Part shown: one piece after another, positions 1 to 64,000 of the stretch | How positions within the stretch are numbered: the first letter of the stretch is position 1 | How the letters are laid out: every line of letters starts with the position of its first letter | Source of the DNA: Desulfobacterales bacterium | GTDB lineage: Bacteria; Desulfobacterota; Desulfobacteria; Desulfobacterales; SURF-7 | DNA: 64,000 bases | Direction: 5' to 3' | Assembly (NCBI GenBank): GCA_028277765.1 | Contig: JANQFQ010000051.1 | Span: 1 to 64,000 of the forward strand | Made by a program: the position numbers and the translations under genes | Notes under the pieces: model-generated | Databases searched by the model: none | Told to the model about the DNA's origin: nothing | What the model saw: only the letters and a program-made list of their open reading frames with translations

Positions 1-525
1 ACGGCAGGCGCACTGGTCAGCCTTGAGCCGGATCATTGCGGCATGCTCTTCAGAAGCACCGGATTGCCGCATATAAGAAAGGGCCTGTTTCGCGAATTCA
101 CCGATAGCGCCTGTTACAGCGCCCTTGCCCCAGATGGGCGTACAGGCTGCTGTAATAGCCGCGGTAGTTTCACCTGCATCCTGTTTTTCAAAACCGATGA
201 CCATGGCAACGTCAAACAAGCCTGACGCGACCATGTAAAAGCCTTCACATACAACTGAAGCGCCGCTGGTTCCGCCTGTGGCGACCTTAAAACCGGGCCT
301 TCCATAAGCGCCAATTTCAGCCGCGGCAATATGGTCCGGAAGGTAGATACCTTCAAACGTTTCCATGTTGCTTGTGAATACTGCTTCTATATCCTTCATT
401 TTTAAATCAGCATCTTGCAGAGCTATCCTCACAGACTCGCCAATCATCTCCTGCTGATTAACATCAGGGCGTTTGCCCATGTGATCTGTCTGACCGATAC
501 CGACTATAGCTACTCTGTTAGGCAT
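1..525 (-). CDS. Thiolase-family protein, 3' end cut by window edge
   Basis: The first 175 codons of a thiolase/SCP-x-like acyl-CoA thiolase are present; the C-terminal half lies beyond base 1. The N-terminus VAIVGIGQTDHMG is typical of this family, and GGTSGASVVCEGFYMVASG (residues 84-102) places Cys93 where thiolases carry the acyl-accepting cysteine. The ATG at 523-525 follows an AATCGGAGGT ribosome binding site. It lies 13 bases downstream of the other thiolase-family gene and is surely co-transcribed with it. Paired thiolase-like genes of this type often form two-subunit enzymes, commonly with an OB-fold/zinc (DUF35) partner, which could lie off the window. The substrate is unknown; a thiolytic step in acyl-CoA or ketone catabolism is inferred. 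Confidence 0.85.
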   Translation of the reverse strand, partial: MPNRVAIVGIGQTDHMGKRPDVNQQEMIGESVRIALQDADLKMKDIEAVFTSNMETFEGIYLPDHIAAAEIGAYGRPGFKVATGGTSGASVVCEGFYMVASGLFDVAMVIGFEKQDAGETTAAITAACTPIWGKGAVTGAIGEFAKQALSYMRQSGASEEHAAMIRLKADQCACR

Positions 526-538
526 ATTTTACCTCCGA

Positions 539-1684
539 TTACTTTTTACCAAGTATCATCACACACTGATGCTGACCGCAAATGCCTGTCATACCGTGTG
601 CGAGAGCAAGTTTCGCACCTTTAACCTGCCTGTTTCCGGCGTTTCCCCTGAGCTGATGTACACATTCCGCAACCCTATCCGCGCCGGCAACGCCGTTGGG
701 AACACCTGACAGCATGCCGCCTGACGGGTTTACCGGGAGCTTGCCGCCCAGTTTAGTCCTGCCGGAATCTATCATCCTGCCAGCTTCTCCCCGGCCGCAA
801 AATCCGAGCCCTTCCATCCAGAGAAGTTCCTGGTATGTGAATTCTTCAGAGATTTCAGCCACATCAATTTCTCTGGCAGGATTTTTAATCCCGGCCATTT
901 TATAAGCTTTTTTCGCGGCCTTTGTTAAGGCATCGCAGTCAGCAAGGTCCCTGTCTCCAAGATAGTGGGTTTCATAGCAATTTGAAACGCCCTTGATATA
1001 GACGGGTTTCTTTGTCAGTTTTTTCGCGGTTTTTGCATTGGCGAGGATGATAGCGCACGCGCCGTCTGCAATCGGTTTTGTATCCAGCTGCCGGATAGGC
1101 GATGACAGCATTTTTGACCCGAAGACATCCTCTACGGTAATGTCCATCGATTCCAGCGCGTTTGGATTGTTTTTCGCGTTCCCCCGGTTTTTTACCGCCA
1201 CTTTCGCGCATTGCTCCGGAGTGATTCCGTACTTATACATATACCGCTTTGCCTGAAGCGCGCCTGCGGAAAGATTATCCAGACCCAGGTTACGCAGAAA
1301 AATCGGATCAAAAGAGGCGTTTTCCACAAGTGCTTTTTCGGTCTGGGATTCTTTCATGTGTGTGGAAACAAGTGTTATCCCCACGTGCCCTGAAAGGATC
1401 TGGGCCATTGCACAGAAAACAGCGTTAATGCTGTCTTCAGCCACCTTGTCTTCATGGGACAGATGCGCGCCCACATACTCCTGAAGATTCATACTGGAAA
1501 TTGTTCTGCCATCCCAGAAGTCCTGGGAGCTGGTCACAGCAGAATCAATGTCGGACAGCTTCAGCCCGGTTTCTTCAAGAACCTGCTTAATCGCCTCATA
1601 AGCCAGTTCGCCTTCATGTGAGTCTCGCCTGTCAGGACTGTATTTCGTCTGGGCTACCGCACATATTGCTACTTTATCAGCCAT
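539..1684 (-). CDS. Thiolase-family protein (SCP-x type), likely acyl-CoA thiolase subunit
   Basis: A 381-residue protein of normal thiolase length. The N-terminus VAICAVAQTKYSPDRR matches the family start. SINAVFCAMAQILSG (about residues 85-99) puts Cys91 at the place of the nucleophile, although the surrounding glycine pattern is weaker than in the neighbour. NPSGGMLSGVPNGVAGADR and HGMTGICGQHQCVMILG near the C-terminus correspond to the conserved His/Cys-containing end of SCP-x thiolases. The start has a strong AAGGAGG site. It is the first gene of a minus-strand unit with the cut thiolase gene at 1-525, which suggests a heteromeric enzyme. An acyl-CoA thiolase or condensing activity is inferred; the substrate cannot be deduced. 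Confidence 0.85.
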   Translation of the reverse strand: MADKVAICAVAQTKYSPDRRDSHEGELAYEAIKQVLEETGLKLSDIDSAVTSSQDFWDGRTISSMNLQEYVGAHLSHEDKVAEDSINAVFCAMAQILSGHVGITLVSTHMKESQTEKALVENASFDPIFLRNLGLDNLSAGALQAKRYMYKYGITPEQCAKVAVKNRGNAKNNPNALESMDITVEDVFGSKMLSSPIRQLDTKPIADGACAIILANAKTAKKLTKKPVYIKGVSNCYETHYLGDRDLADCDALTKAAKKAYKMAGIKNPAREIDVAEISEEFTYQELLWMEGLGFCGRGEAGRMIDSGRTKLGGKLPVNPSGGMLSGVPNGVAGADRVAECVHQLRGNAGNRQVKGAKLALAHGMTGICGQHQCVMILGKK

Positions 1685-2380
1685 ACATTCCTCCTTACCT
1701 GGTCAGCCATATTTATTATTGTTGAAGCCTGCCTGATCGCAGTTTTTTTTAAAACAGTTTCTGTCTTTTCAAAGTAATTGAAATGAAAAATAGCAGCAGA
1801 TTCATTTTTGTTGATTTTGGAAGTGTGAACATGCTGTTTTTTGAAGAGCATCATAATTTACAATAAATAAATATTATTAAATACATAAAAAAGGTGTAGT
1901 TTGCCAATCAAATAGAAAACTGTCAATACTTTTTTAAATGCCGCATCCTTATATATCCATCAAAAGAGCGTTAGGTTATTCTTTCTGTTAACAAAATCAT
2001 TTCTGTTGTGTAATCCCTGATCTCCTTTTTTGGTTAAACCAATTAATCCGTCGTTGTTAAAAAAAACACCTGCTTTGGGACAGCCCTGTCTTTATTGTGG
2101 ACAGAAACATCCACTAGATACTAATTCTGAGATAATTTGTCAAGAAAAATATTTCCGAAAGAAAAAGGATGTTAACCATCATAAAATATTAGACAATAGC
2201 GCTGCCAATGTTGGGGATGATAAAATGTATTAGCCCAATTAAGTTGTTTTCGAAAGTTTAAAAGTTCATATTGGATAGTGTTTTATGGGCGCATTAGATA
2301 CTTAGGTGCTACAGAGTGTAAAAAAACAAGTTCCGAACAAAAAAAATTTTTAAGTCTCCGGGCATAGTAATCCAAAAAAA
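1685..2380. other. Intergenic region between thiolase operon and sigma-54 activator gene
   Basis: About 700 AT-rich bases separate the 5' end of the thiolase operon from the 3' end of the activator gene. The thiolase promoter must lie here. I searched for a GG-N10-GC (-24/-12) element on the minus strand and found none. A 67-codon plus-strand frame at 2030-2233 has no ribosome binding site and was not called. Nothing else is recognised. Confidence 0.5.
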
Positions 2381-4018
2381 TCATGACATGCTTTCAATAT
2401 CTTTTAAGCGCTGCCATAGGGTTGTTGTTCCGATACCTAAAATGTCAGCGGCCTCTTTTTTTTTGTTGCCGGTGTGTTCCAGCACCAGCTTTGTATATCT
2501 GAGATCAAGTTCTTTCTGGGTAGGAAAATCAGTAGTTAAGTTATCAAGAAGACTCACAACATCCTGAATAATTGAAGGGGGCAAATGTTCCGGAAGAATC
2601 CGTTCATCACCAGCTAAAATAAGCGCATATTCAACACAGTTTTTCAATTCACGAACATTTCCTGGCCATGAATATTGTTCCATTCTACGGATAGCTTCTG
2701 GTGAAAACCCAGGATGCTTTTCATCTGTGTCTGAAAGGAAATGTCTTGCCAACAAAAGGATATCCTGCTTTCTTTGCCTTAGCGGAATGACCTGAATTGG
2801 AAATACAGCAAGACGGTAGTACAGATCCTCCCGGAATCTATTCTCCACAACCATCAATTTCAGGTCTTTATTTGTGGCAGCTATTATCCGGGTATGTATC
2901 GGTATCGGTTTTATTCCGCCAACAGGCCTTATTTCCTTTTCCTGCAGGGCCCTAATCAATTTTGCCTGAAGATCTATGGGCATGTCTCCGATTTCATCAA
3001 GAAAAAAAGTACCTTTGCCGGCTTCAGCAAGCAACCCTTTTTTGTTTGTTTCCGCGCCTGTAAACGCTCCTTTTACATAACCAAATAGCTCTGCTTCCAG
3101 CAGGTTCGGCGGCAGGGCAGCACAGTTAACAGCAAGAAAAGGGTATTGTTCCCGGCCGGATTTTTCATGAATGAACTTTGCCACAATCTCTTTCCCTGTA
3201 CCGCTTTCACCCTGTATAAGTATCGTCGCAGTGGTCGGGGCTGCTTTTTCAGCTAAAATGAGTGCCTGAGACATTGATTCACTTCTATAGATTATGCTGC
3301 TTTCTGTTATTGATGAACGGGTTTGCTTTTTCAGGCGGCGGATTTCAGCTCTTTGCATTACCAGTTCATCATTTGTCTGTTTAATCACCGTCCTCATATG
3401 GTCCAGCTCGTTATCAATTGTTTCTAATTTAAAATACTGTTCCACATTTTTTTCCGTTAACCCCCACCCGGCAATACTTCTCCCTTCAAACGTACAGAAA
3501 TCATTACCCTGTGCCTGGCAGGTCATCTCTCTTACAAGTACTTTTTGACCCGCTACCGTTGTTATGTAGCCGCTGGTCATACCAGCAAGGATATTGCAGA
3601 CAGGTGTTGGACTCAGTTCTTTATGCCTGTAACGCCATGCTTCCGCCTCAAATGAATCCCGCCAGATCCCTGTAACAGAGATGTTTTTTTCCTCCGGGTT
3701 AAACACAAATTCTTTAAATTCTTCTATGGCAATACCTGCCATTGGATATAAAACATTGCTCGCCTTTAACCATTCTTCCTGTGAATCAAAATCATACAAT
3801 TCAGAAATATACATGGCTACGCCGGTTCCTATTTCATAACCAAAACGATTCAGGATGATCAGCATTTGTTCGTATCCAACACTTGTGGTCAGGTCTTCAA
3901 TAAAACGGCACAGGGGCTCACCGCCCATTAGCATAATGCGTAAAGAACCAAAAAGGGGAAAGCCCTTTTTATTATCCATACCGAGCAATTCTTTAAAGCG
4001 CAAATCACATGCACGCAT
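2381..4018 (-). CDS. Sigma-54-dependent activator, XylR/DmpR-like with V4R ligand domain
   Basis: A 545-residue transcription activator. Residues about 20-190 form a XylR_N/V4R effector-binding region (including VREMTCQAQGNDFCTFEG), followed by a short coiled coil. A sigma-54 AAA+ domain follows, with Walker A GESGTGKE, the sigma-54-contacting GAFTGA loop and Walker B FFLDEIGD. A Fis-type helix-turn-helix lies at the end (KKKEAADILGIGTTTLWQRL). I chose the ATG at 4016-4018 because GAGGAG sits seven bases upstream; an ATG 15 bases earlier lacks a site. Family members sense small organic effectors, often aromatics, and switch on catabolic genes. It lies between the thiolase operon and the divergent FAD-oxidoreductase operon and likely controls one or both. 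The effector is unknown. Confidence 0.92.
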   Translation of the reverse strand: MRACDLRFKELLGMDNKKGFPLFGSLRIMLMGGEPLCRFIEDLTTSVGYEQMLIILNRFGYEIGTGVAMYISELYDFDSQEEWLKASNVLYPMAGIAIEEFKEFVFNPEEKNISVTGIWRDSFEAEAWRYRHKELSPTPVCNILAGMTSGYITTVAGQKVLVREMTCQAQGNDFCTFEGRSIAGWGLTEKNVEQYFKLETIDNELDHMRTVIKQTNDELVMQRAEIRRLKKQTRSSITESSIIYRSESMSQALILAEKAAPTTATILIQGESGTGKEIVAKFIHEKSGREQYPFLAVNCAALPPNLLEAELFGYVKGAFTGAETNKKGLLAEAGKGTFFLDEIGDMPIDLQAKLIRALQEKEIRPVGGIKPIPIHTRIIAATNKDLKLMVVENRFREDLYYRLAVFPIQVIPLRQRKQDILLLARHFLSDTDEKHPGFSPEAIRRMEQYSWPGNVRELKNCVEYALILAGDERILPEHLPPSIIQDVVSLLDNLTTDFPTQKELDLRYTKLVLEHTGNKKKEAADILGIGTTTLWQRLKDIESMS

Positions 4019-4564
4019 ATAAATACTCCTCAATTTCCGGAAAATAGAACGTTGTCTTCTTTTATTGTATAGCAGCCAGCAGCATTCTTTTCAAGTTGAA
4101 AGGGTTGCTTCGAAAAATGAATGCTGACAATTCGATGGATATATCCCTGTGAAAGATAACCATCTGAAAATTCACAATAATATTTTTCGGCACAACAATT
4201 GCTATAAATTACTGATGGCATTGATGGCGGGGTTTTCAGCATGGTTTTGCTGGAAGAATAAAGCAGATTGTTTAGACCATAGGTATTAAATTGTAATAAT
4301 TGTTCGACAATTATGTTTTAGATAAAGGCGGAATCGTTTTAGATTTTATCTTGACAGAATTGCTACTTAATGGCATATGATAAGATTTTTGCGGGAATAC
4401 GATCAATTTTAAAACAAAATTATAGAAAAGCGTACAACACTCATTTTTTGTACTAAATAGAGATAAAAAGCTGTATACATAAAAATATAGCCAGAAGAAA
4501 GAAGGATAAACTGAAATTATTTTAATAGTAATTGCCAAAGGAACCTAACGTTAAGGAGAAGGAA
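4019..4564. promoter_or_regulatory. Divergent regulatory region with palindrome, direct repeats and weak promoter
   Basis: About 545 AT-rich bases between the activator gene and the first FAD-oxidoreductase gene. A perfect palindrome ATAATTGT-TCG-ACAATTAT lies at 4296-4314. Just after it, GTTTTAGAT is repeated at 4315-4323 and 4336-4344, 21 bases apart (two helical turns). A TTGACA at 4351-4356 follows, with TATGAT at 4376-4381 (19-base spacer, weaker than ideal). These look like operator sites beside a promoter. No GG-N10-GC sigma-54 element was found on the plus strand. That is unexpected next to a sigma-54 activator. Confidence 0.45.
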
Positions 4565-6199
4565 ATGGCAGAAACTTTTGATATTATAATTATTGGTGCA
4601 GGTCCAAACGGTCTGGCGACTGGCGCCTACCTCAGCAAGGCTGGAGAGAAAGTTTTGATCATTGAGAAAAGGCTGGAAGAAGGCGGTGGGCTGATGACCG
4701 AACAGGTAACACTCCCTGAATTTTACCACAACACACATGCTTTATACATGATGATGGTGGATATGGCTCCCATCTATGATGATTTTAAGTTTGAAACAGA
4801 GTGGGATGTTCACCATGTTAAACCAGAAGTTCAGGTCGCACTACCCCTTTCGGACGGGAGCAAATGCCTGTGTATGTATACGGATGTTGATAAGACCTGT
4901 GAATCCATAGCGCAGTTTTCACAAAAAGATGCTGATACGTACCGCCTCATGCATGATGAATATAAAGAGTTCATGGATCGTATTCTCGGTCCGCAGACAT
5001 ATGCGCCAATGCAGGCTGCGCCGATAATGGCTGCAATGATGGAAAATTCAGAACTTGGAAAAAAGCTGTCTGAACTTGGAGAACAAACACCATATGAAAT
5101 CATAACCGAGCTTTATGAGAGTGATACGGTTCGTACCCTTATGCTTTATATGGGAACCCACTGGGGACTTGACTATGGTCAGTCCGGGGTCAGCTACATG
5201 GTTCCGATTTACCTGAACAGGATGGTGAATTATCAGATAACTTGCGGCGGCAGTCATAGGGTTTCAAACGCTCTTTACAAAGCTCTCTTCCGTGAACAGG
5301 GACAGATCAGGCAGAGCGCCACGATCAAGCGGTTTATCATTGAGAACGGCGAAGCAAAGGGCGTTGAACTTATTGACGGCAGAACCTATATGGCCAGCAA
5401 GGCTATTGTATCAACCATTGATCCGCAAAAGACGTTTTTGGAATATGTAGGCAGGGAAAACCTTGAAAATGATTTTGTGGATATGATTGAAGCCTATATG
5501 TGGGAAAAGTGGAGCCTCAACAATCTTCACTTAGCCCTGGAAGAACCGCCAAATTTTAAGGCAGCCGCGAACAATCCTGATGTAAACCGCGCGCTGTTCA
5601 CGATCCTTGGATATGATTCACTTTCAGACCTTACCACGTATTATGATGAGTTGCTGGAAGGTAAGCTTCCTTCAAAAATTGGTCTTACATGTACTTTTCC
5701 AAGTATTCATGATTCATATCAGGCACCTCCAGGAAAGGCATCTGCTTATGTTTCTCAGATGGCACCGTTTGATCTTCATGATGGCGGTAGTGAAAAATGG
5801 ATGGACCGGAATTTCAGGGAGCAGCGCAGCAAAGAGATGATTGATCTCTTAAAACAGTATATTGAAAACATCAACGAAGATACAATTATGGAAACATATA
5901 TGACCACCCCCATGGATATTCAGAACAAGTATGCGAACATGGTTAAGGGCGGCTATAAACAGGGCGCATATCACCCGCTTCAGATGGGTTTTCTCAGGCC
6001 AAACCAGGACTGTTCTAATTACAGCACGCCTGTTAAAAACCTGTATCTTGGAGGGGCCAGCGTGGCTCCAGGCGGAATGATCATATGGGGGCCCGGCTAT
6101 AACTGTGCTAATAAAATCGCTGAAGATTATAACGTTAAGAAGTGGTGGAAAGAACCAGAGTCTGTAACAAAGGCGCGCGAAGACGGTTTTGTAGCTTAA
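4565..6199 (+). CDS. FAD-dependent oxidoreductase, phytoene-desaturase-like (first of pair)
   Basis: A 544-residue NAD(P)/FAD-dependent oxidoreductase of the phytoene dehydrogenase/carotenoid isomerase group. The N-terminal dinucleotide fold is IIIIGAGPNGLATGAYLSKA, with the acidic end of strand 2 in VLIIEKRLEEGGG. The C-terminal FAD-contacting segment is YLGGASVAPGGMIIWGPGY. An internal GGSHRVSNALYKAL segment is typical. The ATG at 4565 is chosen over one 33 bases upstream because AAGGAGAAGG directly precedes it. It starts a three-gene plus-strand unit with a small unknown gene and a second oxidoreductase. No other carotenoid genes are nearby, so the substrate is more likely part of a catabolic pathway with the thiolases. 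That is inference. Confidence 0.88.
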   Translation: MAETFDIIIIGAGPNGLATGAYLSKAGEKVLIIEKRLEEGGGLMTEQVTLPEFYHNTHALYMMMVDMAPIYDDFKFETEWDVHHVKPEVQVALPLSDGSKCLCMYTDVDKTCESIAQFSQKDADTYRLMHDEYKEFMDRILGPQTYAPMQAAPIMAAMMENSELGKKLSELGEQTPYEIITELYESDTVRTLMLYMGTHWGLDYGQSGVSYMVPIYLNRMVNYQITCGGSHRVSNALYKALFREQGQIRQSATIKRFIIENGEAKGVELIDGRTYMASKAIVSTIDPQKTFLEYVGRENLENDFVDMIEAYMWEKWSLNNLHLALEEPPNFKAAANNPDVNRALFTILGYDSLSDLTTYYDELLEGKLPSKIGLTCTFPSIHDSYQAPPGKASAYVSQMAPFDLHDGGSEKWMDRNFREQRSKEMIDLLKQYIENINEDTIMETYMTTPMDIQNKYANMVKGGYKQGAYHPLQMGFLRPNQDCSNYSTPVKNLYLGGASVAPGGMIIWGPGYNCANKIAEDYNVKKWWKEPESVTKAREDGFVA

Positions 6200-6235
6200 C
6201 TATAAAATTATAAACCTGTAAGGAGTATTGATAAA

Positions 6236-6484
6236 ATGCTGATGAGATCAACCGGGCTCGGGAAAACAGAGCTAGTAGCTGAAATTAAAGACTGCGGTCC
6301 CCAGGGGGATCATCTTATTCTTTATGTTGACACCGTAGAACCTGTTAAATGGAAAATCAGGTGTACACTGACCTTGAAGGACGCAAAGGTGCTGATGAGA
6401 GTCTGTCTGAAATTTTCCATTATCGCTTTTGTTTGCAGTATTCCAAGGTGGTTCAGAGAACCAGAACACCCGGGAGATTTTTAA
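6236..6484 (+). CDS. Small protein of unknown function between the two FAD oxidoreductases
   Basis: An 82-residue product (MLMRSTGLGKTELVAEIK...). It has an AAGGAGT ribosome binding site about 10 bases before the ATG; a second ATG six bases on is equally possible. The first 45 residues look like a small beta-rich domain (GDHLILYVDTVEPVKWKIRC). The stretch at about residues 52-69 is hydrophobic (VLMRVCLKFSIIAFVCSIP) and could touch a membrane or a partner. It lies 37 bases after one oxidoreductase gene and 62 bases before the next, in the same direction, so it is probably co-expressed with them. I do not recognise the family. A partner or assembly subunit of the oxidoreductases is a guess. Confidence 0.65.
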   Translation: MLMRSTGLGKTELVAEIKDCGPQGDHLILYVDTVEPVKWKIRCTLTLKDAKVLMRVCLKFSIIAFVCSIPRWFREPEHPGDF

Positions 6485-6546
6485 GCGTTTTATATTACTG
6501 TGTAGTATTACTTCTACCATTGATGTCAATTTGTTAAGGAGGAATA

Positions 6547-8292
6547 ATGGCAGATAAGACCTATGATGCTGTATTTGTCGGCGGTGGAAACAAAGCACTT
6601 CTGCTCGCCTTATACCTTATAAAATACGCTGGAATGAGTGTCGGCATATTTGAAAGAAGGCATGAAATCGGCGGATGTCTTTGCACAGAAGAGATCTCTG
6701 TTCCTGGATTCCGCGGCAATCCCCATGCAAATATTATCCTGCCTTGGTACTATTTGCCGGTTTTACGTGATTTCCCTGAATTATGGGACTACGGTATCAT
6801 GTGGGATCAGCATCTCTGCAGTGATGGATTTGTTTTCAAAGACAAAGAAAATTGTCTGGCAATATATAGTGACAAGCATGATCCTAACCAGGAAAAGACA
6901 TGCGCGGAGATTGCGAGATTTTCAGAAAAAGACGCGCAGTTGTGGCGACAGATGTGGGACCTTGAGCAGGATGACGCGTTTCAGCGATGTATGATGGATA
7001 TGATCTTCACGCCAGCTGAGGTCAAGATGGCTGACGCATCGATAATTGAACGACAGGCGGAACTCTATCCCAAAATGATTGAGGCTGGTTTTGAGATCGA
7101 TGATCTTCTCATGAAAGCGAGCCATCTGCGTATCGCCAGAGAATGGTTTGACAGTCCGGAGCTCCAATCCTGTGTTCTCAGATTTTGTGTTTCCTCTGTG
7201 ATTGATATCACCGATGCTGGCCAGGGCGCGGGTTCTTTTCTGGGTATGGCCTCAACCCTTCCCACCATCGGTTTTACACGCGGCGGAACCCATATGGCTG
7301 CCCATGCAGTGCACCAGCTCCTGAACCAGATGGGATGCGATTTTCACATTAATAAACATGTTGATAAAGCGATTATTGAAAATGGCAAAGCCACAGGCAT
7401 CCGTCTTTCCGACGGTACAGAAATTAAGGCAAACAAGCTTGTGATCAGCACACTCAGCCCGTGGCAGCTTATTGACGATCTTATTGGTGCAGAGCATGTT
7501 CCCGCGAAACTTAAAAAGCGAGTTGATATTTTAGACAAGGAATTCGGATGTCTGATGTGGTACAGTTTTGCCGTTCATGAAGCCCCTAAATATAAAGCTG
7601 AAGCCTTTAACCCTGATATTCACGAATGCCAGTGGCTCGGCCTTCAACCAGACCCGGATCCAATGCATATCGCCAGGGAATGTCTTTATGAAAAGCTTCA
7701 CAAGTTTCCGCCGTTTGAAGATTTTGCCCCGACAGTTGGATGCCATAGCCTGGTTGATCCAAGTTTCGCACCCCCGGGCAAGCATGTTGTACAGAACGAA
7801 CAGCTGTGTCCGCCCGCAGGCGCTTTTACTGAAAAGGAATGGCTCGAGATTAAAAACAGGTATGCGGACGAACTTATCCAGATATGGCAGGACTATGCAA
7901 CAAATATGTCCTGGGATAATATTATCGGCATTGATACAAACAGCCCTTATGACGCGAACCGTCAGGCCAATCTCTTGCCTAACGGCACAATGGCTGGAAT
8001 AGACCGGGCCGCGTATCAGGTTGATGAGAACAGGCCCACACCAGAACTAGCCAACCACAGGACACCGATTGAGAACCTTTATGCAACAGGTGGATGCTGG
8101 CATGTTGGATCAAACGCGGGATCAAGCGAAGCATACAATTGCTATAAAATCATTGCAAAAGATCTAAAACTTGATAATCCATGGGGCAATCCTGATGGTA
8201 TAGAGGATCCACAGTCACTTGTTGATGAACTCAGGAAAGTAAGAAAAAGAGTTCAGGACACTGCGGTTGATACTGAAAAATACCGCAAATAG
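6547..8292 (+). CDS. FAD-dependent oxidoreductase, phytoene-desaturase-like (second of pair)
   Basis: A 581-residue paralogue of the gene at 4565. It has the N-terminal Rossmann motif AVFVGGGNKALLLALYLIKY, in which the usual GxGxxG reads GGGNKA, followed by GIFERRHEIGGC. It also has GGTHMAAHAVHQLLNQMG, and an FAD-contacting end with GGCWHVGSNAGSSEAYNC. The start has AAGGAGGAATA directly upstream. The altered glycine pattern and the different C-terminal motif suggest it works on a different face of the reaction or forms a heterodimer with the first copy. It is the last gene of the unit and ends about 50 bases before a strong terminator. The substrate is unknown. Confidence 0.86.
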   Translation: MADKTYDAVFVGGGNKALLLALYLIKYAGMSVGIFERRHEIGGCLCTEEISVPGFRGNPHANIILPWYYLPVLRDFPELWDYGIMWDQHLCSDGFVFKDKENCLAIYSDKHDPNQEKTCAEIARFSEKDAQLWRQMWDLEQDDAFQRCMMDMIFTPAEVKMADASIIERQAELYPKMIEAGFEIDDLLMKASHLRIAREWFDSPELQSCVLRFCVSSVIDITDAGQGAGSFLGMASTLPTIGFTRGGTHMAAHAVHQLLNQMGCDFHINKHVDKAIIENGKATGIRLSDGTEIKANKLVISTLSPWQLIDDLIGAEHVPAKLKKRVDILDKEFGCLMWYSFAVHEAPKYKAEAFNPDIHECQWLGLQPDPDPMHIARECLYEKLHKFPPFEDFAPTVGCHSLVDPSFAPPGKHVVQNEQLCPPAGAFTEKEWLEIKNRYADELIQIWQDYATNMSWDNIIGIDTNSPYDANRQANLLPNGTMAGIDRAAYQVDENRPTPELANHRTPIENLYATGGCWHVGSNAGSSEAYNCYKIIAKDLKLDNPWGNPDGIEDPQSLVDELRKVRKRVQDTAVDTEKYRK

Positions 8293-8340
8293 AAAATGCG
8301 GACTAGAAACCAGTATCCAGATCCTTATAGAAACAACTAA

Positions 8341-8370
8341 AAAGGCTGCTGTTCACACAGCAGCCTTTTT
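8341..8370. terminator. Bidirectional rho-independent terminator
   Basis: The 9-bp perfect stem GGCTGCTGT / ACAGCAGCC (8344-8352 with 8357-8365) has a TCAC loop. It is flanked by AAA on the left and a T run on the right. It sits between convergent genes (second FAD oxidoreductase and the STAS protein) and can serve both. Confidence 0.9.
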
Positions 8371-8403
8371 CTGTTTAATATATTTCAGCTGGATTTGTTT
8401 TTA

Positions 8404-8709
8404 TCAGGCAGTTTCAATTTTAAAATGCCGGTTCAGCCTCATTGTATTTAATAGGTTATAAATTTCATTTGATGTATTAATCACTTTTACTTCACCGCCC
8501 GCCCTTGTCATAGAGTTATGTGTTGCGATCAGCACTCCTATCCCGACAGAATCTACCATCTCAACATCTTTAAGGTCGATGACGATCATTGCTGGTGATT
8601 CTTTGACCAGGTCATGCAGGTCGGATCTAAATTCATTTGCCATTGATGCGATTACGTCCTGACGTGGTTTAACTATAAACGTATTGCCGTCCTTAATTAT
8701 ATCGCTCAT
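8404..8709 (-). CDS. STAS-domain protein (anti-sigma-factor antagonist type)
   Basis: A 101-residue single-domain STAS protein. The diagnostic segment VIDLKDVEMVDSVGIGVLI carries the DSVGIG loop, whose serine is the usual phosphorylation site in SpoIIAA/RsbV-type antagonists. The C-terminus (VINTSNEIYNLLNTMRLNR) matches the family's last helix. Such proteins bind and release a switch kinase/anti-sigma factor in partner-switching circuits, or regulate other proteins by the same logic. No cognate kinase or phosphatase is nearby, so its circuit is unknown. It is a monocistronic gene facing the terminator of the FAD-oxidoreductase unit. Confidence 0.88.
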   Translation of the reverse strand: MSDIIKDGNTFIVKPRQDVIASMANEFRSDLHDLVKESPAMIVIDLKDVEMVDSVGIGVLIATHNSMTRAGGEVKVINTSNEIYNLLNTMRLNRHFKIETA

Positions 8710-8977
8710 TTACCACTCCGTTATTATCTGACTCTGTAACGAAAACGCTTTAGAATGTAACTGGGTATTACACAAAAAAAAATTTAAATCAACTGAAAAG
8801 ATATTTATAAAATCGTAACATAGAAAGATAAGAATCTCAAATGAAAATTTTAACATTTTATAGAGATTTAGGGCTGGGGCTTTTCATGTAAAAAGTCATT
8901 GACACAAGTATATGTAATGCTAATTTGTTTTAAACAAAAAAAGATTCAGCCCATTAGTTATCGTTTGGCAAATAAAA
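8710..8977 (+). promoter_or_regulatory. Intergenic region with weak candidate promoter for lnt
   Basis: An AT-rich divergent region. TTGACA at 8899-8904 is followed after 16 bases by TAATTT (8921-8926), a poor -10. It would give a leader of about 45 bases before the lnt start. No other signals are seen. Confidence 0.3.
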
Positions 8978-10561
8978 TTGATTAAAGACATCAACAAAAA
9001 AAGATTCTTCCTTGCCGCGTTAAGCGGTTTTCTGCTTTCCGCATCGTTTCCAACTGCATGGTTCCCCAATGGCGGCTTAAGCTGGCTGGCATGGATGGCG
9101 CTTATGCCACTGTTGTTTTCCCTGAGGGACCTACCCATTAAAGACAGCTTCCACACAGGCATGGTTGCGGGTACAGTTCATTACCTGACACTTATATACT
9201 GGCTGGTTCCCACCATGAGAACTTACGGCGGTTTGACCATGATCCTGTGCGTTATAATTCTGCTGGGTTTCTCTTTGTATTTGGCTTTCTATATAGCCTT
9301 GTTTTCAGCGGCAGTTACAGCTTTTTGTCGCAAACCAATAACCGGCCTTGTCATGATACCGGTGCTGTGGGTAGCCCTTGAATACATACGGGCATATCTG
9401 TTTACAGGCTTTCCATGGGAGCTCCTTGGACATTCACAGTTCAGCAGGATTTTCTTGATACAGATTGCGGATATTACAGGTGTATACGGGATATCCTTTT
9501 TAATTGTATTCGCCAATGCTGTCATTTTTTTTGCGTTCCTTTATTTAAAAGGGCTTGACTGGCAGGGTGCTGATATCACAAAAAAAGCGGTAGCGGTATC
9601 GTCGGGTGTTCTTGTCTTCCTACTTGCATTAGTTGTTTTATATGGCTATTTGCGTGTAAAGACGGTTGACCGGGAGATATCAATATCTGAGAAAATTATT
9701 ATCTCAGCAGTTCAGGGAAATATCCCCCAGTCTTTAAAATGGGACGATGAATACAAGAGCAGCACAATTAATAAATATATCCGGCTTTCCAAAGCAGAGA
9801 AAAAAGATAATCCTGAACTGATCGTATGGCCAGAAACAGCAACCCCGTTTTATTTGGGTTACGATGTTGCGATGACAAGCCTGTTGAAAAAAGGTATCAA
9901 GGAGACAGGTGTTTATTGTTTGACAGGAAGCCCCGCGTTCAATCAGGTGAACAAGACGATACAGTATTATAACAGCGCTTATCTGATAGATCCTAAAGGC
10001 GTACCTGTGGCAAGATATGATAAGGCGCACCTTGTCCCTTTTGGGGAATATGTACCGTTTAAAAAATGGCTTCCTTTTATAAACAAGCTTGTTGTGGGGG
10101 TCGGCGATTTTGGCCCTGGCATAAAAGGTAAGACAATTTTTATGCAAGAAAAAAAACTCGGCATACAGATTTGCTATGAAATAATTTTTCCCGGACTTTC
10201 AAGGGCCATTGTAAAAAACAGAGCAGCCGTCATTGTTAATATTACTAATGACGCCTGGTATGGCAACACCAGCGCTCCTTATCAGCATTTTTCCATGACG
10301 GTTTTCAGGGCAGTGGAAAACCGCCGGGCTCTTGTCCGGGCTGCTAACACCGGAGTAAGTGGATTTATTGATCCTGTAGGAAGAGTGGTTGAGAAAACAC
10401 CGATTTTTAAAGAGGCTGCGGTAACACAACCTTTGCCGGTTCTCAAGTGTATGACCGTTTACACCTCATATGGAGAGGTTTTCGCGGGTATCTGTCTTGT
10501 TGTTTCACTTCTACTTTTTTTACGTAAAATAGTTATTGCTTATGGATCGAGGAAGCATTAG
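8978..10561 (+). CDS. lnt: Apolipoprotein N-acyltransferase
   Basis: Transfers an acyl chain from phospholipid to the amino group of the lipidated cysteine of lipoproteins, in the inner membrane. The 527 residues match the family length. About six membrane segments fill residues 1-220, then comes a nitrilase-fold periplasmic domain and a final membrane helix near the C-terminus. The catalytic triad is visible as Glu286 (WPETATP), Lys349 (KAHLVPFGEY) and Cys399 (GIQICYEIIFP). The start is a TTG at 8978 with no convincing ribosome binding site; no ATG or GTG occurs between it and the upstream in-frame stop at 8921. The prfB gene follows 54 bases later in the same direction. Confidence 0.95.
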   Translation: MIKDINKKRFFLAALSGFLLSASFPTAWFPNGGLSWLAWMALMPLLFSLRDLPIKDSFHTGMVAGTVHYLTLIYWLVPTMRTYGGLTMILCVIILLGFSLYLAFYIALFSAAVTAFCRKPITGLVMIPVLWVALEYIRAYLFTGFPWELLGHSQFSRIFLIQIADITGVYGISFLIVFANAVIFFAFLYLKGLDWQGADITKKAVAVSSGVLVFLLALVVLYGYLRVKTVDREISISEKIIISAVQGNIPQSLKWDDEYKSSTINKYIRLSKAEKKDNPELIVWPETATPFYLGYDVAMTSLLKKGIKETGVYCLTGSPAFNQVNKTIQYYNSAYLIDPKGVPVARYDKAHLVPFGEYVPFKKWLPFINKLVVGVGDFGPGIKGKTIFMQEKKLGIQICYEIIFPGLSRAIVKNRAAVIVNITNDAWYGNTSAPYQHFSMTVFRAVENRRALVRAANTGVSGFIDPVGRVVEKTPIFKEAAVTQPLPVLKCMTVYTSYGEVFAGICLVVSLLLFLRKIVIAYGSRKH

Positions 10562-10615
10562 GTTATAATTAATTTGATACTGATTCTTTTTCCATAAAGA
10601 AACCGGAGGTAAATT

Positions 10616-11714
10616 ATGTCTTCAGAATTAAAGCAAAACATAAAGGATTATTTCCAGAAACTTGAACAGTTAAAGGAGTCTCTTTGACGTATCTGGAAAG
10701 AAAAAACGGCTTCAGGAGATTGAAGACATAACTTCAAAAAAGGATTTCTGGGATATTCCTGAGAAGACCACGGGGATTCTCAAAGAACGTACCTACCTTT
10801 CAAACCAGCTTGACCGTTGGCAATCGCTTTATACTGACCTGGAAGAGAGTGAGATTCTGCTTGATCTAGCACTGGAGGAATCCGATTCCAGCATTATTCA
10901 GGAAGCAACGGAAGGATTAAAAACACTTGAAACAAGGATAAATACATTTTCTCTGGACATCATGCTTAATGGTGAAGATGATCGCAACAATGCCATTATT
11001 TCTATCAATGCGGGCGCGGGAGGTACTGATTCCCAAGACTGGTCAGAAATGCTGTTCAGGATGTATACCCGGTGGATAGAAAAACGGGGTTTTAAATTAA
11101 GCGTGATTGATTATCAGACAGGTGATGAAGCAGGTATTAAAAGCGCTACATTTACCGCATCAGGAGAGTTTGCCTTTGGTTATATGAAAGCGGAAACAGG
11201 GGTTCATCGTCTGGTAAGGATGTCTCCGTTTAATGCCAGCGGAAAACGGCATACTTCTTTTGCTTCGGTTTTTGTATATCCTGAACTTGACAGGGAGATT
11301 GTTGTTGAAATCGATGACAAGGATCTCAGAATAGATCATTTCAGGGCCAGCGGGGCAGGCGGACAGCATGTAAACAAAACAAGCAGCGCTGTAAGATTGA
11401 CACATCTTCCAACAGGTATTGTTGTTCAGTGTCAACAGGAATCTTCCCAGCACAGGAACAAAGATATTGCTTTAAAAGTTTTGAAAGCAAGACTCTACCA
11501 ATATGAGAAAAAGAAACAGGATGACAAGCTTCAGGAAATGCATGATGGCAAAGAAGATATCGCATGGGGCAGCCAGATTCGGTCATATGTCCTCCATCCC
11601 TACCAAATGGTAAAGGACCACCGGATTGATCTTGAAATCGGAAATGTAAACAGCGTTCTTGACGGCGCGCTGGATCCGTTTATAGAGGGTGTGCTGCTGG
11701 CGGGGAAGAGCTAA
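10616..11714 (+). CDS. prfB: Peptide chain release factor 2 with programmed +1 frameshift
   Basis: RF2 recognises UGA and UAA stops. The first 23 codons (from ATG at 10616, preceded by AACCGGAGGT) end at an in-frame TGA at 10685-10687. Slipping one base at CTT-TGA-C restores the long frame through 11714, giving about 365 residues, the normal RF2 length. The hydrolysis motif GGQ is present in ASGAGGQHVNKTSSA, and the N-terminal helical domain (DVSGKKKRLQEIEDITSKKD) lies after the shift. The in-frame TGA is the usual self-regulating signal: low RF2 favours the shift. The gene is intact, not a pseudogene. lnt lies just upstream in the same direction. Confidence 0.97.
10673..10688 (+). promoter_or_regulatory. 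prfB: prfB autoregulatory +1 frameshift site
   Basis: AGGAG at 10674-10678 acts as an internal Shine-Dalgarno three bases before the slippery CTT (10682-10684), then TGA and C. Spacing and order match the classical RF2 frameshift signal. Confidence 0.95.
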
Positions 11715-11776
11715 TCATAGAGCAACAGTAAAAGCTTGAAATAAAATTTAAACGTTTAAGACAGGATGAAGACTAA

Positions 11777-11881
11777 ATTATAGATACTAGATACTGGATC
11801 CTAGATAACAACTTGTAGCTTTTTCTAAGCTATCAGCTTTCAAGCATCAAGCATCTAGTATCTAGCATCTAGTATCTAGAT
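11777..11881. repeat. Dispersed TAGATACTAGAT-type intergenic repeat
   Basis: Tandem and inverted copies of TAGATACTAGATACTGGATC and GCATCTAGTATCTAGCATCTAG flank a small AAGCTATCAGCTT core. The two halves are roughly inverted. Related sequence occurs at 12440-12525, 18053-18150 and 22681-22715. It abuts the start codon of the next gene. Confidence 0.75.
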
Positions 11882-11882
11882 T

Positions 11883-12428
11883 ATGATCCCAATTGATATT
11901 ATAAATGAATTCTACAACCCGGGTAGTAAGGCTCACACCATTCTTATAAAACACGGACAGCTTGTGGCTGCAAGAGCTGTTGATATTGCCTGTAAAATAC
12001 CTGAGCATAAACCGGATCTGAAATTTATTGAAGAAGCGGCCATCCTGCATGATATCGGGATATTTAAGACAAACTCGCCAACAATCGGCTGTACAGGAGA
12101 TCAACCATATATCGTACACGGCGTTCTTGGCCGGGAGATTCTTGACAGTAAAGGGATGGAGGGGCATGGGCTGGTTTGTGAGCGTCATGTCGGGGTTGGC
12201 GTTACTATAGAAGATATCAAAACACAGAACCTTCCTCTTCCGGAAAGAGATATGTTACCGGTCTCCATTGAAGAACAGATCATTTGCTATGCTGATAAAT
12301 TTTTTTCAAAAGATTCAAAAATGGGCGAGGAGCGGTCAGTAGATGAGGTCGTGGCTAAATTGCAAAAGTACGGCCAGGAGAAAGTTAACAAATTTATGTT
12401 GTGGGCGAAAATGTTTAGTGAAGTTTAA
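11883..12428 (+). CDS. HD-domain phosphohydrolase family protein
   Basis: A 181-residue HD superfamily protein. The metal-binding residues are visible as a histidine in the HTILIKHGQLVAARAV helix, His56-Asp57 in AAILHDIGIF, and an Asp in ICYADKFFS near residue 138. The segment KGMEGHGLVCERHVGVGV carries further histidines. It resembles the small HDIG proteins that hydrolyse nucleotides or other phosphomonoesters; the substrate is not known. The ATG at 11883 follows directly on a dispersed repeat and has no ribosome binding site, so translation may start differently or be weak. It stands alone after prfB. Confidence 0.8.
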   Translation: MIPIDIINEFYNPGSKAHTILIKHGQLVAARAVDIACKIPEHKPDLKFIEEAAILHDIGIFKTNSPTIGCTGDQPYIVHGVLGREILDSKGMEGHGLVCERHVGVGVTIEDIKTQNLPLPERDMLPVSIEEQIICYADKFFSKDSKMGEERSVDEVVAKLQKYGQEKVNKFMLWAKMFSEV

Positions 12429-12617
12429 GGACGGATTTAGATGCTAGATGAAAGCCTCTTGGGTGGGAATACCCCACCATACAAATCCAAAAGCGACACA
12501 CCCGCCACCCTATTCCATCCACCCTTCTTTTACTATTTGACACCTGAGTAAATTTTTTTTAAAATTATATAACATACTTGTTTTACAAATCGTTCCCTCA
12601 ACAATTCGGTTATATAC
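12429..12617. repeat. Intergenic stretch with degenerate copy of the TAGATGCTAGATG / inverted GGTGGG repeat
   Basis: 12440-12525 reads TAGATGCTAGATGAAAGCCT, then TTGGGTGGGAATACCCCACC. This is the same order as the clearer copy at 18083-18135 (ACTAGATGAAAACCT, then GGGCGGGTT..AACCCGCCC). The remainder is AT-rich with nothing recognised. Confidence 0.5.
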
Positions 12618-12728
12618 ATGTTAGAAATTTCCTCAAATCCTAAAAAAATTCTTACTAAGGATGAACTGTCTAGGGTGGGCATCAAGATTAAAGGGGCTGA
12701 GAAGATGACGATGTCCAAAAAACAATGA
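12618..12728 (+). CDS. Possible 36-codon leader ORF overlapping the zinc-ribbon gene
   Basis: The frame starts MLEISSNPKKILTKDELSRV, runs 36 codons and ends in a TGA that overlaps the ATG of the following gene (ATGA). That is the classic arrangement for translational coupling. There is no ribosome binding site before its own ATG. It may be a genuine short coupled gene, or the decayed 3' end of a longer one. The composition is Lys-rich and soluble. No family is recognised. Confidence 0.3.
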   Translation: MLEISSNPKKILTKDELSRVGIKIKGAEKMTMSKKQ

Positions 12729-12928
12729 TTGACTGCCCCAAATGCGGACACAACCAGCCATCATCCCAGGAATGTGTGAAATGCGGCATCATTTTTTCAA
12801 AATTTTCTGACGTGGAGGAGAAAAAGGAAAAAGACGCAAAAGCCTCTGAAGACATGAGTGAATCAATTTATCCATCAGGAATAAAAGGTGTTCTTCTTAA
12901 GTTTATTGACTCAAGTCTAGCAAAATAG
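12725..12928 (+). CDS. Small zinc-ribbon protein
   Basis: A 67-residue protein opening with MIDCPKCGHNQPSSQECVKC, a four-cysteine CxxC...CxxC zinc ribbon of the rubredoxin-like type. The motif continues GIIFSKF, then a charged linker and a short C-terminal helix (GIKGVLLKFIDSSL). Such small ribbons are common in Desulfobacterota; the function is unknown. No ribosome binding site stands before its ATG, but it overlaps the stop of a 36-codon frame by ATGA, which could supply translation. A good terminator follows nine bases after the stop. Confidence 0.7.
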   Translation: MIDCPKCGHNQPSSQECVKCGIIFSKFSDVEEKKEKDAKASEDMSESIYPSGIKGVLLKFIDSSLAK

Positions 12929-12937
12929 ATCAAAATT

Positions 12938-12977
12938 AAATCCCCGAACTATTTTAGCGGCGCGGGGATTTTTTTGT
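12938..12977. terminator. Rho-independent terminator after the zinc-ribbon gene
   Basis: AAATCCCCG (12938-12946) pairs with CGGGGATTT (12963-12971), followed by TTTTTGTTTTT. It lies between convergent genes and could work for both directions, since an A-rich stretch also precedes the stem. Confidence 0.85.
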
Positions 12978-12989
12978 TTTTGTAGATGC

Positions 12990-13760
12990 TTAGCCAAGAA
13001 ATGCTGTTACCTGTGGGATCAGATTTTTAATTGATCTTGCAGCATTATCCTTGCCAGAGGGCATATTAAAATAGATTTTTGCTACCTTTTTCCCTTTTTT
13101 TCTGGAAACAAAAAGAGTGGACACCTTTCCTGTATTCCTTAGCAGCGCGATAGCTTCATCATTATGGCCCACATTCATGTTAAGGGCGCCCCGAAGCTTT
13201 TTTGCGGCTTCTTCAAGGGCCGGTGTTTCATAATAAACAGTATGGGCTCGGAGGTGTTTATATAACATTTTTGCCGTGCTTTTGGCCATTTTTTCATATT
13301 TATCAAGATATTCATTATTCGATTTTTCGGTTTTCCACCCTTTTAAGCCTTTTTTAACCGCGGCTTTTTCTTTTGATACTGTATCGTCATTCTTCTTCTT
13401 TAAAATAGCACCGATCTTTTTCGCAACATTTGTTAAGTTGTCAGGTGTCAGCTGGACGGAAAGCTGCAGGGTTTCGCCGTTAATCCCGATGAGCGCCTGG
13501 CACTTGAGATCTTCCTGAATACAGAAAACCGCGTCTTCATCAGCCCTGAGAAGCGGCTCAATAAGGTCGATAAATTTCCACCCTGTTGGACTCCCCACAG
13601 CCGCTGCCTGAAAGATGTGATTCGCGCACCTTGGTTTTTTTGCCAGGGGCATGCCCTGGTATTTACTCATAAAATCATAAAAATATTTCAGATTATCCTT
13701 CCCTATGGGAAGTTCTTTACAGGTCATTTTTATACTTTTTTTGCTTTTTTTAACGGCCAT
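12990..13760 (-). CDS. Conserved-looking protein of unknown function, lysine-rich
   Basis: A 256-residue soluble protein with a strong AGGAGG site ahead of its ATG, so it is very likely expressed. It starts with a basic tail (MAVKKSKKSIKM). Residues about 30-110 look globular (KPRCANHIFQAAAVGSPTGW...). Residues about 115-165 are a charged, lysine-rich linker that may be helical, followed by a second globular part. I recognise no catalytic motif, signal peptide or membrane segment. It faces the zinc-ribbon gene across a shared terminator. Function unknown. Confidence 0.7.
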   Translation of the reverse strand: MAVKKSKKSIKMTCKELPIGKDNLKYFYDFMSKYQGMPLAKKPRCANHIFQAAAVGSPTGWKFIDLIEPLLRADEDAVFCIQEDLKCQALIGINGETLQLSVQLTPDNLTNVAKKIGAILKKKNDDTVSKEKAAVKKGLKGWKTEKSNNEYLDKYEKMAKSTAKMLYKHLRAHTVYYETPALEEAAKKLRGALNMNVGHNDEAIALLRNTGKVSTLFVSRKKGKKVAKIYFNMPSGKDNAARSIKNLIPQVTAFLG

Positions 13761-13887
13761 AATCTTTGCCTCCTGTTAACCTATTGAATATTTTATTGAA
13801 CAGACAACTGTTCCCATATTATACAATAAAAATTTCAAAAGTTCCGTGTATCATAATATATATGCATAAATCAATTATTATTTTGCT

Positions 13888-15252
13888 TCATAGCCGTTGA
13901 ATTAAATAAATATAAGTCGGCACCAAACAAGCGTTTTTCATTGCTGTAAACTTTTTCTGCACCTCTCTTGTTGTCCCGCCATTTTCAAGAGGCGACAAAT
14001 AAAAGCTCCCCTTGCTGTAAAAGTGATCCAGCCTGGTTTTTGTCAGCCTGGAGATGGAATCATAATGGTCATCTGGCAGGTCCTGGCCCATAACAAAATT
14101 AGCGGTAATCTCCACATTGCTGTAGCACCTGTTGATTTCCAGCATCCTATCAAAGGCTTTTTCCACCCTTTGGACGGTGACCGGCTTTTTAAGCATTTTC
14201 AAAGTCTCCTCATGGGCGGATTCAAGGCCGATATTAATGTATGTGTAAAAAGGGAGATTATTAAGATTTTCAAAAAGGATTTCTTTTGCCTTTAAAAGGG
14301 AATCAACACTTCCAAAAAGAAACAGCATGGGTTTTTTCATGAATGAAGTCTCAAAATTAAATGTATCATAAGCGGTTCTGGCAGCATAAGTGATGATCTC
14401 AGATCCGGCATTCAGCGCGTCATGCTGTCCCAGAAACACAGAATTGTAATTTTTAATATCATATCCGTAAAATTGTTTGAGCGCTTTTATCTGGTCCAGT
14501 ATATTTTCTTTATCCCGTGGTTTGAATCTGTTCCCTGTTTTAATAGAGCAGAAACCGCAATTATAAAGGCACCCGTCCGCGACATTAACCGGTATCACAT
14601 CATAATCCACATGCCTGGAATCAGGCGGAAGCACTGTTGCCGGGCCTGATGTTATGGCATAAAAAGTGTCTGCTTTTTCTTTATTACACCTGGAGTTGTT
14701 TTGCACAATCGACTCAACAGTGCTCATTACGTTGTCCGACAATTTGTATCTGGGGGACTTGTTAAGCATATCCATTAGGTCGTCAAACGCAGCAAGAGCC
14801 TTGTTGATAACATCTTTATCATAAGTATAGATATTAAATATTGGATTATCAGAATAGGAAAAGCAGGGGAGATAATATTCGCCGATAAAGCTGTGAACGC
14901 CTTTGTATCCTGCAGATGAATAATAGATCCAGTCACCAGCCGCATTTCTCTTTAGCCATTCATTAGGATCAGGCCAATCGCGTCCCAGTCCCTGGATGAT
15001 TTTGATCTCATGGTTCAGGTTAAAGATGAAAACATATTCCTGGTTTCTTATTTCCGTAAAACAGCCGAATCGTAAAGGATAGCTCCCTTTGGAATAATAG
15101 GGACTCCCCTCCTTGTTGATGGTGATATTCAGATTTTCAACGTTAACATTTTCCACAGGAATATGTGATACAAAGTATTTAAACAGGAAGCAAGGAGGAA
15201 AAAGAGATGAAGGGTAAGCTGAAAACTTTTGGTTCGTGTTAATTTGTGTCAT
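13888..15252 (-). CDS. Radical SAM protein
   Basis: A 454-residue radical SAM enzyme. The [4Fe-4S]-binding motif CxxxCxxC is in VADGCLYNCGFCSIKTG (about residues 231-247). Further typical features are LGQHDALNAG and YTYINIGLESAHEETLKML, the latter being the conserved IGLES segment of Elp3/MiaB-like radical SAM folds. The first 220 residues are an unfamiliar N-terminal domain. The ATG at 15252 and the first eight codons lie inside a dispersed GTGTTAATTTGTGTCATTCG-type repeat, so the real start may be further in. No clear ribosome binding site is seen. The substrate is unknown; the gene is monocistronic. Confidence 0.85.
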   Translation of the reverse strand: MTQINTNQKFSAYPSSLFPPCFLFKYFVSHIPVENVNVENLNITINKEGSPYYSKGSYPLRFGCFTEIRNQEYVFIFNLNHEIKIIQGLGRDWPDPNEWLKRNAAGDWIYYSSAGYKGVHSFIGEYYLPCFSYSDNPIFNIYTYDKDVINKALAAFDDLMDMLNKSPRYKLSDNVMSTVESIVQNNSRCNKEKADTFYAITSGPATVLPPDSRHVDYDVIPVNVADGCLYNCGFCSIKTGNRFKPRDKENILDQIKALKQFYGYDIKNYNSVFLGQHDALNAGSEIITYAARTAYDTFNFETSFMKKPMLFLFGSVDSLLKAKEILFENLNNLPFYTYINIGLESAHEETLKMLKKPVTVQRVEKAFDRMLEINRCYSNVEITANFVMGQDLPDDHYDSISRLTKTRLDHFYSKGSFYLSPLENGGTTREVQKKFTAMKNACLVPTYIYLIQRL

Positions 15253-15300
15253 TCGTGGCTAAAAAGAATTAAATCAATCCGTGAAAATCAATTTAATCCC
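15228..15300. repeat. Dispersed TTCGTG/CACGAA intergenic repeat
   Basis: GTTCGTGTTAATTTGTGTC then ATTCGTGGCTAAAAAGAATT. Shorter related pieces (AGCCACGAA...CACTAATGTTT) occur at 17997-18030 and 29059-29082. This type of repeat is common between genes in Desulfobacterota. It overlaps the start of the radical SAM gene. Confidence 0.6.
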
Positions 15301-15388
15301 CGTCTTCCGCGTGCTATCAAAAATTAATATTGAAATTTTCTCTCGATGAAATATATTTTAGTAAAATAACATTTATCAGAGGTGGTAT

Positions 15389-15922
15389 ATGGCAGAGATA
15401 AAAAGCACTCTTGATATTGTAATGGAAAAAACAAAACACCTGACCCTCACCAAAGAGGAGAAAGAGGAACAGGTCAAGAAAGAAGTTGAAAAAGGTGTGG
15501 CCGGTCTTTTACAGAAATATCTAGACCAGCTTTTGAATGCTAAACAGGTTAACGAGGAAATGAAAAAACTAGAGGAGAGGCATGGCTTTTCATGTCAAGA
15601 TATCCTCCTGAAAGAAACCTTGGATAGAATAGAACTGGATAAAGACAACACAAGACCCCTCTTCCTTTTAACGGAAGTGTTTGGACGTGATGTGGGTATA
15701 TGCGTACATATTATTGAAGGTTATGAAAAAACACTTAAAAGGGTTGCTGATAATCGAAAGCATATTTTAAAACAGAACCTTAAAAAAAGGCATTCGATTT
15801 CAGGAGAAGCAGTTGTAACCAACCTTGAAGCGGATAATAAATGGATAGAAGATGCTGAAGTAATCAGGACAAAATTTGAAAAGGACCTTGCAACAGAAAA
15901 AAAGAAGCTTGCTAGACTCTAA
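15389..15922 (+). CDS. Unknown coiled-coil-rich protein
   Basis: A 177-residue, highly charged and mainly helical protein (MAEIKSTLDIVMEKTKHLTL...). Heptad-like stretches run at about residues 18-65 and at the C-terminus (DAEVIRTKFEKDLATEKKKL). There is no signal peptide, membrane segment or cysteine cluster. The ATG has an AGAGGTGG site, so expression is likely. The methyltransferase gene follows 21 bases later in the same direction, suggesting an operon through the START-like gene. I do not recognise the family. Confidence 0.7.
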   Translation: MAEIKSTLDIVMEKTKHLTLTKEEKEEQVKKEVEKGVAGLLQKYLDQLLNAKQVNEEMKKLEERHGFSCQDILLKETLDRIELDKDNTRPLFLLTEVFGRDVGICVHIIEGYEKTLKRVADNRKHILKQNLKKRHSISGEAVVTNLEADNKWIEDAEVIRTKFEKDLATEKKKLARL

Positions 15923-15943
15923 ATCTGCACAGGAATTAACTGA

Positions 15944-16492
15944 ATGTGGGTGTTTCTAATCATTATCATGATTTTATTCGGTATTATGTTTGCCGTTAAA
16001 ATACTATATGTGATATCAACGACAATTGTACTCCCTGCTACAAAAGGAGCGCTTTATGTATCAACATCGCAAAACAGAATTTCAGCTGTTCTGGACGCTG
16101 TTCCAATATCAAAAGACCAGCTCTTTGTCGATCTTGGTTGCGGGGACGGGCGCGTGCTCCGCATGGCAAAAAAACGGTTTAATACAAAGGCCATTGGATA
16201 TGAAATAAATCCCATGGCATATTTAAGGGCAAGGATACAATCTGTCGGTAAGGGAATTAAAATAAAACACCTAAATTTTTTAAAAGCAGACCTGTCTGAC
16301 GCTGATGTGGTATTCTGTTATCTTTTTCCTGATGTGATGAAGGATTTAGCTGCCAAGCTACAATCTGAACTGAAAAAAGGGGCAGTGGTTATCTCTTGTA
16401 ATTTTACTCTCCCAGGGATGACATGGGAGCAGATCATCAGACCGGAAGGGGAACTTGATCATGATCCGATTTTTGTTTATAGAATAGCATAG
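15944..16492 (+). CDS. Membrane-anchored class I SAM methyltransferase
   Basis: 182 residues. A hydrophobic anchor covers residues 3-36, followed by a class I methyltransferase fold. Motif I is LFVDLGCGDGRVLRMAKKRF. The acidic residue ending strand 2 is in AIGYEINPMAYLRAR. Strand 4 reads ADVVFCYLFPDVM, a form common in small methyltransferases of this kind. The substrate is unknown; the membrane anchor hints at a lipid, quinone or membrane-protein target. It is the middle gene of three plus-strand genes with short gaps (21 and 48 bases). Confidence 0.82.
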   Translation: MWVFLIIIMILFGIMFAVKILYVISTTIVLPATKGALYVSTSQNRISAVLDAVPISKDQLFVDLGCGDGRVLRMAKKRFNTKAIGYEINPMAYLRARIQSVGKGIKIKHLNFLKADLSDADVVFCYLFPDVMKDLAAKLQSELKKGAVVISCNFTLPGMTWEQIIRPEGELDHDPIFVYRIA

Positions 16493-16540
16493 GGAGAAGA
16501 GAAAAGAGACTTAACTGGTTGCCTTTACAATAGGAGATTA

Positions 16541-17215
16541 ATGAAACATCTTTTTTTAATATTCCTATTTCTTCTAACCTACACTCCCGGTTTTTGTGCT
16601 GAAACACCGTGGGAACTGATCCGTAATGAAGATGGGATAAAGATTTATAACCGGCCAAAGCAGGGCTCGGATTATAATGAGTACAGAGGGGTTGCTGTTG
16701 TAAACGCCCCTATGGAAGTTGTTATTGCTGTTTTAACTGATGTTGCTGCCAATGCTGAATGGGTTGAAAATGTTCAGGAGGCAAGGATGGTTAAACAGAT
16801 TAACAATTACACTTCCATTAGTTATATTGCCATAGATTCGCCGTGGCCTGTGGCAAACAGGGATCTAGTAATAAAAGGGATCGGTTTCTTTGACAGGAAA
16901 ACATCGACTTATAATATCTATGTGGAGAGCCTGAAAGACCCGGTTGTTCCCCTGCGAAAAGGGTATGTGCGAATAGTTGAAACAACAAACCAGTGGACCC
17001 TGAAATTTTCTCCCAACAGTAAGGATAAGACGATGATCGATTATTCATGGTGGGTGGAGCCCGGAGGGCGCCTCCCTGTCTGGCTTGTTCAGCTATTTTC
17101 AAAAAAACAGCCGTACCTCACCCTGCAGGCCTTGCGTAAAATGGTAAAGAAAAAGAAATATATCGAAAAAGCCGAAACATCAGGACTGAAGAAATATTTA
17201 GAAGGAACAAAGTAA
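16541..17215 (+). CDS. Exported START/SRPBCC-domain protein
   Basis: 224 residues. The signal peptide MKHLFLIFLFLLTYTPGFCA has a cleavage site before ETPWE. The mature part is a START-like lipid-binding domain (WELIRNEDGIKIYNRPKQGS at the start, then YISYIAIDSPWPVANRDLV-type strands and a C-terminal helix). Exported START proteins of about this size occur in many Proteobacteria; they are thought to bind hydrophobic ligands, but the ligand is unknown. It is the last gene of the coiled-coil/methyltransferase unit. A dispersed repeat begins about 20 bases after its stop. Confidence 0.85.
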   Translation: MKHLFLIFLFLLTYTPGFCAETPWELIRNEDGIKIYNRPKQGSDYNEYRGVAVVNAPMEVVIAVLTDVAANAEWVENVQEARMVKQINNYTSISYIAIDSPWPVANRDLVIKGIGFFDRKTSTYNIYVESLKDPVVPLRKGYVRIVETTNQWTLKFSPNSKDKTMIDYSWWVEPGGRLPVWLVQLFSKKQPYLTLQALRKMVKKKKYIEKAETSGLKKYLEGTK

Positions 17216-17233
17216 AATTTAAGCTTTAAATGT

Positions 17234-17335
17234 ATTGATCAGCACTTGATTTTACACTTAATTGAAAGACATAGTTTAATAAAATCTGACACTGTCTGAA
17301 TGATCAAATCTGGTCATATACACTTTAAATCCTAC
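17234..17335. repeat. 100-bp intergenic repeat, copy A
   Basis: ATTGATCAGCACTTGATTTT through ATCAAATCTGGTC and beyond. It matches 29089-29246 with only scattered differences, apart from a roughly 50-base insertion in that copy. It runs into the last codons and stop of the YkgJ-type gene on the minus strand. Confidence 0.85.
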
Positions 17336-17996
17336 AGCTTCTCTCAAACTTCATAATCAGCCTGTATGAATCGCCTTTTTTTTCAATCTCAAGGCCCAGC
17401 CTTTTAATGGTTTCCGTAAGCGGTTTGCCAAAAAGGAAATCTGTCATTTCAAGATCAATGCCGGCCTTCTCCACAGCGAGGTTACGTACGCTGGTATCAT
17501 ATCGGATAAGTTCAAGGATTGATTTTTCATTTTCCTCATCAAGAGCTCTGGCCATGATCTGTATCCGATGATATGAACACCGGTTGTGGTGTTCCTGAAC
17601 AAGATCCCACAGCCCGTCAATGTCGGATAAAAGGTCTTTTCGTGTAAGTCTGTCTTTAGAATATATCTCTTCTATCTCCAGTGTGTCCCAACATTTCAGC
17701 GCTCGGCATTCAACAGGCCTGTTGTCATATATATTGCAGGATTTTTCTCTGGCATTATAATAGATACATGTTGCAGTGTTGTTGACACCTTTAATTTTTA
17801 TTATATCTGAATCAGCAAAGATAATGGTGTCCTTTACATTATCACGGGCTGGTTCGCCCTGCCTGATGGTATAAATGTATTTTGCCGGGATGACACCTTT
17901 CTCAATCAATTCCACATCTTCAATGTGAAAAGAAGGCCCTCCCTTTGTACAGCATGTTCCGCACTTTTGGCATTCTGTTATTTGTGTTTTATCCAT
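17325..17996 (-). CDS. YkgJ-family cysteine-cluster protein
   Basis: 223 residues from the ATG at 17996. Cysteines are arranged as in the Fe-S/zinc-binding YkgJ family: CQKCGTCCTKGG (residues 10-21), then CIYYN, CNIYDNRPVECRALKC, and a late CSYH. Proteins of this family bind a metal cluster; most have no known role. An upstream in-frame ATG at 18011 lies inside a dispersed repeat, so I prefer the internal start, though neither has a good ribosome binding site. Its stop codon lies within another repeat (copy A). It is an isolated minus-strand gene. Confidence 0.82.
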   Translation of the reverse strand: MDKTQITECQKCGTCCTKGGPSFHIEDVELIEKGVIPAKYIYTIRQGEPARDNVKDTIIFADSDIIKIKGVNNTATCIYYNAREKSCNIYDNRPVECRALKCWDTLEIEEIYSKDRLTRKDLLSDIDGLWDLVQEHHNRCSYHRIQIMARALDEENEKSILELIRYDTSVRNLAVEKAGIDLEMTDFLFGKPLTETIKRLGLEIEKKGDSYRLIMKFERSCRI

Positions 17997-18052
17997 AGCC
18001 ACGAAAGTCACTAATTAACACTAATGTTTATAAAAAATCAGGACTGAGAACA

Positions 18053-18150
18053 GGACTAGATATTAGATACTGGAAACTAGATACTAGATGAAAACCTATT
18101 GGGCGGGTTATGAACCCGCCCCTACACCCAATACCATACACCTTTTACCC
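18053..18150. repeat. Composite TAGATACTAGATG / GGGCGGGTT hairpin repeat
   Basis: TAGATATTAGATACTGGAAA and CTAGATACTAGATG are followed by a 9-bp hairpin GGGCGGGTT-ATG-AACCCGCCC (18101-18121) and CCTACACCC. The same order appears in degraded form at 12440-12525. The hairpin lies just after the stop of the nitroreductase gene and might help end its transcript. Confidence 0.75.
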
Positions 18151-18153
18151 TTT

Positions 18154-19011
18154 TTATACTCTCTCCCAACTTGCCACATATTCAGTCCGTTTTGGAAGTG
18201 GGCCGATGTTAACTGGTTTTATATCCCATTTGCCGAACATACCAGCCTCATTTGCGGCAAGGTCAAAATGACACATACAGATGCCCATGTCAACACGCTG
18301 GAGATCAGCTTTGTATAATTTATCAACACCAGGTGTGCGCCGGAGAAACAGATGAAATGTATGGCCGTCCCTGACCAGGCGCCATGGCTGGCCATTGCTT
18401 GATGACGGGGCCAGCTGTACCATTTCCAGCGATCTGTTATAATCGTCTGCTCCCATTTGATCAATAGGCATCGAGAATGTCTGGTCAAAGAATATATCCG
18501 GCCAAGACTTTCTTTTGGTTGATCCTGCGCTTAAAGAAATCATTTTATCCATAAACGTGCGTTTCTGCTTTGGATAGCCAACCGGGCTTATGGCCGGAAG
18601 CGTTTCATCCGGCCCAAGTCCTACTTTTTTAGCAAATGACGTTCGGCTAAAAGTACCGCCCATCCAACATGTAGAAAGACCAATATCTGTGGCAAACAGG
18701 ATAATAAGTTCAAACAAATAACCAAAATCTTCAAGATCTTTCTCGCCTTTTTTAACTGTGCCGACTAAGAAGTTTTCCGCTCCTTTGATAACACCATATG
18801 TTCCGGGAACTGTATTTTTCCCGTCCAAGCTGTCATAAATAAAAGAAAACGCCGCCCTGGAACCAAAAGGGGGCATTGGCAGGTCTTCCATAAACGCGTT
18901 AAGGCGTTTGATTTTCCCTTCTTCTACTGGCGTACTTCTATAATTTCTCCATGAGCATCGTGCTCTAATGAGTTCTGCCGAAGGCCTGCTGAAAATTACA
19001 CTGTTTTCCAT
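18154..19011 (-). CDS. Nitroreductase-family protein
   Basis: About 285 residues from the ATG at 19011 (MENSVIFSRPSAELIRARCS). The FMN-binding arginine/serine segment is RARCSWRNYRSTPVEE near the start, as in nitroreductase-family flavoproteins. DIGLSTCWMGGTFSR (around residue 120) and LAPSSSNGQPWRLVRDG are the two further conserved segments, the latter repeating the nitroreductase-type flavin contact. So the protein looks like a large two-half member of the family. The activity is unpredictable from sequence. An ATG 60 bases upstream gives a longer, basic N-terminus that I consider less likely. The SPFH pair lies about 80 bases upstream in the same direction. Confidence 0.8.
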   Translation of the reverse strand: MENSVIFSRPSAELIRARCSWRNYRSTPVEEGKIKRLNAFMEDLPMPPFGSRAAFSFIYDSLDGKNTVPGTYGVIKGAENFLVGTVKKGEKDLEDFGYLFELIILFATDIGLSTCWMGGTFSRTSFAKKVGLGPDETLPAISPVGYPKQKRTFMDKMISLSAGSTKRKSWPDIFFDQTFSMPIDQMGADDYNRSLEMVQLAPSSSNGQPWRLVRDGHTFHLFLRRTPGVDKLYKADLQRVDMGICMCHFDLAANEAGMFGKWDIKPVNIGPLPKRTEYVASWERV

Positions 19012-19090
19012 ATCAATCCTGTTTCTCCAAAAAAGATGTTTCTGCCTTCTCTTTGAAGAGCCTGTATTCATAGCCGGAGGCGATGTGTAA

Positions 19091-20119
19091 TTATTTTGAC
19101 GAAAGACTCTTTATGCCCATGGTATTAATAATATCATTAATATTCGTTGTCTTTAGATTCATGCCACCTTCAGATACTGGCAGAAGGACGATCTTTTTAC
19201 CTTGAATAGCTTCAGCGATCTGTAGTTTTACAAGCGCCTCACCACCTGCACTCGCCATCGCTTTATTCATCTCACGGATACCCTTTGCTTCAGCAATACC
19301 CTCAGCTTTAATAGCATCAGCGATAAGCTTCTGCTTTTCATAATAAGCATCCACTTCAATCTTGGCTTTCATATACACACCATCAATATCAGCCACTAAC
19401 TTATTAACTTCACCCCTTGCCTCTTCAAGCTTCTTTTTGTATTCCTCCAGTGCTGCATGCTGGGCAGATTTGTTCTTCTCCATTTTCTGGTCAGCCACTT
19501 TTTTATCTTCTATCGCTTTCTGGTAGTCTGGATTAAAACCGTAGTCTTTGGTCAGGACTTTTTCAACAATTATACCCATTGGCTGAAACATGTCCTGAAG
19601 TATTTCCTTTGCTTTTTCAGCTTGGGCTTCACGCTTTTCAGCGATATAGAATTCTTCTGTCTTAAGTTCTCCAAAAATATCCCTGGGCTTACTTCTTGCT
19701 ATGGTCCTGACAATTTTATCCCTAAGCTCATCATCATTTCTGGCTACTTCCTGGACGATTTTCCATGCCATTTTGGGATCAATTCGGTATGCAATGATAA
19801 CATCAAGACTGATATCATTTCCATCTATTGTTTTAAAAAGCAGGTCATCTCTTGTACGTCTGTCACCCCGCCCTGTTTTTCTTGTCATCTCCAGGTTCTG
19901 CAGCTTGGTATCAAAAGTGTGCCAGTCATTGATAAAAGCCAGGAAGAAAAAGGTTGATCCCGGTTCATACACTTTTTCTTCAACACCTTTTTTGCCAAAA
20001 AGGGCCAGTTTTTTAGTCCTTACCCCGACTTCCGTTGTCCCTGTTGTACGGGGGACAATGCAGCCCTGAACAAAACATAAAATAACAGCCAAAATTATGA
20101 AAAATGAAAGGTTTCTCAT
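19091..20119 (-). CDS. SPFH-domain lipoprotein (prohibitin/HflC-like)
   Basis: 342 residues with a lipoprotein signal (MRNLSFFIILAVILCFVQGC, lipid on Cys20), then an SPFH/Band-7 domain (residues about 30-200, including AYRIDPKMAWKIV and TKDYGFNPDYQKAIEDKK). A long charged helical stalk follows (QHAALEEYKKKLEEARGEV...). The end GIAEAKGIREMNKAMASAGG is typical of SPFH proteins. Such proteins form large membrane-bound rings that organise proteases or lipids. Here the anchor is a lipid rather than a membrane helix, which would place it on the periplasmic side. Its ATG overlaps the stop of its SPFH partner (ATGA), so the two are translated together and probably form one complex. Confidence 0.85.
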   Translation of the reverse strand: MRNLSFFIILAVILCFVQGCIVPRTTGTTEVGVRTKKLALFGKKGVEEKVYEPGSTFFFLAFINDWHTFDTKLQNLEMTRKTGRGDRRTRDDLLFKTIDGNDISLDVIIAYRIDPKMAWKIVQEVARNDDELRDKIVRTIARSKPRDIFGELKTEEFYIAEKREAQAEKAKEILQDMFQPMGIIVEKVLTKDYGFNPDYQKAIEDKKVADQKMEKNKSAQHAALEEYKKKLEEARGEVNKLVADIDGVYMKAKIEVDAYYEKQKLIADAIKAEGIAEAKGIREMNKAMASAGGEALVKLQIAEAIQGKKIVLLPVSEGGMNLKTTNINDIINTMGIKSLSSK

Positions 20120-21210
20120 CTTGCACCTCCTTTCCTAACATCAAAAAGTTTGAGCGCATTATCCAGATCAAGCGGGTTGACACCTGAAGGTCCGTCACTC
20201 GGGAGTATGATAATATCAAGCCCTTTGTAGACATCTGCCATTTTCAGGCCAACCATCCTTTCAGCGCCTTTTCCTCTAAGAGCCTCATTTTTAAGGCGTA
20301 TTTTTTCTGCGTCTGCAAGTTTTACTAAAAGATCCGCTTCCGCCCTTTTTGTTCTTACGTACTTGTCTTTTAGAGCACGTTTTTCAGTTACATATGCCTG
20401 ACCTTTTTCCATTTCAACCGAGACAGTTACTTTCCCTTCCTGTTCGATCTTTTTCAGAGTAGCCTCTTCAATAGCAGCCCTTGCCTGGGCCTGGTTCTTG
20501 AAAACAAGCTGGTCTTTGAGTTTTTTCTCTTCAATGTTCTTCTGTATCTCATCACTGTATTTGAAGTACCGTACAAGAACATATTCAACTTGAAGGCCTT
20601 TTTCCATGAGTTCTGCATTCAGTTTATCTTTAGCTGCCTGTGCTTTCTGAACACGGATGGGACTATTGTAAAATTCTTCAGTTGTCAGTTCACCAAGAGT
20701 TTCTTTTAAGGCTGGTTCAGCCTTGGGTATAATACCATTGTCCTCAAAAAGAGTACCAGGACCAATTTTTGTAAACACTTTATAAGGATCAATAATACGG
20801 TAGAGTATCGACACATCCACATCTACAAAAAATCCGTCAGATGTCTGTATGTGGGCTGCTTTTTCCCGCCTGGAAAATGATGATGCTGTTTTTGGATAAT
20901 TTGTCAGTTCAAGCACCTGCATGTCTTTGGGTAAATAGTGCATGACCTGGAAGATGGGAATAATTACGTGAAGGCCTGTTTCATATGGCTTTGATTGTAT
21001 ACCGTGTTTTTTTCCCAAACCGATCTTAATCTGCTTGATACCAAATTCGTTAGGTTCAACATATTTAAAGATTAAGTTGTATAATAAAATTATAATAAGA
21101 AGTATTATGACAAGTAAAATAATCTTGCCTGAAAACGGAAACTTCAGTCCGGAAATATTCTTATTCTTCATCCTCTCCGCCAGATTACTGACGCCTTCAT
21201 CAAAATCCAT
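20116..21210 (-). CDS. SPFH-domain membrane protein (prohibitin/HflK-like)
   Basis: 364 residues. A charged N-terminus is followed by one strong membrane helix (residues about 28-48, ILLVIILLIIILLYNLIFKY) and an SPFH domain (VEPNEFGIKQIKIGLG...DVSILYRIIDPYKVF). A long helical region with KKIEQEGKVTVSVEMEKGQA and RALKDKYVRTKRAEADL comes after. A GAGGG-type site precedes the start. It forms a two-gene operon with the SPFH lipoprotein gene, overlapping by four bases. This resembles the HflK/HflC arrangement, but no FtsH gene is nearby and one partner is a lipoprotein. A hetero-oligomeric ring in the envelope is inferred. Confidence 0.85.
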   Translation of the reverse strand: MDFDEGVSNLAERMKNKNISGLKFPFSGKIILLVIILLIIILLYNLIFKYVEPNEFGIKQIKIGLGKKHGIQSKPYETGLHVIIPIFQVMHYLPKDMQVLELTNYPKTASSFSRREKAAHIQTSDGFFVDVDVSILYRIIDPYKVFTKIGPGTLFEDNGIIPKAEPALKETLGELTTEEFYNSPIRVQKAQAAKDKLNAELMEKGLQVEYVLVRYFKYSDEIQKNIEEKKLKDQLVFKNQAQARAAIEEATLKKIEQEGKVTVSVEMEKGQAYVTEKRALKDKYVRTKRAEADLLVKLADAEKIRLKNEALRGKGAERMVGLKMADVYKGLDIIILPSDGPSGVNPLDLDNALKLFDVRKGGAR

Positions 21211-21246
21211 GGTTTTTCCCTCCTTTTAAAAATTTGGTTAAAGGAT

Positions 21247-22674
21247 TTATTTGCAAAAATGCTTCTCGTTAAAATTAAAAAAATCAATCAAATAAAAGAA
21301 AACAAAAATAACAATTGGTATAAGCCAGCTTGTTATTAAAAAGTATAACTCAAACGTCTGGAAGAACATGTACACGAGGTATACAACCGCCCCTGCAACA
21401 AGGAACAGGAATTTGTTTGTTTTAAATGTTTTTTCCAGGCGTAGGGCAAATAAGATAAAGTAAACAAACATAGCGATCGCTGTTGCTGTCGCTGCACCGT
21501 AAATCCCGGAAAACGGGACAAGGTAAAAATTTGCTGCAAGGTTTACAATGGCGACTTTTATGATCAGCTTCTGCAAGAGGTGAACCCGGTCGATGGCTTC
21601 ATAAATCGGTTCCTGAACGATAACCGCTGAAAACATCAGCAAGCCGGGCATCAGCACAGTAAATATCCTGAACGAGACCAGTTCAACACCCCATGTTTTA
21701 AAGAGCCAATGTATAATGTCGGAAAAATGAAGCAGGATATAAAGACCCAGTATTGAATGAAGAAAGAAGATAAGAACAGCGGTTTTTCGCATTGAATTTG
21801 AAACCATTGTAATGTTTCCCTGTGAAACAGCATCACAATAGTTCTTTCTGAATATCGGTTTGATGCTGATCGGAATAAGAAGAAAAATCCTTGCCAGGAT
21901 CGCAGCTTCAGCATAGACACCTAAATCATAAGAACTGACAAAAAGACCCAAAATTAAAAAATCCAGGTAAAGAACGATATCAAGAGTTTCATCTGTAAAA
22001 AGGAATCGAACACTTTTTTCCAGCACAGACATAACACTTTCTGGCACATAACCCACTGTATCCAGGTTCGGAGAACCGACCTCTTGCCTGGCAGCGATCA
22101 TGAAATATATTTCACTGATAAGGATACCGATAAGAAGATAAGAAGGGGGAATCTTTATGCACAACATAAAGAATAGGATGACAACCATGGCAGCCCGTTT
22201 TTTTATCAGCAATTTAGACGCAACATCATGCATGCCGGTAGCCTGAAAAAGAGCCAGTTTGATTCCATTAAAATTCCGAAAGGGTATGATAATCCCAATA
22301 ATAATATAGGCTGCCATTTTTTCAGAAATACTGGTGTGGGTAGCATCATAATAAGATGAAAAAAGAAAAATAGTCGCAAACAAAATACTTGACCAGCGCA
22401 TTGCCCTGACTGCCCCGGCAAGGATCATCTCCTGTTTATGTCTATCGCCGATATGTAAAGCAATCTCCTTTTCCACATAACCAGAGATCCCCAGGTCAGA
22501 AATAAACGAGAATATAAAATAGAGTGACAGCAAATAAGAGAAGGTTCCCAGGGCTTCCTCTCCCAGAAACCGGGCAACCATGATCAATATAACCAGGTTA
22601 ACCACAAGATTGATAGCGCTTTCACTGATGGTTAGCGAATAATCTCTGAATTTTTTTAAAGCTGTATTTTGCAT
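21247..22674 (-). CDS. Polysaccharide flippase-like (Wzx/MATE-type) membrane protein
   Basis: 475 residues with about 12-14 membrane segments over the full length. The N-terminal segment reads SLTISESAINLVVNLVILIM-like, and FLGEEALGTFSYLLSLYFIF is the usual first conserved pair of helices in oligosaccharide flippases. It probably moves a lipid-linked oligosaccharide across the inner membrane. It stands alone: no glycosyltransferase genes are adjacent, so the substrate is unknown. Its ATG has no good ribosome binding site and a dispersed repeat begins just upstream. Confidence 0.85.
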   Translation of the reverse strand: MQNTALKKFRDYSLTISESAINLVVNLVILIMVARFLGEEALGTFSYLLSLYFIFSFISDLGISGYVEKEIALHIGDRHKQEMILAGAVRAMRWSSILFATIFLFSSYYDATHTSISEKMAAYIIIGIIIPFRNFNGIKLALFQATGMHDVASKLLIKKRAAMVVILFFMLCIKIPPSYLLIGILISEIYFMIAARQEVGSPNLDTVGYVPESVMSVLEKSVRFLFTDETLDIVLYLDFLILGLFVSSYDLGVYAEAAILARIFLLIPISIKPIFRKNYCDAVSQGNITMVSNSMRKTAVLIFFLHSILGLYILLHFSDIIHWLFKTWGVELVSFRIFTVLMPGLLMFSAVIVQEPIYEAIDRVHLLQKLIIKVAIVNLAANFYLVPFSGIYGAATATAIAMFVYFILFALRLEKTFKTNKFLFLVAGAVVYLVYMFFQTFELYFLITSWLIPIVIFVFFYLIDFFNFNEKHFCK

Positions 22675-22680
22675 GATTAA

Positions 22681-22935
22681 AATTCTAGATCCTAGATATT
22701 AGATGCTTGATGTTTGTCGGAGTAAAGATCCGATCCCGTAGATTTTTTAGCAGGGATTCTGGATACAAGACTTTGTTGAGATGAGTCAGTTGTTCATTTT
22801 AAAAAGTTTTTTCTCTACGCTCCTACTTCTCAGCTCTAAATGCGTAACAACGCTACAAGTTCTCTAATTAAAACCATCCAGCATCCCTGCTAAAAACCAG
22901 CGGGATCTATGCTTCGCTTCGACCAGCCATCTAGC
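22681..22935. repeat. Intergenic repeat block with long inverted arms
   Basis: Left arm 22732-22763 (GATCCCGTAGATTTTTTAGC...) and right arm 22877-22907 (inverse complement GATCCCGCTGGTTTTTAGCA...) match over about 31 bases with few differences, 113 bases apart. A TAGATCCTAGATATTAGATG repeat lies outside on the left, and CATCTAGCATCTG on the right. It could be a miniature mobile element or a dispersed palindromic repeat. Confidence 0.7.
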
Positions 22936-22945
22936 ATCTGCCTTT

Positions 22946-24670
22946 CTACATCATCCCAATAATCCCGCTTCCCTCTTTAATCCTGCCGGAAAGTTCTTTT
23001 TCAAAAACGTCAAAACCGCTGAGGCTGTTTTTTAGCTTATCCAGGTCGTCTTTGGTTTTTGCGAGTATCTCTTTTTTCAGTTTTTCTTCAAGGACCACGG
23101 CCTGCTTTTTGACAAGGTCGGACACACCGTTTTTAATGGCATTATCAAGATCTGATTTGATCTGCACGTCATGATTTTCCAGGGTTCCTTTTATTGTTGC
23201 TGATACTGAAAACGAAGAAACGCCTGAAAGAGCGGAATGTACTGCGCGGGCAATCTGACTGGAACCTTTTCCTTTATCTGAAAAATTGGCTCCTTTCACG
23301 GAGAGCAAAATACTTGAATCTATATCCTCCCCTTTAATAAAAGCGCTAAGCCTCATGTCTGCAATAGCATTCTTCAGAACCACAGGAATTTCAGGATTGC
23401 CGGATACGGACAGATCCTTTACATTGTATCCTATCAACTTGGCCTGTGCCTTATTAAAAGATTGTTCGGGTACAACATGATTGCAGGTGCCTTTAATCTC
23501 AGCTTCATTAAGGCCCTTCATTTTTTCTCCAGACAGATTAAAGGTTAACGGCTGGCCCAGGATATCCTGGTCTGGTGTGATATTATTTATTATTCCTGCT
23601 ATGGTGCCGACATCCAGATCCAGGGAAACAGCTGCTTTCCTTATAAGCAGGTCAGGCAATGGCGTATGTTCTTTAAAACGGACAGTTATCCCTTTGCCCC
23701 GTTCAGGCTCAGCAGGTTTTTCCTTTTCAGTCTTTTCCCGAGCAAGATACGGTTTAAGTTTGTGAAACCAGGTAATCCCTTTATTAACCCACTTTGAATA
23801 TTCAGGGCCAAAAATCAGTCCGGTCATGTTGCCCAATCCCCGGGGGGAAACAGCATACTTATCCTTGATACGCTTTGCGTCCTTCAAAGGGGCTTGTGAA
23901 GCATCCTTCAGCCGCTGCTCATATTCTTTGACCTTATCCCTCAGGTCATTCCGGGCTTTTTTAACCTTTTTGATATCCTTTTTTATGTCCTTTTTCAGTT
24001 CATACGCTCCGCCCAGCTGGCCCAGAAACTTTCCAATTCCATTGCCACTCCCTTCTTTTATCTCTTTATAACGTTTCTTGTGTTCCTTGAAAGTCTTTTT
24101 ATCCGGCAGATTTTTAAGCTGTTTTTTCAAGTCTGCTTTATCTTTTTCCATATCCGCTTTTATACGATTGATTTCCTCAATGGTCGTAAGCTTCTCTTTT
24201 GCCAGAATCGACTTTACATCTTTTATGTCAAATGAAGGGATCGCTTTCTTTTTTTTAGCTTTTTCCAATGCTTTCTTCTCAGGATCTTTTGTTTTGGATA
24301 ACTTTTTTACAGCTCCTGACTTTTTTCTTGCTGTATTAAATTTAACCCCGGTGACTGACATCTCATTAATAATGACTTTACGCCTAAGAAGATTTAGCGT
24401 ATCTAAAGAGAGATCCATGTCAGCAATCTCAACGGCATTTTTCATTGGCGCTTCAGGATCGGTTACCTGCAGCGTGGTCAGTTTAAGTCCTGTTGGAATA
24501 AAAGAGAAATCCGCATCAGCAAGTTCAACTTTTGCGCCAACAGCCTTTGTTCCTGCTTTTTCAATGGTTTTTTCAACAATCCCATCAACAAAAAACAGTG
24601 AAAAAACAGTCAGAAGTATAAAAAAAATAAGGAATGCAACCAGACCAGGCAATCGTATAAATTTTTTCAT
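22946..24670 (-). CDS. TIGR03545-like membrane-anchored protein
   Basis: 574 residues. One N-terminal membrane helix (LPGLVAFLIFFILLTVFSLF) anchors an AsmA-like periplasmic part (VELADADFSFIPTGLKLTTL), with a very lysine-rich helical middle (residues about 110-290) and a beta-rich C-terminal half. Its start overlaps the stop of the small membrane-protein gene at 24670-25185 (TAATG), and the pair matches my recollection of the uncharacterised partner families TIGR03545 and TIGR03546. That link needs a database check. The AsmA-like start suggests a role in lipid or envelope transport, but none is established. Confidence 0.65.
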   Translation of the reverse strand: MKKFIRLPGLVAFLIFFILLTVFSLFFVDGIVEKTIEKAGTKAVGAKVELADADFSFIPTGLKLTTLQVTDPEAPMKNAVEIADMDLSLDTLNLLRRKVIINEMSVTGVKFNTARKKSGAVKKLSKTKDPEKKALEKAKKKKAIPSFDIKDVKSILAKEKLTTIEEINRIKADMEKDKADLKKQLKNLPDKKTFKEHKKRYKEIKEGSGNGIGKFLGQLGGAYELKKDIKKDIKKVKKARNDLRDKVKEYEQRLKDASQAPLKDAKRIKDKYAVSPRGLGNMTGLIFGPEYSKWVNKGITWFHKLKPYLAREKTEKEKPAEPERGKGITVRFKEHTPLPDLLIRKAAVSLDLDVGTIAGIINNITPDQDILGQPLTFNLSGEKMKGLNEAEIKGTCNHVVPEQSFNKAQAKLIGYNVKDLSVSGNPEIPVVLKNAIADMRLSAFIKGEDIDSSILLSVKGANFSDKGKGSSQIARAVHSALSGVSSFSVSATIKGTLENHDVQIKSDLDNAIKNGVSDLVKKQAVVLEEKLKKEILAKTKDDLDKLKNSLSGFDVFEKELSGRIKEGSGIIGMM

Positions 24671-25185
24671 TACACACCTCCTCCGGAAACTGACTGGTAA
24701 ACAGAATATAGCTTGCTTGATTTGAGCAAAGCCACAAGTTTTGTTTTTTCTATCCAGGCAAGGAAGTGTTCCCTATATTTGTTTATGAGGTTATTGAAAA
24801 GAAAATAAAATGGCACAAAAAGGAGTATGGATATGACAAGACTGCCCATTACAATTGAATTGTTAAAATTTTCAAGCCGGAAAAGAGTCATGTTATATAA
24901 TGATGTCCACAAGCCATCTAAAAAAGATGCTGTCAGTAAGCTGTATCCTATTGCACTGAAAACAGGATCAAGAATATACGCAACACCTGAAAACACGGCA
25001 AGACCGAGTAAAAAACCAGAAAGATTGACACGCAGGATTAAGATGCAAAAAATTACCAGCAGGTTATGAAGGCTGAACAGAGGTGTAAAACCTGCTATCA
25101 TGGCAAAGCAAAACGCAAGGCTTATCTGGTGCGGTTCTGCTTCTGAATTTAGTATCTTTAAAAGACGGGCCAGCATTGTTAGCAT
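24670..25185 (-). CDS. TIGR03546-like small integral membrane protein
   Basis: 171 residues with about four or five membrane segments (SLAFCFAMIAGFTPLFSLHN at residues 20-39; then VFSGVAYILDPVFSAIGYSL and VMGSLVISILLFVPFYFLF). The first part resembles the DUF2062-type membrane fold. The gene overlaps the next one by one base (TAATG), so the two are coupled. Function unknown; probably the membrane partner of the large AsmA-like protein downstream. The ribosome binding site is AGGGA just before the ATG. Confidence 0.68.
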   Translation of the reverse strand: MLTMLARLLKILNSEAEPHQISLAFCFAMIAGFTPLFSLHNLLVIFCILILRVNLSGFLLGLAVFSGVAYILDPVFSAIGYSLLTASFLDGLWTSLYNMTLFRLENFNNSIVMGSLVISILLFVPFYFLFNNLINKYREHFLAWIEKTKLVALLKSSKLYSVYQSVSGGGV

Positions 25186-25306
25186 TTTTTCCCTCCATGT
25201 ATGATGAGGATTTACAGGCGCTTAAGTTTTTGATACTAATAAAAATCTTTGGCAAGGTCAATCCTTTATGGATAAACCAAAGAACAGGCTCACCATTGCT
25301 AACAAC

Positions 25307-26281
25307 TTATCTACTCTCCCTTTTGGTTATATTTTCAACAGCTTCGGTTGCAGCTTCTTTTGTTTCCGTGTCATAATCGCCCGACATGATGGATTTAAGT
25401 CTATGGATAGTTTCATTGTCTCCAACTTTACCGATAATATAGGCGATATCCCCCTTAACCTGTTCATCAGCATTGTCAAAAAAATCCCACAGGGGACTGA
25501 CAGCCTGGGATGCAAGATCAATATCCTTATCTGCGATTTCTTCCATTGCTACCATGGCCCCGAGCCGGACCGGCCATTTTTCATGAACAAGCAGTTTTAT
25601 AAACTCAGGAAAAATCATACGGTTGTCCAGCATCATTTTTGCCACATCTGCGGCATTCCCTTCTTGGATAATCCCTTCAAGAGATTCAGCGCTTAAAGAT
25701 GCTGGATCACGGTTGATAATTATTTCTGCGATCTCTTCAAGGGGTATTGAACCAGTCCATCGGAAACTATCATCCAATAAAAGAGTGGGGGCTGACAGGA
25801 TATTTTCCGCCTGTGCTTTTTCATGAAACAAGGTGCCGTCAATAACTGTCAAGTGTATCTGATCAGAAACCAGAGTCAAGGGTGCCAGCTGCCGGAAAAC
25901 AACCGGACAGTGTGGACACATTTGAGTGATAAACAACCGAAGAAAGGCGGAAACGGTTATTTTTTTAAGTTTTTTTAGTGTGTTATCGTCAAGAATCGGT
26001 TTTTTGGCAGGGTTTGAAAGTATATCCAGAAATGGTTCAAGCTCTTCGCCAAGAGGTATTGCATGATACCGAATATTGTTGTTGATCATAATATATGATG
26101 AAAGGATGTCACCGGCATCAGTTTTTTTAATTCTAACCTTTGGTGCAAGAGAAGCCAGTTCTTCACAAAAAGAGCTGAATGAATCCTTTTGCTGGTCATC
26201 GGACAGGGCCAGAGTAATATTAATACGACGATTAAGGCCAGAATTCCATTTACTTATTCTCTTTTGTTCAATGGGTGTCAT
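25307..26281 (-). CDS. Thioredoxin-fold/HEAT-repeat fusion protein
   Basis: 324 residues. Residues about 15-100 look like a first thioredoxin-like fold without cysteines. Residues about 105-200 form a second fold with the redox motif CPHC (FITQMCPHCPVVFRQL) and the cis-proline segment ILSAPTLLLDDSFRW. This two-fold layout is that of the PDO-type disulfide oxidoreductases. Residues about 225-320 are HEAT-like helical repeats (VHEKWPVRLGAMVAMEEIAD; NADEQVKGDIAYIIGKVGD). A redox domain joined to a protein-binding HEAT scaffold is unusual. No signal peptide is seen, so it acts in the cytoplasm. The partner is unknown. Confidence 0.8.
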   Translation of the reverse strand: MTPIEQKRISKWNSGLNRRINITLALSDDQQKDSFSSFCEELASLAPKVRIKKTDAGDILSSYIMINNNIRYHAIPLGEELEPFLDILSNPAKKPILDDNTLKKLKKITVSAFLRLFITQMCPHCPVVFRQLAPLTLVSDQIHLTVIDGTLFHEKAQAENILSAPTLLLDDSFRWTGSIPLEEIAEIIINRDPASLSAESLEGIIQEGNAADVAKMMLDNRMIFPEFIKLLVHEKWPVRLGAMVAMEEIADKDIDLASQAVSPLWDFFDNADEQVKGDIAYIIGKVGDNETIHRLKSIMSGDYDTETKEAATEAVENITKRESR

Positions 26282-26645
26282 CTTTTTTTGACCTGTCAGT
26301 TTTTCATACAGAAAATATGTTTTATAACAAGATTTTTATTTATTTTACAATATTTTTTAAATTAAATCCTGGAATTTGCAACTAAATTCCAGACGTAACA
26401 ACAGGTTTTGCATTACGAAATATGCTTATTTTCTTGAAATATAAGCAAGCCAACGAAATATCGTTATGTTTTCTACTTAAAAATATTGCTGTCAAAATAA
26501 AAAAAAGCAAATGTCCAAAGTATTCAGATGGTTATTATACAATCAAAAAGTTGGCATAAAACATGAAATATCAATTTTGAGCACGAGGGAAAACCATTTT
26601 AAGTCAAACATTTTAAGATGTTAGACTCAAGAAAGGAGGGAAAAC
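26282..26645. other. AT-rich intergenic region
   Basis: About 360 very AT-rich bases between two divergent genes. GTTGGCATAAAACATGAA at 26550-26567 resembles a -24 element but lacks the GC at -12. Only the AGAAAGGAGGG ribosome binding site at 26629-26639 is convincing. Confidence 0.5.
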
Positions 26646-27245
26646 ATGGACAATATATGCCTGGAAGAAGCAAAAATTAATTTTGAAGGGACATGGCTGT
26701 CGGTTGATGATATGGCAAGTATTATCAAGAGAAAGATTAACGATGATGATTTAAAATTCGCTAACCTTGCCGTTGCCCTGGAACAACTTAATCGGGCCAT
26801 TGATAATACCTATACCATTGAAGGTTTTAAGTTTGTAATTTCAAAAGATGAGTATGAAAAACTGACAGCTCTTGGCGGCAATGATGTGTGTGACTGTTTA
26901 AAAAAGGCGGTAAAAGCTTATATTAAACAAGGGAATAAAAAGGAAATAACGCACCCTTTTTACTCTAAGCATTCAGTGACTTTTGATGCAGATAAAAAGG
27001 AAAATAAAGAGAATAATAAGAGCAAGAGAAAAACAAATCCTTTTTATAAAAAGCATTCTGTGACTTTTAATACAGAAACAAAAAAAGCCGCTGAAGTGAA
27101 ATGTATCAAGTGTAAAACAAAAATAAAGACCAGCGGTAAAAACTCTTATTACCCTCTGTTGTGTCCTAAATGCATAGCTTCGAACCAGCTCGAGCTATTG
27201 AACAATAAACATTCCCTTCGCTATAGGGACCATTATCTAGGCTAA
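26646..27245 (+). CDS. Unknown zinc-ribbon protein with thrice-repeated HPFYSKHSVTFD-type peptide
   Basis: 199 residues, strong AAGGAGGG site. An N-terminal helical domain (residues 1-95, WLSVDDMASIIKRKINDDDL) is followed by a lysine-rich linker carrying HPFYSKHSVTFD and NPFYKKHSVTFN, about 32 residues apart. A four-cysteine ribbon follows (CIKCKTKIKTSG...LCPKC) and a final NNKHSLRYRDHY, a weaker third copy. The repeats are rich in His, Tyr and Phe and may bind a partner or metal. I do not recognise the family. It is a single gene followed by a strong terminator. No membrane segment or signal peptide is present. Confidence 0.72.
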   Translation: MDNICLEEAKINFEGTWLSVDDMASIIKRKINDDDLKFANLAVALEQLNRAIDNTYTIEGFKFVISKDEYEKLTALGGNDVCDCLKKAVKAYIKQGNKKEITHPFYSKHSVTFDADKKENKENNKSKRKTNPFYKKHSVTFNTETKKAAEVKCIKCKTKIKTSGKNSYYPLLCPKCIASNQLELLNNKHSLRYRDHYLG

Positions 27246-27270
27246 ATAATTTTTCCAGGCATATTTTATA

Positions 27271-27299
27271 AAGCGGATCGATGTTCGATCCGCTTTTTT
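27271..27299 (+). terminator. Rho-independent terminator
   Basis: An 11-bp perfect stem AAGCGGATCGA / TCGATCCGCTT (27271-27281 with 27285-27295) with TGT loop, then TTTTT. It ends the transcript of the repeat-peptide gene and insulates the tat genes. Confidence 0.92.
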
Positions 27300-27412
27300 A
27301 TTGGGGCAATCCTTGTGATCGTCTAAAGCATGATGTTGCGCTTGACAGTTTTTTATAAAATCAGTACAAATGATAATTGTTTGTTTCTTAACCTTTTTTA
27401 GGAGATTGACAC

Positions 27413-27733
27413 ATGTTCAACATGGGGCCGGTTGAATTAATTATTATCCTGGCAGTCGCCCTGATTATTATAGGCCCTAAAAAGCTGCCAGATCTTGCTA
27501 GGTCTTTAGGCAAAGCCCTTGGTGAATTTAAGAGGGCCACAAACGACTTCAAAAACTCTATAGATGTAGATACTACCATCGGAGATGTTCATACAGCCAT
27601 AGACGAGATTAATGATGATGTAAGGGACGCAGTAATCACCAATGAACCGGCTCCTGAAGAAGAAACTGAAAACGCGCTGGAAAATGATGAACAGGATATA
27701 GAAGATAAAAAAAAGGGATCAGAAGATGAATGA
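27413..27733 (+). CDS. Twin-arginine translocase TatA/TatB-family subunit
   Basis: 106 residues. It has one N-terminal membrane helix (MFNMGPVELIIILAVALIII), the hinge GPKKLP, an amphipathic helix (DLARSLGKALGEFKRATNDF) and a long acidic tail. Glu8 next to the helix and the length favour TatB, but the hinge sequence is also TatA-like; with tatC directly behind it either is possible. It forms part of the membrane complex that exports folded, cofactor-bearing proteins such as periplasmic redox enzymes. The site TTTAGGAGATT precedes the ATG. The stop overlaps the tatC start by eight bases. Confidence 0.88.
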   Translation: MFNMGPVELIIILAVALIIIGPKKLPDLARSLGKALGEFKRATNDFKNSIDVDTTIGDVHTAIDEINDDVRDAVITNEPAPEEETENALENDEQDIEDKKKGSEDE

Positions 27734-28481
27734 AGAAGAAAAGGTCCCCTTTACCGCCCATCTTGAAGAATTAAGAACACGTCTTATTCGGTGTTTTATA
27801 GCGATTGGAATCGGTTGTGCTGTTTCATTTTGTTTCAAAAAAGATATTTTTGACATACTTGCCCTGCCCCTAATAGACGCACTGAATATTGACCAGGGAG
27901 ACAAGATTATTTATACAGGACCGCCTGAAGCGTTTCTTACTTATCTTAAGGTAGCTCTGCTGACAGGCATCATGCTTGCGGTTCCGGTTATCCTTTATGA
28001 ATTCTGGATGTTTGTCTCTCCAGGGCTTTATAAAAAAGAGAAAAAAGTACTCCTGCCAATAATTTTTCTCTCCTCTTTCTTTTTTCTTGGCGGTGCTTTT
28101 CTCGGTTATTTTTATATATTCCCTTTTATATTTGATTTTTTCTTAAGCTTTGCTTCAGATACAATAGTGCCACGGATTACCATGAAAGAATATCTGTCTT
28201 TTTCAGCCAAACTGCTGTTCGCGTTTGGGATTGTGTTTGAACTTCCCCTGGTAATCACGTTTATGACGAGGATGGGGCTTGTTACGATCCCTTTTTTAAA
28301 GAAAAACAGGAAATATGCCATCCTGCTATCTTTTATCGGGGCCGCGATGATTACACCACCTGATCCGCTCACTATGTTCCTGATGGCCATTCCACTTGTT
28401 GTGCTTTATGAGATCAGCATTCTCGGCGCGATAATTTTTGGAAAACCAAGGCCTGAACAGGATGAATTAGTCTCTGAGTAA
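27726..28481 (+). CDS. tatC: Twin-arginine translocase subunit TatC
   Basis: 251 residues with six membrane helices. The N-terminal signal-recognition segment is FTAHLEELRTRLIRCFIAIG, containing the conserved HLxELRxRL with the glutamate needed for twin-arginine binding. ITPPDPLTMFLMAIPLVVLY in the last third is the other hallmark. TatC is the receptor that binds twin-arginine signal peptides at the inner membrane. It is translationally coupled to the TatA/B gene (8-base overlap). Confidence 0.97.
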   Translation: MNEEEKVPFTAHLEELRTRLIRCFIAIGIGCAVSFCFKKDIFDILALPLIDALNIDQGDKIIYTGPPEAFLTYLKVALLTGIMLAVPVILYEFWMFVSPGLYKKEKKVLLPIIFLSSFFFLGGAFLGYFYIFPFIFDFFLSFASDTIVPRITMKEYLSFSAKLLFAFGIVFELPLVITFMTRMGLVTIPFLKKNRKYAILLSFIGAAMITPPDPLTMFLMAIPLVVLYEISILGAIIFGKPRPEQDELVSE

Positions 28482-28579
28482 TCCCTTCTTTTTTAAATTG
28501 ACTTGAACCGGTTTGGTTGTTATTAATGTCCTTTTTTGTTCTCAAATTGTTTTTAACTTTAACACAAAAAGGCTGGTTT

Positions 28580-29038
28580 ATGGAAAAGAAACTTATTTTT
28601 ATATCTATTTTTTCGTTATGTTGTGCTGTAGCTGTTTTTGCCGGATCAGAAGTAAAAGACGTGATCAATATGGACAATAAAGCCTACGCAAAACATAAAA
28701 AAAGCATCGTGGTGTTTCCTCATAAAAAACATATTGAAGATTTCAAGATCAATTGTGGTGGCTGCCATCATGATAAGGATAAAAAGCCGCTGAATAATTT
28801 AAAAATGGGCGATGATGTTCAGAATTGTATTGAATGCCATAAAAAAGCTGGAATGATCAAGGGCAAAGCAGCTAAAGGCCTAACTGACGTTCAGAAACGA
28901 GAGTATCACGCGAACGCGATTCATGACAGTTGCAAACCCTGTCACAAAAAAAATAACAAGGAAAAAGGACTGGATAAAAAAGATCCGGCTGCTGCGCCCA
29001 CAAGCTGCGTCCAATGCCATCCCAAGAAAGGAAAGTAA
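28580..29038 (+). CDS. Tetraheme cytochrome c3 (class III cytochrome c)
   Basis: 152 residues with a signal peptide (MEKKLIFISIFSLCCAVAVFA) and four CxxCH heme sites: CGGCH, CIECH, CKPCH and CVQCH. HKKH near residue 50 and HANAIHDSC supply distal histidines as in the c3 fold. The lysine-rich surface is typical of type I c3, the periplasmic electron carrier between hydrogenases or formate dehydrogenases and membrane complexes. The ATG at 28580 is used because the signal peptide begins there; an earlier in-frame start at 28517 would add a hydrophobic stretch of 21 residues. It stands alone after tatC, about 100 bases apart. Confidence 0.92.
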   Translation: MEKKLIFISIFSLCCAVAVFAGSEVKDVINMDNKAYAKHKKSIVVFPHKKHIEDFKINCGGCHHDKDKKPLNNLKMGDDVQNCIECHKKAGMIKGKAAKGLTDVQKREYHANAIHDSCKPCHKKNNKEKGLDKKDPAAAPTSCVQCHPKKGK

Positions 29039-29088
29039 TCTTAGCTTTTTCTTGCTGAAGCCACGAATGGGCACTAATGTTTGTTTGC

Positions 29089-29246
29089 ATTGATCAGTAC
29101 TTGATTTTACATACAGTGTAAGATCTCATCAAGTTTCATTTATTTCGGATTTCGGATTTTTAACACTTAATTGAAAGACATGGTTTAATAAAATCTAACA
29201 CTGTCTGAAAGATCAAATCTGGTCTTATACAGTTTTAGTCCTTACT
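29089..29246. repeat. Intergenic repeat, copy B, with a nested insertion
   Basis: 29089-29111 matches 17234-17256, and 29163-29246 matches 17254-17335. About 50 bases between them (29112-29162) have no counterpart in copy A and carry a TTTCGGATTTCGGATTTTT motif of another repeat family. It overlaps the 3' end of dsrN. Confidence 0.85.
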
Positions 29247-30662
29247 CCTTTTATATTCAACAGCATTTCTAACCATTGCTTCTGCCCAAAAAGGCGTACC
29301 AAGAGAATGAAGGTGGGTATAGCTGGCAAGGACATTTTTATAACAGATCCCATCTCTTTGATTCATAAAGCCGGTACCCCTGTTTGTGGAAAAGACCATA
29401 TCCTCATCCTGTCCGTTCCATTGCAATACTGTTGAATAGCGGAACTCATGTCCGCGGAGTTCCGTGCCGATGTCAAACCATGGGTTCTCCTTGTCAACAG
29501 ACGAGATAGTATACCCATGCCCCTGGGGACGATTTGAAATTCCGAAAACAATCGGGAGAGTACCTGTCATAGGATATGTTTTTTCATCAAGGATCAGTTC
29601 TTCGCCAAGATACATCAAGCCTCCGCATTCAGCATAAACAGGCAGCCCGTTTTCTACCAAATCTTTAACTTGTTTACGGAAACCCTTATTCTCTGAAAGT
29701 TCTTTTGCGCTGGTTTCAGGGAATCCGCCGCCAATGTAAAGCGCGTCAATATCTGGAAGCTGTTTATCTGCAATAGGGCTTAAAAAAATGGTTTCAGCCC
29801 CTTGTGCTTGAAGTGCTTCAAGGTTTTCATTGTAATAGAACTGAAATGCTGCATCCCGCAGGATGCCGATCCGGACGTTGGGAGATTTTCTGTCAGACAC
29901 TTGTTGAAACGGTTCAAAGATTTTGCTCCTTTCTGAAGAAACTGCTGGTTGTGGTGAAGCGCTTTCTTTAGCAATTTCTGCGAGTACGTCCAGGTCCACA
30001 TTATCTATGACAACCTTTTTAGCTGTTTCAATGGAATCCTTTGCCCATTCATGTTCGGGCGTGGGCACCAGCCCCATGTGACGTTCAGGAAAGGATTGTT
30101 TTTTTAGTTTTGGAACAGAACCCAGTACAGGGATCCCACAGTGATGTTCAATACTGGTCCGGAGAATATTCTCATGCCGTGGGCCTGCCACACGATTCAG
30201 GATGACACCTTTAATCATTACATCTGGATCAAAACTAATACAACCTGAAACCGCGGCAGCCATTGTACGCGTGGTTTTTGTGCAGTCAATACAAAGTATA
30301 ACCGGAAGAGTGAGAAGTTTGGCTAGTTCAGCAGTGCTGGTACTCCCCTCTAGATCTATACCGTCATACAGACCGCGGTTTCCTTCAATGACAGCGATAT
30401 CACTTGTTTTAGAATTTTTTAAAAAAGAAGAAAAAACTTGGTTCTTATCACATAGGAAGGTGTCAAGATTATAGCAGGGCCGCCTTGCTGCTAAACTGAG
30501 CCACCCCGCGTCAATATAATCAGGCCCCTTTTTAAAAGGGGCCGTGTTATTACCTCTAGATGTAAACGCAGCAGTTATGCCTATTGAAAGCAGGGTTTTC
30601 CCGGAACCTCCGCTAAAAGCTGATAAAATTATCCCGGGAACACCAGTTGCTTTCTGCTGCAT
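29235..30662 (-). CDS. dsrN: DsrN, cobyrinate a,c-diamide synthase-like amidase
   Basis: 475 residues, with the CobB/CbiA layout. An N-terminal ATP-binding domain (LSAFSGGSGKTLLSIGIT; VIEGNRGLYDGIDLEGSTST) is joined to a C-terminal class I glutamine amidotransferase domain with the nucleophile in PVYAECGGLMYLGEEL and a late histidine in GTELRGHEFRYS. In dsr clusters this protein is thought to convert siroheme to its amide form used by DsrAB. Its position last in dsrA-dsrB-dsrD supports that role over cobalamin synthesis, as no other cobalamin genes are near. The last bases overlap a dispersed repeat. Confidence 0.9.
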   Translation of the reverse strand: MQQKATGVPGIILSAFSGGSGKTLLSIGITAAFTSRGNNTAPFKKGPDYIDAGWLSLAARRPCYNLDTFLCDKNQVFSSFLKNSKTSDIAVIEGNRGLYDGIDLEGSTSTAELAKLLTLPVILCIDCTKTTRTMAAAVSGCISFDPDVMIKGVILNRVAGPRHENILRTSIEHHCGIPVLGSVPKLKKQSFPERHMGLVPTPEHEWAKDSIETAKKVVIDNVDLDVLAEIAKESASPQPAVSSERSKIFEPFQQVSDRKSPNVRIGILRDAAFQFYYNENLEALQAQGAETIFLSPIADKQLPDIDALYIGGGFPETSAKELSENKGFRKQVKDLVENGLPVYAECGGLMYLGEELILDEKTYPMTGTLPIVFGISNRPQGHGYTISSVDKENPWFDIGTELRGHEFRYSTVLQWNGQDEDMVFSTNRGTGFMNQRDGICYKNVLASYTHLHSLGTPFWAEAMVRNAVEYKRSKD

Positions 30663-30706
30663 AAAGATTATCCCAGTTAAAATATAACGAAGAGATATAT
30701 ACTAAA

Positions 30707-30946
30707 CTATTCTTCGTCTTCTGCTGCAGCTTGTTTGCCTGTTCCAGGAAGTCCGTATAAAGAAGTACTTCCGCTTGACCAGTATTCAAGCTGACCATCT
30801 GTTACCATCTGATTAACGATCTTTTTGGCCTGCCTCGGCTTCATTCCAAGAATATTGGCAAGGTCTTTGAAATAAAACTTGGATTTCATTTTCTGCTTTT
30901 TCTGAAGCTTTTCGATAATCATCTTTGCGCCTTCTGCCTGATCCAT
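30707..30946 (-). CDS. dsrD: DsrD, small winged-helix protein of dissimilatory sulfite reduction
   Basis: 79 residues, the normal DsrD length. It is rich in lysine and folds as a winged helix (KSKFYFKDLANILGMKPRQA; KKIVNQMVTDGQLEYWSSGS). DsrD is diagnostic for reductive, sulfite-reducing dsr systems rather than sulfur oxidisers, and is described as an activator of DsrAB. The start has AAAGGAGC. It lies 65 bases after dsrB, separated by a very stable hairpin, and 44 bases before dsrN. Confidence 0.95.
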   Translation of the reverse strand: MDQAEGAKMIIEKLQKKQKMKSKFYFKDLANILGMKPRQAKKIVNQMVTDGQLEYWSSGSTSLYGLPGTGKQAAAEDEE

Positions 30947-30964
30947 TTTACTGCTCCTTTATTG

Positions 30965-30998
30965 AATACAGGGAGTGCGAAAACGCACTCCCTGTATT
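30965..30998 (-). promoter_or_regulatory. Strong hairpin between dsrB and dsrD
   Basis: The 15-bp perfect stem AATACAGGGAGTGCG / CGCACTCCCTGTATT (30965-30979 with 30984-30998) has an AAAA loop. It lacks a T run on the minus strand, so it is not a simple terminator. It lies 13 bases after the dsrB stop. It could protect the dsrAB message 3' end or slow transcription before dsrD and dsrN. Confidence 0.85.
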
Positions 30999-31011
30999 AA
31001 TTAATTACTAA

Positions 31012-32163
31012 TTATTTGGAGAACTTGAACTGAGTGGTCTGGCGCCATGTGTAGTACGCAGGATCACGGAAGTCATCGATAAGATGATGTGTAAAATCAA
31101 GTTCACATGCTTCAAAGAATCTTTCCCATCCGATTCTCTCAGCCCATTCGCCCAGGCGCTCATATTTGTTCGCGCCTTTTGCGTATGCTTCAACCATATT
31201 CTTGATGCACTCTGTTGTTGACGGCCATCTTGGTGCTTCGTTCGGGAGGAACGCCACAACAACTTTTGAGAACTTAGGTGCGCTTACCCGGTTGGAGACC
31301 TTACCGCCGGCCATGATAACAATACCGTCACCCTCTGTATCAGCAAGAGGCATTGAAGGACACATGGTGTAGCAGTTTCCGCAGAACATGCATCTTTCTT
31401 CTTTAACTGCAATTGTCTTTACCTCCTGGCCCTTGAATTCCGTTTTTGACGGTTTCAGAGCGGCAGTAGGACAAGCTGCAACAGCCAGCGGAATTTCACA
31501 CATTTTGTCAAGGTATTCATGGTCCATCAGCGGCGGTTTGCGGTGATATCCCAGGATAGCGATATCTGAGCAGTGTACAGCGCCGCACATGTTCAGGCAG
31601 CAGGCCAGGGATACACGAAGCTGTGCCGGAAGACGCATGTCTTTAAAATCGTCAAAAAGAACGTCCATGGTCGCCTTGACCGGGCCTGAAGCGTCAGTAG
31701 CCGGTGTATGGCAGTGAATCCAGCCCTGGGTATGAACGATGTTGGTAATACCTGCGCCGGTTCCGCCCACAGGAAACTTAAAGCTTCCGCCAGCGAACTT
31801 GCGGCTCTCAAGGTCGTCCTTTAAGGGTTTTACCTTGTCTTCACTGTCAACCATGAATTCTATGTTGTTTCTTGAAGTAAAACGGACATGCCCGTCGCAG
31901 TGCTTATCCGCAATTTCACAGATTTCACGAATATGAGTGGTGCTCATCAACCGGCATCCGCCAGCCCGCACCGTAAAAACCTTGTCGCCTGATTCAGCTA
32001 CATGAACAAGAATACCCGGCTCAAGGATTTCATGATACAGCCATTTCCCCTTGTTATTCGCGATAACTTCGGGGTAAAATTCATCATATTTTCTCGGACC
32101 GATGTCAGTAATCCTGTCTTCCATCGGTTTGTCAGGATTATAACCTGAAGATACAAAAGCCAT
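31012..32163 (-). CDS. dsrB: Dissimilatory sulfite reductase beta subunit
   Basis: 383 residues. DsrB with DsrA forms the alpha2beta2 siroheme enzyme that reduces sulfite in the cytoplasm. Siroheme/[4Fe-4S] cysteines lie in [19 protein letters not shown], and the inserted ferredoxin domain has [15 protein letters not shown]. The N-terminus ([20 protein letters not shown]) is typical. AGGGGGT-type bases precede the ATG. The gene starts 11 bases after dsrA. Confidence 0.98.
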
Positions 32164-32174
32164 TTTTTACCCCC

Positions 32175-33494
32175 TTATCTCTGATGATGTTTTCTGAATT
32201 CGTCAATGTCGCGTGTCCACCCGCCTTCAACTTCTTCTTCCTTCCAGAAGATGTACGGGTTGGTACGCGGTTCCTGAACCATCTGCGGGACAGGATCAAG
32301 GCCAGTTGCCTCAAGAAGCGCCTGGAAGCCTAAACGTTTCATTGTCTCGCCAAGACGTTCACGGTTCTTGCCCTCTTCCATCCACCAGTCCCAGATCGGT
32401 TCAATGACATCCTTGATCGCCTGATAATCATCATCCTTGTTAACCTCAACAAAAGGAACAAGGAGAGAACCCATCTGAGCGCCATCAAGGATAGGCGCCT
32501 TAGCGCCGACAAGGATCGAAAGTCCCCTGTCATCGCCGATCCTCAAGGCTCTCGGCATGGTGTTGATGCAGTGCATGCAGCGAACACATTCAGGATTATT
32601 TATTGCAAGTTTGTCACCGTCATACTTCATGCATTTTGTAGGACAAAGATCAACAACCTCTGCCTGGATATCAAATGCGCCCCAGTCACGGCCGGCATGT
32701 GAGCCGCCGTTAGGTGCAAACTCACCGCCAACATAAGCTTTTACCGCTTCCTGATCGATCTTTATGTCATCTTTCCAGGTACCGATATACGCCATGTCTG
32801 AACGGGCGATGGATGCTACACAGCAGTTCGGACAGCCGTCAAATTTAAATTTGAATTTATACGGGAAGGCCGGACGGTGAAGCTCATCCTGGTATTCCTG
32901 TGTCAGGTTGAAGCACAGATCCTGTGTGTCATAACATGAGTACTCACAGCGCGCCTCTCCTACACAGTCAGATGGTGTACGCAGGTTTGAGCCTGAACCG
33001 CCAAGGTCCTGATTCATGTTATGAGTCATCTCATAAAAAATTTCTTCAATCTGAGGGGTGGTTGTTCCAAGAAGAATAATGTCACCTGTGGAACCGTGCA
33101 TGTTGGTGATACCACTGCCGCGGAAATCCCACAGATCGCACAGTTTTCTCAGATATTCTGTTGTGTAGAATTTGCCACCAGGCTGGTTGATACGCATGGT
33201 GTGAAAATGCGCTACACCCGGAAACTGTTCAGGCTGATCCGCATACCGTCCGATAACACCGCCGCCGTAACCGAAAACGCCAACAATACCGCCGTGTTTC
33301 CAGTGGGTTCTTCCATGCTTAAATGAAAGCTCAAGAATACCCATAAGGTCATCTACAACATCTACCGGAATCTGAAGCTCAAGGCCTTCTTCGTTTTTTG
33401 CCCTTTTTTCAGCTTCCTGCTTGAGGTCAGACACAAAGCTCGGCCATGGTCCTGATTCAAGCTGATCCAGCAAAGGAGTTTCATGTTTTGCCAT
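32175..33494 (-). CDS. dsrA: Dissimilatory sulfite reductase alpha subunit
   Basis: 439 residues. The siroheme-linked cluster cysteines are in CVGEARCEYSCYDTQDLC and FDGCPNCCVASIARSD. The ferredoxin domain has CPTKCMKYDGDK and CVRCMHCINTMPRAL. The N-terminus (ETPLLDQLESGPWPSFV) is standard for reductive-type DsrA. GGAGGTAAG directly precedes the ATG. It is the first gene of dsrA-dsrB-dsrD-dsrN, transcribed from the promoter at 33626-33654. This gene is the strongest evidence that the organism respires sulfite or sulfate. Confidence 0.98.
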   Translation of the reverse strand: MAKHETPLLDQLESGPWPSFVSDLKQEAEKRAKNEEGLELQIPVDVVDDLMGILELSFKHGRTHWKHGGIVGVFGYGGGVIGRYADQPEQFPGVAHFHTMRINQPGGKFYTTEYLRKLCDLWDFRGSGITNMHGSTGDIILLGTTTPQIEEIFYEMTHNMNQDLGGSGSNLRTPSDCVGEARCEYSCYDTQDLCFNLTQEYQDELHRPAFPYKFKFKFDGCPNCCVASIARSDMAYIGTWKDDIKIDQEAVKAYVGGEFAPNGGSHAGRDWGAFDIQAEVVDLCPTKCMKYDGDKLAINNPECVRCMHCINTMPRALRIGDDRGLSILVGAKAPILDGAQMGSLLVPFVEVNKDDDYQAIKDVIEPIWDWWMEEGKNRERLGETMKRLGFQALLEATGLDPVPQMVQEPRTNPYIFWKEEEVEGGWTRDIDEFRKHHQR

Positions 33495-33625
33495 TTCTTA
33501 CCTCCATTTCATAAAAAAATTGTTAACCCTGATCCCAGGGCCACCTAAACTCTAACCTATTTATTTTATAACTAAAACTTTATGATCAAAAACTAACGAC
33601 CTATTTAAACAAACACGAAAAAGCG

Positions 33626-33654
33626 AATATAAAAGTTATATATATATTTGTCAA
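33626..33654 (-). promoter_or_regulatory. Sigma-70 promoter of the dsr operon
   Basis: On the minus strand, TTGACA (33649-33654) is followed by a 17-base spacer and TATATT (33626-33631). The match to consensus is 11 of 12 bases. The transcript would have a leader of about 125 bases. This leader contains a small CCCTG/CAGGG hairpin (33527-33540) followed by AATTTTTTTAT. Confidence 0.8.
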
Positions 33655-33744
33655 TAGAAAAGGCGGGAGAGTTGAGCAAATTTTTTTGGAGAGAAGAAAT
33701 TGTCGAGCTTGCTTAAAAACCTTTTTTTGGCAAAGCTAAAACAC

Positions 33745-34929
33745 TCAGTCCTCAGCAATCAGTCCTATTTTTTGTTTGCGACTGACACTTCTATACAAAT
33801 CAGCAACATGTTTTTCGAGATTCTTTTTAATTACAAGGAGCTCTGGAGATTCCTGCGGATACGTATCTGCGATATCTTCTGCTAGTGTATATATATCACC
33901 TGCTGAATATACCTGTGTAAAAAAAGAATAAAAACTTTCAGCTACAGGAAAAGGTATTGTTCCTTTTTTATCTTTATCCTCAAGGGCATTGAAAAAGCCC
34001 TGAACCGTTCCTTTGACCGCAATATCATCAGCCCAGACCACATCTCCAACACCATCCATCCTGTCTAACCGTATTCTGATTGACAGGTTTAGGAAAAACA
34101 CCAACAGCGCTTCAAGTATCGACTGAAAATCCTGAGACATCTCCTCTTTCTCTACAAAAAGAGGAGCGTACTGCCGTACGGTTATCAGCTTTAAATCGAT
34201 CTTTTCATCCAGTTTTTTTAAAACAAAATCACCAGCCGCATGATGCCATGGAAATATCTGCTCAAATGTTTCAATATTATAATAAAGGGTCAATATCCGG
34301 GATGCTTGCGCATAAAGTCCAAGGGCCTCGGCTTCTGAGAGAAAGGTCTTTTCTTTTTCATGATCCCAGACAATTATTCCCTGTTTTCCATTTAGCTGAA
34401 AAGAGATATGGAACTCATGATACCCTTCAAACCATTCACCGAGAAACATCCTGAAGCAGTTATTATCACAACTAATTTCTTCATATCCATGGACTTTTGG
34501 GACATAACCTAAATCATACTCATGGTTCAGTCTCTTAAGAGAGTTGTATTCCTGTTCGATAATATTGTTCCCTGAGTCTGACACAGCCGTGTTGATAACA
34601 TACAGTGCGGCCTGATCACCGCATTCAACTTTCACCCTTGCTGGATGATAGAATTCACCATGTTTTTCAAGAAAGACATGGATTGACTTTGCAATACTGA
34701 TATCCAGCCCCACCTGTTGAGAAAAAGCAGATGCCAACATTGCGAAATTGTTTTTTTCAAGAAATGTGCTGACCGTAGAAAAATAGCCACCATAGGTGAC
34801 CGAAGGATCTACCGCATTCTGATGATGCTTCCGGCTCAAAGGCAAAAGCTCATCCCAAATCGGTAGCTCTTTGTTCACAGGATTTTCTTTTGAAGACAAA
34901 TAATACTTTAATGGGATTTTTAAAGACAT
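33745..34929 (-). CDS. Unknown protein with possible kinase-like fold, upstream of dsrA
   Basis: 394 residues, soluble, no signal peptide. Features reminiscent of small-molecule kinase (APH-like) folds are an N-lobe segment IEQEYNSLKRLNHEYDLGYV with PKVHGYEEI, a hinge-like MFLGEWFEGYHEFHIS, and FPWHHAAGDFVLKK, which recalls the HxD/HGD catalytic loop but lacks a clear metal-binding DxD after it. It may be a pseudokinase or only a chance likeness. It is transcribed toward the dsr operon, about 250 bases upstream. The similarity is my reading; a structure comparison is needed. Confidence 0.6.
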   Translation of the reverse strand: MSLKIPLKYYLSSKENPVNKELPIWDELLPLSRKHHQNAVDPSVTYGGYFSTVSTFLEKNNFAMLASAFSQQVGLDISIAKSIHVFLEKHGEFYHPARVKVECGDQAALYVINTAVSDSGNNIIEQEYNSLKRLNHEYDLGYVPKVHGYEEISCDNNCFRMFLGEWFEGYHEFHISFQLNGKQGIIVWDHEKEKTFLSEAEALGLYAQASRILTLYYNIETFEQIFPWHHAAGDFVLKKLDEKIDLKLITVRQYAPLFVEKEEMSQDFQSILEALLVFFLNLSIRIRLDRMDGVGDVVWADDIAVKGTVQGFFNALEDKDKKGTIPFPVAESFYSFFTQVYSAGDIYTLAEDIADTYPQESPELLVIKKNLEKHVADLYRSVSRKQKIGLIAED

Positions 34930-35115
34930 AATCCTAATATTGCTGCAAGCACTAAAGTATAAATTCTTTAGTTTTGATCATTTAAATTTTGAAATTGTTT
35001 AGCCTGTCCCGTCGCTGGGGGATTTCGTGTTTCGGATTTGTCCGCGCATAATATGTCGCAATGGTTACAGAATGAACAGTTATCTCTTCGTAGCACCAGA
35101 CTTTCTAGCCTGCCC

Positions 35116-35742
35116 CTAGCGGTGCTCTTCCAGTTCTTTTAGGATATCTTCCGGAACCTCATATCCAAGCTCAACAGCCTTGTCACAATGATCGATCGCC
35201 CGGTCAAATTCATCGTTTTCCATATAAGCCAATGCCAGGTTGAAATGGGCAATGGGAAAATCCGGATTAATCTCAATAGCTTTTCGGCTTGCTTCTATAC
35301 TTTCAGGAACAAGCCCCATCATTAAGTAAGCGTTTCCCAAAGTTGTATATGCTTGAATAAAATTCGGGTTGTAGTTTATTGCTTTTTTTAGGGCCCTCAC
35401 CGCTTCATCACCCTCACCCCGCTGAAGATGGACAAAGCCTATGTTTCCCCAGCCTTCAGCAAAACCAGCCCGGTATTTTACGGATATTTTATTGTATTGA
35501 AGGCAGCCGTCCAGATCTCCCCGCTGGAGACAGATACCACCCAGCAACACATAAGCTTCCGCAAGATTGGGACTGCAGTTCACAGCTTCTTTCAGTGCTT
35601 TTTCCGCTTCATCATATTTCTCAAGCCCCATGAGACCGACAGCCAGGTTGTAATGTGAGTTTCCGCAGTCAGGATTTGCTGCGATTGCCGCGCGTTGCAT
35701 TGCGATAAATTCTTCAGCGTTTTTTGGTTTTTCAGCAGTCAT
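35116..35742 (-). CDS. TPR-repeat protein
   Basis: 208 residues made of about five 34-residue tetratricopeptide repeats. Examples are SHYNLAVGLMGLEKYDEAEK, AYVLLGGICLQRGDLDGCLQ, GWGNIGFVHLQRGEGDEAVR, AYTTLGNAYLMMGLVPESIE and AHFNLALAYMENDEFDRAID. There is no signal peptide or catalytic domain, so it is a cytoplasmic scaffold. It lies about 190 bases upstream of the kinase-like gene on the same strand. A partner in sulfur metabolism is possible from context but not shown. A GAAGGAAAA site precedes the ATG. Confidence 0.9.
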   Translation of the reverse strand: MTAEKPKNAEEFIAMQRAAIAANPDCGNSHYNLAVGLMGLEKYDEAEKALKEAVNCSPNLAEAYVLLGGICLQRGDLDGCLQYNKISVKYRAGFAEGWGNIGFVHLQRGEGDEAVRALKKAINYNPNFIQAYTTLGNAYLMMGLVPESIEASRKAIEINPDFPIAHFNLALAYMENDEFDRAIDHCDKAVELGYEVPEDILKELEEHR

Positions 35743-35878
35743 GTTGTTTTCCTTCTCTTTTTTTTTGAATTCCGGTCAATATTATGACACAAACAGTATG
35801 TCAAGTAAATTTGAATATTGATTTGCCTGTAAAAATAGCGTAGTTATAAAAAAAATAATTTTATAAATGGAGGGCATG

Positions 35879-36916
35879 ATGCTTACCGGCTGTTTTACGG
35901 CGTTAATAACACCATTTGCTGAAGATTTGGTTGACTACGATGGCCTTGACCGGCTTATCGACTTTCAGATGGAAAACAACATAACCGGAATCCTTGCTTC
36001 AGGCACAACCGGCGAAAGCCCAACCCTGTCCTGGGACGAGCACAACAGGGTTACGGATCATGTGGCAAAAAAAACAAGGGGCAACTGTATCTGTATCGCC
36101 GGTACAGGGAGCAACAACACAAAAGAGTCCCTTGAAGCCACAAAACACGCTGCTGACGCGGACGCTGAAGCTGTACTGCTAGTAGACCCTTATTACAATG
36201 GTCCGAGTTCCCTCGAAATCAGGAAAGAATATATTGAGCCGATCGCAAAAATGTTTCCAGACATACAGATAATACCATATATAATACCCGGAAGAACCGG
36301 AGCCCAGATGTTCGCGGAAGATCTTGCCATCCTGGCTGAAACATATCCGAATGTAAAAACCGTTAAAGAAGCAACCGGCAGCCTGGACAATATGAAACAT
36401 ACGCGCGCTTGCTGCGGATCTGATTACACGATTCTTTCAGGTGATGATGACCTGACATTCCAGATGATGACCGACCCTGAAATAAAAGCAGGAGGCGTAA
36501 TTTCAGTGGTCACCAACGTAGCCCCAAAAGCAGGGAGTGACATGGTCCGCCTCCTTGAAGAAGGGAATATTGCCGAAGCGGAAAAAGTTGAAAACGCCTT
36601 AAAACCGCTATTCGGTCTTGTGGTTGTAAAAACAGAAGAAGAAACACCCAATGGCAAAGTGGAATGCCGGGCACGGAATCCCCTTGCCATTAAAACCCTT
36701 ATGGCAATCCTCGGCATGCCTTCAGGCGGATGCCGTCAGCCCCTGGGGAAGATGACAAAAAAAGGGATAGACATCGTGCTCGAAGCTGGTCGAAAAGTTC
36801 AGGCAGAAAACCCGGAAATATTGAAACCCGCTGCTGATTTTTTCAATATTGATATAGACGAACGCCTGAATAATCCTTCATACTGTGAATGGCTGTACTA
36901 TAAAGATTACATGTAA
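35879..36916 (+). CDS. dapA: Dihydrodipicolinate synthase family protein
   Basis: 345 residues. The class I aldolase residues are present: SGTTGES near residue 44, Tyr134 in IIPYIIPGRTG and the Schiff-base lysine Lys163 in VKTVKEATGS. That fits 4-hydroxy-tetrahydrodipicolinate synthase, the entry to lysine and diaminopimelate. It is about 50 residues longer than the E. coli enzyme, with an unusual C-terminal extension (NIDIDERLNNPSYCEWLYYK), and related lyases share this fold, so dapA is likely but not certain. The ATG at 35879 is chosen from two adjacent ATGs because it sits four bases after GGAGGG and gives the usual MLTGCFTALITPF start. Confidence 0.82.
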   Translation: MLTGCFTALITPFAEDLVDYDGLDRLIDFQMENNITGILASGTTGESPTLSWDEHNRVTDHVAKKTRGNCICIAGTGSNNTKESLEATKHAADADAEAVLLVDPYYNGPSSLEIRKEYIEPIAKMFPDIQIIPYIIPGRTGAQMFAEDLAILAETYPNVKTVKEATGSLDNMKHTRACCGSDYTILSGDDDLTFQMMTDPEIKAGGVISVVTNVAPKAGSDMVRLLEEGNIAEAEKVENALKPLFGLVVVKTEEETPNGKVECRARNPLAIKTLMAILGMPSGGCRQPLGKMTKKGIDIVLEAGRKVQAENPEILKPAADFFNIDIDERLNNPSYCEWLYYKDYM

Positions 36917-37002
36917 AAAAGGTTAAGGTTCCTCACCAAAGTTCCTTGCGCCATAGCGTCTTTGCGTGGAAAAAAGTTTGTTTATGTCCATGTGGTCTGA
37001 GG

Positions 37003-37758
37003 CTAATACATTTTTTTAAAACAAGTCAAATGCCCATCATAGTAAAAGACCTCAAATTCAGGCGGAAGGAAATCCCTGAGACAGTCAGCTATGCTGAAGA
37101 TCACCACCTCTTTATCTGCTTTTGACAGCACATCTGCAAAACCGGTGTAAAATTTTATCCCTTCATTCACCGGCTTAACCGGCCGATATAAATAGATAAA
37201 ATCCATACTCACTGGTGGCACATTAAAGATATCATCAATGATCCATTCCACTCTCTCTTCAGGTATTTTCAGCCATTCCTGTAGTTGTTTGCCACACTCA
37301 ACCATCTTGCTGCTGATCTCGATTTGTATTAACTTTTTATGAGGATATAGTTTCTGAAACAGCAATCCTTGGAGACCGTTGCCCGCGCCATAGTCTGATG
37401 ACACAGTTTCAGGTTTGATCCAGTCATGGGCCTTGATAAGCGGGCTTATTCCCCCGGCATGGGCCCAGTACCCCCCTGTTTCATCCACCCGTTTCCGTTC
37501 CTCACTTGTATATGGCGCTTCATGCCCATGCACATGGCAGTACAATTCCAAAAAAGCGATCTCCACAGCCTCAGGATCTTCAGTCTCAATAGAGGTCAGC
37601 AATTTATCCTGAAGTTCCGAATATCGTGAAAACAGCCCCAGAAGATCCGGTGGTTCTGCAAGAGAGCCAAAAAGCGTCATCAGCCTGAACATCTGGTCCA
37701 GGTCTTTCTGGGGACGGTCATCAGCGCCAAATATTTTTTTTAATTGGTCCTTGTGCAT
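37003..37758 (-). CDS. SAM-dependent methyltransferase-like protein
   Basis: 251 residues. An N-terminal helical part of about 100 residues is followed by a class I methyltransferase-like fold. Motif I is SDYGAGNGLQGLLFQKLYP, the strand-2 acidic residue is in LIQIEISSKMVECGKQL, and DFIYLYRPVKP is the fourth strand. The substrate is unknown. It may act on a small molecule. CAGGAAT precedes the ATG. It faces the dapA gene with an 85-base gap. Confidence 0.75.
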   Translation of the reverse strand: MHKDQLKKIFGADDRPQKDLDQMFRLMTLFGSLAEPPDLLGLFSRYSELQDKLLTSIETEDPEAVEIAFLELYCHVHGHEAPYTSEERKRVDETGGYWAHAGGISPLIKAHDWIKPETVSSDYGAGNGLQGLLFQKLYPHKKLIQIEISSKMVECGKQLQEWLKIPEERVEWIIDDIFNVPPVSMDFIYLYRPVKPVNEGIKFYTGFADVLSKADKEVVIFSIADCLRDFLPPEFEVFYYDGHLTCFKKMY

Positions 37759-38039
37759 ATTTATTCCTGAATTATATATCTCGTATCAGACATAACACAA
37801 AACTGGTAGGTTTAGTTATACTTTTTTTCACGCATCTCAGAGTTTCCTTTATTTTGGCAGGAGCCTGTTCAAGACAAATGTTGCTTTTTGAACCAAGGAA
37901 TTTATGATATGCAATTATTTAAAGGAAAAAAGAGATGTAATTGAACACTATTGTAATTAAATTGAAATAGCTGAATAATGTAATTCACCATACACGCAGA
38001 GTCGAGCAGTCTGGAATTTATCGGGAGTTATGTTTCATC
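37759..38039. other. Intergenic region
   Basis: About 280 AT-rich bases between divergent genes. No promoter, hairpin or repeat was recognised with confidence. Confidence 0.4.
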
Positions 38040-38774
38040 ATGGATGTTAAAAGGGTCTTCGAGTGCAGTAAATATCTTCTCTATGCTGTAGCGATTATAA
38101 AAAATAATTTTCGTCCTTTATTAATACTGGCAGCGATCAGCCTTCTTTTGTTTGTGCCGTCTCCGACAGAAAGAGCTTCCAGCTTACTGGTTCTTATTTC
38201 ATTTTTTCTACTCATTATTTTCTATCCTTTATGCTATGGGCAATATATTGAAATAACATTACACAATCGAGAACTTTCTTACCATGAATTGTTTCATATC
38301 CATTGGTTGAATTTTTTTATCGTCAGTATCATACTCGGCATCCCGGGCCTTTTTGTTTTTATTTCTTTATCTGATGCAGATATGAATACCCAAAAATATT
38401 TAAGATCTATCGTGATGCTTACTATAGATATTATAGCAATATATATCATTCCAATCGTTTTTATTATAAAAAAAAGAATTCAAAGTATCACTTTGGGATT
38501 CAAATGTATCCTTGGCAATCTTGGCTATAGTATGCCCTTAATACTGCTGACTCTTATGTCATCAGGAATTAACATCGTCGTAAACTATCAATTAGAGAAT
38601 GATAGCTACGGTTTTGTTAATATTTTATATTTCTTATCGACGTTATTCATTATATACATTGATTTTATCGTCTTCATTGCCGCAACTCTTATCCTGAAGA
38701 ATAAAATATTTAAAAGCAGCGGCATGGTGACAGACCAAACATCTGTTTTCGATCATGACCTTGATCACGACTGA
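38040..38774 (+). CDS. Unknown integral membrane protein
   Basis: 244 residues with about six membrane helices (e.g. PLLILAAISLLLFV, LLVLISFFLLIIFYPLCYG, IVSIILGIPGLFVFISL, IYIIPIVFIIKK). It ends with the acidic tail VFDHDLDHD. A CGGGAG sequence lies about 12 bases before the ATG. The composition is AT-rich compared with its neighbours. I do not recognise the family. It lies just before the truncated secD fragment. Confidence 0.6.
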   Translation: MDVKRVFECSKYLLYAVAIIKNNFRPLLILAAISLLLFVPSPTERASSLLVLISFFLLIIFYPLCYGQYIEITLHNRELSYHELFHIHWLNFFIVSIILGIPGLFVFISLSDADMNTQKYLRSIVMLTIDIIAIYIIPIVFIIKKRIQSITLGFKCILGNLGYSMPLILLTLMSSGINIVVNYQLENDSYGFVNILYFLSTLFIIYIDFIVFIAATLILKNKIFKSSGMVTDQTSVFDHDLDHD

Positions 38775-38885
38775 AGATGAGATGCTTCAATAAATAGCTG
38801 GTACCTTGACGGACCGGGAAATCGTGATTAGGTTGTCTGGTAACACATTTCTGAAACTTCAAAAAATTAAACTGGGAGAGGTGTA

Positions 38886-39275
38886 ATGAAAAAGAGTATA
38901 AAATTGAGAATATTACTGGTAATTTCTTTACTTGGGATTTGTTTCTATCTCATATTTCCCATTGACCAGGCATTTACGCTAGGCCCTGATTTGCAAGGGG
39001 GAACACATTTTACTGTTCAGGTAATGACAGATACAATTCCTGAAAAGCAGAGAGAAGAGGCCATGGAAAGCACAGTAATGGTTTTAAGAAACCGGATTGA
39101 TGAATTAGGTATTATGGCTACAAGAGTAGAGCGGGCTGGTAATAACCGGATTTTTATTCAGGTGCCGGGTGTCAACCAAGAACAGGCAAATCACATAAAG
39201 GAAATAATAACAAAAACCGCTCATCTTGAATTTCGAATTGTTATTGATGGACCTGGTGCACCGATAATTGAATGA
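38886..39275 (+). pseudogene. Truncated secD-like gene (N-terminal 129 residues only)
   Basis: 129 residues beginning with the SecD first membrane helix (KLRILLVISLLGICFYLIF), then the SecD signature LGPDLQGGTHFTVQV and the P1 domain segment VLRNRIDELGIMATRVERAG...VPGVNQ. The frame stops at TGA 39273-39275, after about a quarter of a normal SecD (roughly 500-600 residues). It has lost the other five membrane helices, so it cannot work as SecD. A GGGAGAGGTG site and intact frame mean it may still be translated. The stop immediately abuts the chemoreceptor gene's end. A short remnant of the same sequence lies at 40636-40660. Confidence 0.8.
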
Positions 39276-40598
39276 TTAACTATTTACATCAAACTTTGCG
39301 ACATTCTCCATCAGCTGTTCAGCTAGACCCGTCATTCTGTTAGAATTTTCTTTTACCTGGAAACTACTGGTCGAGATGATCCCCACATCAACGGTTACAT
39401 CTGCAATGTCGACAGTGATTTTTTCAAGCTCGTTTAAGCCTTCGGTCACATTTTTATTAACCTGTTTTATATTGTCAGAAGCCATACTCACATTACTGGC
39501 AATTTCAGAAGTAGCTATGGACTGCTCCTCAACTGCCGCTACTATACTCGCCACGATACGATTACTATCGTCGATAACCTTTGTTATCTCTTCAATCTCT
39601 ACAATGGTGCCAGAAGCAGTCTGCTGAACACCTTCAACCCTCCCTTTTATCTCCTGTGTTGCTTCAGCGGTCTGTCTTGCCAGTTCCTTGATCTCACCTG
39701 CAACCACCGCAAATCCTTTGCCGGCTTCACCGGCCCTTGCTGCTTCAATGGTGGCGTTTAAGGCCAGAAGATTGGTCTGCTCGGAAATTTCAGTAATGGT
39801 CTCTGTGACCTTGCCGATATCCTGGGCGGCTTTACCCAGCTCTTCCACTTTTTCTGAAGCACTTTTGGCCTGGGCAACAGCCGCATCGCTCGATTTGCCT
39901 GCTTTTGACGAATTGTTCGCAACATCATTTAAAGCAATAGTATTCTCTTCTACTGCGGATGCGATTTCACTGATATTTCTTGCGGCTTCATCCATGTTTT
40001 TTCCCATGGCTATCATATTTTTACTTGTGTCCTTTGCGGAAGATTCAACCGTGTTCGCTTTTGCAAGAGAACTGTCTACCTTCTCAGACATCTGACCGAA
40101 AAGCATGTTAAGATTTTCTGCCATATTCAGATTGTCAGCTGTATTATTTTTTATGCTATTGATCAGAACAGCTATCTCATCAACCGTAATACTAAGCTTT
40201 TTAGAAATCTCACCCACTTCATCTTTTGTTTTAACCACGCCAAGGTCCACGGTAAGATCGCCCTTTGAGAGCGCGTCAAGCCGGTCAATCAGCAGGTTCA
40301 TAGGATTAAGGGTGGTTTTTAAAAACACCAGCATGGCGCTATGGCTGGCGATCCCGACTATCACACATACTATAATGACCCTCGAAAGAGAAAAATGAGG
40401 ACCGAACAGCCACCCACCAAGAGCGAGGATGGAAAGCCCAACGACCGCTATGATGGCGAAAAACTTAAATCTCAGGGACCATCTGAAAAGATGCCACATA
40501 ACAACAGCTGATATTAAGCAGGCTAAGGCACCAACGATTAAAAAACAACTGTATTGATGTTCAAAAATCCACCCGTTTAATTGGTGATAAAATTCCAT
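39276..40598 (-). CDS. Methyl-accepting chemotaxis protein (first tandem copy)
   Basis: 440 residues. About three membrane helices near the N-terminus (residues 15-95) leave no periplasmic sensor domain. They are followed by a HAMP-like linker ([17 protein letters not shown]) and a long cytoplasmic signalling coiled coil with the invariant tip [23 protein letters not shown]-type segment. It probably senses something at or in the membrane or cytoplasm, and signals to CheA/CheW, which are not in the window. It is nearly identical to the gene at 40670-41992, especially in the C-terminal half. Confidence 0.95.
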
Positions 40599-40635
40599 TT
40601 TGATGTCCTTTTACTTATACTAATATTCGATAACT

Positions 40636-40680
40636 GTTTTAAGAAACCGGATCGATGAATATTGAATGATTAACTATTTA
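40636..40680 (+). pseudogene. Remnant of a second secD fragment with internal deletion
   Basis: 40636-40660 matches 39081-39105 in the secD fragment (25 bases, one difference). It is joined directly to 40661-40680, which matches 39267-39286 (end of the fragment and start of the chemoreceptor 3' end). About 160 bases present in the first copy are missing here. Confidence 0.8.
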
Positions 40681-41992
40681 CAACAAACTTTGCGACATTC
40701 TCCATCAGCTGTTCCGCGATATGGGTCATATTTCGCGAGTTGTCTTTTACTTTGTCACTACTGTCCGATATGCTTTCTATATCATCGGTAACATCAGAAA
40801 CATCTGTTGTAATTTTTTCCAGCTCGTTTAACCCGGATGACACATTTATATTAACCCCTTTTATGTTGTCAGAAGCCAGAACAACATTTTTTGCGATTTC
40901 CTCGGTGGCGATGGTTTGTTCTTCCACGGCCGCGACAATACCCGTCACAATGGTATTGCTGTTATCAATAACTTTTGTTATTTCTTCTATTTCAACAATA
41001 GTACCATTGGCGGTATTCTGAACACCTTCAATTTTTGCTTTTATTTCCAGGGTAGCTTCAGCGGTCTGTCTTGCCAGTTCCTTTATTTCGCCAGCGACCA
41101 CGGCAAAGCCTTTGCCAGTCTCACCAGCCCTTGCCGCTTCAATAGTGGCGTTTAATGCCAGAAGATTGGTCTGCTCGGAAATCTCGGTAATGGTCTCTGT
41201 GACCTTGCCGATATCCTGAGCGGCGTTACCCAGCTCTTCTACTTTTTCTGAAGCACTTTTGGCTTGGATAACAGCCGCGTCGCTCGATTTGCCTGCTTTT
41301 GACGAACTGTTTGCGACTTCATTTAAAGCAACTGTGTTCTCTTCTACTGTAGATGCAATTTCACCAATATTTGTTGCTGCGTCATCCATGGCTGATCCCA
41401 TGGTTATCATGCTCCCGCTTGTATCCTTTGCTGAGGATGCAACCGTGCTCGCTTTTAAAAGAGAACTTTCCACCTTTTCAGACATCTGCCCTGAAAGTAT
41501 GGAAAGGTTCTCCGCCATACCCAGGTTGTCGGTGGTATTGTTTTGTATGGCATTAATCAGAATAGCTATCTCAGCAACAGTGATATCAAGCTTTTCTGAA
41601 ATCCGTCCAATTTCATCTCTTGTTTTCACAACACGTAAATCCACGGCAAGATCTCCCTTTGAGAGCGCGTCAAGCCGTTCGATCAGTAGGTGCATGGGAT
41701 TAAGGGTGGTTTTTAAAAAAAGAAGCATGGCGCAATGGCTGGCGATCCCGATTAATACACCTGCGATGGCGACTCGTATCAGAGAAAAATTGGGGCTGAA
41801 CAACCAACCGGCAAGGGCCAGGATTGAAAGTCCAACGACAGCTATGATGGCAAAAAACTTGAATCTCAGGGACCACCTGTACAGATACCACATAACAACA
41901 GCCGCCAAAGAGCAGCAAATGGCGCCGATTATTATAAAAAAAAGGAACTGATTTACCAAGACCCACGCATTTAACTGGTGATAAATTTCCAT
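40670..41992 (-). CDS. Methyl-accepting chemotaxis protein (second tandem copy)
   Basis: 440 residues, the same layout as the copy at 39276: three N-terminal membrane helices, a HAMP-like linker ([17 protein letters not shown]), then the signalling domain with [19 protein letters not shown]. The two differ mostly in the membrane part and in scattered residues; the tip region is identical. That pattern fits a tandem duplication with later divergence or gene conversion. There is no periplasmic ligand domain. The copies are 71 bases apart, in the same direction. Confidence 0.95.
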
Positions 41993-42309
41993 TTTAGATG
42001 TCCTTATATTATCTATATATGTATACTGATAGTGGATATATTGCTTCCAAAAAAAAAAGCAATAAAAATATATTATTTAAATACCACAGACATGTCTGTT
42101 TTCAAGGGAAAAATCAGCCAGTTAGATATGTCTTTACAACGATCAGCAATCTGAGATATTAAAATGGGCTGTAGGGGCGAATCTATGTGTTCGCCCATCT
42201 GATAAATTTTTATCATGTAGGGACAAAGAATGAGGATGATACCCAAATTTGGCAGAAACACAGGTCTGCCCCTACAATTAAACTCGCAGTTATTAACAGA
42301 GAAAGCCTT
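41993..42309. repeat. Intergenic region with TGTAGGGGCGAA inverted repeat
   Basis: TGTAGGGGCGAATCTATGTG (from 42170) and its inverse ACACAGGTCTGCCCCTACA (42258-42276) form an imperfect inverted repeat. The left arm also contains GGGCGAA...TTCGCCC. This repeat family also occurs near 18101, 58680 and 60455. A frame open from 42187 runs through it into the MMPL gene. The rest, 41993-42160, shows nothing clear. Confidence 0.7.
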
Positions 42310-44715
42310 TTGAGTAATATAAAAAACCAAATTGAAAAACAGTTTGAACGCCTGGCAAACAGTATATTTGAAAACAGATATAAAACCCTTGTTATTGTTC
42401 TCGTTGTCGCCGCATGTCTCATGTCCCAGCTGCCGAAAACAACCATGGATACGTCCACGGAAAGCTTTCTCCATGAAAATGATCCTGCGTTAAAAGGGTA
42501 TGAACGGTTCAGGGACCAATTCGGCAGGGAGAATATGATCGTTATCGCCCTGAACCCGCCGAATATATTTGATGAACATTTCCTGGCTGATCTCAGGGCG
42601 CTCCATGATGACCTTGAAGAGAATGTGCCTTATCTTGAAGATATCACCAGCCTAGTAAACGCAAGAAACACATACGGCATTGAGGACGAACTGATCGTTG
42701 ATGACCTTCTTGAAAAATGGCCGGAAACACCCGAAGAGCTTAAGGAGATAGAAAAAAGAGCGCGTGACAACCCAATCTATAAAAACCTTCTCCTGTCCGA
42801 AGACGGCAACTTCACAACAATTGTAATCCAGGGCGATACCTATTCCCATGAAGGGCTCACTTTGGATGAGACAGAGGACTTTGGTGATAATATAGAGGAT
42901 GAGACACAACAGAAAAAATATCTGACAGACGAAGAAAATGGAGAAATGGTTGCTGCTGTTGAAGAGATACTGAAACGGCACCCTTTTAATAACACAGAGA
43001 TCTTTGCAGGTGGCTCTCCTGTGGTGGGCCATTTCTTGAAACGGGTCATGTCAAAAGACATGCGAAAATTTACTGTCATATCGGTCAGCACCATTGCTGT
43101 TTTTCTGTTTATCATGTTCAGAAGAATTTCCGGCATCCTCTTGCCGCTCTTCATTGTTATTGTTTCCTTGCTGTCAACCTTCGGGCTGATGGCTGCAACC
43201 CGCACCCCCCTGAAAATACCCACCCAGATACTCCCCTCATTTATCCTTGCAGTAGGTGTGGGCTATTCTGTGCACATCCTGGCCATCTTCTTTTATCATT
43301 TTAACCAGAATGGTAGAAAAAAACAGGCAATCGCCTATGCCATGGGTCATTCCGGGCTCGCGGTAATGCTTACGGGGATTACAACCGCCAGCGGGCTCAT
43401 GTCCTTTTCAACTGCTGCGGTGGCGCCAATAGCCGACCTTGGCATATTCGCTGCTGCTGGCGTGATGCTGGCGTTTATTTACACGGTCGTACTTCTCCCT
43501 GCCCTGCTTGCTGTTTTTCCAATAAAGTCGAAACCGGTTTCAGGTAATGAAAATAGCAATGATATAAAAATGGATCGTCTGTTGGCTTATATAGGGAGTA
43601 TTTCTATAAACTATCCATACCGGGTTCTTTGTGTGGCTTTTATTATTATAATTGTTTCCGCCTGGGGGATGTTAAAAATAAATTTTTCACACAACCCACT
43701 CAAATGGCTTCCTAAGACAAACGCTGCGCGGATCGCGAATGAAAGGATAGACAAAGAACTTAAGGGATCGACCAGCATGGAGATCGTGATCAATACCGGG
43801 CAGGAGAATGGTTTGTATGAACCGGAAATACTCGACAGGCTAGAAAAGAGCGTTGATTTTGTTGAAAACTATACGTCTGACAAACTTAGTGTGGGCAAGG
43901 CATGGTGCCTTACCACGGTATTAAAAGAAATCAACCAGGCCCTGCACGCGAATGATAAAAACTTTTATACTCTCCCCCGGGACAAAAATCTCATTGCCCA
44001 GGAATTTCTTCTTTTTGAGAACAGCGGTTCAGATGACCTTGAAGACCTTACAGACAGCCGGTTTTCCATGGCACGCTTTACGATCAAGGCCCCTCTGATT
44101 GATGCCATTGAATATGCTGAATTTGTTGAAAACATGGAAAATCATTTCAGAAAGACATACCCGGAAGCAGAGATAGAGGTTACCGGAATCATACCCATGT
44201 ATGTCCGGATCATCCACAGTGCGATCATCAGCCTGAGAAATAGTTATGGTTACGCGATGATTATTATCACGATCATGATGATTCTGCTGATTGGCAGGAT
44301 CCGTATCGGCCTGATGTCCATGATACCGAACGTAGCGCCGATTCTGGTGATACTTGGTATAATGGGATGGATAAAAATGCCGATGGATCTTTTTTCCATG
44401 ATGGTAGGGAGTATTGCTATCGGCCTTGCTGTTGACGATACCATCCATTTTATGCATAATTTCAGGCGGTACCTTGAAGAGGGAAATAATGCCGGGGATG
44501 CTGTGCTGATGACACTACAAACAGCCGGACGGGCCATGCTGATTACAACATGCGTTCTGTCTATCGGGTTTTTCACTTTTATTTTTGCCAGCATAGGTAA
44601 TCTGTATAATTTCGGCATCCTGACCGCCACAACGATAATATTGGCACTGTTATCAGACTATTTTATCGCACCCGCGCTTCTGATCGTTATCTACAGGAAA
44701 AAGGGGGAAGCATGA
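42310..44715 (+). CDS. MMPL/RND-superfamily exporter
   Basis: About 801 residues from a TTG at 42310. Two repeats, each with one membrane helix, a large periplasmic loop and five further helices, give about 12 helices (e.g. FTVISVSTIAVFLFIMF, ILPSFILAVGVGYSVHILAI, and GSIAIGLAVDDTIHFMHNF late on). VGVGYSVH and AVDDTIHF are the conserved helix-4-like motifs with the proton-relay Asp pair in the second. Such proteins export lipids or other hydrophobic compounds; the substrate is unknown. The frame is open from an ATG at 42187, but those 41 codons lie in a dispersed repeat, so I prefer the TTG. A 29-codon gene overlaps the stop. Confidence 0.88.
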   Translation: MSNIKNQIEKQFERLANSIFENRYKTLVIVLVVAACLMSQLPKTTMDTSTESFLHENDPALKGYERFRDQFGRENMIVIALNPPNIFDEHFLADLRALHDDLEENVPYLEDITSLVNARNTYGIEDELIVDDLLEKWPETPEELKEIEKRARDNPIYKNLLLSEDGNFTTIVIQGDTYSHEGLTLDETEDFGDNIEDETQQKKYLTDEENGEMVAAVEEILKRHPFNNTEIFAGGSPVVGHFLKRVMSKDMRKFTVISVSTIAVFLFIMFRRISGILLPLFIVIVSLLSTFGLMAATRTPLKIPTQILPSFILAVGVGYSVHILAIFFYHFNQNGRKKQAIAYAMGHSGLAVMLTGITTASGLMSFSTAAVAPIADLGIFAAAGVMLAFIYTVVLLPALLAVFPIKSKPVSGNENSNDIKMDRLLAYIGSISINYPYRVLCVAFIIIIVSAWGMLKINFSHNPLKWLPKTNAARIANERIDKELKGSTSMEIVINTGQENGLYEPEILDRLEKSVDFVENYTSDKLSVGKAWCLTTVLKEINQALHANDKNFYTLPRDKNLIAQEFLLFENSGSDDLEDLTDSRFSMARFTIKAPLIDAIEYAEFVENMENHFRKTYPEAEIEVTGIIPMYVRIIHSAIISLRNSYGYAMIIITIMMILLIGRIRIGLMSMIPNVAPILVILGIMGWIKMPMDLFSMMVGSIAIGLAVDDTIHFMHNFRRYLEEGNNAGDAVLMTLQTAGRAMLITTCVLSIGFFTFIFASIGNLYNFGILTATTIILALLSDYFIAPALLIVIYRKKGEA

Positions 44716-44801
44716 AAGTATTGATCATTTTTATTATTCTAATCGCTGTTTATTTTCTACTTCAAATATATATACTGCCAAAACTGGGTGTTTCCACATG
44801 A
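44712..44801 (+). CDS. 29-residue single-helix membrane peptide
   Basis: The frame MKVLIIFIILIAVYFLLQIY continues with ILPKLGVST and a TGA at 44799-44801. Its ATG overlaps the MMPL stop (ATGA), and AAGGGGGAAG lies immediately upstream as a ribosome binding site. It consists of one hydrophobic helix with a short polar end. Placement and signals make it a convincing tiny gene, probably a small subunit or regulator of the exporter. No known family is recognised. Confidence 0.65.
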   Translation: MKVLIIFIILIAVYFLLQIYILPKLGVST

Positions 44802-44859
44802 CTGCGAAAAACGTCCTGTCAGGAGACAGGAGATGAAGATAATTAATCCATAAAAACCC

Positions 44860-44888
44860 TTGACAGATCACAAGGGAATACTTATCTG
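44860..44888 (+). promoter_or_regulatory. Candidate sigma-70 promoter for ferredoxin-mrp
   Basis: TTGACA (44860-44865), a 17-base spacer, and TATCTG (44883-44888), a partial -10. The leader would be about 25-30 bases before the ferredoxin ATG at 44922. Confidence 0.5.
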
Positions 44889-44921
44889 TTTTTGCTGGTA
44901 TTGTTTAACAGGCAACAGTTG

Positions 44922-45122
44922 ATGATGGGCAGGAAAAAGAAAAATATCGCTGAGATAGATCCAGATTCATGTATGCACTGCTTTGAGTGCATAGACATCT
45001 GCCCTCTAAATGCAATCAATGATGACCTGGCTGTTGATGGCTCCCTTTGTGACGGATGCGGTAAATGTGAAGAAAACTGCCCCTCTGTCGCAATTGAGTT
45101 GGTTGAAATTGATACGACTTAA
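44922..45122 (+). CDS. 2[4Fe-4S] ferredoxin
   Basis: 66 residues from the ATG at 44922 (MMGRKKKNIAEIDPDSC). Two cluster-binding motifs, CMHCFECIDICP and CDGCGKCEENCP, are those of bacterial dicluster ferredoxins. The protein is a low-potential electron carrier, or supplies electrons for cluster work with the neighbouring Mrp ATPase. A longer in-frame reading from a TTG at 44892 adds ten residues but has no ribosome binding site. It ends 16 bases before mrp, so the two are in an operon. Confidence 0.88.
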   Translation: MMGRKKKNIAEIDPDSCMHCFECIDICPLNAINDDLAVDGSLCDGCGKCEENCPSVAIELVEIDTT

Positions 45123-45138
45123 ATGGAGGAAACATATT

Positions 45139-45981
45139 ATGGCACATACACAAAGTGGTATTGGAATTATGGATAAACCACCCCAGCAGGGGCCGGATCC
45201 TCAAGAAAAGGTGAAAAAATCTCTTGCTCAGATTAAGAACAAGCTGATTGTCATGAGTGGAAAAGGGGGGGTTGGCAAATCAAGCGTTTCAGTAAACATG
45301 AGTATCGCCCTTGCCAACAAAGGGTATAAGGTGGGCCTGATGGATGTTGATATTCATGGGCCGGATATCCCAAGAATGCTCGGGCTTGAAGGGGTTCTTG
45401 ATGTAACCTCCGGGCAGAAGCTTGCACCAAAGAAGTTTTCTGACAACCTTGCCGCGGTTTCCATTGAATCGCTGACGTTAAATAAGGATGATGCCATTAT
45501 TTGGCGTGGTCCCATAAAACATTCAGCCATCATGCAGTTTATCAGTGATGTTGAGTGGGGTGATCTTGATTTCCTTATTATCGATTCTCCACCCGGAACC
45601 GGAGATGAACCGTTAACAGTGGCCCAGCTGATTAATGACGCCCAGGCGGTTATTGTGACAACACCCCAGGAAATAGCACTGGCTGATGTCAGGAAATCGA
45701 TCAACTTCTGCAAGACGGTTAACATGAAAGTGTATGGAATAATTGAAAATATGAGCGGATTTATCTGCCCCCACTGTAGTGAAACCGTGGATATTTTTGG
45801 ATCAGGGGGCGGAGAAAAGACAGCCAAGGATACAGGTATAACCTTCCTTGGCAGGGTACCGTTTGATCCGAACGTGGTCACATGCGGAGACGCAGGAAAA
45901 TCGTTTCAGGATGAACATAAAGATTCTGCGGTAACAAAGGCGTTTATTGAAATAGCAGACAAAGTTTCAGAAATTCTGTAG
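45139..45981 (+). CDS. Mrp/NBP35-family iron-sulfur carrier ATPase
   Basis: 280 residues from the ATG at 45139, which has ATGGAGGAAAC upstream. It has the deviant Walker A motif MSGKGGVGKSSVSVNM, then LMDVDIHGPDIPRMLG and IIDSPPGTGDEPLTVAQL, all hallmarks of the Mrp/ApbC P-loop group. The bridging cluster-binding CPHC is in SGFICPHCSETVDIFG near residue 210. It probably binds and transfers Fe-S clusters. Sulfate reducers carry several such genes; here it follows a ferredoxin and precedes a small unknown gene. Confidence 0.93.
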   Translation: MAHTQSGIGIMDKPPQQGPDPQEKVKKSLAQIKNKLIVMSGKGGVGKSSVSVNMSIALANKGYKVGLMDVDIHGPDIPRMLGLEGVLDVTSGQKLAPKKFSDNLAAVSIESLTLNKDDAIIWRGPIKHSAIMQFISDVEWGDLDFLIIDSPPGTGDEPLTVAQLINDAQAVIVTTPQEIALADVRKSINFCKTVNMKVYGIIENMSGFICPHCSETVDIFGSGGGEKTAKDTGITFLGRVPFDPNVVTCGDAGKSFQDEHKDSAVTKAFIEIADKVSEIL

Positions 45982-45990
45982 TTATTTAAA

Positions 45991-46224
45991 GTGAATAAAA
46001 GGGCACAAATGAACCAGCTGAAAAATATGATAGACGTTCATGTTAATGTGGAAATAACCACAGCATCATTAGAAGCTGTTGTCGCGAATTCAAAAAGGAT
46101 TGCCGGCCGGAATGAAAAGGGCCACTATCGTGTTGATACAGCTGATAAGCTTAGCGAAATGATTTCAAAGTTTCTCCTGGAAAACGATTTTGAAGGGTTT
46201 GCTGTGAATCCTGATAATTATTAA
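45991..46224 (+). CDS. Small unknown protein downstream of Mrp
   Basis: 77 residues from a GTG at 45991, or 71 from an ATG at 46009 (MNQLKNMIDVHVNVEITTAS). It has a compact alpha/beta-looking sequence and no cysteines. It begins nine bases after the mrp stop in the same direction, so it is probably the third gene of the ferredoxin-mrp operon. A weak ribosome binding site lies before either start. The family is not recognised; the context suggests a helper in Fe-S or redox chemistry. Confidence 0.62.
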   Translation: MNKRAQMNQLKNMIDVHVNVEITTASLEAVVANSKRIAGRNEKGHYRVDTADKLSEMISKFLLENDFEGFAVNPDNY

Positions 46225-46394
46225 CGCTTTGCGGATAATAATCTTGATTTACAACATAAACATTTATATATACTATGCTTTACTGTAGATATGAATACGC
46301 TGCGCAAAGAGATGGATAGATATAACTGCAAGGAAAAGCCAATTTAAAAGAGAACATGATCCTGTAACCGGAATGATGTTATGGAGAAGCTAAT

Positions 46395-47456
46395 ATGGAA
46401 CTTTCAATTACAACAGCTGAAGAATTAAAGCCGCATCCAGAAGATTCCGAACTTACTTTCGGCACTTTCTTTACTGACTATATGTTCAATATGGACTACA
46501 GCATTGAGGACGGGTGGTACAATCCAAGGATAGAACCCTACGGTCCTATAGTTATGCCCCCATCCACCATGGTGCTGCATTACGGGCAGGCGGTCTTTGA
46601 AGGGCTCAAGGCATTCCGGACAGATGATAATTGTATTCAACTTTTCAGGCCAAAAGACAATATACATAGACTTAACAAGTCGTCACGCGCCCTTTGCATT
46701 CCAGAATTTGATGAAGAATTTGCCCTTGACGCCATGAAACAGCTGGTTGAAATTGAAAAGGATTGGGTGCCGAAAGAGTTGGGCACATCCTTGTATATCC
46801 GTCCCACAATTATCGCTATGGACCCATATATTGGACTTCGAGCGTCTCATACTTACAGATTCTTTATTATTCTGTGTCCTGTGGGCGCTTATTACGCAGA
46901 AGGATTTAACCCGATCAAAATCTGGGTATCAAAAAATCATGTCAGAGCTGTACGGGGAGGGGTTGGTGATTCCAAAACCGCCGGCAATTATGCAGCCAGT
47001 CTGTTCGCTGGTGAAGAAGCGCATAAGCAGGGCTATACACAGGTTCTGTGGCTTGATGGGGTTGAGCAGAAGCATGTTGAAGAGGTCGGTTCCATGAATA
47101 TATTTTTTGTTATTGATGATGAGTTGGCCACGCCCGCATTAACAGGGAGTATCCTTCCGGGGATTACCAGAGATTCCGTTATCGCCCTGGCCAAAACTTG
47201 GGGGATGAATGTTTCTGAAAGAAAGATAAGTATTGATGAACTGATTGATGCCCAGAACAAAGGCACCCTACAGGAGGCTTTTGGCACAGGGACAGCCGCG
47301 GTTATTTCTCCTGTGGAGGAAATCAAATACAGTGATAATGTACTCAAGATAGGTGGCGGTAAAGTGGGTCCCCTTGCTGAAAAATTATTCAAATCACTGA
47401 CGGATATTCAATACGGAAAAGCCGAAGACAACGAGGGATGGATTGAACCGATTTAA
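46395..47456 (+). CDS. ilvE: Branched-chain amino acid aminotransferase
   Basis: 353 residues. A class IV PLP aminotransferase of the longer BCAT group. The PLP lysine is in GGVGDSKTAGNYAASLF. Other family segments are LHYGQAVFEGLKAFR near residue 60 and LWLDGVEQKHVEEVGSMNIF at about residue 220. It interconverts valine, leucine and isoleucine with their keto acids. The ATG follows ATGGAGAAGC. The gene is single, about 170 bases after the small unknown gene. Confidence 0.95.
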   Translation: MELSITTAEELKPHPEDSELTFGTFFTDYMFNMDYSIEDGWYNPRIEPYGPIVMPPSTMVLHYGQAVFEGLKAFRTDDNCIQLFRPKDNIHRLNKSSRALCIPEFDEEFALDAMKQLVEIEKDWVPKELGTSLYIRPTIIAMDPYIGLRASHTYRFFIILCPVGAYYAEGFNPIKIWVSKNHVRAVRGGVGDSKTAGNYAASLFAGEEAHKQGYTQVLWLDGVEQKHVEEVGSMNIFFVIDDELATPALTGSILPGITRDSVIALAKTWGMNVSERKISIDELIDAQNKGTLQEAFGTGTAAVISPVEEIKYSDNVLKIGGGKVGPLAEKLFKSLTDIQYGKAEDNEGWIEPI

Positions 47457-47534
47457 GGGCAGATAGCTGACCTAAATTTGATTTGACATGCAGCGTTAAT
47501 TCTAATTACTTTTTTTGCTGATTTTAATATTCTT

Positions 47535-47704
47535 AAATCCGAAGCACGAAATCCGAAATCCGAAACAAATACTAAATCCAAATTTTCAAATGCTCAAAAC
47601 CATAAACGCCTAAATTTTAGAATTAAATTGCCTTTTGTTTTTGAAATTTGAATTTTGGTCATTTGATATTGTTTCGGATTTCGATATTCGGATTTCGGAT
47701 TTTA
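47535..47704. repeat. Long inverted repeat of CCGAAATCCGAAA type
   Basis: AAATCCGAAGCACGAAATCC...CCGAAAC (47535-47566) is inversely matched by GTTTCGGATTTCGATATTCG...TTT (47671-47704). The inner flanks (CAAATACTAAATCC.../...TTTGATATTG) also pair, giving arms of about 70 bases around a short centre. Related CGGATTTCGGATTT pieces occur at 29145 and 35030. It is probably a dispersed palindromic element. Confidence 0.8.
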
Positions 47705-47718
47705 TATGTCCCACCATC

Positions 47719-48609
47719 CTATTCATTCGATTCATTCTTAACCAGCATCTCAATAATCTCAGGTACATACTGCTCTGCCTTGCTGACATGAAAAGTGGCA
47801 GCACCAGCGCCACGGTGGCCGCCCCCTTCGAATTCGGTGAGCATTTTTCCGACGTTTATATTACAATTACGGTTAAAGATACTGTGGCCAACTCTGACCT
47901 TAACGTTTTCTTTCTCTTTATCACAACTTATTTTTACACTTACCACTGTTTCCGGGAATAAAGAATAGGCCATAAAACGGTTGCCGTCAGGTGTTTGATC
48001 AAATCCGCGGAAATCCGTGATGGCAACATGTTCTTTTATTTCTGTATTTTCCAGCAGAATGTTTTTGAATTTTTTGTTTTCCACTATCACGCGGGCGCAC
48101 TTTTTCTGTACATCCGGATCTGCCATGACGCTGCTGATGTCTTGTTCCCTTAACAGGGTGATCAGTTTGTTCCAGTATGGAACATCGGATTTAATGTGGC
48201 TGGCAATTGTCATGGAAAGGAGTACATATGGATAGTTTTCAGGATGTTCAACTTCATCCAGTGTAAGCTGAGCATCATCTATCTTGTCTGCTTGCGCAGT
48301 CAGTTCACTGAAATCTTTTTTTAGCTGATCTCTGTAATAGTCATAGATAACTCTTGCAGCTGAAGGGGCTATCCTGAAGGCACCTTCAAAGTGTGTCGTG
48401 ATCTGGTTTGAAAAATGATGGTCAAACCACATACTGCAATTTTCATTGTAAGGAAGATTGGCGATAATATCCCCTTTTCGGATATCCGCTTCCCCCTTTT
48501 GCATCTCATCCGGTTCGACCCATTTTACCGGTTCTTTAATATCAAGCGCTTCGTAAAGAAGCACCGCACACACAATACTGTCAAAATCCGCTCGAGTTAC
48601 TATCCGCAT
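47719..48609 (-). CDS. DHH-family phosphoesterase (exopolyphosphatase/nano-RNase-like)
   Basis: 296 residues with the DHH superfamily layout. VTRADFDSIVCAVLLYEAL gives the first metal-binding aspartate, and MWFDHHFSNQ the DHH-type motif. The C-terminal DHHA1 motif is GGGHRGAGAATFHVS. The enzyme hydrolyses phosphodiesters or phosphoanhydrides such as short RNAs, cyclic dinucleotide products or polyphosphate; the exact substrate is uncertain. A GAGGACAAAG sequence precedes the ATG. It is monocistronic and faces ilvE across the long inverted repeat. Confidence 0.88.
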   Translation of the reverse strand: MRIVTRADFDSIVCAVLLYEALDIKEPVKWVEPDEMQKGEADIRKGDIIANLPYNENCSMWFDHHFSNQITTHFEGAFRIAPSAARVIYDYYRDQLKKDFSELTAQADKIDDAQLTLDEVEHPENYPYVLLSMTIASHIKSDVPYWNKLITLLREQDISSVMADPDVQKKCARVIVENKKFKNILLENTEIKEHVAITDFRGFDQTPDGNRFMAYSLFPETVVSVKISCDKEKENVKVRVGHSIFNRNCNINVGKMLTEFEGGGHRGAGAATFHVSKAEQYVPEIIEMLVKNESNE

Positions 48610-48730
48610 TCTTTGTCCTCTATTATGTATAACAGGATACCAAGAGAACCGGTTTCAGTCAACCATTACAAAGATATAAACAATTCACTTGCCCGCAGAT
48701 TTTCTGAATGATAAATAGAAAGATAAAAAT

Positions 48731-50383
48731 ATGTCTGCATCTCTTAAAATAGATATTAATAAACTACCGGTTCAGCGTATCATCATCGGCTTTCTGCTCT
48801 TGGTTATTTTTTTAATCAATGTTTTGAGTCTGAAGGATAAAACATTAACCGCTGATGAACCCGGTTTTTTCGCTTATGGAAATCAGATCATTGAAGGAAC
48901 ACCTGGACGCCGGTCAGGCCAGGACAGCTACATGCCTCTTTCAGTCTTAAATGTTATCCCGTGGAAATTCATCTGTCTTGCCCGGCTTGACAAACCCCTT
49001 TTAAACAGTTCATCCGCTAAAAAGTATCTGTCCGAGCGACCAGAGTTTTATCCTGTTTTGGCAGGCAGACTGACGACAGTACTGTTTTCCCTTGTGCTCG
49101 GTTTTTTTGTGTTCAGATGGACCAGGAAAATATATGGGGTGCTGCCTGGATTTTTTTCTCTTTTTTTATACGCATTTTCACCAAACATCATCGCCCATTC
49201 CCGACTGGTTACAGTTGATCTGTTCGCGGCCTGCATGGTTACCCTTTCTGTATATTTTTTCTGGCAATTTGACCAAAACGGTGGATGGAAGAACGCTTTT
49301 CTCTGCGCATTCATTCTCGGGGTGAGTCAGCTGGCAAAATACACATGTCTTTTTTTATATCCTATTTTTATCATTATATTACTGATAAAATATTCAGGCC
49401 GTCTTTACACCCTTTTTGCAGGCCGGGATATTGAGGCGCTGAAATATATTCTTATACATGTCACTAAATATGTATTGCTTTTTATCGTCATCAATATCGC
49501 TGTGATCAATTTCGGATTTAGATTTGACAGGACCTTAATGTCCCTTGAGCAATATGAGTTTAAGTCAAACATGTTTCAGTCATTACAAAAAATTCCTGTG
49601 ATCAAAACAATCCCTATACCTCTTCCTTATCCTTATGTTGATGGGATAGACTGGATTAAGTTTTATGAAAAAAGCCGTGGACCGTATTCAGATTCTTACC
49701 TTTTTGGTGAACTGAGACCGCAGGGTTTCAATGGGTACTTTTTTTACGCTAGTTTTTTCAAGGTTCCGATTTCCATACAGATAGTTATCCTGTTATCAAC
49801 ACTTTTCTATTTAAAAAACCGGGACCAGTATCATTTTATGGGAAATGAACTCTTTTTATTTATACCGATACTGTTTTTCACAATATATTTTAACTTTTTT
49901 TTCAGATCGCAAATAGGCATACGTTTCTTTATCGTTGTGTTCCCGTTGATACATATTTTTTGCGGCAGTATCATCAATAAGACCATAGGTATGAAAAAGT
50001 TCCGTTTTGCAATCTCAATGCTTTGTGTTTATCTTATTGTGTCCGTGCTTTCCTATTTTCCCCATTATATTTCCTATTTTAATGAGTTTGTTTGGGATAG
50101 AAAGCAGAGTTATAAAATCCTCGCGGATTCAAATCTCCAGTGGGGGCAGAATAAAACCTATCTGAAAAAATACAGGCTCAGACATCCAGATGCTGTTATT
50201 CATCCTTCATTCGTGCCTACTGCCGGAAGGGTTGTCGTTGATGTGAACAAACTGGCGCTTTTTGAACAGGATAATTACAAATGGCTGACGGATAATTTTA
50301 AACCCGTCGACCATATCGCTTACACCTATTTAATATTTGATATTCGGCCAGAAGCATTAAAGGCGATCGAAAAAAATCTGTAA
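48731..50383 (+). CDS. Glycosyltransferase family 39-like membrane protein
   Basis: 550 residues with about 10-12 membrane helices. LTADEPGFFAYGNQIIEGTP near the start holds the conserved DE of GT39/ArnT-like (PMT_2) enzymes, which use lipid-linked sugars to modify proteins or lipids on the periplasmic side. FRSQIGIRFFIVVFPLIHIF and ADSNLQWGQ are also family-like. The acceptor is unknown. It lies next to the HD-GYP gene (33 bases) and is likely co-transcribed. The TMTC-like gene in the pseudopilin cluster may have a related role. No good ribosome binding site is seen. Confidence 0.8.
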   Translation: MSASLKIDINKLPVQRIIIGFLLLVIFLINVLSLKDKTLTADEPGFFAYGNQIIEGTPGRRSGQDSYMPLSVLNVIPWKFICLARLDKPLLNSSSAKKYLSERPEFYPVLAGRLTTVLFSLVLGFFVFRWTRKIYGVLPGFFSLFLYAFSPNIIAHSRLVTVDLFAACMVTLSVYFFWQFDQNGGWKNAFLCAFILGVSQLAKYTCLFLYPIFIIILLIKYSGRLYTLFAGRDIEALKYILIHVTKYVLLFIVINIAVINFGFRFDRTLMSLEQYEFKSNMFQSLQKIPVIKTIPIPLPYPYVDGIDWIKFYEKSRGPYSDSYLFGELRPQGFNGYFFYASFFKVPISIQIVILLSTLFYLKNRDQYHFMGNELFLFIPILFFTIYFNFFFRSQIGIRFFIVVFPLIHIFCGSIINKTIGMKKFRFAISMLCVYLIVSVLSYFPHYISYFNEFVWDRKQSYKILADSNLQWGQNKTYLKKYRLRHPDAVIHPSFVPTAGRVVVDVNKLALFEQDNYKWLTDNFKPVDHIAYTYLIFDIRPEALKAIEKNL

Positions 50384-50416
50384 ATTGTACTGTTTATGTA
50401 ATATCTTTAATTTATT

Positions 50417-51745
50417 ATGTTAAAGAGGCAAAGCAAAAAAAAAGGATTAAGAGATTCAATGGTCCTTATCGGGGTCGTGCTTGCGGCAACTTACTGGGCC
50501 ATTGATTCGTTTGTCCAGATCTTTATGACCCAGAACAATTTTTTCAGGCCGATACTTGGTGTGGATGTATATGACATTTTTACCCGAATAATTGTATTGT
50601 GCCTTTTTCTAATTTTTGGTTCTCATGTTCAGTTTAATATTAATAAGCGGAAGAAGGCGGAAAAAGATCTATTAGAAAGTGAAGAGAAATACCGAAATAT
50701 TCTTGAAAGCATTGAAGAAGGTTATTATGAAGTCGACCTGAAGGGGAACTTATCCTTTTTCAATGATTCCATTTGCGAAATAAGCGGATATTCAAAAGAT
50801 GAATTGAAGGGCCGGAACAGCCGTGAATTCATGAATGAAAAAGATGCGCAACAGATTTTTGAGATATTTAACAGGGTATATGAAACAGGAACATCGGAAA
50901 AATCTTTTTATTGCCATCTGATCAATAAAAATGGTTCCAAACGGGCAATTGAAGCCTCTGTTTCACTTATCAGGAATCCGGCAAGCAACATTAAGGGTTT
51001 CAGGGGTATCGCCAGGGATGTAACCGAAACCAGAAGACTTGAGAAAGATCTCCTCGATACTTATAGAAATCTCCAGGAAGCCAGAAGCGCTACCATTCTC
51101 GGGCTTGCCAAACTGGCAGAATACAGGGACAAGGCAACAGGGTCCCATCTTGAGAGAATACGTGAATACTCAAAGCTTCTTGCCATAGAACTGTCTGTAA
51201 AATCCCAGTACAAAGATTACATAACCCAAGAATATATTGACAGTATTTATCAATCATCCATTCTCCATGACATCGGAAAGGTAGGGATCCCAGATTCCAT
51301 ACTGTTGAAAGAAGACAGGCTGACAGAAGATGAATTTGAACAGATAAAATATCACACAACCCTAGGCGGAAACGCCCTTAGTATGATTGAAAGCAAAATT
51401 GAGGGGCAATCTTTTTTATCCATTGGAAAAGAGATCGCCTTTTTTCACCATGAAAAATGGGATGGGACCGGATATCCACAAGGCCGTCATGGAGACGATA
51501 CGCCCCTCTCGGCAAGGATCGTCGCCCTGGCGGATGTATATGACGCCTTAACATCAGCAAGGCCGTATAAAAAGGCATTTACCCATGAGAAGACAGTTGC
51601 AATGATTACCAGTGATAAAGGAACACATTTTGATCCTGATGTAGTGGATGCTTTTTTAGCCAAACAGAAGGACTTTAACACCATACGGGAAATAATGCTG
51701 GATACACATTATAGCATAGGGGAAAGCGTTCAAGACGTTGAGTAG
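50417..51745 (+). CDS. PAS/HD-GYP cyclic-di-GMP phosphodiesterase
   Basis: 442 residues. Two membrane helices (residues about 16-32 and 55-74) lead to a PAS domain (residues 85-205) and then an HD-GYP output domain (residues 225-410). HD-GYP motifs are visible: ILHDIGKVGIPDSILLK and HHEKWDGTGYPQG. The RIVALADVYDALTS and PYKKA segments complete them. Such proteins break down cyclic di-GMP. The membrane/PAS part is closely related to the hybrid kinase at 51862-54456 on the opposite strand, so the two may read the same signal. It is probably co-transcribed with the GT39-like gene. Confidence 0.93.
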   Translation: MLKRQSKKKGLRDSMVLIGVVLAATYWAIDSFVQIFMTQNNFFRPILGVDVYDIFTRIIVLCLFLIFGSHVQFNINKRKKAEKDLLESEEKYRNILESIEEGYYEVDLKGNLSFFNDSICEISGYSKDELKGRNSREFMNEKDAQQIFEIFNRVYETGTSEKSFYCHLINKNGSKRAIEASVSLIRNPASNIKGFRGIARDVTETRRLEKDLLDTYRNLQEARSATILGLAKLAEYRDKATGSHLERIREYSKLLAIELSVKSQYKDYITQEYIDSIYQSSILHDIGKVGIPDSILLKEDRLTEDEFEQIKYHTTLGGNALSMIESKIEGQSFLSIGKEIAFFHHEKWDGTGYPQGRHGDDTPLSARIVALADVYDALTSARPYKKAFTHEKTVAMITSDKGTHFDPDVVDAFLAKQKDFNTIREIMLDTHYSIGESVQDVE

Positions 51746-51861
51746 TAAAAATCCGGGCTCAAAGGGCTCGATTATCCTGAGCTCGTTGGTGGGACTTTGT
51801 GTACCACTTGAAGGGGATACGATTTTAACAAAACACTGGATCCACTAGCCCCTGTTCAGCT

Positions 51862-54456
51862 CTATTTAACAATCTCCAAAAGCGATTTCTCAAGCTGCGC
51901 AAATTCATCAGCTAGATCTTCAACAGCAGCTTCCAATGCTTCGCTTCTATCCTGCTTGCAAATCTCCTCTAGGTTCCGTGCAGCCTTAACCGCACTCTCT
52001 TCCTGGAAATTACCGACCATCCCTTTTAACGCATGGATCTGGGATGTGACGGAAGACACATCCCCTGCCTTAATCAATTGGCGTATAGATTCAATTTTTT
52101 CCGGGTAATCGGTTATATAAATATCAACCGCTTCCTTAAGGAATTCCGGATCATTTGCGAATATCTTGATTAGTCTCTCTTTTTTGCTTAGGGCCAGGTT
52201 GTTGTCCTCTGATTCAACATCCTTGCTTTCAGAAAGATGTCCGCCTGCAAAGGTTGCAAGTGTGGTTATAAGACTGTCAATAGAAACCGGTTTTGTCAAA
52301 TAGCTGTCCATGCCGGCCCCTAAGCATTTTTCCTGATCTCCTTTCATGGCAAGCGCGGTCATTGCAACGATCGGCGTATGCTGCAATCCTTTTTCCTGCT
52401 CCAGTTTCCGTATCGCCAGGGTAGCATCAAGGCCGTTCATTTCAGGCATTTGGACATCCATTAGAATGATATCAAATATTTCTTCTTTATATTTCTCAAG
52501 AGCTTTTTCCCCGGTATTGGCGACAACGAACCGGTGTCCCTGGCTTTCCAGCAGGCGGCTCATATATTTCTGATTAAATAGTGTGTCCTCAGCAACAAGA
52601 ACATTGAGTACTTTTTCAGGCCGCATGATGTCCGAGCTGTAATCCCTATCCATCGGTTTTTTATCAGACTGTTCTTTTTGAACGGCCAGGAGAACCGCTT
52701 TCAGCAAATCAGGAGGAAACAGCGGCTTAATGAGACTGGCCGTGATATCCATACCATCTAAATTATCATGAAATTTTCTGCCTGACCGATTATGCAGCAG
52801 GATAATTTTACTCCCTGGGGCTTTATGGTCGACAACCCACCGGATAAGAGAGGAACCCTCGGAACCTGCCAGGTCATAATCAATTAAAATGATATTAAAA
52901 TCAGGCTGGCTGTCAGAACCATCACCGAATACCTGCTGAATCTCTTCCATGCCAGTAGCCGCCACAGACGATATCTGCCAGTCTTCAAGTTTTTCCATGA
53001 TAATGTCATGTGTTGCTGGATTCTCGGAAACCACGAGCGCTTTTAACGAGGACAAATCAATATCTGAAGGAATTTCAATCTCCGGTTTTCTATCTTTCTT
53101 GTAACCAAAATTGGCTGTAAAATTGAAATCACTCCCTTTTCCCAGAGTACTTTTTACAGATATGCTCCCCCCCATCAGGGCAACAAACCGAGATGTCACG
53201 CTCAGACCAAGACCGGTACCACCGTATTTTCCTGCAGTGCTATCGTCAGCCTGTACAAAGGGATTGAAAATAGTTTTAAGCTTCTCCTCAGGGATACCGA
53301 TACCTGTATCCCTGACTGAAAAATTCAGGATGACGTCTTTGTCTGTTTTTGTTTTTGTGTCGACCGACACAATGATATTCCCTTCATCAGTAAACTTGAC
53401 CGCGTTGCCTACCAGGTTAAAAATAACCTGACGGAAACGGGCAGGATCTCCATACAGCTCATCAGGAACATCTCTGGAAATACGGCAGGCCAGGTCAAGC
53501 CCTTTTTCATGGGCGTTTGCTGACATGATTTTAAGCGCGTCGCCCATTATACTGTTTAATTTAAATGGTACTGTTTCAAGCTCAAGACGGTTGGCCTCGA
53601 TTTTGGAAAAATCAAGGATATCATTAATCAGAGAAAGTAGCGTATAAGAGGCGGAAATGACGATATCAATATCTTCTTTCTGGTCATCGTGAAGATATTT
53701 TGACCGGCGCATCAATTCTACCATGCCGATAATAGCATTTAAAGGTGTTCGGATTTCATGGCTCATATTGGCAATAAATTCGCTTTTGGCTTTGTTTGCC
53801 ATTTCTGCTGCTTCCGCAGCCTGTTTAAGCACTTCAGCCTGCTTCCGCCGTGTGATATCCCTTAAAAAGCCCCTGTATCCAACAGGATATTTTTTTGAAT
53901 CCCTTAACAAAGAAACAGTTGCTGCCAAATATCGTTTGGAACCATCTTTTCTTTTCAGCTCCCAGCTAAATTCACTTTGATCCTGTTCAATAACAATGCC
54001 TCTGTTAAACAGGTCAAGAGCGGCTTTTGCGTTTTCATCAGCACTATTAATCAGAGATTTAAAGCTCACCAGTTCTTCTTTCTCAAACCCGGTCACTGTG
54101 CTCATGGCACTGTTTAAAAAAGTGAAGCAACCGTCAAGGTCTGTTTCATAATACCCTTCTTCAATGTTTTCGATAATACTCCTGTATTTTTCTTCGCTTT
54201 TTCTGAGTGCGTCATCAAGTTCACGGCGCCGGTTAATAGTGTACTGGGCATGGGAACAGAAAATCATGAAAAAGCATAGAACAAGCAAACGCAGAAACAG
54301 TTCGCCATTGTTTGACCCGGTAAGTCTCTGAATAAAACCACCATCAAAAAGGAGAGCAAAGATTATCGCATCAAGGATCCAATAGGTAAGGGCAAGCCCG
54401 CATCCCATAATGAGCATGTTATCGGTGATCTTAAAATCATCGTTTTTTTTTGCCAT
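51862..54456 (-). CDS. Hybrid sensor histidine kinase with PAS, two receiver domains and HPt
   Basis: 864 residues. Two membrane helices (residues 12-32 and 52-70), a PAS domain (85-205), a dimerisation/phosphoacceptor domain (HEIRTPLNAIIGMVELM near 234) and an ATPase domain (GTGLGLSVTSRF) come first. A first receiver-like domain (IILIDYDLAGSEGSSLI) is possibly degenerate. The second has DIILMDVQMPEMNGLDAT. A C-terminal HPt domain has IHALKGMVGNFQEESAV. The kinase thus carries a whole phosphorelay in one chain; its output regulator is unknown. The membrane/PAS part matches the convergent HD-GYP protein, and the two genes face each other. Confidence 0.93.
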   Translation of the reverse strand: MAKKNDDFKITDNMLIMGCGLALTYWILDAIIFALLFDGGFIQRLTGSNNGELFLRLLVLCFFMIFCSHAQYTINRRRELDDALRKSEEKYRSIIENIEEGYYETDLDGCFTFLNSAMSTVTGFEKEELVSFKSLINSADENAKAALDLFNRGIVIEQDQSEFSWELKRKDGSKRYLAATVSLLRDSKKYPVGYRGFLRDITRRKQAEVLKQAAEAAEMANKAKSEFIANMSHEIRTPLNAIIGMVELMRRSKYLHDDQKEDIDIVISASYTLLSLINDILDFSKIEANRLELETVPFKLNSIMGDALKIMSANAHEKGLDLACRISRDVPDELYGDPARFRQVIFNLVGNAVKFTDEGNIIVSVDTKTKTDKDVILNFSVRDTGIGIPEEKLKTIFNPFVQADDSTAGKYGGTGLGLSVTSRFVALMGGSISVKSTLGKGSDFNFTANFGYKKDRKPEIEIPSDIDLSSLKALVVSENPATHDIIMEKLEDWQISSVAATGMEEIQQVFGDGSDSQPDFNIILIDYDLAGSEGSSLIRWVVDHKAPGSKIILLHNRSGRKFHDNLDGMDITASLIKPLFPPDLLKAVLLAVQKEQSDKKPMDRDYSSDIMRPEKVLNVLVAEDTLFNQKYMSRLLESQGHRFVVANTGEKALEKYKEEIFDIILMDVQMPEMNGLDATLAIRKLEQEKGLQHTPIVAMTALAMKGDQEKCLGAGMDSYLTKPVSIDSLITTLATFAGGHLSESKDVESEDNNLALSKKERLIKIFANDPEFLKEAVDIYITDYPEKIESIRQLIKAGDVSSVTSQIHALKGMVGNFQEESAVKAARNLEEICKQDRSEALEAAVEDLADEFAQLEKSLLEIVK

Positions 54457-54589
54457 TATTCTTTCTCACCTGTCGGGATGCTTATTGATAGGTAATATAT
54501 ATTGTTTTAAGATTACTAGGAAATCGATAAAGAATCAAATCCTATTATATAAATTTCTTATTCTTAGATGGTTAGGCTTTGCTGTATAA

Positions 54590-57139
54590 TTACTCCTGCA
54601 CTGCAGCACCAAAACCATCACTCCCCGTAGAACTCATATCCGCCTGGATCCCGAAATCGTCGAAAAAAATGTTTGTTGAAAACACACCTGTGCCAAACGT
54701 ATGCAGACCGACTTCCGTATCTGTAAACGTTGCTGAAGGATCGGTTGTATATGTGTTTGTGCGGATAATCGTATTCAATTCATTTCCTGCGCCAAAGATA
54801 GCCAGGTCCCCATAATCAGTAGGATCGAGATCGCAATTCATTTCCCATTGAACAAGCCTGAAAAAATCGTTGGTTGGCTCTGTATCATCTGGATTGTCAG
54901 GGGGCCACTTTAATGTTCCGCGCGAAATGCTGCCTTTTTCATGGTCCAAGGGGTTATCGTTGGGTGTTCCCGCACCAACTGTATCACTATGATATACTTT
55001 TATATAGTTATCACGAAGCCGGAAATCCGTAACATTGGTTGAGGATGCGGTTCCATTCACTGTCAGGGCTTCTCCGGCCGCGAAAACACCGTCCAGCTTA
55101 TTCACTATAATGATTCCTGTTGCGCCGTCTGTCCACGAATCGACTGAATCAAAAACTGGTGCTTTGGATACGATTCCGCTTGCCCCGCTTGAGTTCTGGC
55201 TGATAAGATCCCCATCTTCTATGGGATTCGGGCCGGCTGTAAAAGATACTGTGGAAGCCTCTTCTACCCGGACCAGCAGGGTCGCTTCATTTATCGTTAT
55301 CGGAAAATCATTTGAATAAACCAAGACATCGTCAATATACCAGCCATCACCAGTGAAGAGACCGGCAGTAAGGTAAAAACGAATCTGGATGTTTTCGCTC
55401 GGCAGACACAAACTTATGTCGACCTCACGCTTTACCCAGCCACCACTTGAACCCATATATATCACTAATGGTTCTGGATCACATAGGCCACCGTCATTTA
55501 ATATATAGATCTTGCCGAAGTCAAAAACAAAATCATGTTTATGCCAAAAGCTTAAAGTCACATTGTTCAACCCAGAAGTTTCTATTTCCTCTGAAGTTAT
55601 AGCGGTAGAAGAAAACGGTATACTATTGCCTGAAGGACTGTCAGTCCAGCAAGTGTCTGGACTGTGAGAATCATTTGTCGTCTGAGCCCACCAACCGGTT
55701 TTTTGCCAGCCTCCTTCATTGCACTCAATATCATCAAAAAAAAGTTCAAGGGGTATTAGCGTATTGTATGCCAGCCACTGCCACTCAGGGGTACCTCCCG
55801 GCTTATACTGCCACAGAACTATCCCAAGATCGTCTTCCAATGCTGGCGGAACAAGATCATCAGGTATCTTATCATTTACAGCGCCCGTACCGATGTAATC
55901 TCCCTGCAAAAAAGAGACTCCGTAAGAACCGTCATTGGCGCCGCCGGGCCAGCGGAAGGTTATCCCCGGCATATACGTAGCCGGCACAGCTGGATCGCAT
56001 CCCACCTTGACCTGGGCGTCATAACTTAAAAACCCGCCGGCTAACAGGTGGGCAAGAGACAGGTCTAAGTTAGATGTTGACCAATCAAAACCGATCAGGC
56101 TTCCCTCATCTGTTCCTGATCCTACGATATTTGTACTGGTTACCTTGAGTACCTTATCACTGCCAATTGTCTCAATATCATGTGATCCCTTGGCAGCTGT
56201 TTCCCATTGGGATTTGTCTTCAAATGGATCATGAAATTCGATTTTCTGAAACGTGGGCAACGGTACATGATAGATGATTTTACGGACCGCCTCGACAGAT
56301 CCATGGCCGTATGTGCCGGTTGAATGGAGCTTGACAAACTGCTGGAGGACAATATCATCTCCCGCCCCAATGGAAAATGGCGCCATGGTGTCGCTTTCAG
56401 GATCCTCTATCCTTGTTAGGAGATGATTGTCATCATCCCGTTTCTCATAAGCGTAAAAACGGCCGCCAATTTCAACAGTACCGTTGTAAGCTGGAAAAGC
56501 CCCTGCAGATCCAGCCTGAAATTCGAGGGAATCCCCTTTGTTTATGGTCTGTCCGGACGCACTTTCAGCAACCGGTAGGACATATGAATCTTCCGGTATA
56601 GATACAGCCAGCGCAGAAACGATAAAAGTGATGTTCAAGCCGGCTGTACTGGCTGATGTGTATGTGAGGACCTCATTTAAGCCTTTGGCATTATTCAATA
56701 CTTTCAGGCGTCCCCCGCCAGCAGGAAAAGTGAACGGGTCTTCAGCAGACAGCCCGCCTTTGATAGCAGCACTGAAACTGGTGGCCCCAGCAGAAACATC
56801 AGCGCTGGTTACCAGGTAATACGGATAAATGCTTAAATCAAAACTCCCGTCATTATTACCAAATACATATGGCGCGCTGTCATGCATGGCCTTTAAAATA
56901 TCATCACTTGTGTTCCTGCCGGCTGTTCCATATTCCCTGTCAGCAAACCTGTAACCCGACTCAGCAAGATAGTACGCTCTGGTGGAACTGTTCGCCCATA
57001 GCTGATTGAACATGGATGTAGACGTCAGGGAGACAACGGTCGCGCACAGAATCGCAAAAATAACAAGGATCACGATAAAACCGATCAGCACGGCCCCTTT
57101 ATTTTTATTGGAAACAATCTTTATAATGCAGTTCTTCAT
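54590..57139 (-). CDS. Giant pseudopilin-like protein with beta-sandwich domain
   Basis: 849 residues. The N-terminus (KNKGAVLIGFIVILVIFAIL) is a type IV pilin-like leader with a glycine cleavage site. The mature N-terminal helix continues AYYLAESGYRFADREYGTAG, as in PilX/GspK-like minor pseudopilins, but the protein is about three times their size. Around residues 490-615 lies a beta-sandwich of the immune-inhibitor A/MAM-like type (LSFWHKHDFVFDFGK...GDGWYIDDVLVYSND). It could be the tip of a pseudopilus, carrying a binding domain. It overlaps the previous gene by four bases (ATGA) and is the last gene of the cluster. Adhesion or secretion is inferred. Confidence 0.72.
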   Translation of the reverse strand: MKNCIIKIVSNKNKGAVLIGFIVILVIFAILCATVVSLTSTSMFNQLWANSSTRAYYLAESGYRFADREYGTAGRNTSDDILKAMHDSAPYVFGNNDGSFDLSIYPYYLVTSADVSAGATSFSAAIKGGLSAEDPFTFPAGGGRLKVLNNAKGLNEVLTYTSASTAGLNITFIVSALAVSIPEDSYVLPVAESASGQTINKGDSLEFQAGSAGAFPAYNGTVEIGGRFYAYEKRDDDNHLLTRIEDPESDTMAPFSIGAGDDIVLQQFVKLHSTGTYGHGSVEAVRKIIYHVPLPTFQKIEFHDPFEDKSQWETAAKGSHDIETIGSDKVLKVTSTNIVGSGTDEGSLIGFDWSTSNLDLSLAHLLAGGFLSYDAQVKVGCDPAVPATYMPGITFRWPGGANDGSYGVSFLQGDYIGTGAVNDKIPDDLVPPALEDDLGIVLWQYKPGGTPEWQWLAYNTLIPLELFFDDIECNEGGWQKTGWWAQTTNDSHSPDTCWTDSPSGNSIPFSSTAITSEEIETSGLNNVTLSFWHKHDFVFDFGKIYILNDGGLCDPEPLVIYMGSSGGWVKREVDISLCLPSENIQIRFYLTAGLFTGDGWYIDDVLVYSNDFPITINEATLLVRVEEASTVSFTAGPNPIEDGDLISQNSSGASGIVSKAPVFDSVDSWTDGATGIIIVNKLDGVFAAGEALTVNGTASSTNVTDFRLRDNYIKVYHSDTVGAGTPNDNPLDHEKGSISRGTLKWPPDNPDDTEPTNDFFRLVQWEMNCDLDPTDYGDLAIFGAGNELNTIIRTNTYTTDPSATFTDTEVGLHTFGTGVFSTNIFFDDFGIQADMSSTGSDGFGAAVQE

Positions 57140-57669
57140 CTGTTTCTCGGGCAGATTCTAGTGGTAAATGTCCTGTTGTCACCACCATCAGAGCGTGTCA
57201 TGACAAATGTTATTTCAATTTCGTCAAGGTCCTTTATGCTGTCCGAACCAGCATCCCAGGCTCCGGAATCCTTGTAAAAGTTCAAAACAAAACCTTCATT
57301 ACTGTCTAAAATGCTGTCAATAAGCGTATCCCCGCTGCCGGTTATACTGGTGGCGTCATCGGCAAGATCAAACAATTGTATCTCAGTACTTGACCGCGCT
57401 ATGGCATGTCGTCCGGTAACATCGTCGTATATGATAAAGGCGTCTGTACTGAAATTTTCATCTTCTATATGGCGAACTTCCATTAATTCAATGCTCAGTC
57501 TGGCCATGGTCAGCCGGGCTTTTTGCGCCATCTGGGTGTTTAATTTGGTAAACTGGTACCCTTTAGCGAATGTGACAATACCGAAACCGGCAATGGTTGC
57601 CATGATTCCTGCTATTAACATGACCGAAATGATTTCAATTAATGTAAAGCCTGATTCCCTGTTCATCAA
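57136..57669 (-). CDS. Type II/IV pseudopilin-like protein (GspJ/PilW-like)
   Basis: 177 residues with the prepilin signature SGFTLIEIISVMLIAGIMAT: a Gly-Phe cleavage site, then a conserved Glu5 and a hydrophobic helix. The soluble part is unfamiliar and contains LARSSTEIQLFDLADDATSI-like beta strands. Placement directly before the giant pseudopilin resembles the GspJ-GspK order in type II secretion operons. Two start codons in tandem (MM) are possible. The stop overlaps the next gene by four bases. Confidence 0.85.
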   Translation of the reverse strand: MMNRESGFTLIEIISVMLIAGIMATIAGFGIVTFAKGYQFTKLNTQMAQKARLTMARLSIELMEVRHIEDENFSTDAFIIYDDVTGRHAIARSSTEIQLFDLADDATSITGSGDTLIDSILDSNEGFVLNFYKDSGAWDAGSDSIKDLDEIEITFVMTRSDGGDNRTFTTRICPRNR

Positions 57670-57703
57670 TTATCACCCGACCGGCATAACCGGTTATTTA
57701 GTG

Positions 57704-58102
57704 CTATTCTGTAAACAGCACGGTTAATGACTGGTCATTAAAGGATATGGTTATCTTTAACATATCATTATCACCTGACGCATCCGGTATCTCATTCACC
57801 CCTGAAAATTTGATATATGCGGAAGTCTTAACCGTATAATCACCATAATTACCACTTTCAACATCACTTTTTATCTGTGTAAGGGCAACACCATCCCTAT
57901 AGTCTGCTGTGATTTTCTCCATCACCTGGTTCAATGAAAATGTATCTTGTGCCATTGTAACCGGCACAGAGCTTTGGATCATTCCGGAACCCATGACCTG
58001 AACCAGCATGGCTCCCAGAATAGAGACAAGGACCAGGGTAATGATAATCTCCAGCAGAGTGAAACCTTTCTGAGAATATTGATGTGCTGAATCATTTTTC
58101 AT
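57704..58102 (-). CDS. Pseudopilin-like protein (GspI/PilV-like)
   Basis: 132 residues. The prepilin leader MKNDSAHQYSQKG is cleaved before FTLLEIIITLVLVSILGAML, with Glu5. The short soluble part (DYRDGVALTQIKSDVESG...) suits a minor pseudopilin. It overlaps the upstream pseudopilin gene by four bases and precedes the next by 34 bases. Together these genes have the usual H-I-J-K order of a pseudopilus. Confidence 0.82.
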   Translation of the reverse strand: MKNDSAHQYSQKGFTLLEIIITLVLVSILGAMLVQVMGSGMIQSSVPVTMAQDTFSLNQVMEKITADYRDGVALTQIKSDVESGNYGDYTVKTSAYIKFSGVNEIPDASGDNDMLKITISFNDQSLTVLFTE

Positions 58103-58572
58103 GGTATAAAACCGGTGTTCTGTGTAATGGTTATTGATGGATTGTCGGAACCAAGATCGATGACGGTTCCTCCCTCAGTATACGTGCCTCCGCTAAAAAT
58201 ATAGGGTATTCCCTTGTAATCAAAAGAGATCGTCATGGGCGTAACACTTATTCCAGATGTAAATGCCAGGATGTCACTCCCTTCGCCAGGCAGGCGTTTA
58301 ATATCAGCTGCATCAGGGCCGTCATCATCTGAATCCTTTATCAGTGTATAGCCGGTGTCTGTAAAATCGATGCCCCATTTCACATTGGTTGACATGGCTC
58401 TGGTTTGGGCATAACGAAGATGTGATTTGATGACCTCGGCCTGTGCGATGACCTCTGTTTCCGTATTCCATATGCGGCTGACAACAACAGCGGTTATCAC
58501 ACTCAGTATAAATAGTACGGAGATCACTTCAATCAATGTAAAACCGGATATTTTGGTTCTGCAAGGGCTCAT
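58099..58572 (-). CDS. GspH/FimT-like pseudopilin
   Basis: 157 residues. It has the prepilin signature SGFTLIEVISVLFILSVITA, then a soluble part with IKSHLRYAQTRAMSTNVKWG, typical of GspH/FimT-like minor pilins. A beta-rich C-terminus follows (AFTSGISVTPMTISFDYKGI). It is the first gene of the four-gene pseudopilin run, all overlapping or nearly so. The ATG at 58572 lies about 120 bases after the TMTC-like gene's stop. Confidence 0.88.
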   Translation of the reverse strand: MSPCRTKISGFTLIEVISVLFILSVITAVVVSRIWNTETEVIAQAEVIKSHLRYAQTRAMSTNVKWGIDFTDTGYTLIKDSDDDGPDAADIKRLPGEGSDILAFTSGISVTPMTISFDYKGIPYIFSGGTYTEGGTVIDLGSDNPSITITQNTGFIP

Positions 58573-58691
58573 TATTATTCCACTGATGAAATAGACATCT
58601 TTGATGTTATAACTTAATATAATACAAGAAATATGAGATTCTGTCCAATATTAAAGCGTTATACCACATCTTTCACAAGGCGGGCGCGCCC

Positions 58692-60395
58692 CTACCTATC
58701 AGGGATTTTTCTTGCATTGATTTTATTTAGGACATCATTAAGGTTGTTTTTAAACTCAGGTGAATCCGGTTTCAGGCTGACGGCTTTTCTTAAATATTGT
58801 TCAGCTAGATTCAACTGGTTCTTTTTAATGAAAATGACACCGATTGCGTTAATGGCACTTGGATTGTCAGGTCTGAATTCGAGAGATTTAAAGAACTGCT
58901 CAAGTGCTTTGTCCTGGTCATCCATAAAAAGATAAAAGGACCCCAGATTAAAATGGGATCTGTACTTTTGATCAATCCTGGCGCTCGATCTGCCTGATAA
59001 AGCCTTTTTCATTTCAGAAAGGCTCTGATTATAAAAGCCGGCTAAAAACAGTGCTCGACCGAGTTCGTGGTGTGTACGGTTCAGACCGGGCGCTTTTTTT
59101 ACGTTATCATTCCAGAATAGAATACTGTCTTTAAAAACAATGTTTCGCATATACGTTGTATGGCCCTGGGCTGATAGAAATATAATAATAGTTGTCAACA
59201 GTAAATAATGCACAGTTTTCTTATAAGAAAAATAATCCATGAGAAAAACCATCGCAGATGCAGGCAGCACAAAAAATAGCATGGAAGGGATGTAGTTCCT
59301 GTGTTCAAAAATTATTTCCAGGGGAAGAAACGAGCTTTCAATAAGATGGTTAATAAAGAAAAAAATGATGCAAAAGGCAAATACAGGAGCGCGTCCACGG
59401 ATTTTTATTGATATTACGGTTATCAGCAGGATACTTGCGATCGCCGGCAAGGTATTCCACGGTAGAAAAACTGACCGGGATATTTCAACATCGTGAAGAA
59501 ACGTAAAGTTTGAACTCACGGGATACAAAAGCTGATACATATAAAAAAAGATTACCCTTGGCTCTGTCAGCAACCGTTCATATAATGTAAAGGGCCGGAT
59601 GGCATATCCGCTTAATATATCAAAATAGTAAACAAAAAAAAGGCCGGCAGCGCCCAGGGCTATTATGGCGGTTATGATCTGCTTTTGGTTATTTTTGTGA
59701 TTCTCCGGACGGGTTCCTTGGATAATAAACAGCTCGAAAAGCAGGATACTGACAGGAAGCATGGCAGCGTTCTGTTTGCAGGCAATCGATAGAACCGCGG
59801 CAATTCCGCACAGGATATAAACCAGAAGAGATTTCTTAAAGGCTGTTTCGATTCTTGCCGTTACATAAAGGAGCATTGACAGAATATAGAACATGCCTGC
59901 CATGCTTGTCATTCTTTGAACAATATATGTGACACTGGTTACCTGAACAGGATGAGTCGCCCATAAAAAAGTAGAAAGAAGGGAAATTGCATAGGTCTGT
60001 TTTCTATAAAATTCATCTGTATTTGTAAGCCGCAGGGTGCTGTATAGAAACATAAAAAGAAAAATTGCGGAAAGATAATGAATGGTAAAGTTTACCGCGT
60101 GATATCCAAACACACGGGTGCCTCCGGCATAATAATTGAACCCAAACGTAAAGTATACAACGGGTCTTCCCCAGAAACCATGATATTTGTCTATTCCCTG
60201 AGCAGCTGTTTTAATGTCTTTCCATGACAGGGATGTTAAGTGTACATTGGGATTATTAACAATGTTGGCATAATCATCAAAATGCCATGTGCCGTTAAAA
60301 CTATTGCTGTAAACAATGACAAGGGCTATCAGTAGAGAGCTGAACGCGAATATGTATTTCTGTAAGGTATTGCCGGGTTTTGATTTTTTTTTCAT
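58692..60395 (-). CDS. TMTC-like multipass membrane protein with TPR repeats
   Basis: 567 residues. About 10 membrane helices in residues 10-400, with a GT-C-like first loop (FDDYANIVNNPNVHLTSLSW and WGRPVVYFTFGFNYY), then four tetratricopeptide repeats (RSHFNLGSFYLFMDDQDKAL; AINAIGVIFIKKNQLNLAEQ). This matches the TMTC/PMT-like layout seen in bacteria and animals, which are putative O-mannosyltransferases. It lies between the GspG-like gene and the other pseudopilins and might glycosylate pilins or the giant pseudopilin. That role is inference. Confidence 0.78.
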   Translation of the reverse strand: MKKKSKPGNTLQKYIFAFSSLLIALVIVYSNSFNGTWHFDDYANIVNNPNVHLTSLSWKDIKTAAQGIDKYHGFWGRPVVYFTFGFNYYAGGTRVFGYHAVNFTIHYLSAIFLFMFLYSTLRLTNTDEFYRKQTYAISLLSTFLWATHPVQVTSVTYIVQRMTSMAGMFYILSMLLYVTARIETAFKKSLLVYILCGIAAVLSIACKQNAAMLPVSILLFELFIIQGTRPENHKNNQKQIITAIIALGAAGLFFVYYFDILSGYAIRPFTLYERLLTEPRVIFFYMYQLLYPVSSNFTFLHDVEISRSVFLPWNTLPAIASILLITVISIKIRGRAPVFAFCIIFFFINHLIESSFLPLEIIFEHRNYIPSMLFFVLPASAMVFLMDYFSYKKTVHYLLLTTIIIFLSAQGHTTYMRNIVFKDSILFWNDNVKKAPGLNRTHHELGRALFLAGFYNQSLSEMKKALSGRSSARIDQKYRSHFNLGSFYLFMDDQDKALEQFFKSLEFRPDNPSAINAIGVIFIKKNQLNLAEQYLRKAVSLKPDSPEFKNNLNDVLNKINARKIPDR

Positions 60396-60439
60396 AGGAT
60401 AAGCCGTACAGGCAACTGCATGTCTGCAATACTTATATA

Positions 60440-60606
60440 TCGTATCCTAAATTGTAGGAGCGAACCTTGTTCGCCTAACACAAGGCCAGAAAACTGTGGG
60501 CACAGCTCACCCTACGAAATTGGTACCCAAAACCGTATACCTCTCGTAGAGTGGGCTGTGCCCACAGTTCATCTGCGAAAAAAACAGAATATTGGGTTAA
60601 GCTATA
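60440..60606. repeat. Intergenic GTAGGAGCGAA and CTGTGGGCACAGC inverted repeats
   Basis: AACTGTGGGCACAGCTCACC... (60492-60517) and its inverse TCGTAGAGTGGGCTGTGCCC... (60544-60569) match at 24 of 26 bases. A short TGTAGGAGCGAACCTTGTTC / GTTCGCC element precedes them at about 60454. It is the same general type as the repeats at 42170 and 18101. Confidence 0.75.
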
Positions 60607-61017
60607 TTAGTCATGTTTCGGTTTGGGTACTGTCTGCTGTCCAGCATCATAAGGATTTTTTGTATGGTCATTGGGGTCTGGAAAGTAGGTTAAATCAAAT
60701 GTTATATTATCCGGATCCGTGGCAAAGTCCCAGTTTGTGATCTCAAAATCATCTCCCAGGTCAATGTCAACCGAATCCGAAGGATAAGTAATAGCTGCCG
60801 GAGCAACACCGTCGAGAAGCCGTTTCGCGAACAACTGGTTCACGCGTACCTTTATTTCGGACAGGGCGGTGTAAACCGCCTTTTCTTTTGCCCTGGTTTG
60901 CAGGTCAAAAAACTTTGGTACAGCAACTGCGGCCAGAATTCCCATGATAACCAGAACCGCGATAATCTCAATCAGTGTGAAACCGTCTTCATTTCTAAAG
61001 TTATTCCTCTTTTTCAT
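60607..61017 (-). CDS. GspG-like major pseudopilin / type IV pilin
   Basis: 136 residues. It has a prepilin leader (MKKRNNFRNEDG) cleaved before FTLIEIIAVLVIMGILAAVA, Glu5, and VPKFFDLQTRAKEKAVYTAL, the usual continuing helix of GspG/PilA-like pilins. The short C-terminal part (DGVAPAAITYPSDSV...) is beta-rich. AAACGGAGGAAAT precedes the ATG. It stands behind a near-consensus sigma-54 promoter and next to a sigma-54 activator gene. It likely forms the shaft of the pseudopilus, with the genes at 54590-58572 as minor subunits. Confidence 0.9.
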   Translation of the reverse strand: MKKRNNFRNEDGFTLIEIIAVLVIMGILAAVAVPKFFDLQTRAKEKAVYTALSEIKVRVNQLFAKRLLDGVAPAAITYPSDSVDIDLGDDFEITNWDFATDPDNITFDLTYFPDPNDHTKNPYDAGQQTVPKPKHD

Positions 61018-61061
61018 GTGATATTTCCTCCGTTTAATATTAAATTTAATCTTTTAAATGA

Positions 61062-61076
61062 GCACAATATGTGCCA
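61062..61076 (-). promoter_or_regulatory. Sigma-54 (-24/-12) promoter of the GspG-like pilin
   Basis: On the minus strand, TTGGCACATATTGTGCT contains TGGCAC at -24 and GTGC at -12, with exactly ten bases between GG and GC. The match to TGGCACGNNNNTTGC is nearly complete. It lies about 45 bases before the pilin ATG and just downstream of the sigma-54 activator gene. The element is also palindromic (GCACAATATGTGC). Confidence 0.85.
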
Positions 61077-61402
61077 AAAGCATTTTTCCTATATATTTTT
61101 ATTAAAGAAAACAAGCCCTAACAGCTTGTGCCCACGTATTCCATTGAAAATATTATGTTTTTTAGCGCAAGGCATTGTGTCGGAAAATTAGTTGATTTCA
61201 TTAAACATTTTACTGAAAAAAGAGAAGAAACAATTAAGCTACAAATATTGTAAGCAGTAAAAAAGAATACTACAAAATTTGAACAATCATCTGTATTAAC
61301 CAGCACAATTTGTAGATGTCTGATTTATGTAAAAAAAAGAAATAGTTAAATTTGAATGGGATAATCGTTAAATATATGTTTGCAGATGAATACCAGTAAT
61401 CG
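61077..61402. other. Intergenic region upstream of the pilin promoter
   Basis: About 325 AT-rich bases between the activator gene and the sigma-54 promoter. The activator's binding sites should be here, but no clear inverted repeat was found by eye. Confidence 0.4.
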
Positions 61403-62746
61403 CTATGTTTTCTTTACCTTGAATTCACGAATATCAATATTATGTTTTTTTATCCTATGTAAAAGGCTCCTGGCATTTATACCAAGAATTTTTGCTGCTT
61501 CTACCTGAACCCCATCGGTCTTTTTAAGGGCGTCGATGACCATTCTTTTTTCAAATTCATTTAACTGATCGTCCAGTGAAGATCCATCTGACAGCACCCC
61601 GAAACTATCTGTTTCTGGTATTATATCATCATTCTGCTTGGTGATTGATGGTGCCAGGTCAGCAACCTCAAGCTTGTTGTCCTTACAAATAACCGCTGCC
61701 CTCTCAATTGTATTCTGCAGCTCCCTGATATTTCCAGGCCACGAATAACACATCAACGCGTTCAGTGCTTCTGATGATATTTGCACGACACTTGATTGGC
61801 CTTTTAAAAAAATGTCCACCAGAAGCGGGATATCTTCCAGTCTTTCTTTCAGGGGGGGAAGATACAGGGCAAATACATTCAATCGATAAAAAAGGTCTTC
61901 CCTGAAACTCCCTTCGCTAACCATTGTTTCAATGTCTTTATTCGTGGCTGAAATAATACGAATGTCTACCTTTATGGCTTTACTCCCTCCTACCCTGGAA
62001 AATTCTCTTTCCTGGAGCACACGGAGTATCTTTCCCTGTAAGTTCAACGGCATGTCTCCAATTTCATCAAGAAAAATCATCCCCTTATCAGCCAGCTCAA
62101 ACTTCCCGATCTTACGAGATGAAGCGCCTGTAAACGCGCCTTTTTCATGACCGAACAGTTCACTTTCAAGCAGATCTGACGGAATGGCAGCACAATTAAG
62201 CGTCATAAATGGTTTTCCCTTGCGCGCACTGTGCTCATAAATACTTTTTGCCACCAGTTCCTTGCCTGTCCCGCTCTCCCCCAGTATAAGGACCGTTGAA
62301 TCCGTTGGCGCCACTTTTAATATCTGGCTCAAGACACCTCTCATGGCGCGGCTCTCACCAGTTATCTCCGGAAAAAATTTCCGGGCTTCTACCCGGCTCA
62401 ACACATCTGTCACCGTATCAAAAACCCGGGCAATCCGCTTCAACTCATCGATTTCAGTATCCTGTACATTGGCGATGTTTTGGCTAGAAACAGCTGGCGT
62501 GCTAAGCGCTTTTTCCACAAATTTCTGGACAGGCCGCAAAAGAAGCCACAGCACAATCAGACCAATGACAAAAGCGATGAACACAATCATTCCTACCCAG
62601 ACAAAAAAAGGTCCCAGCAGGTCCACGCCATGACGGATATTAGATTCCGCAACCCAATAAGAAACAATCGCCGACAGGATGGAAAGGCCGGCAATAATAA
62701 CCGGAACAATAATGTAAAGGCTGATGTTAAATCTAATCTGTTTCAT
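61403..62746 (-). CDS. Membrane-anchored sigma-54-dependent activator
   Basis: 447 residues. Two N-terminal membrane helices (residues 8-30 and 45-70) with a short HAMP-like linker, and no receiver domain, lead to a sigma-54 AAA+ domain with Walker A GESGTGKE, the GAFTGA loop and Walker B MIFLDEIGD. A Fis-type HTH ends the protein (AAKILGINARSLLHRIKKHN). Membrane anchoring of such an activator is uncommon: the short periplasmic loop or the membrane itself may sense a signal. It probably drives the sigma-54 promoter of the GspG-like pilin, which lies about 330 bases downstream. Confidence 0.93.
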   Translation of the reverse strand: MKQIRFNISLYIIVPVIIAGLSILSAIVSYWVAESNIRHGVDLLGPFFVWVGMIVFIAFVIGLIVLWLLLRPVQKFVEKALSTPAVSSQNIANVQDTEIDELKRIARVFDTVTDVLSRVEARKFFPEITGESRAMRGVLSQILKVAPTDSTVLILGESGTGKELVAKSIYEHSARKGKPFMTLNCAAIPSDLLESELFGHEKGAFTGASSRKIGKFELADKGMIFLDEIGDMPLNLQGKILRVLQEREFSRVGGSKAIKVDIRIISATNKDIETMVSEGSFREDLFYRLNVFALYLPPLKERLEDIPLLVDIFLKGQSSVVQISSEALNALMCYSWPGNIRELQNTIERAAVICKDNKLEVADLAPSITKQNDDIIPETDSFGVLSDGSSLDDQLNEFEKRMVIDALKKTDGVQVEAAKILGINARSLLHRIKKHNIDIREFKVKKT

Positions 62747-62806
62747 AATTTTTCCATTATAAATATTTTTTTATTATCTGGATAATCAACATCTCGATCC
62801 AGGCCC

Positions 62807-64000
62807 CTATTTTACGATCCCTACCAGATCCCACATGGGTAGAAAAATCGCAAGGGCGAAAAAACCGACAACAACCGCCATGCATACCGTCAGAACAGGA
62901 CCAATAGAATCTGTCAGTTTTTTCATCGCGTATTCTATTTCAAAATCATAATGGTCAGCTACTTCTTTGAGCATTTCATCTAGGCTTGATGATTCTTCAC
63001 CTATGGCAACCATATTAACAACAATCGGTGTAAAATGTTTCGCGCTCCTTAACGGTGCCGCAATTCCTCTCCCCTCTTCCAGTTGCTCATTAATCCAGTT
63101 AAATTCCTTTGAAATCGCCGCGTTTCCTATTGTACTGGACAGGATCTTCATTGAATCCATTATATCCACTCCGCTGGATTGAAGGATGGAAAAAATACTG
63201 GCAAACCTTGCCATTGCAGCCTTGATCATAAGGGGGCCAACGATGGGAACCTTCATGATGAGACTGTCCCGCAAATATTTCCCCTGAGCGGTCTTTAAAT
63301 AAAAAAATGTTCCCATTGTTAAGGCACTAACTACAGCAACCATCTGTAATAAATAATTATTCAAAAACTGATACAGCTTCATACATATTAAAGTGGGAAT
63401 CGGGAGCGCTAGTCCAGCGCTCTGAAATATAATAATGAACTTCGGTATAACAAAGGTCAATAAAATAAAGAATGCACCAATAAGCATAAGTATCACAATC
63501 ATCGGATACTGCAGGGCAGATTTAATATCAGACCGTATCTTATGTTCATGCTCAATGATATATGTAAGGCGTTCAAGGACATCCTGGAGCGCACCGCTTG
63601 CTTCACCGGCTCTTACCATACTGCAGTAAAGCGGTGAAAAAGCGGAAGGATGTTTTGAAAACACTTCATAAAGGCTGGCCCCTTCTTTTATGTCAGTTGC
63701 CATGGAATCTAAAATCGCTTTTAGACTTATATTTTCTGTCTGGTTTTTTAGAACATACAACAGTTCCATTATTGGGACACCGGAACGGAGCATTGTTTTA
63801 AACTGTTTGGTAAAGACAATCAGGTCCGGTGCTGTAACAGGCGTTAACCGTTCCCGCAAACCCTGCCAGGAGGGCCGGGCAAGGTGCCCCCCTTCCGCAG
63901 TAATATCAACGGGGATATATCCGCGGGTGCTCAATATGTTTGCAGCTATATCCACAGTATCAGCTTCAACTTCATCTGAGATCCGGTTTCCCTGTTCATC
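62807..64000 (-). CDS. GspF/PilC-like inner-membrane platform protein, 5' end beyond window
   Basis: At least 397 residues; the N-terminus lies past base 64000. The frame continues through the edge (DEQGNRISDEVEAD before VDIAANILSTRGYIP), so the M-like start at 63955 is an internal GTG. Two similar halves carry the GspF segments: FTKQFKTMLRSGVPIMELL, then RFASIFSILQSSGVDIMDSM. Three membrane helices lie at residues about 180-230 and at the C-terminus (GPVLTVCMAVVVGFFALAIF). It is the platform for pseudopilus assembly, consistent with the pilin genes downstream. Confidence 0.95.
   Translation of the reverse strand, partial: DEQGNRISDEVEADTVDIAANILSTRGYIPVDITAEGGHLARPSWQGLRERLTPVTAPDLIVFTKQFKTMLRSGVPIMELLYVLKNQTENISLKAILDSMATDIKEGASLYEVFSKHPSAFSPLYCSMVRAGEASGALQDVLERLTYIIEHEHKIRSDIKSALQYPMIVILMLIGAFFILLTFVIPKFIIIFQSAGLALPIPTLICMKLYQFLNNYLLQMVAVVSALTMGTFFYLKTAQGKYLRDSLIMKVPIVGPLMIKAAMARFASIFSILQSSGVDIMDSMKILSSTIGNAAISKEFNWINEQLEEGRGIAAPLRSAKHFTPIVVNMVAIGEESSSLDEMLKEVADHYDFEIEYAMKKLTDSIGPVLTVCMAVVVGFFALAIFLPMWDLVGIVK

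Follow-up and report, generated by a model that had tools for sequence, protein, structure and literature searches.

How two chemoreceptor genes came to stand side by side with a scrap of secD between them, and what such receptors may sense, are the questions raised by positions 38886-41992 of the window, by which we mean the whole 64,000-nucleotide stretch of DNA analysed. An earlier note had read this locus as the fossil of a tandem duplication. The tandem duplication is real and ordinary in kind, and it carries an informative secD scrap.

Layout of the locus and the joint between the copies

The locus begins with an open reading frame on the forward strand (38886-39275, +), which encodes a 129-aa 5' fragment of a divergent, compact SecD/SecDF, comprising the first transmembrane (TM) helix and the start of the P1 domain, as assigned with Pfam and NCBIfam and by alignment with 3aqp. 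This frame is convergent with the gene of chemoreceptor 1 (39276-40598, −; 440 aa, with three TM helices, HAMP and MCP signalling domain, from Pfam and an AF2 model), and the 3' ends of the two abut at 39275/39276. A gap of 71 bases follows, and then the gene of chemoreceptor 2 (40670-41992, −; also 440 aa). The two receptors have 77% amino acid identity, and they are sisters, with support 100/99, in the tree of the 38 short receptors found in this genome.

Within the gap, bases 40636-40660 (+) are the secD remnant with which copy 2 starts. They match 39081-39105 (+), the codons VLRNRIDE of the SecD frame, at 24 of 25 positions, as previously noticed, and in a repeat search the match extends to 39076-39105 / 40631-40660 (27/30, 90%). 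From 40661 onward the sequence corresponds to 39267 onward, also as previously noticed: the nine bases ATTGAATGA (40661-40669, strand not applicable) are common to 39267-39275, and the repeat search returned a second block, 39267-39566 / 40661-40960. The spacings of the first and second blocks are 1555 and 1394, and since these differ by exactly 161, 161 bases (39106-39266, +) are missing from copy 2. The loss of about 160 bases that had been proposed for the second secD fragment therefore holds in its extent, the bases being either lost or skipped.

On the promoter side, the flank of receptor 1 (40599-40635, −) is homologous to that of receptor 2 (41993-42037, −) up to the junction, as determined by local alignment. 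When 40599-40635 was aligned with 41993-42045, 0 of 2000 shuffles were as good, and without the RBS part of the flanks the p value was 0.0165. The flanks have diverged, with 6 of 34 aligned bases different and an 11-base gap, and their homology stops at about 42037 in copy 2 and at the start of the secD remnant in copy 1. Because the homology ends at the remnant, the duplicated unit can be drawn as starting at 39081 and taking in the receptor and its promoter, with the joint at 40635/40636. The remnant match and the flank homology up to the junction both support the original suggestion that a secD fragment was duplicated together with the chemoreceptor, and the two genes qualify as a tandem pair, being sister paralogues that lie next to each other and whose flanks are homologous.

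We consider it likely that a unit of secD piece, receptor and short promoter was duplicated locally in tandem, and that 161 bases were then lost or skipped. The unit would have consisted of the 3' part of a secD ORF that was truncated by then, the convergent chemoreceptor gene and ~37 promoter-side bases, and its duplication would have formed the new joint; copy 2 would retain just 25 secD bases because the 161 bases were deleted or skipped. It is also possible, though we hold this only tentatively, that a single complex event was responsible, in which replication template switching duplicated the receptor and its promoter and the 25 bases were a templated insertion from secD 161 bases away, with no later deletion. 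One such event yields the same sequence, and a short microhomology (TAA) is present at the left joint, the match being 27/30 when extended; however, ATTGAATGA and then the receptor come in their usual order, which a deletion would produce as well, and the papers listed on templated insertion, judged by their titles, appear to be eukaryotic. The sequence does not distinguish a deletion that followed duplication from one template jump.

On the left of the secD piece, 38040-38774 encodes a 244-aa protein to which no family was assigned; it is A+T-rich and rich in hydrophobic stretches, and 3 of 58 relatives have distant matches to it. On the right, 42187-44715 encodes an MMPL/RND transporter with 13 matches in its own genome, and MMPL transporters flank three short-receptor loci. 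An imperfect inverted repeat, TGTAGGGGCG...GCCCCTACA, which resembles a small repeat element, occupies the gap before the MMPL gene (42170-42276), and no further full copy of it was found in the own-genome loci fetched or in the rest of the window. The locus was not recovered in relatives through the flanking MMPL gene, whose homologues (54-63%) in five relatives lie among other genes, nor through the flanking Mrp gene, which gave 11 loci with no neighbourhood conserved with the window; an ancestral state with one receptor copy is thus not seen among these relatives.

Divergence of the receptors and age of the joint

The next-best own-genome match has 59% identity (29 own-genome matches scored). 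For the pair as a whole dN is 0.145 and dS is 0.76, and it therefore looks like old duplicates under purifying selection, which would have kept both receptors intact. By 40-residue blocks from N to C terminus, amino acid identity is 55, 80, 82, 72, 72, 80, 95, 90, 80, 72 and 68%. The statement that the receptors differ mainly in the membrane part is thus right for residues 1-40 (55%) but not for residues 41-120, with 80-82%, and the C terminus varies as well (68-72% in residues 361-440). The signalling tip, which had been called identical, differs at one position of the core hairpin; it is conserved, but since the hairpin is near-invariant in all 38 paralogues, this says nothing special about receptors 1 and 2.

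Synonymous divergence along the receptors, a comparison that the earlier note had proposed, is uneven (p 0.0026 for the range); the low values lie around codons 228-260 (p 0.26, not significant by themselves) and the high ones around codons 327-362 (p 0.0016, significant). In the receptor tail, 12 successive same-residue codons that could vary synonymously are unchanged up to the stop, with a shuffle p value of 0.0048. The limits of this patch, however, were set by eye, and when the same script takes the longest run at any position p is 0.43, and for the last 18 codons it is 0.05. The other 36 paralogues do not have these tail codons in common. Taken together, the 25 bases of the remnant, the nine bases and the 45 coding-end bases including the stop make up 79 positions with 2 mismatches.

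The word fossil does not fit these data, because without constraint a relic of the receptors' age should have decayed, which the remnant has not done. In neutral simulations at 0.38 changes per site and lineage, one mismatch or fewer in 25 was obtained in 0 of 4000 runs, and at 0.2 in 0.2% of runs. At 0.38, with substitutions only, the 129-codon secD frame stays open in ~3% of runs; the open frame is either younger than the receptor divergence or selected. With the remnant and tail near-unchanged beside an overall dS of ~0.76, we read the joint as younger or homogenised: it looks as if the stretch around it (remnant, nine bases and last 14 codons) was later homogenised between the copies, or as if the joint is younger than the receptor divergence. 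Gene conversion with the C71, C96, C75 and C126 receptors was also considered, and a three-sequence pattern scan gave p values of 0.02-0.76 in 8 tests, which is not convincing.

A recent joining, by recombination in the common tail, of receptors that had already diverged as another strain's allele or at another locus would account for the near-identical tail and remnant beside bodies with a dS of 0.76, as well as for the secD frame that is still open. We nevertheless regard it as unlikely: the promoter flanks are homologous yet diverged, as expected if they were diverging along with the receptors, and no donor was found among the matches scored in the 58 relatives. For the favoured course, a local duplication in which 161 bases were then lost or skipped, the state of the joint would call for later homogenisation or for a joint younger than the receptor bodies.

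Origin and state of the secD piece

The frame at 38886-39275 is identified as SecD by Pfam SecD_1st PF21760 (E 1.1e-17), TIGR01129 (E 5.1e-21) and NCBIfam SecDF (2.7e-24), and it covers the first ~122 residues of a compact SecD/SecDF. Its residues 7-123 align with residues 8-122 of the chain of SecDF 3aqp (T. thermophilus-type), and the N-terminal TM1 and the start of P1 are present. Unlike SecD/SecDF it has nothing past the start of P1: the complete P1 domain and the six TM helices of SecD are absent, and the frame stops at 129 aa. A DNA query of 39081-39280 matches only the two places described above in the entire genome, and no secD piece was found beside the other receptors of the genome.

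The genome's own secD is a 934-residue frame on C9, and a recent copy of it is ruled out by an identity of 41% over residues 53-119 and by the different architecture. The piece is without the ~80-residue P1 insertion of 21 aligned SecD (own genome and relatives), and it carries the motif LGPDLQGG, where the other SecD rows that extend over it, 20 of the 21, have LGLDLQGG or LGLDLLGG. No close source was found in the phylum sample, in which 9 of 395 genomes (own included) matched at E<=1e-11 with a best identity of 47%, or in the plasmid collection, where all 54 matching records are below 60%. Third-position G+C is 0.31 in the piece versus 0.44 in both receptors. Judged from the sequence, it is probable that the piece was acquired, and truncated afterwards, rather than copied from the resident gene, since the own secD reaches 41%, the P1 insertion is absent and the best identity in the phylum is 47%.

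Selection could in principle maintain the secD-derived ORF and the remnant, for instance as a small membrane protein or an RNA end signal, and the 129-codon frame is indeed open and preceded by a Shine-Dalgarno-like GGAGAGG, while the remnant has hardly changed. This is improbable, given that the ORF is truncated inside P1 and departs from the motif of the other SecD rows, that no clear stand-alone form occurs among the relatives, where three short frames of 132-243 aa are present, and that no terminator is predicted in the 71-base gap. A chance match or an assembly artefact is hardly credible, even in a draft genome of 156 contigs: the best 25-base match between the secD ORF and the intergenic gap has 1 mismatch, against 7-12 mismatches in a control with 287 further 71-base pieces of the window, left from 300 drawn after those close to the region had been passed over, and the longest exact run within the match, 17 bases, makes a misjoin at a common k-mer unlikely.

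Membrane-only receptors in this genome and comparison with known systems

Both receptors have an MCP signalling domain with a conserved hairpin tip (PF00015 MCPsignal, E 9.2e-34 and 2.8e-31) and, after the last TM helix, a HAMP domain (PF00672, E 1e-6 and 1.2e-6). Periplasmic or cytoplasmic ligand-binding domains are common in methyl-accepting chemotaxis proteins, though not obligatory, and in neither receptor was one matched by Pfam ahead of HAMP. The earlier suggestion of a new sensing specificity is therefore not supported. In the AF2 model of receptor 1, residues 1-138 form three TM helices with short loops and no extra-membrane domain (mean pLDDT 90), and a fold comparison of this membrane part gave 40 PDB matches, 0 of them at E<=0.001. 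CheW-domain genes are found in the genome. The receptors are probably membrane-embedded inputs, in which the three TM helices would act through HAMP and the standard signalling tip on CheW/CheA, with no periplasmic sensor; a dissolved compound, the state of the membrane or a partner protein are candidates for the input.

An own-genome search with the MCP-signal family gave 57 matches, some of which are pieces of one gene. Among the 49 receptor ORFs read, taken from fetched stretches by blastp to receptor 1 (E<=1e-10), 38 are 427-490 aa long and of the short three-helix type without ligand-binding domain, an architecture predicted on receptor 1, with the Pfam gap before HAMP checked in the two window receptors. 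These 38 have a common membrane part, covered by no Pfam family in the two window receptors. Among the relatives, 3 of the 121 matches listed sit in open frames shorter than 500 aa, the 58 relatives having at least 121 receptor matches, with at most 29 candidates scored per genome. A profile of the membrane part, which is short and variable and may miss distant relatives, gave weak matches in five sampled relatives altogether: one in the order sample (388 other genomes; E 2.8e-4; the matching frame has 883 residues) and four in the phylum sample (394 other genomes; E 1e-4 to 9e-4). No more than 13 or 14 candidates were scored in any one genome. Among the papers listed in literature searches, none dealt with the short receptor set of this genome.

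The short receptors lie among unrelated neighbour genes, the commonest Pfam family being found in 4 of the 101 proteins scanned, which argues against a common partner (105 were collected; of the four window proteins left out, three were scanned separately and 45010-45981 is unscanned). The dispersed pair C39/C82 is alike within the gene only. A second, younger tandem pair is present on L089 (C28) at 3209-4507 and 4795-6081, with 85% DNA identity; there the gene and its upstream region (~130 bases) were duplicated, and nothing further.

With some hesitation, we suggest that receptors 1 and 2 are a twig of a lineage-private radiation of 38 dispersed receptors, grown by tandem and dispersed duplication, whose sole input may be a fast-diverging three-helix bundle reading membrane-dissolved or membrane-state signals or partners, rather than periplasmic ligands. 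The pair is a worked example of how a receptor repertoire grows, and what seems to be a private expansion of membrane-only receptors is of more interest than the secD scrap. The pair also gives entry to a large receptor set without ligand-binding domain, on whose many natural variants membrane-embedded sensing might be studied.

Two known systems resemble parts of this picture. The Pct receptors of Pseudomonas (PctA/PctB/PctC; PMC6974571) are likewise neighbouring genes that arose by duplication and whose input part changes rapidly, and such paralogous receptors with changed ligand range are a precedent for divergence. The Pct proteins, however, have dCache domains of changed specificity, whereas receptors 1 and 2 have none and enclose a secD scrap. 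CetA of Campylobacter jejuni (PMC3558505) is a membrane receptor that works with the separate PAS proteins CetB/CetC, and its input, as may be the case here, may come from a partner protein. CetA is reported to be N-in with a periplasmic loop, whereas receptor 1 has three predicted TM helices, and no PAS gene adjoins receptors 1 and 2, in contrast to the PAS partners of CetA; signalling of the CetA type is nonetheless a precedent for input through a partner protein.
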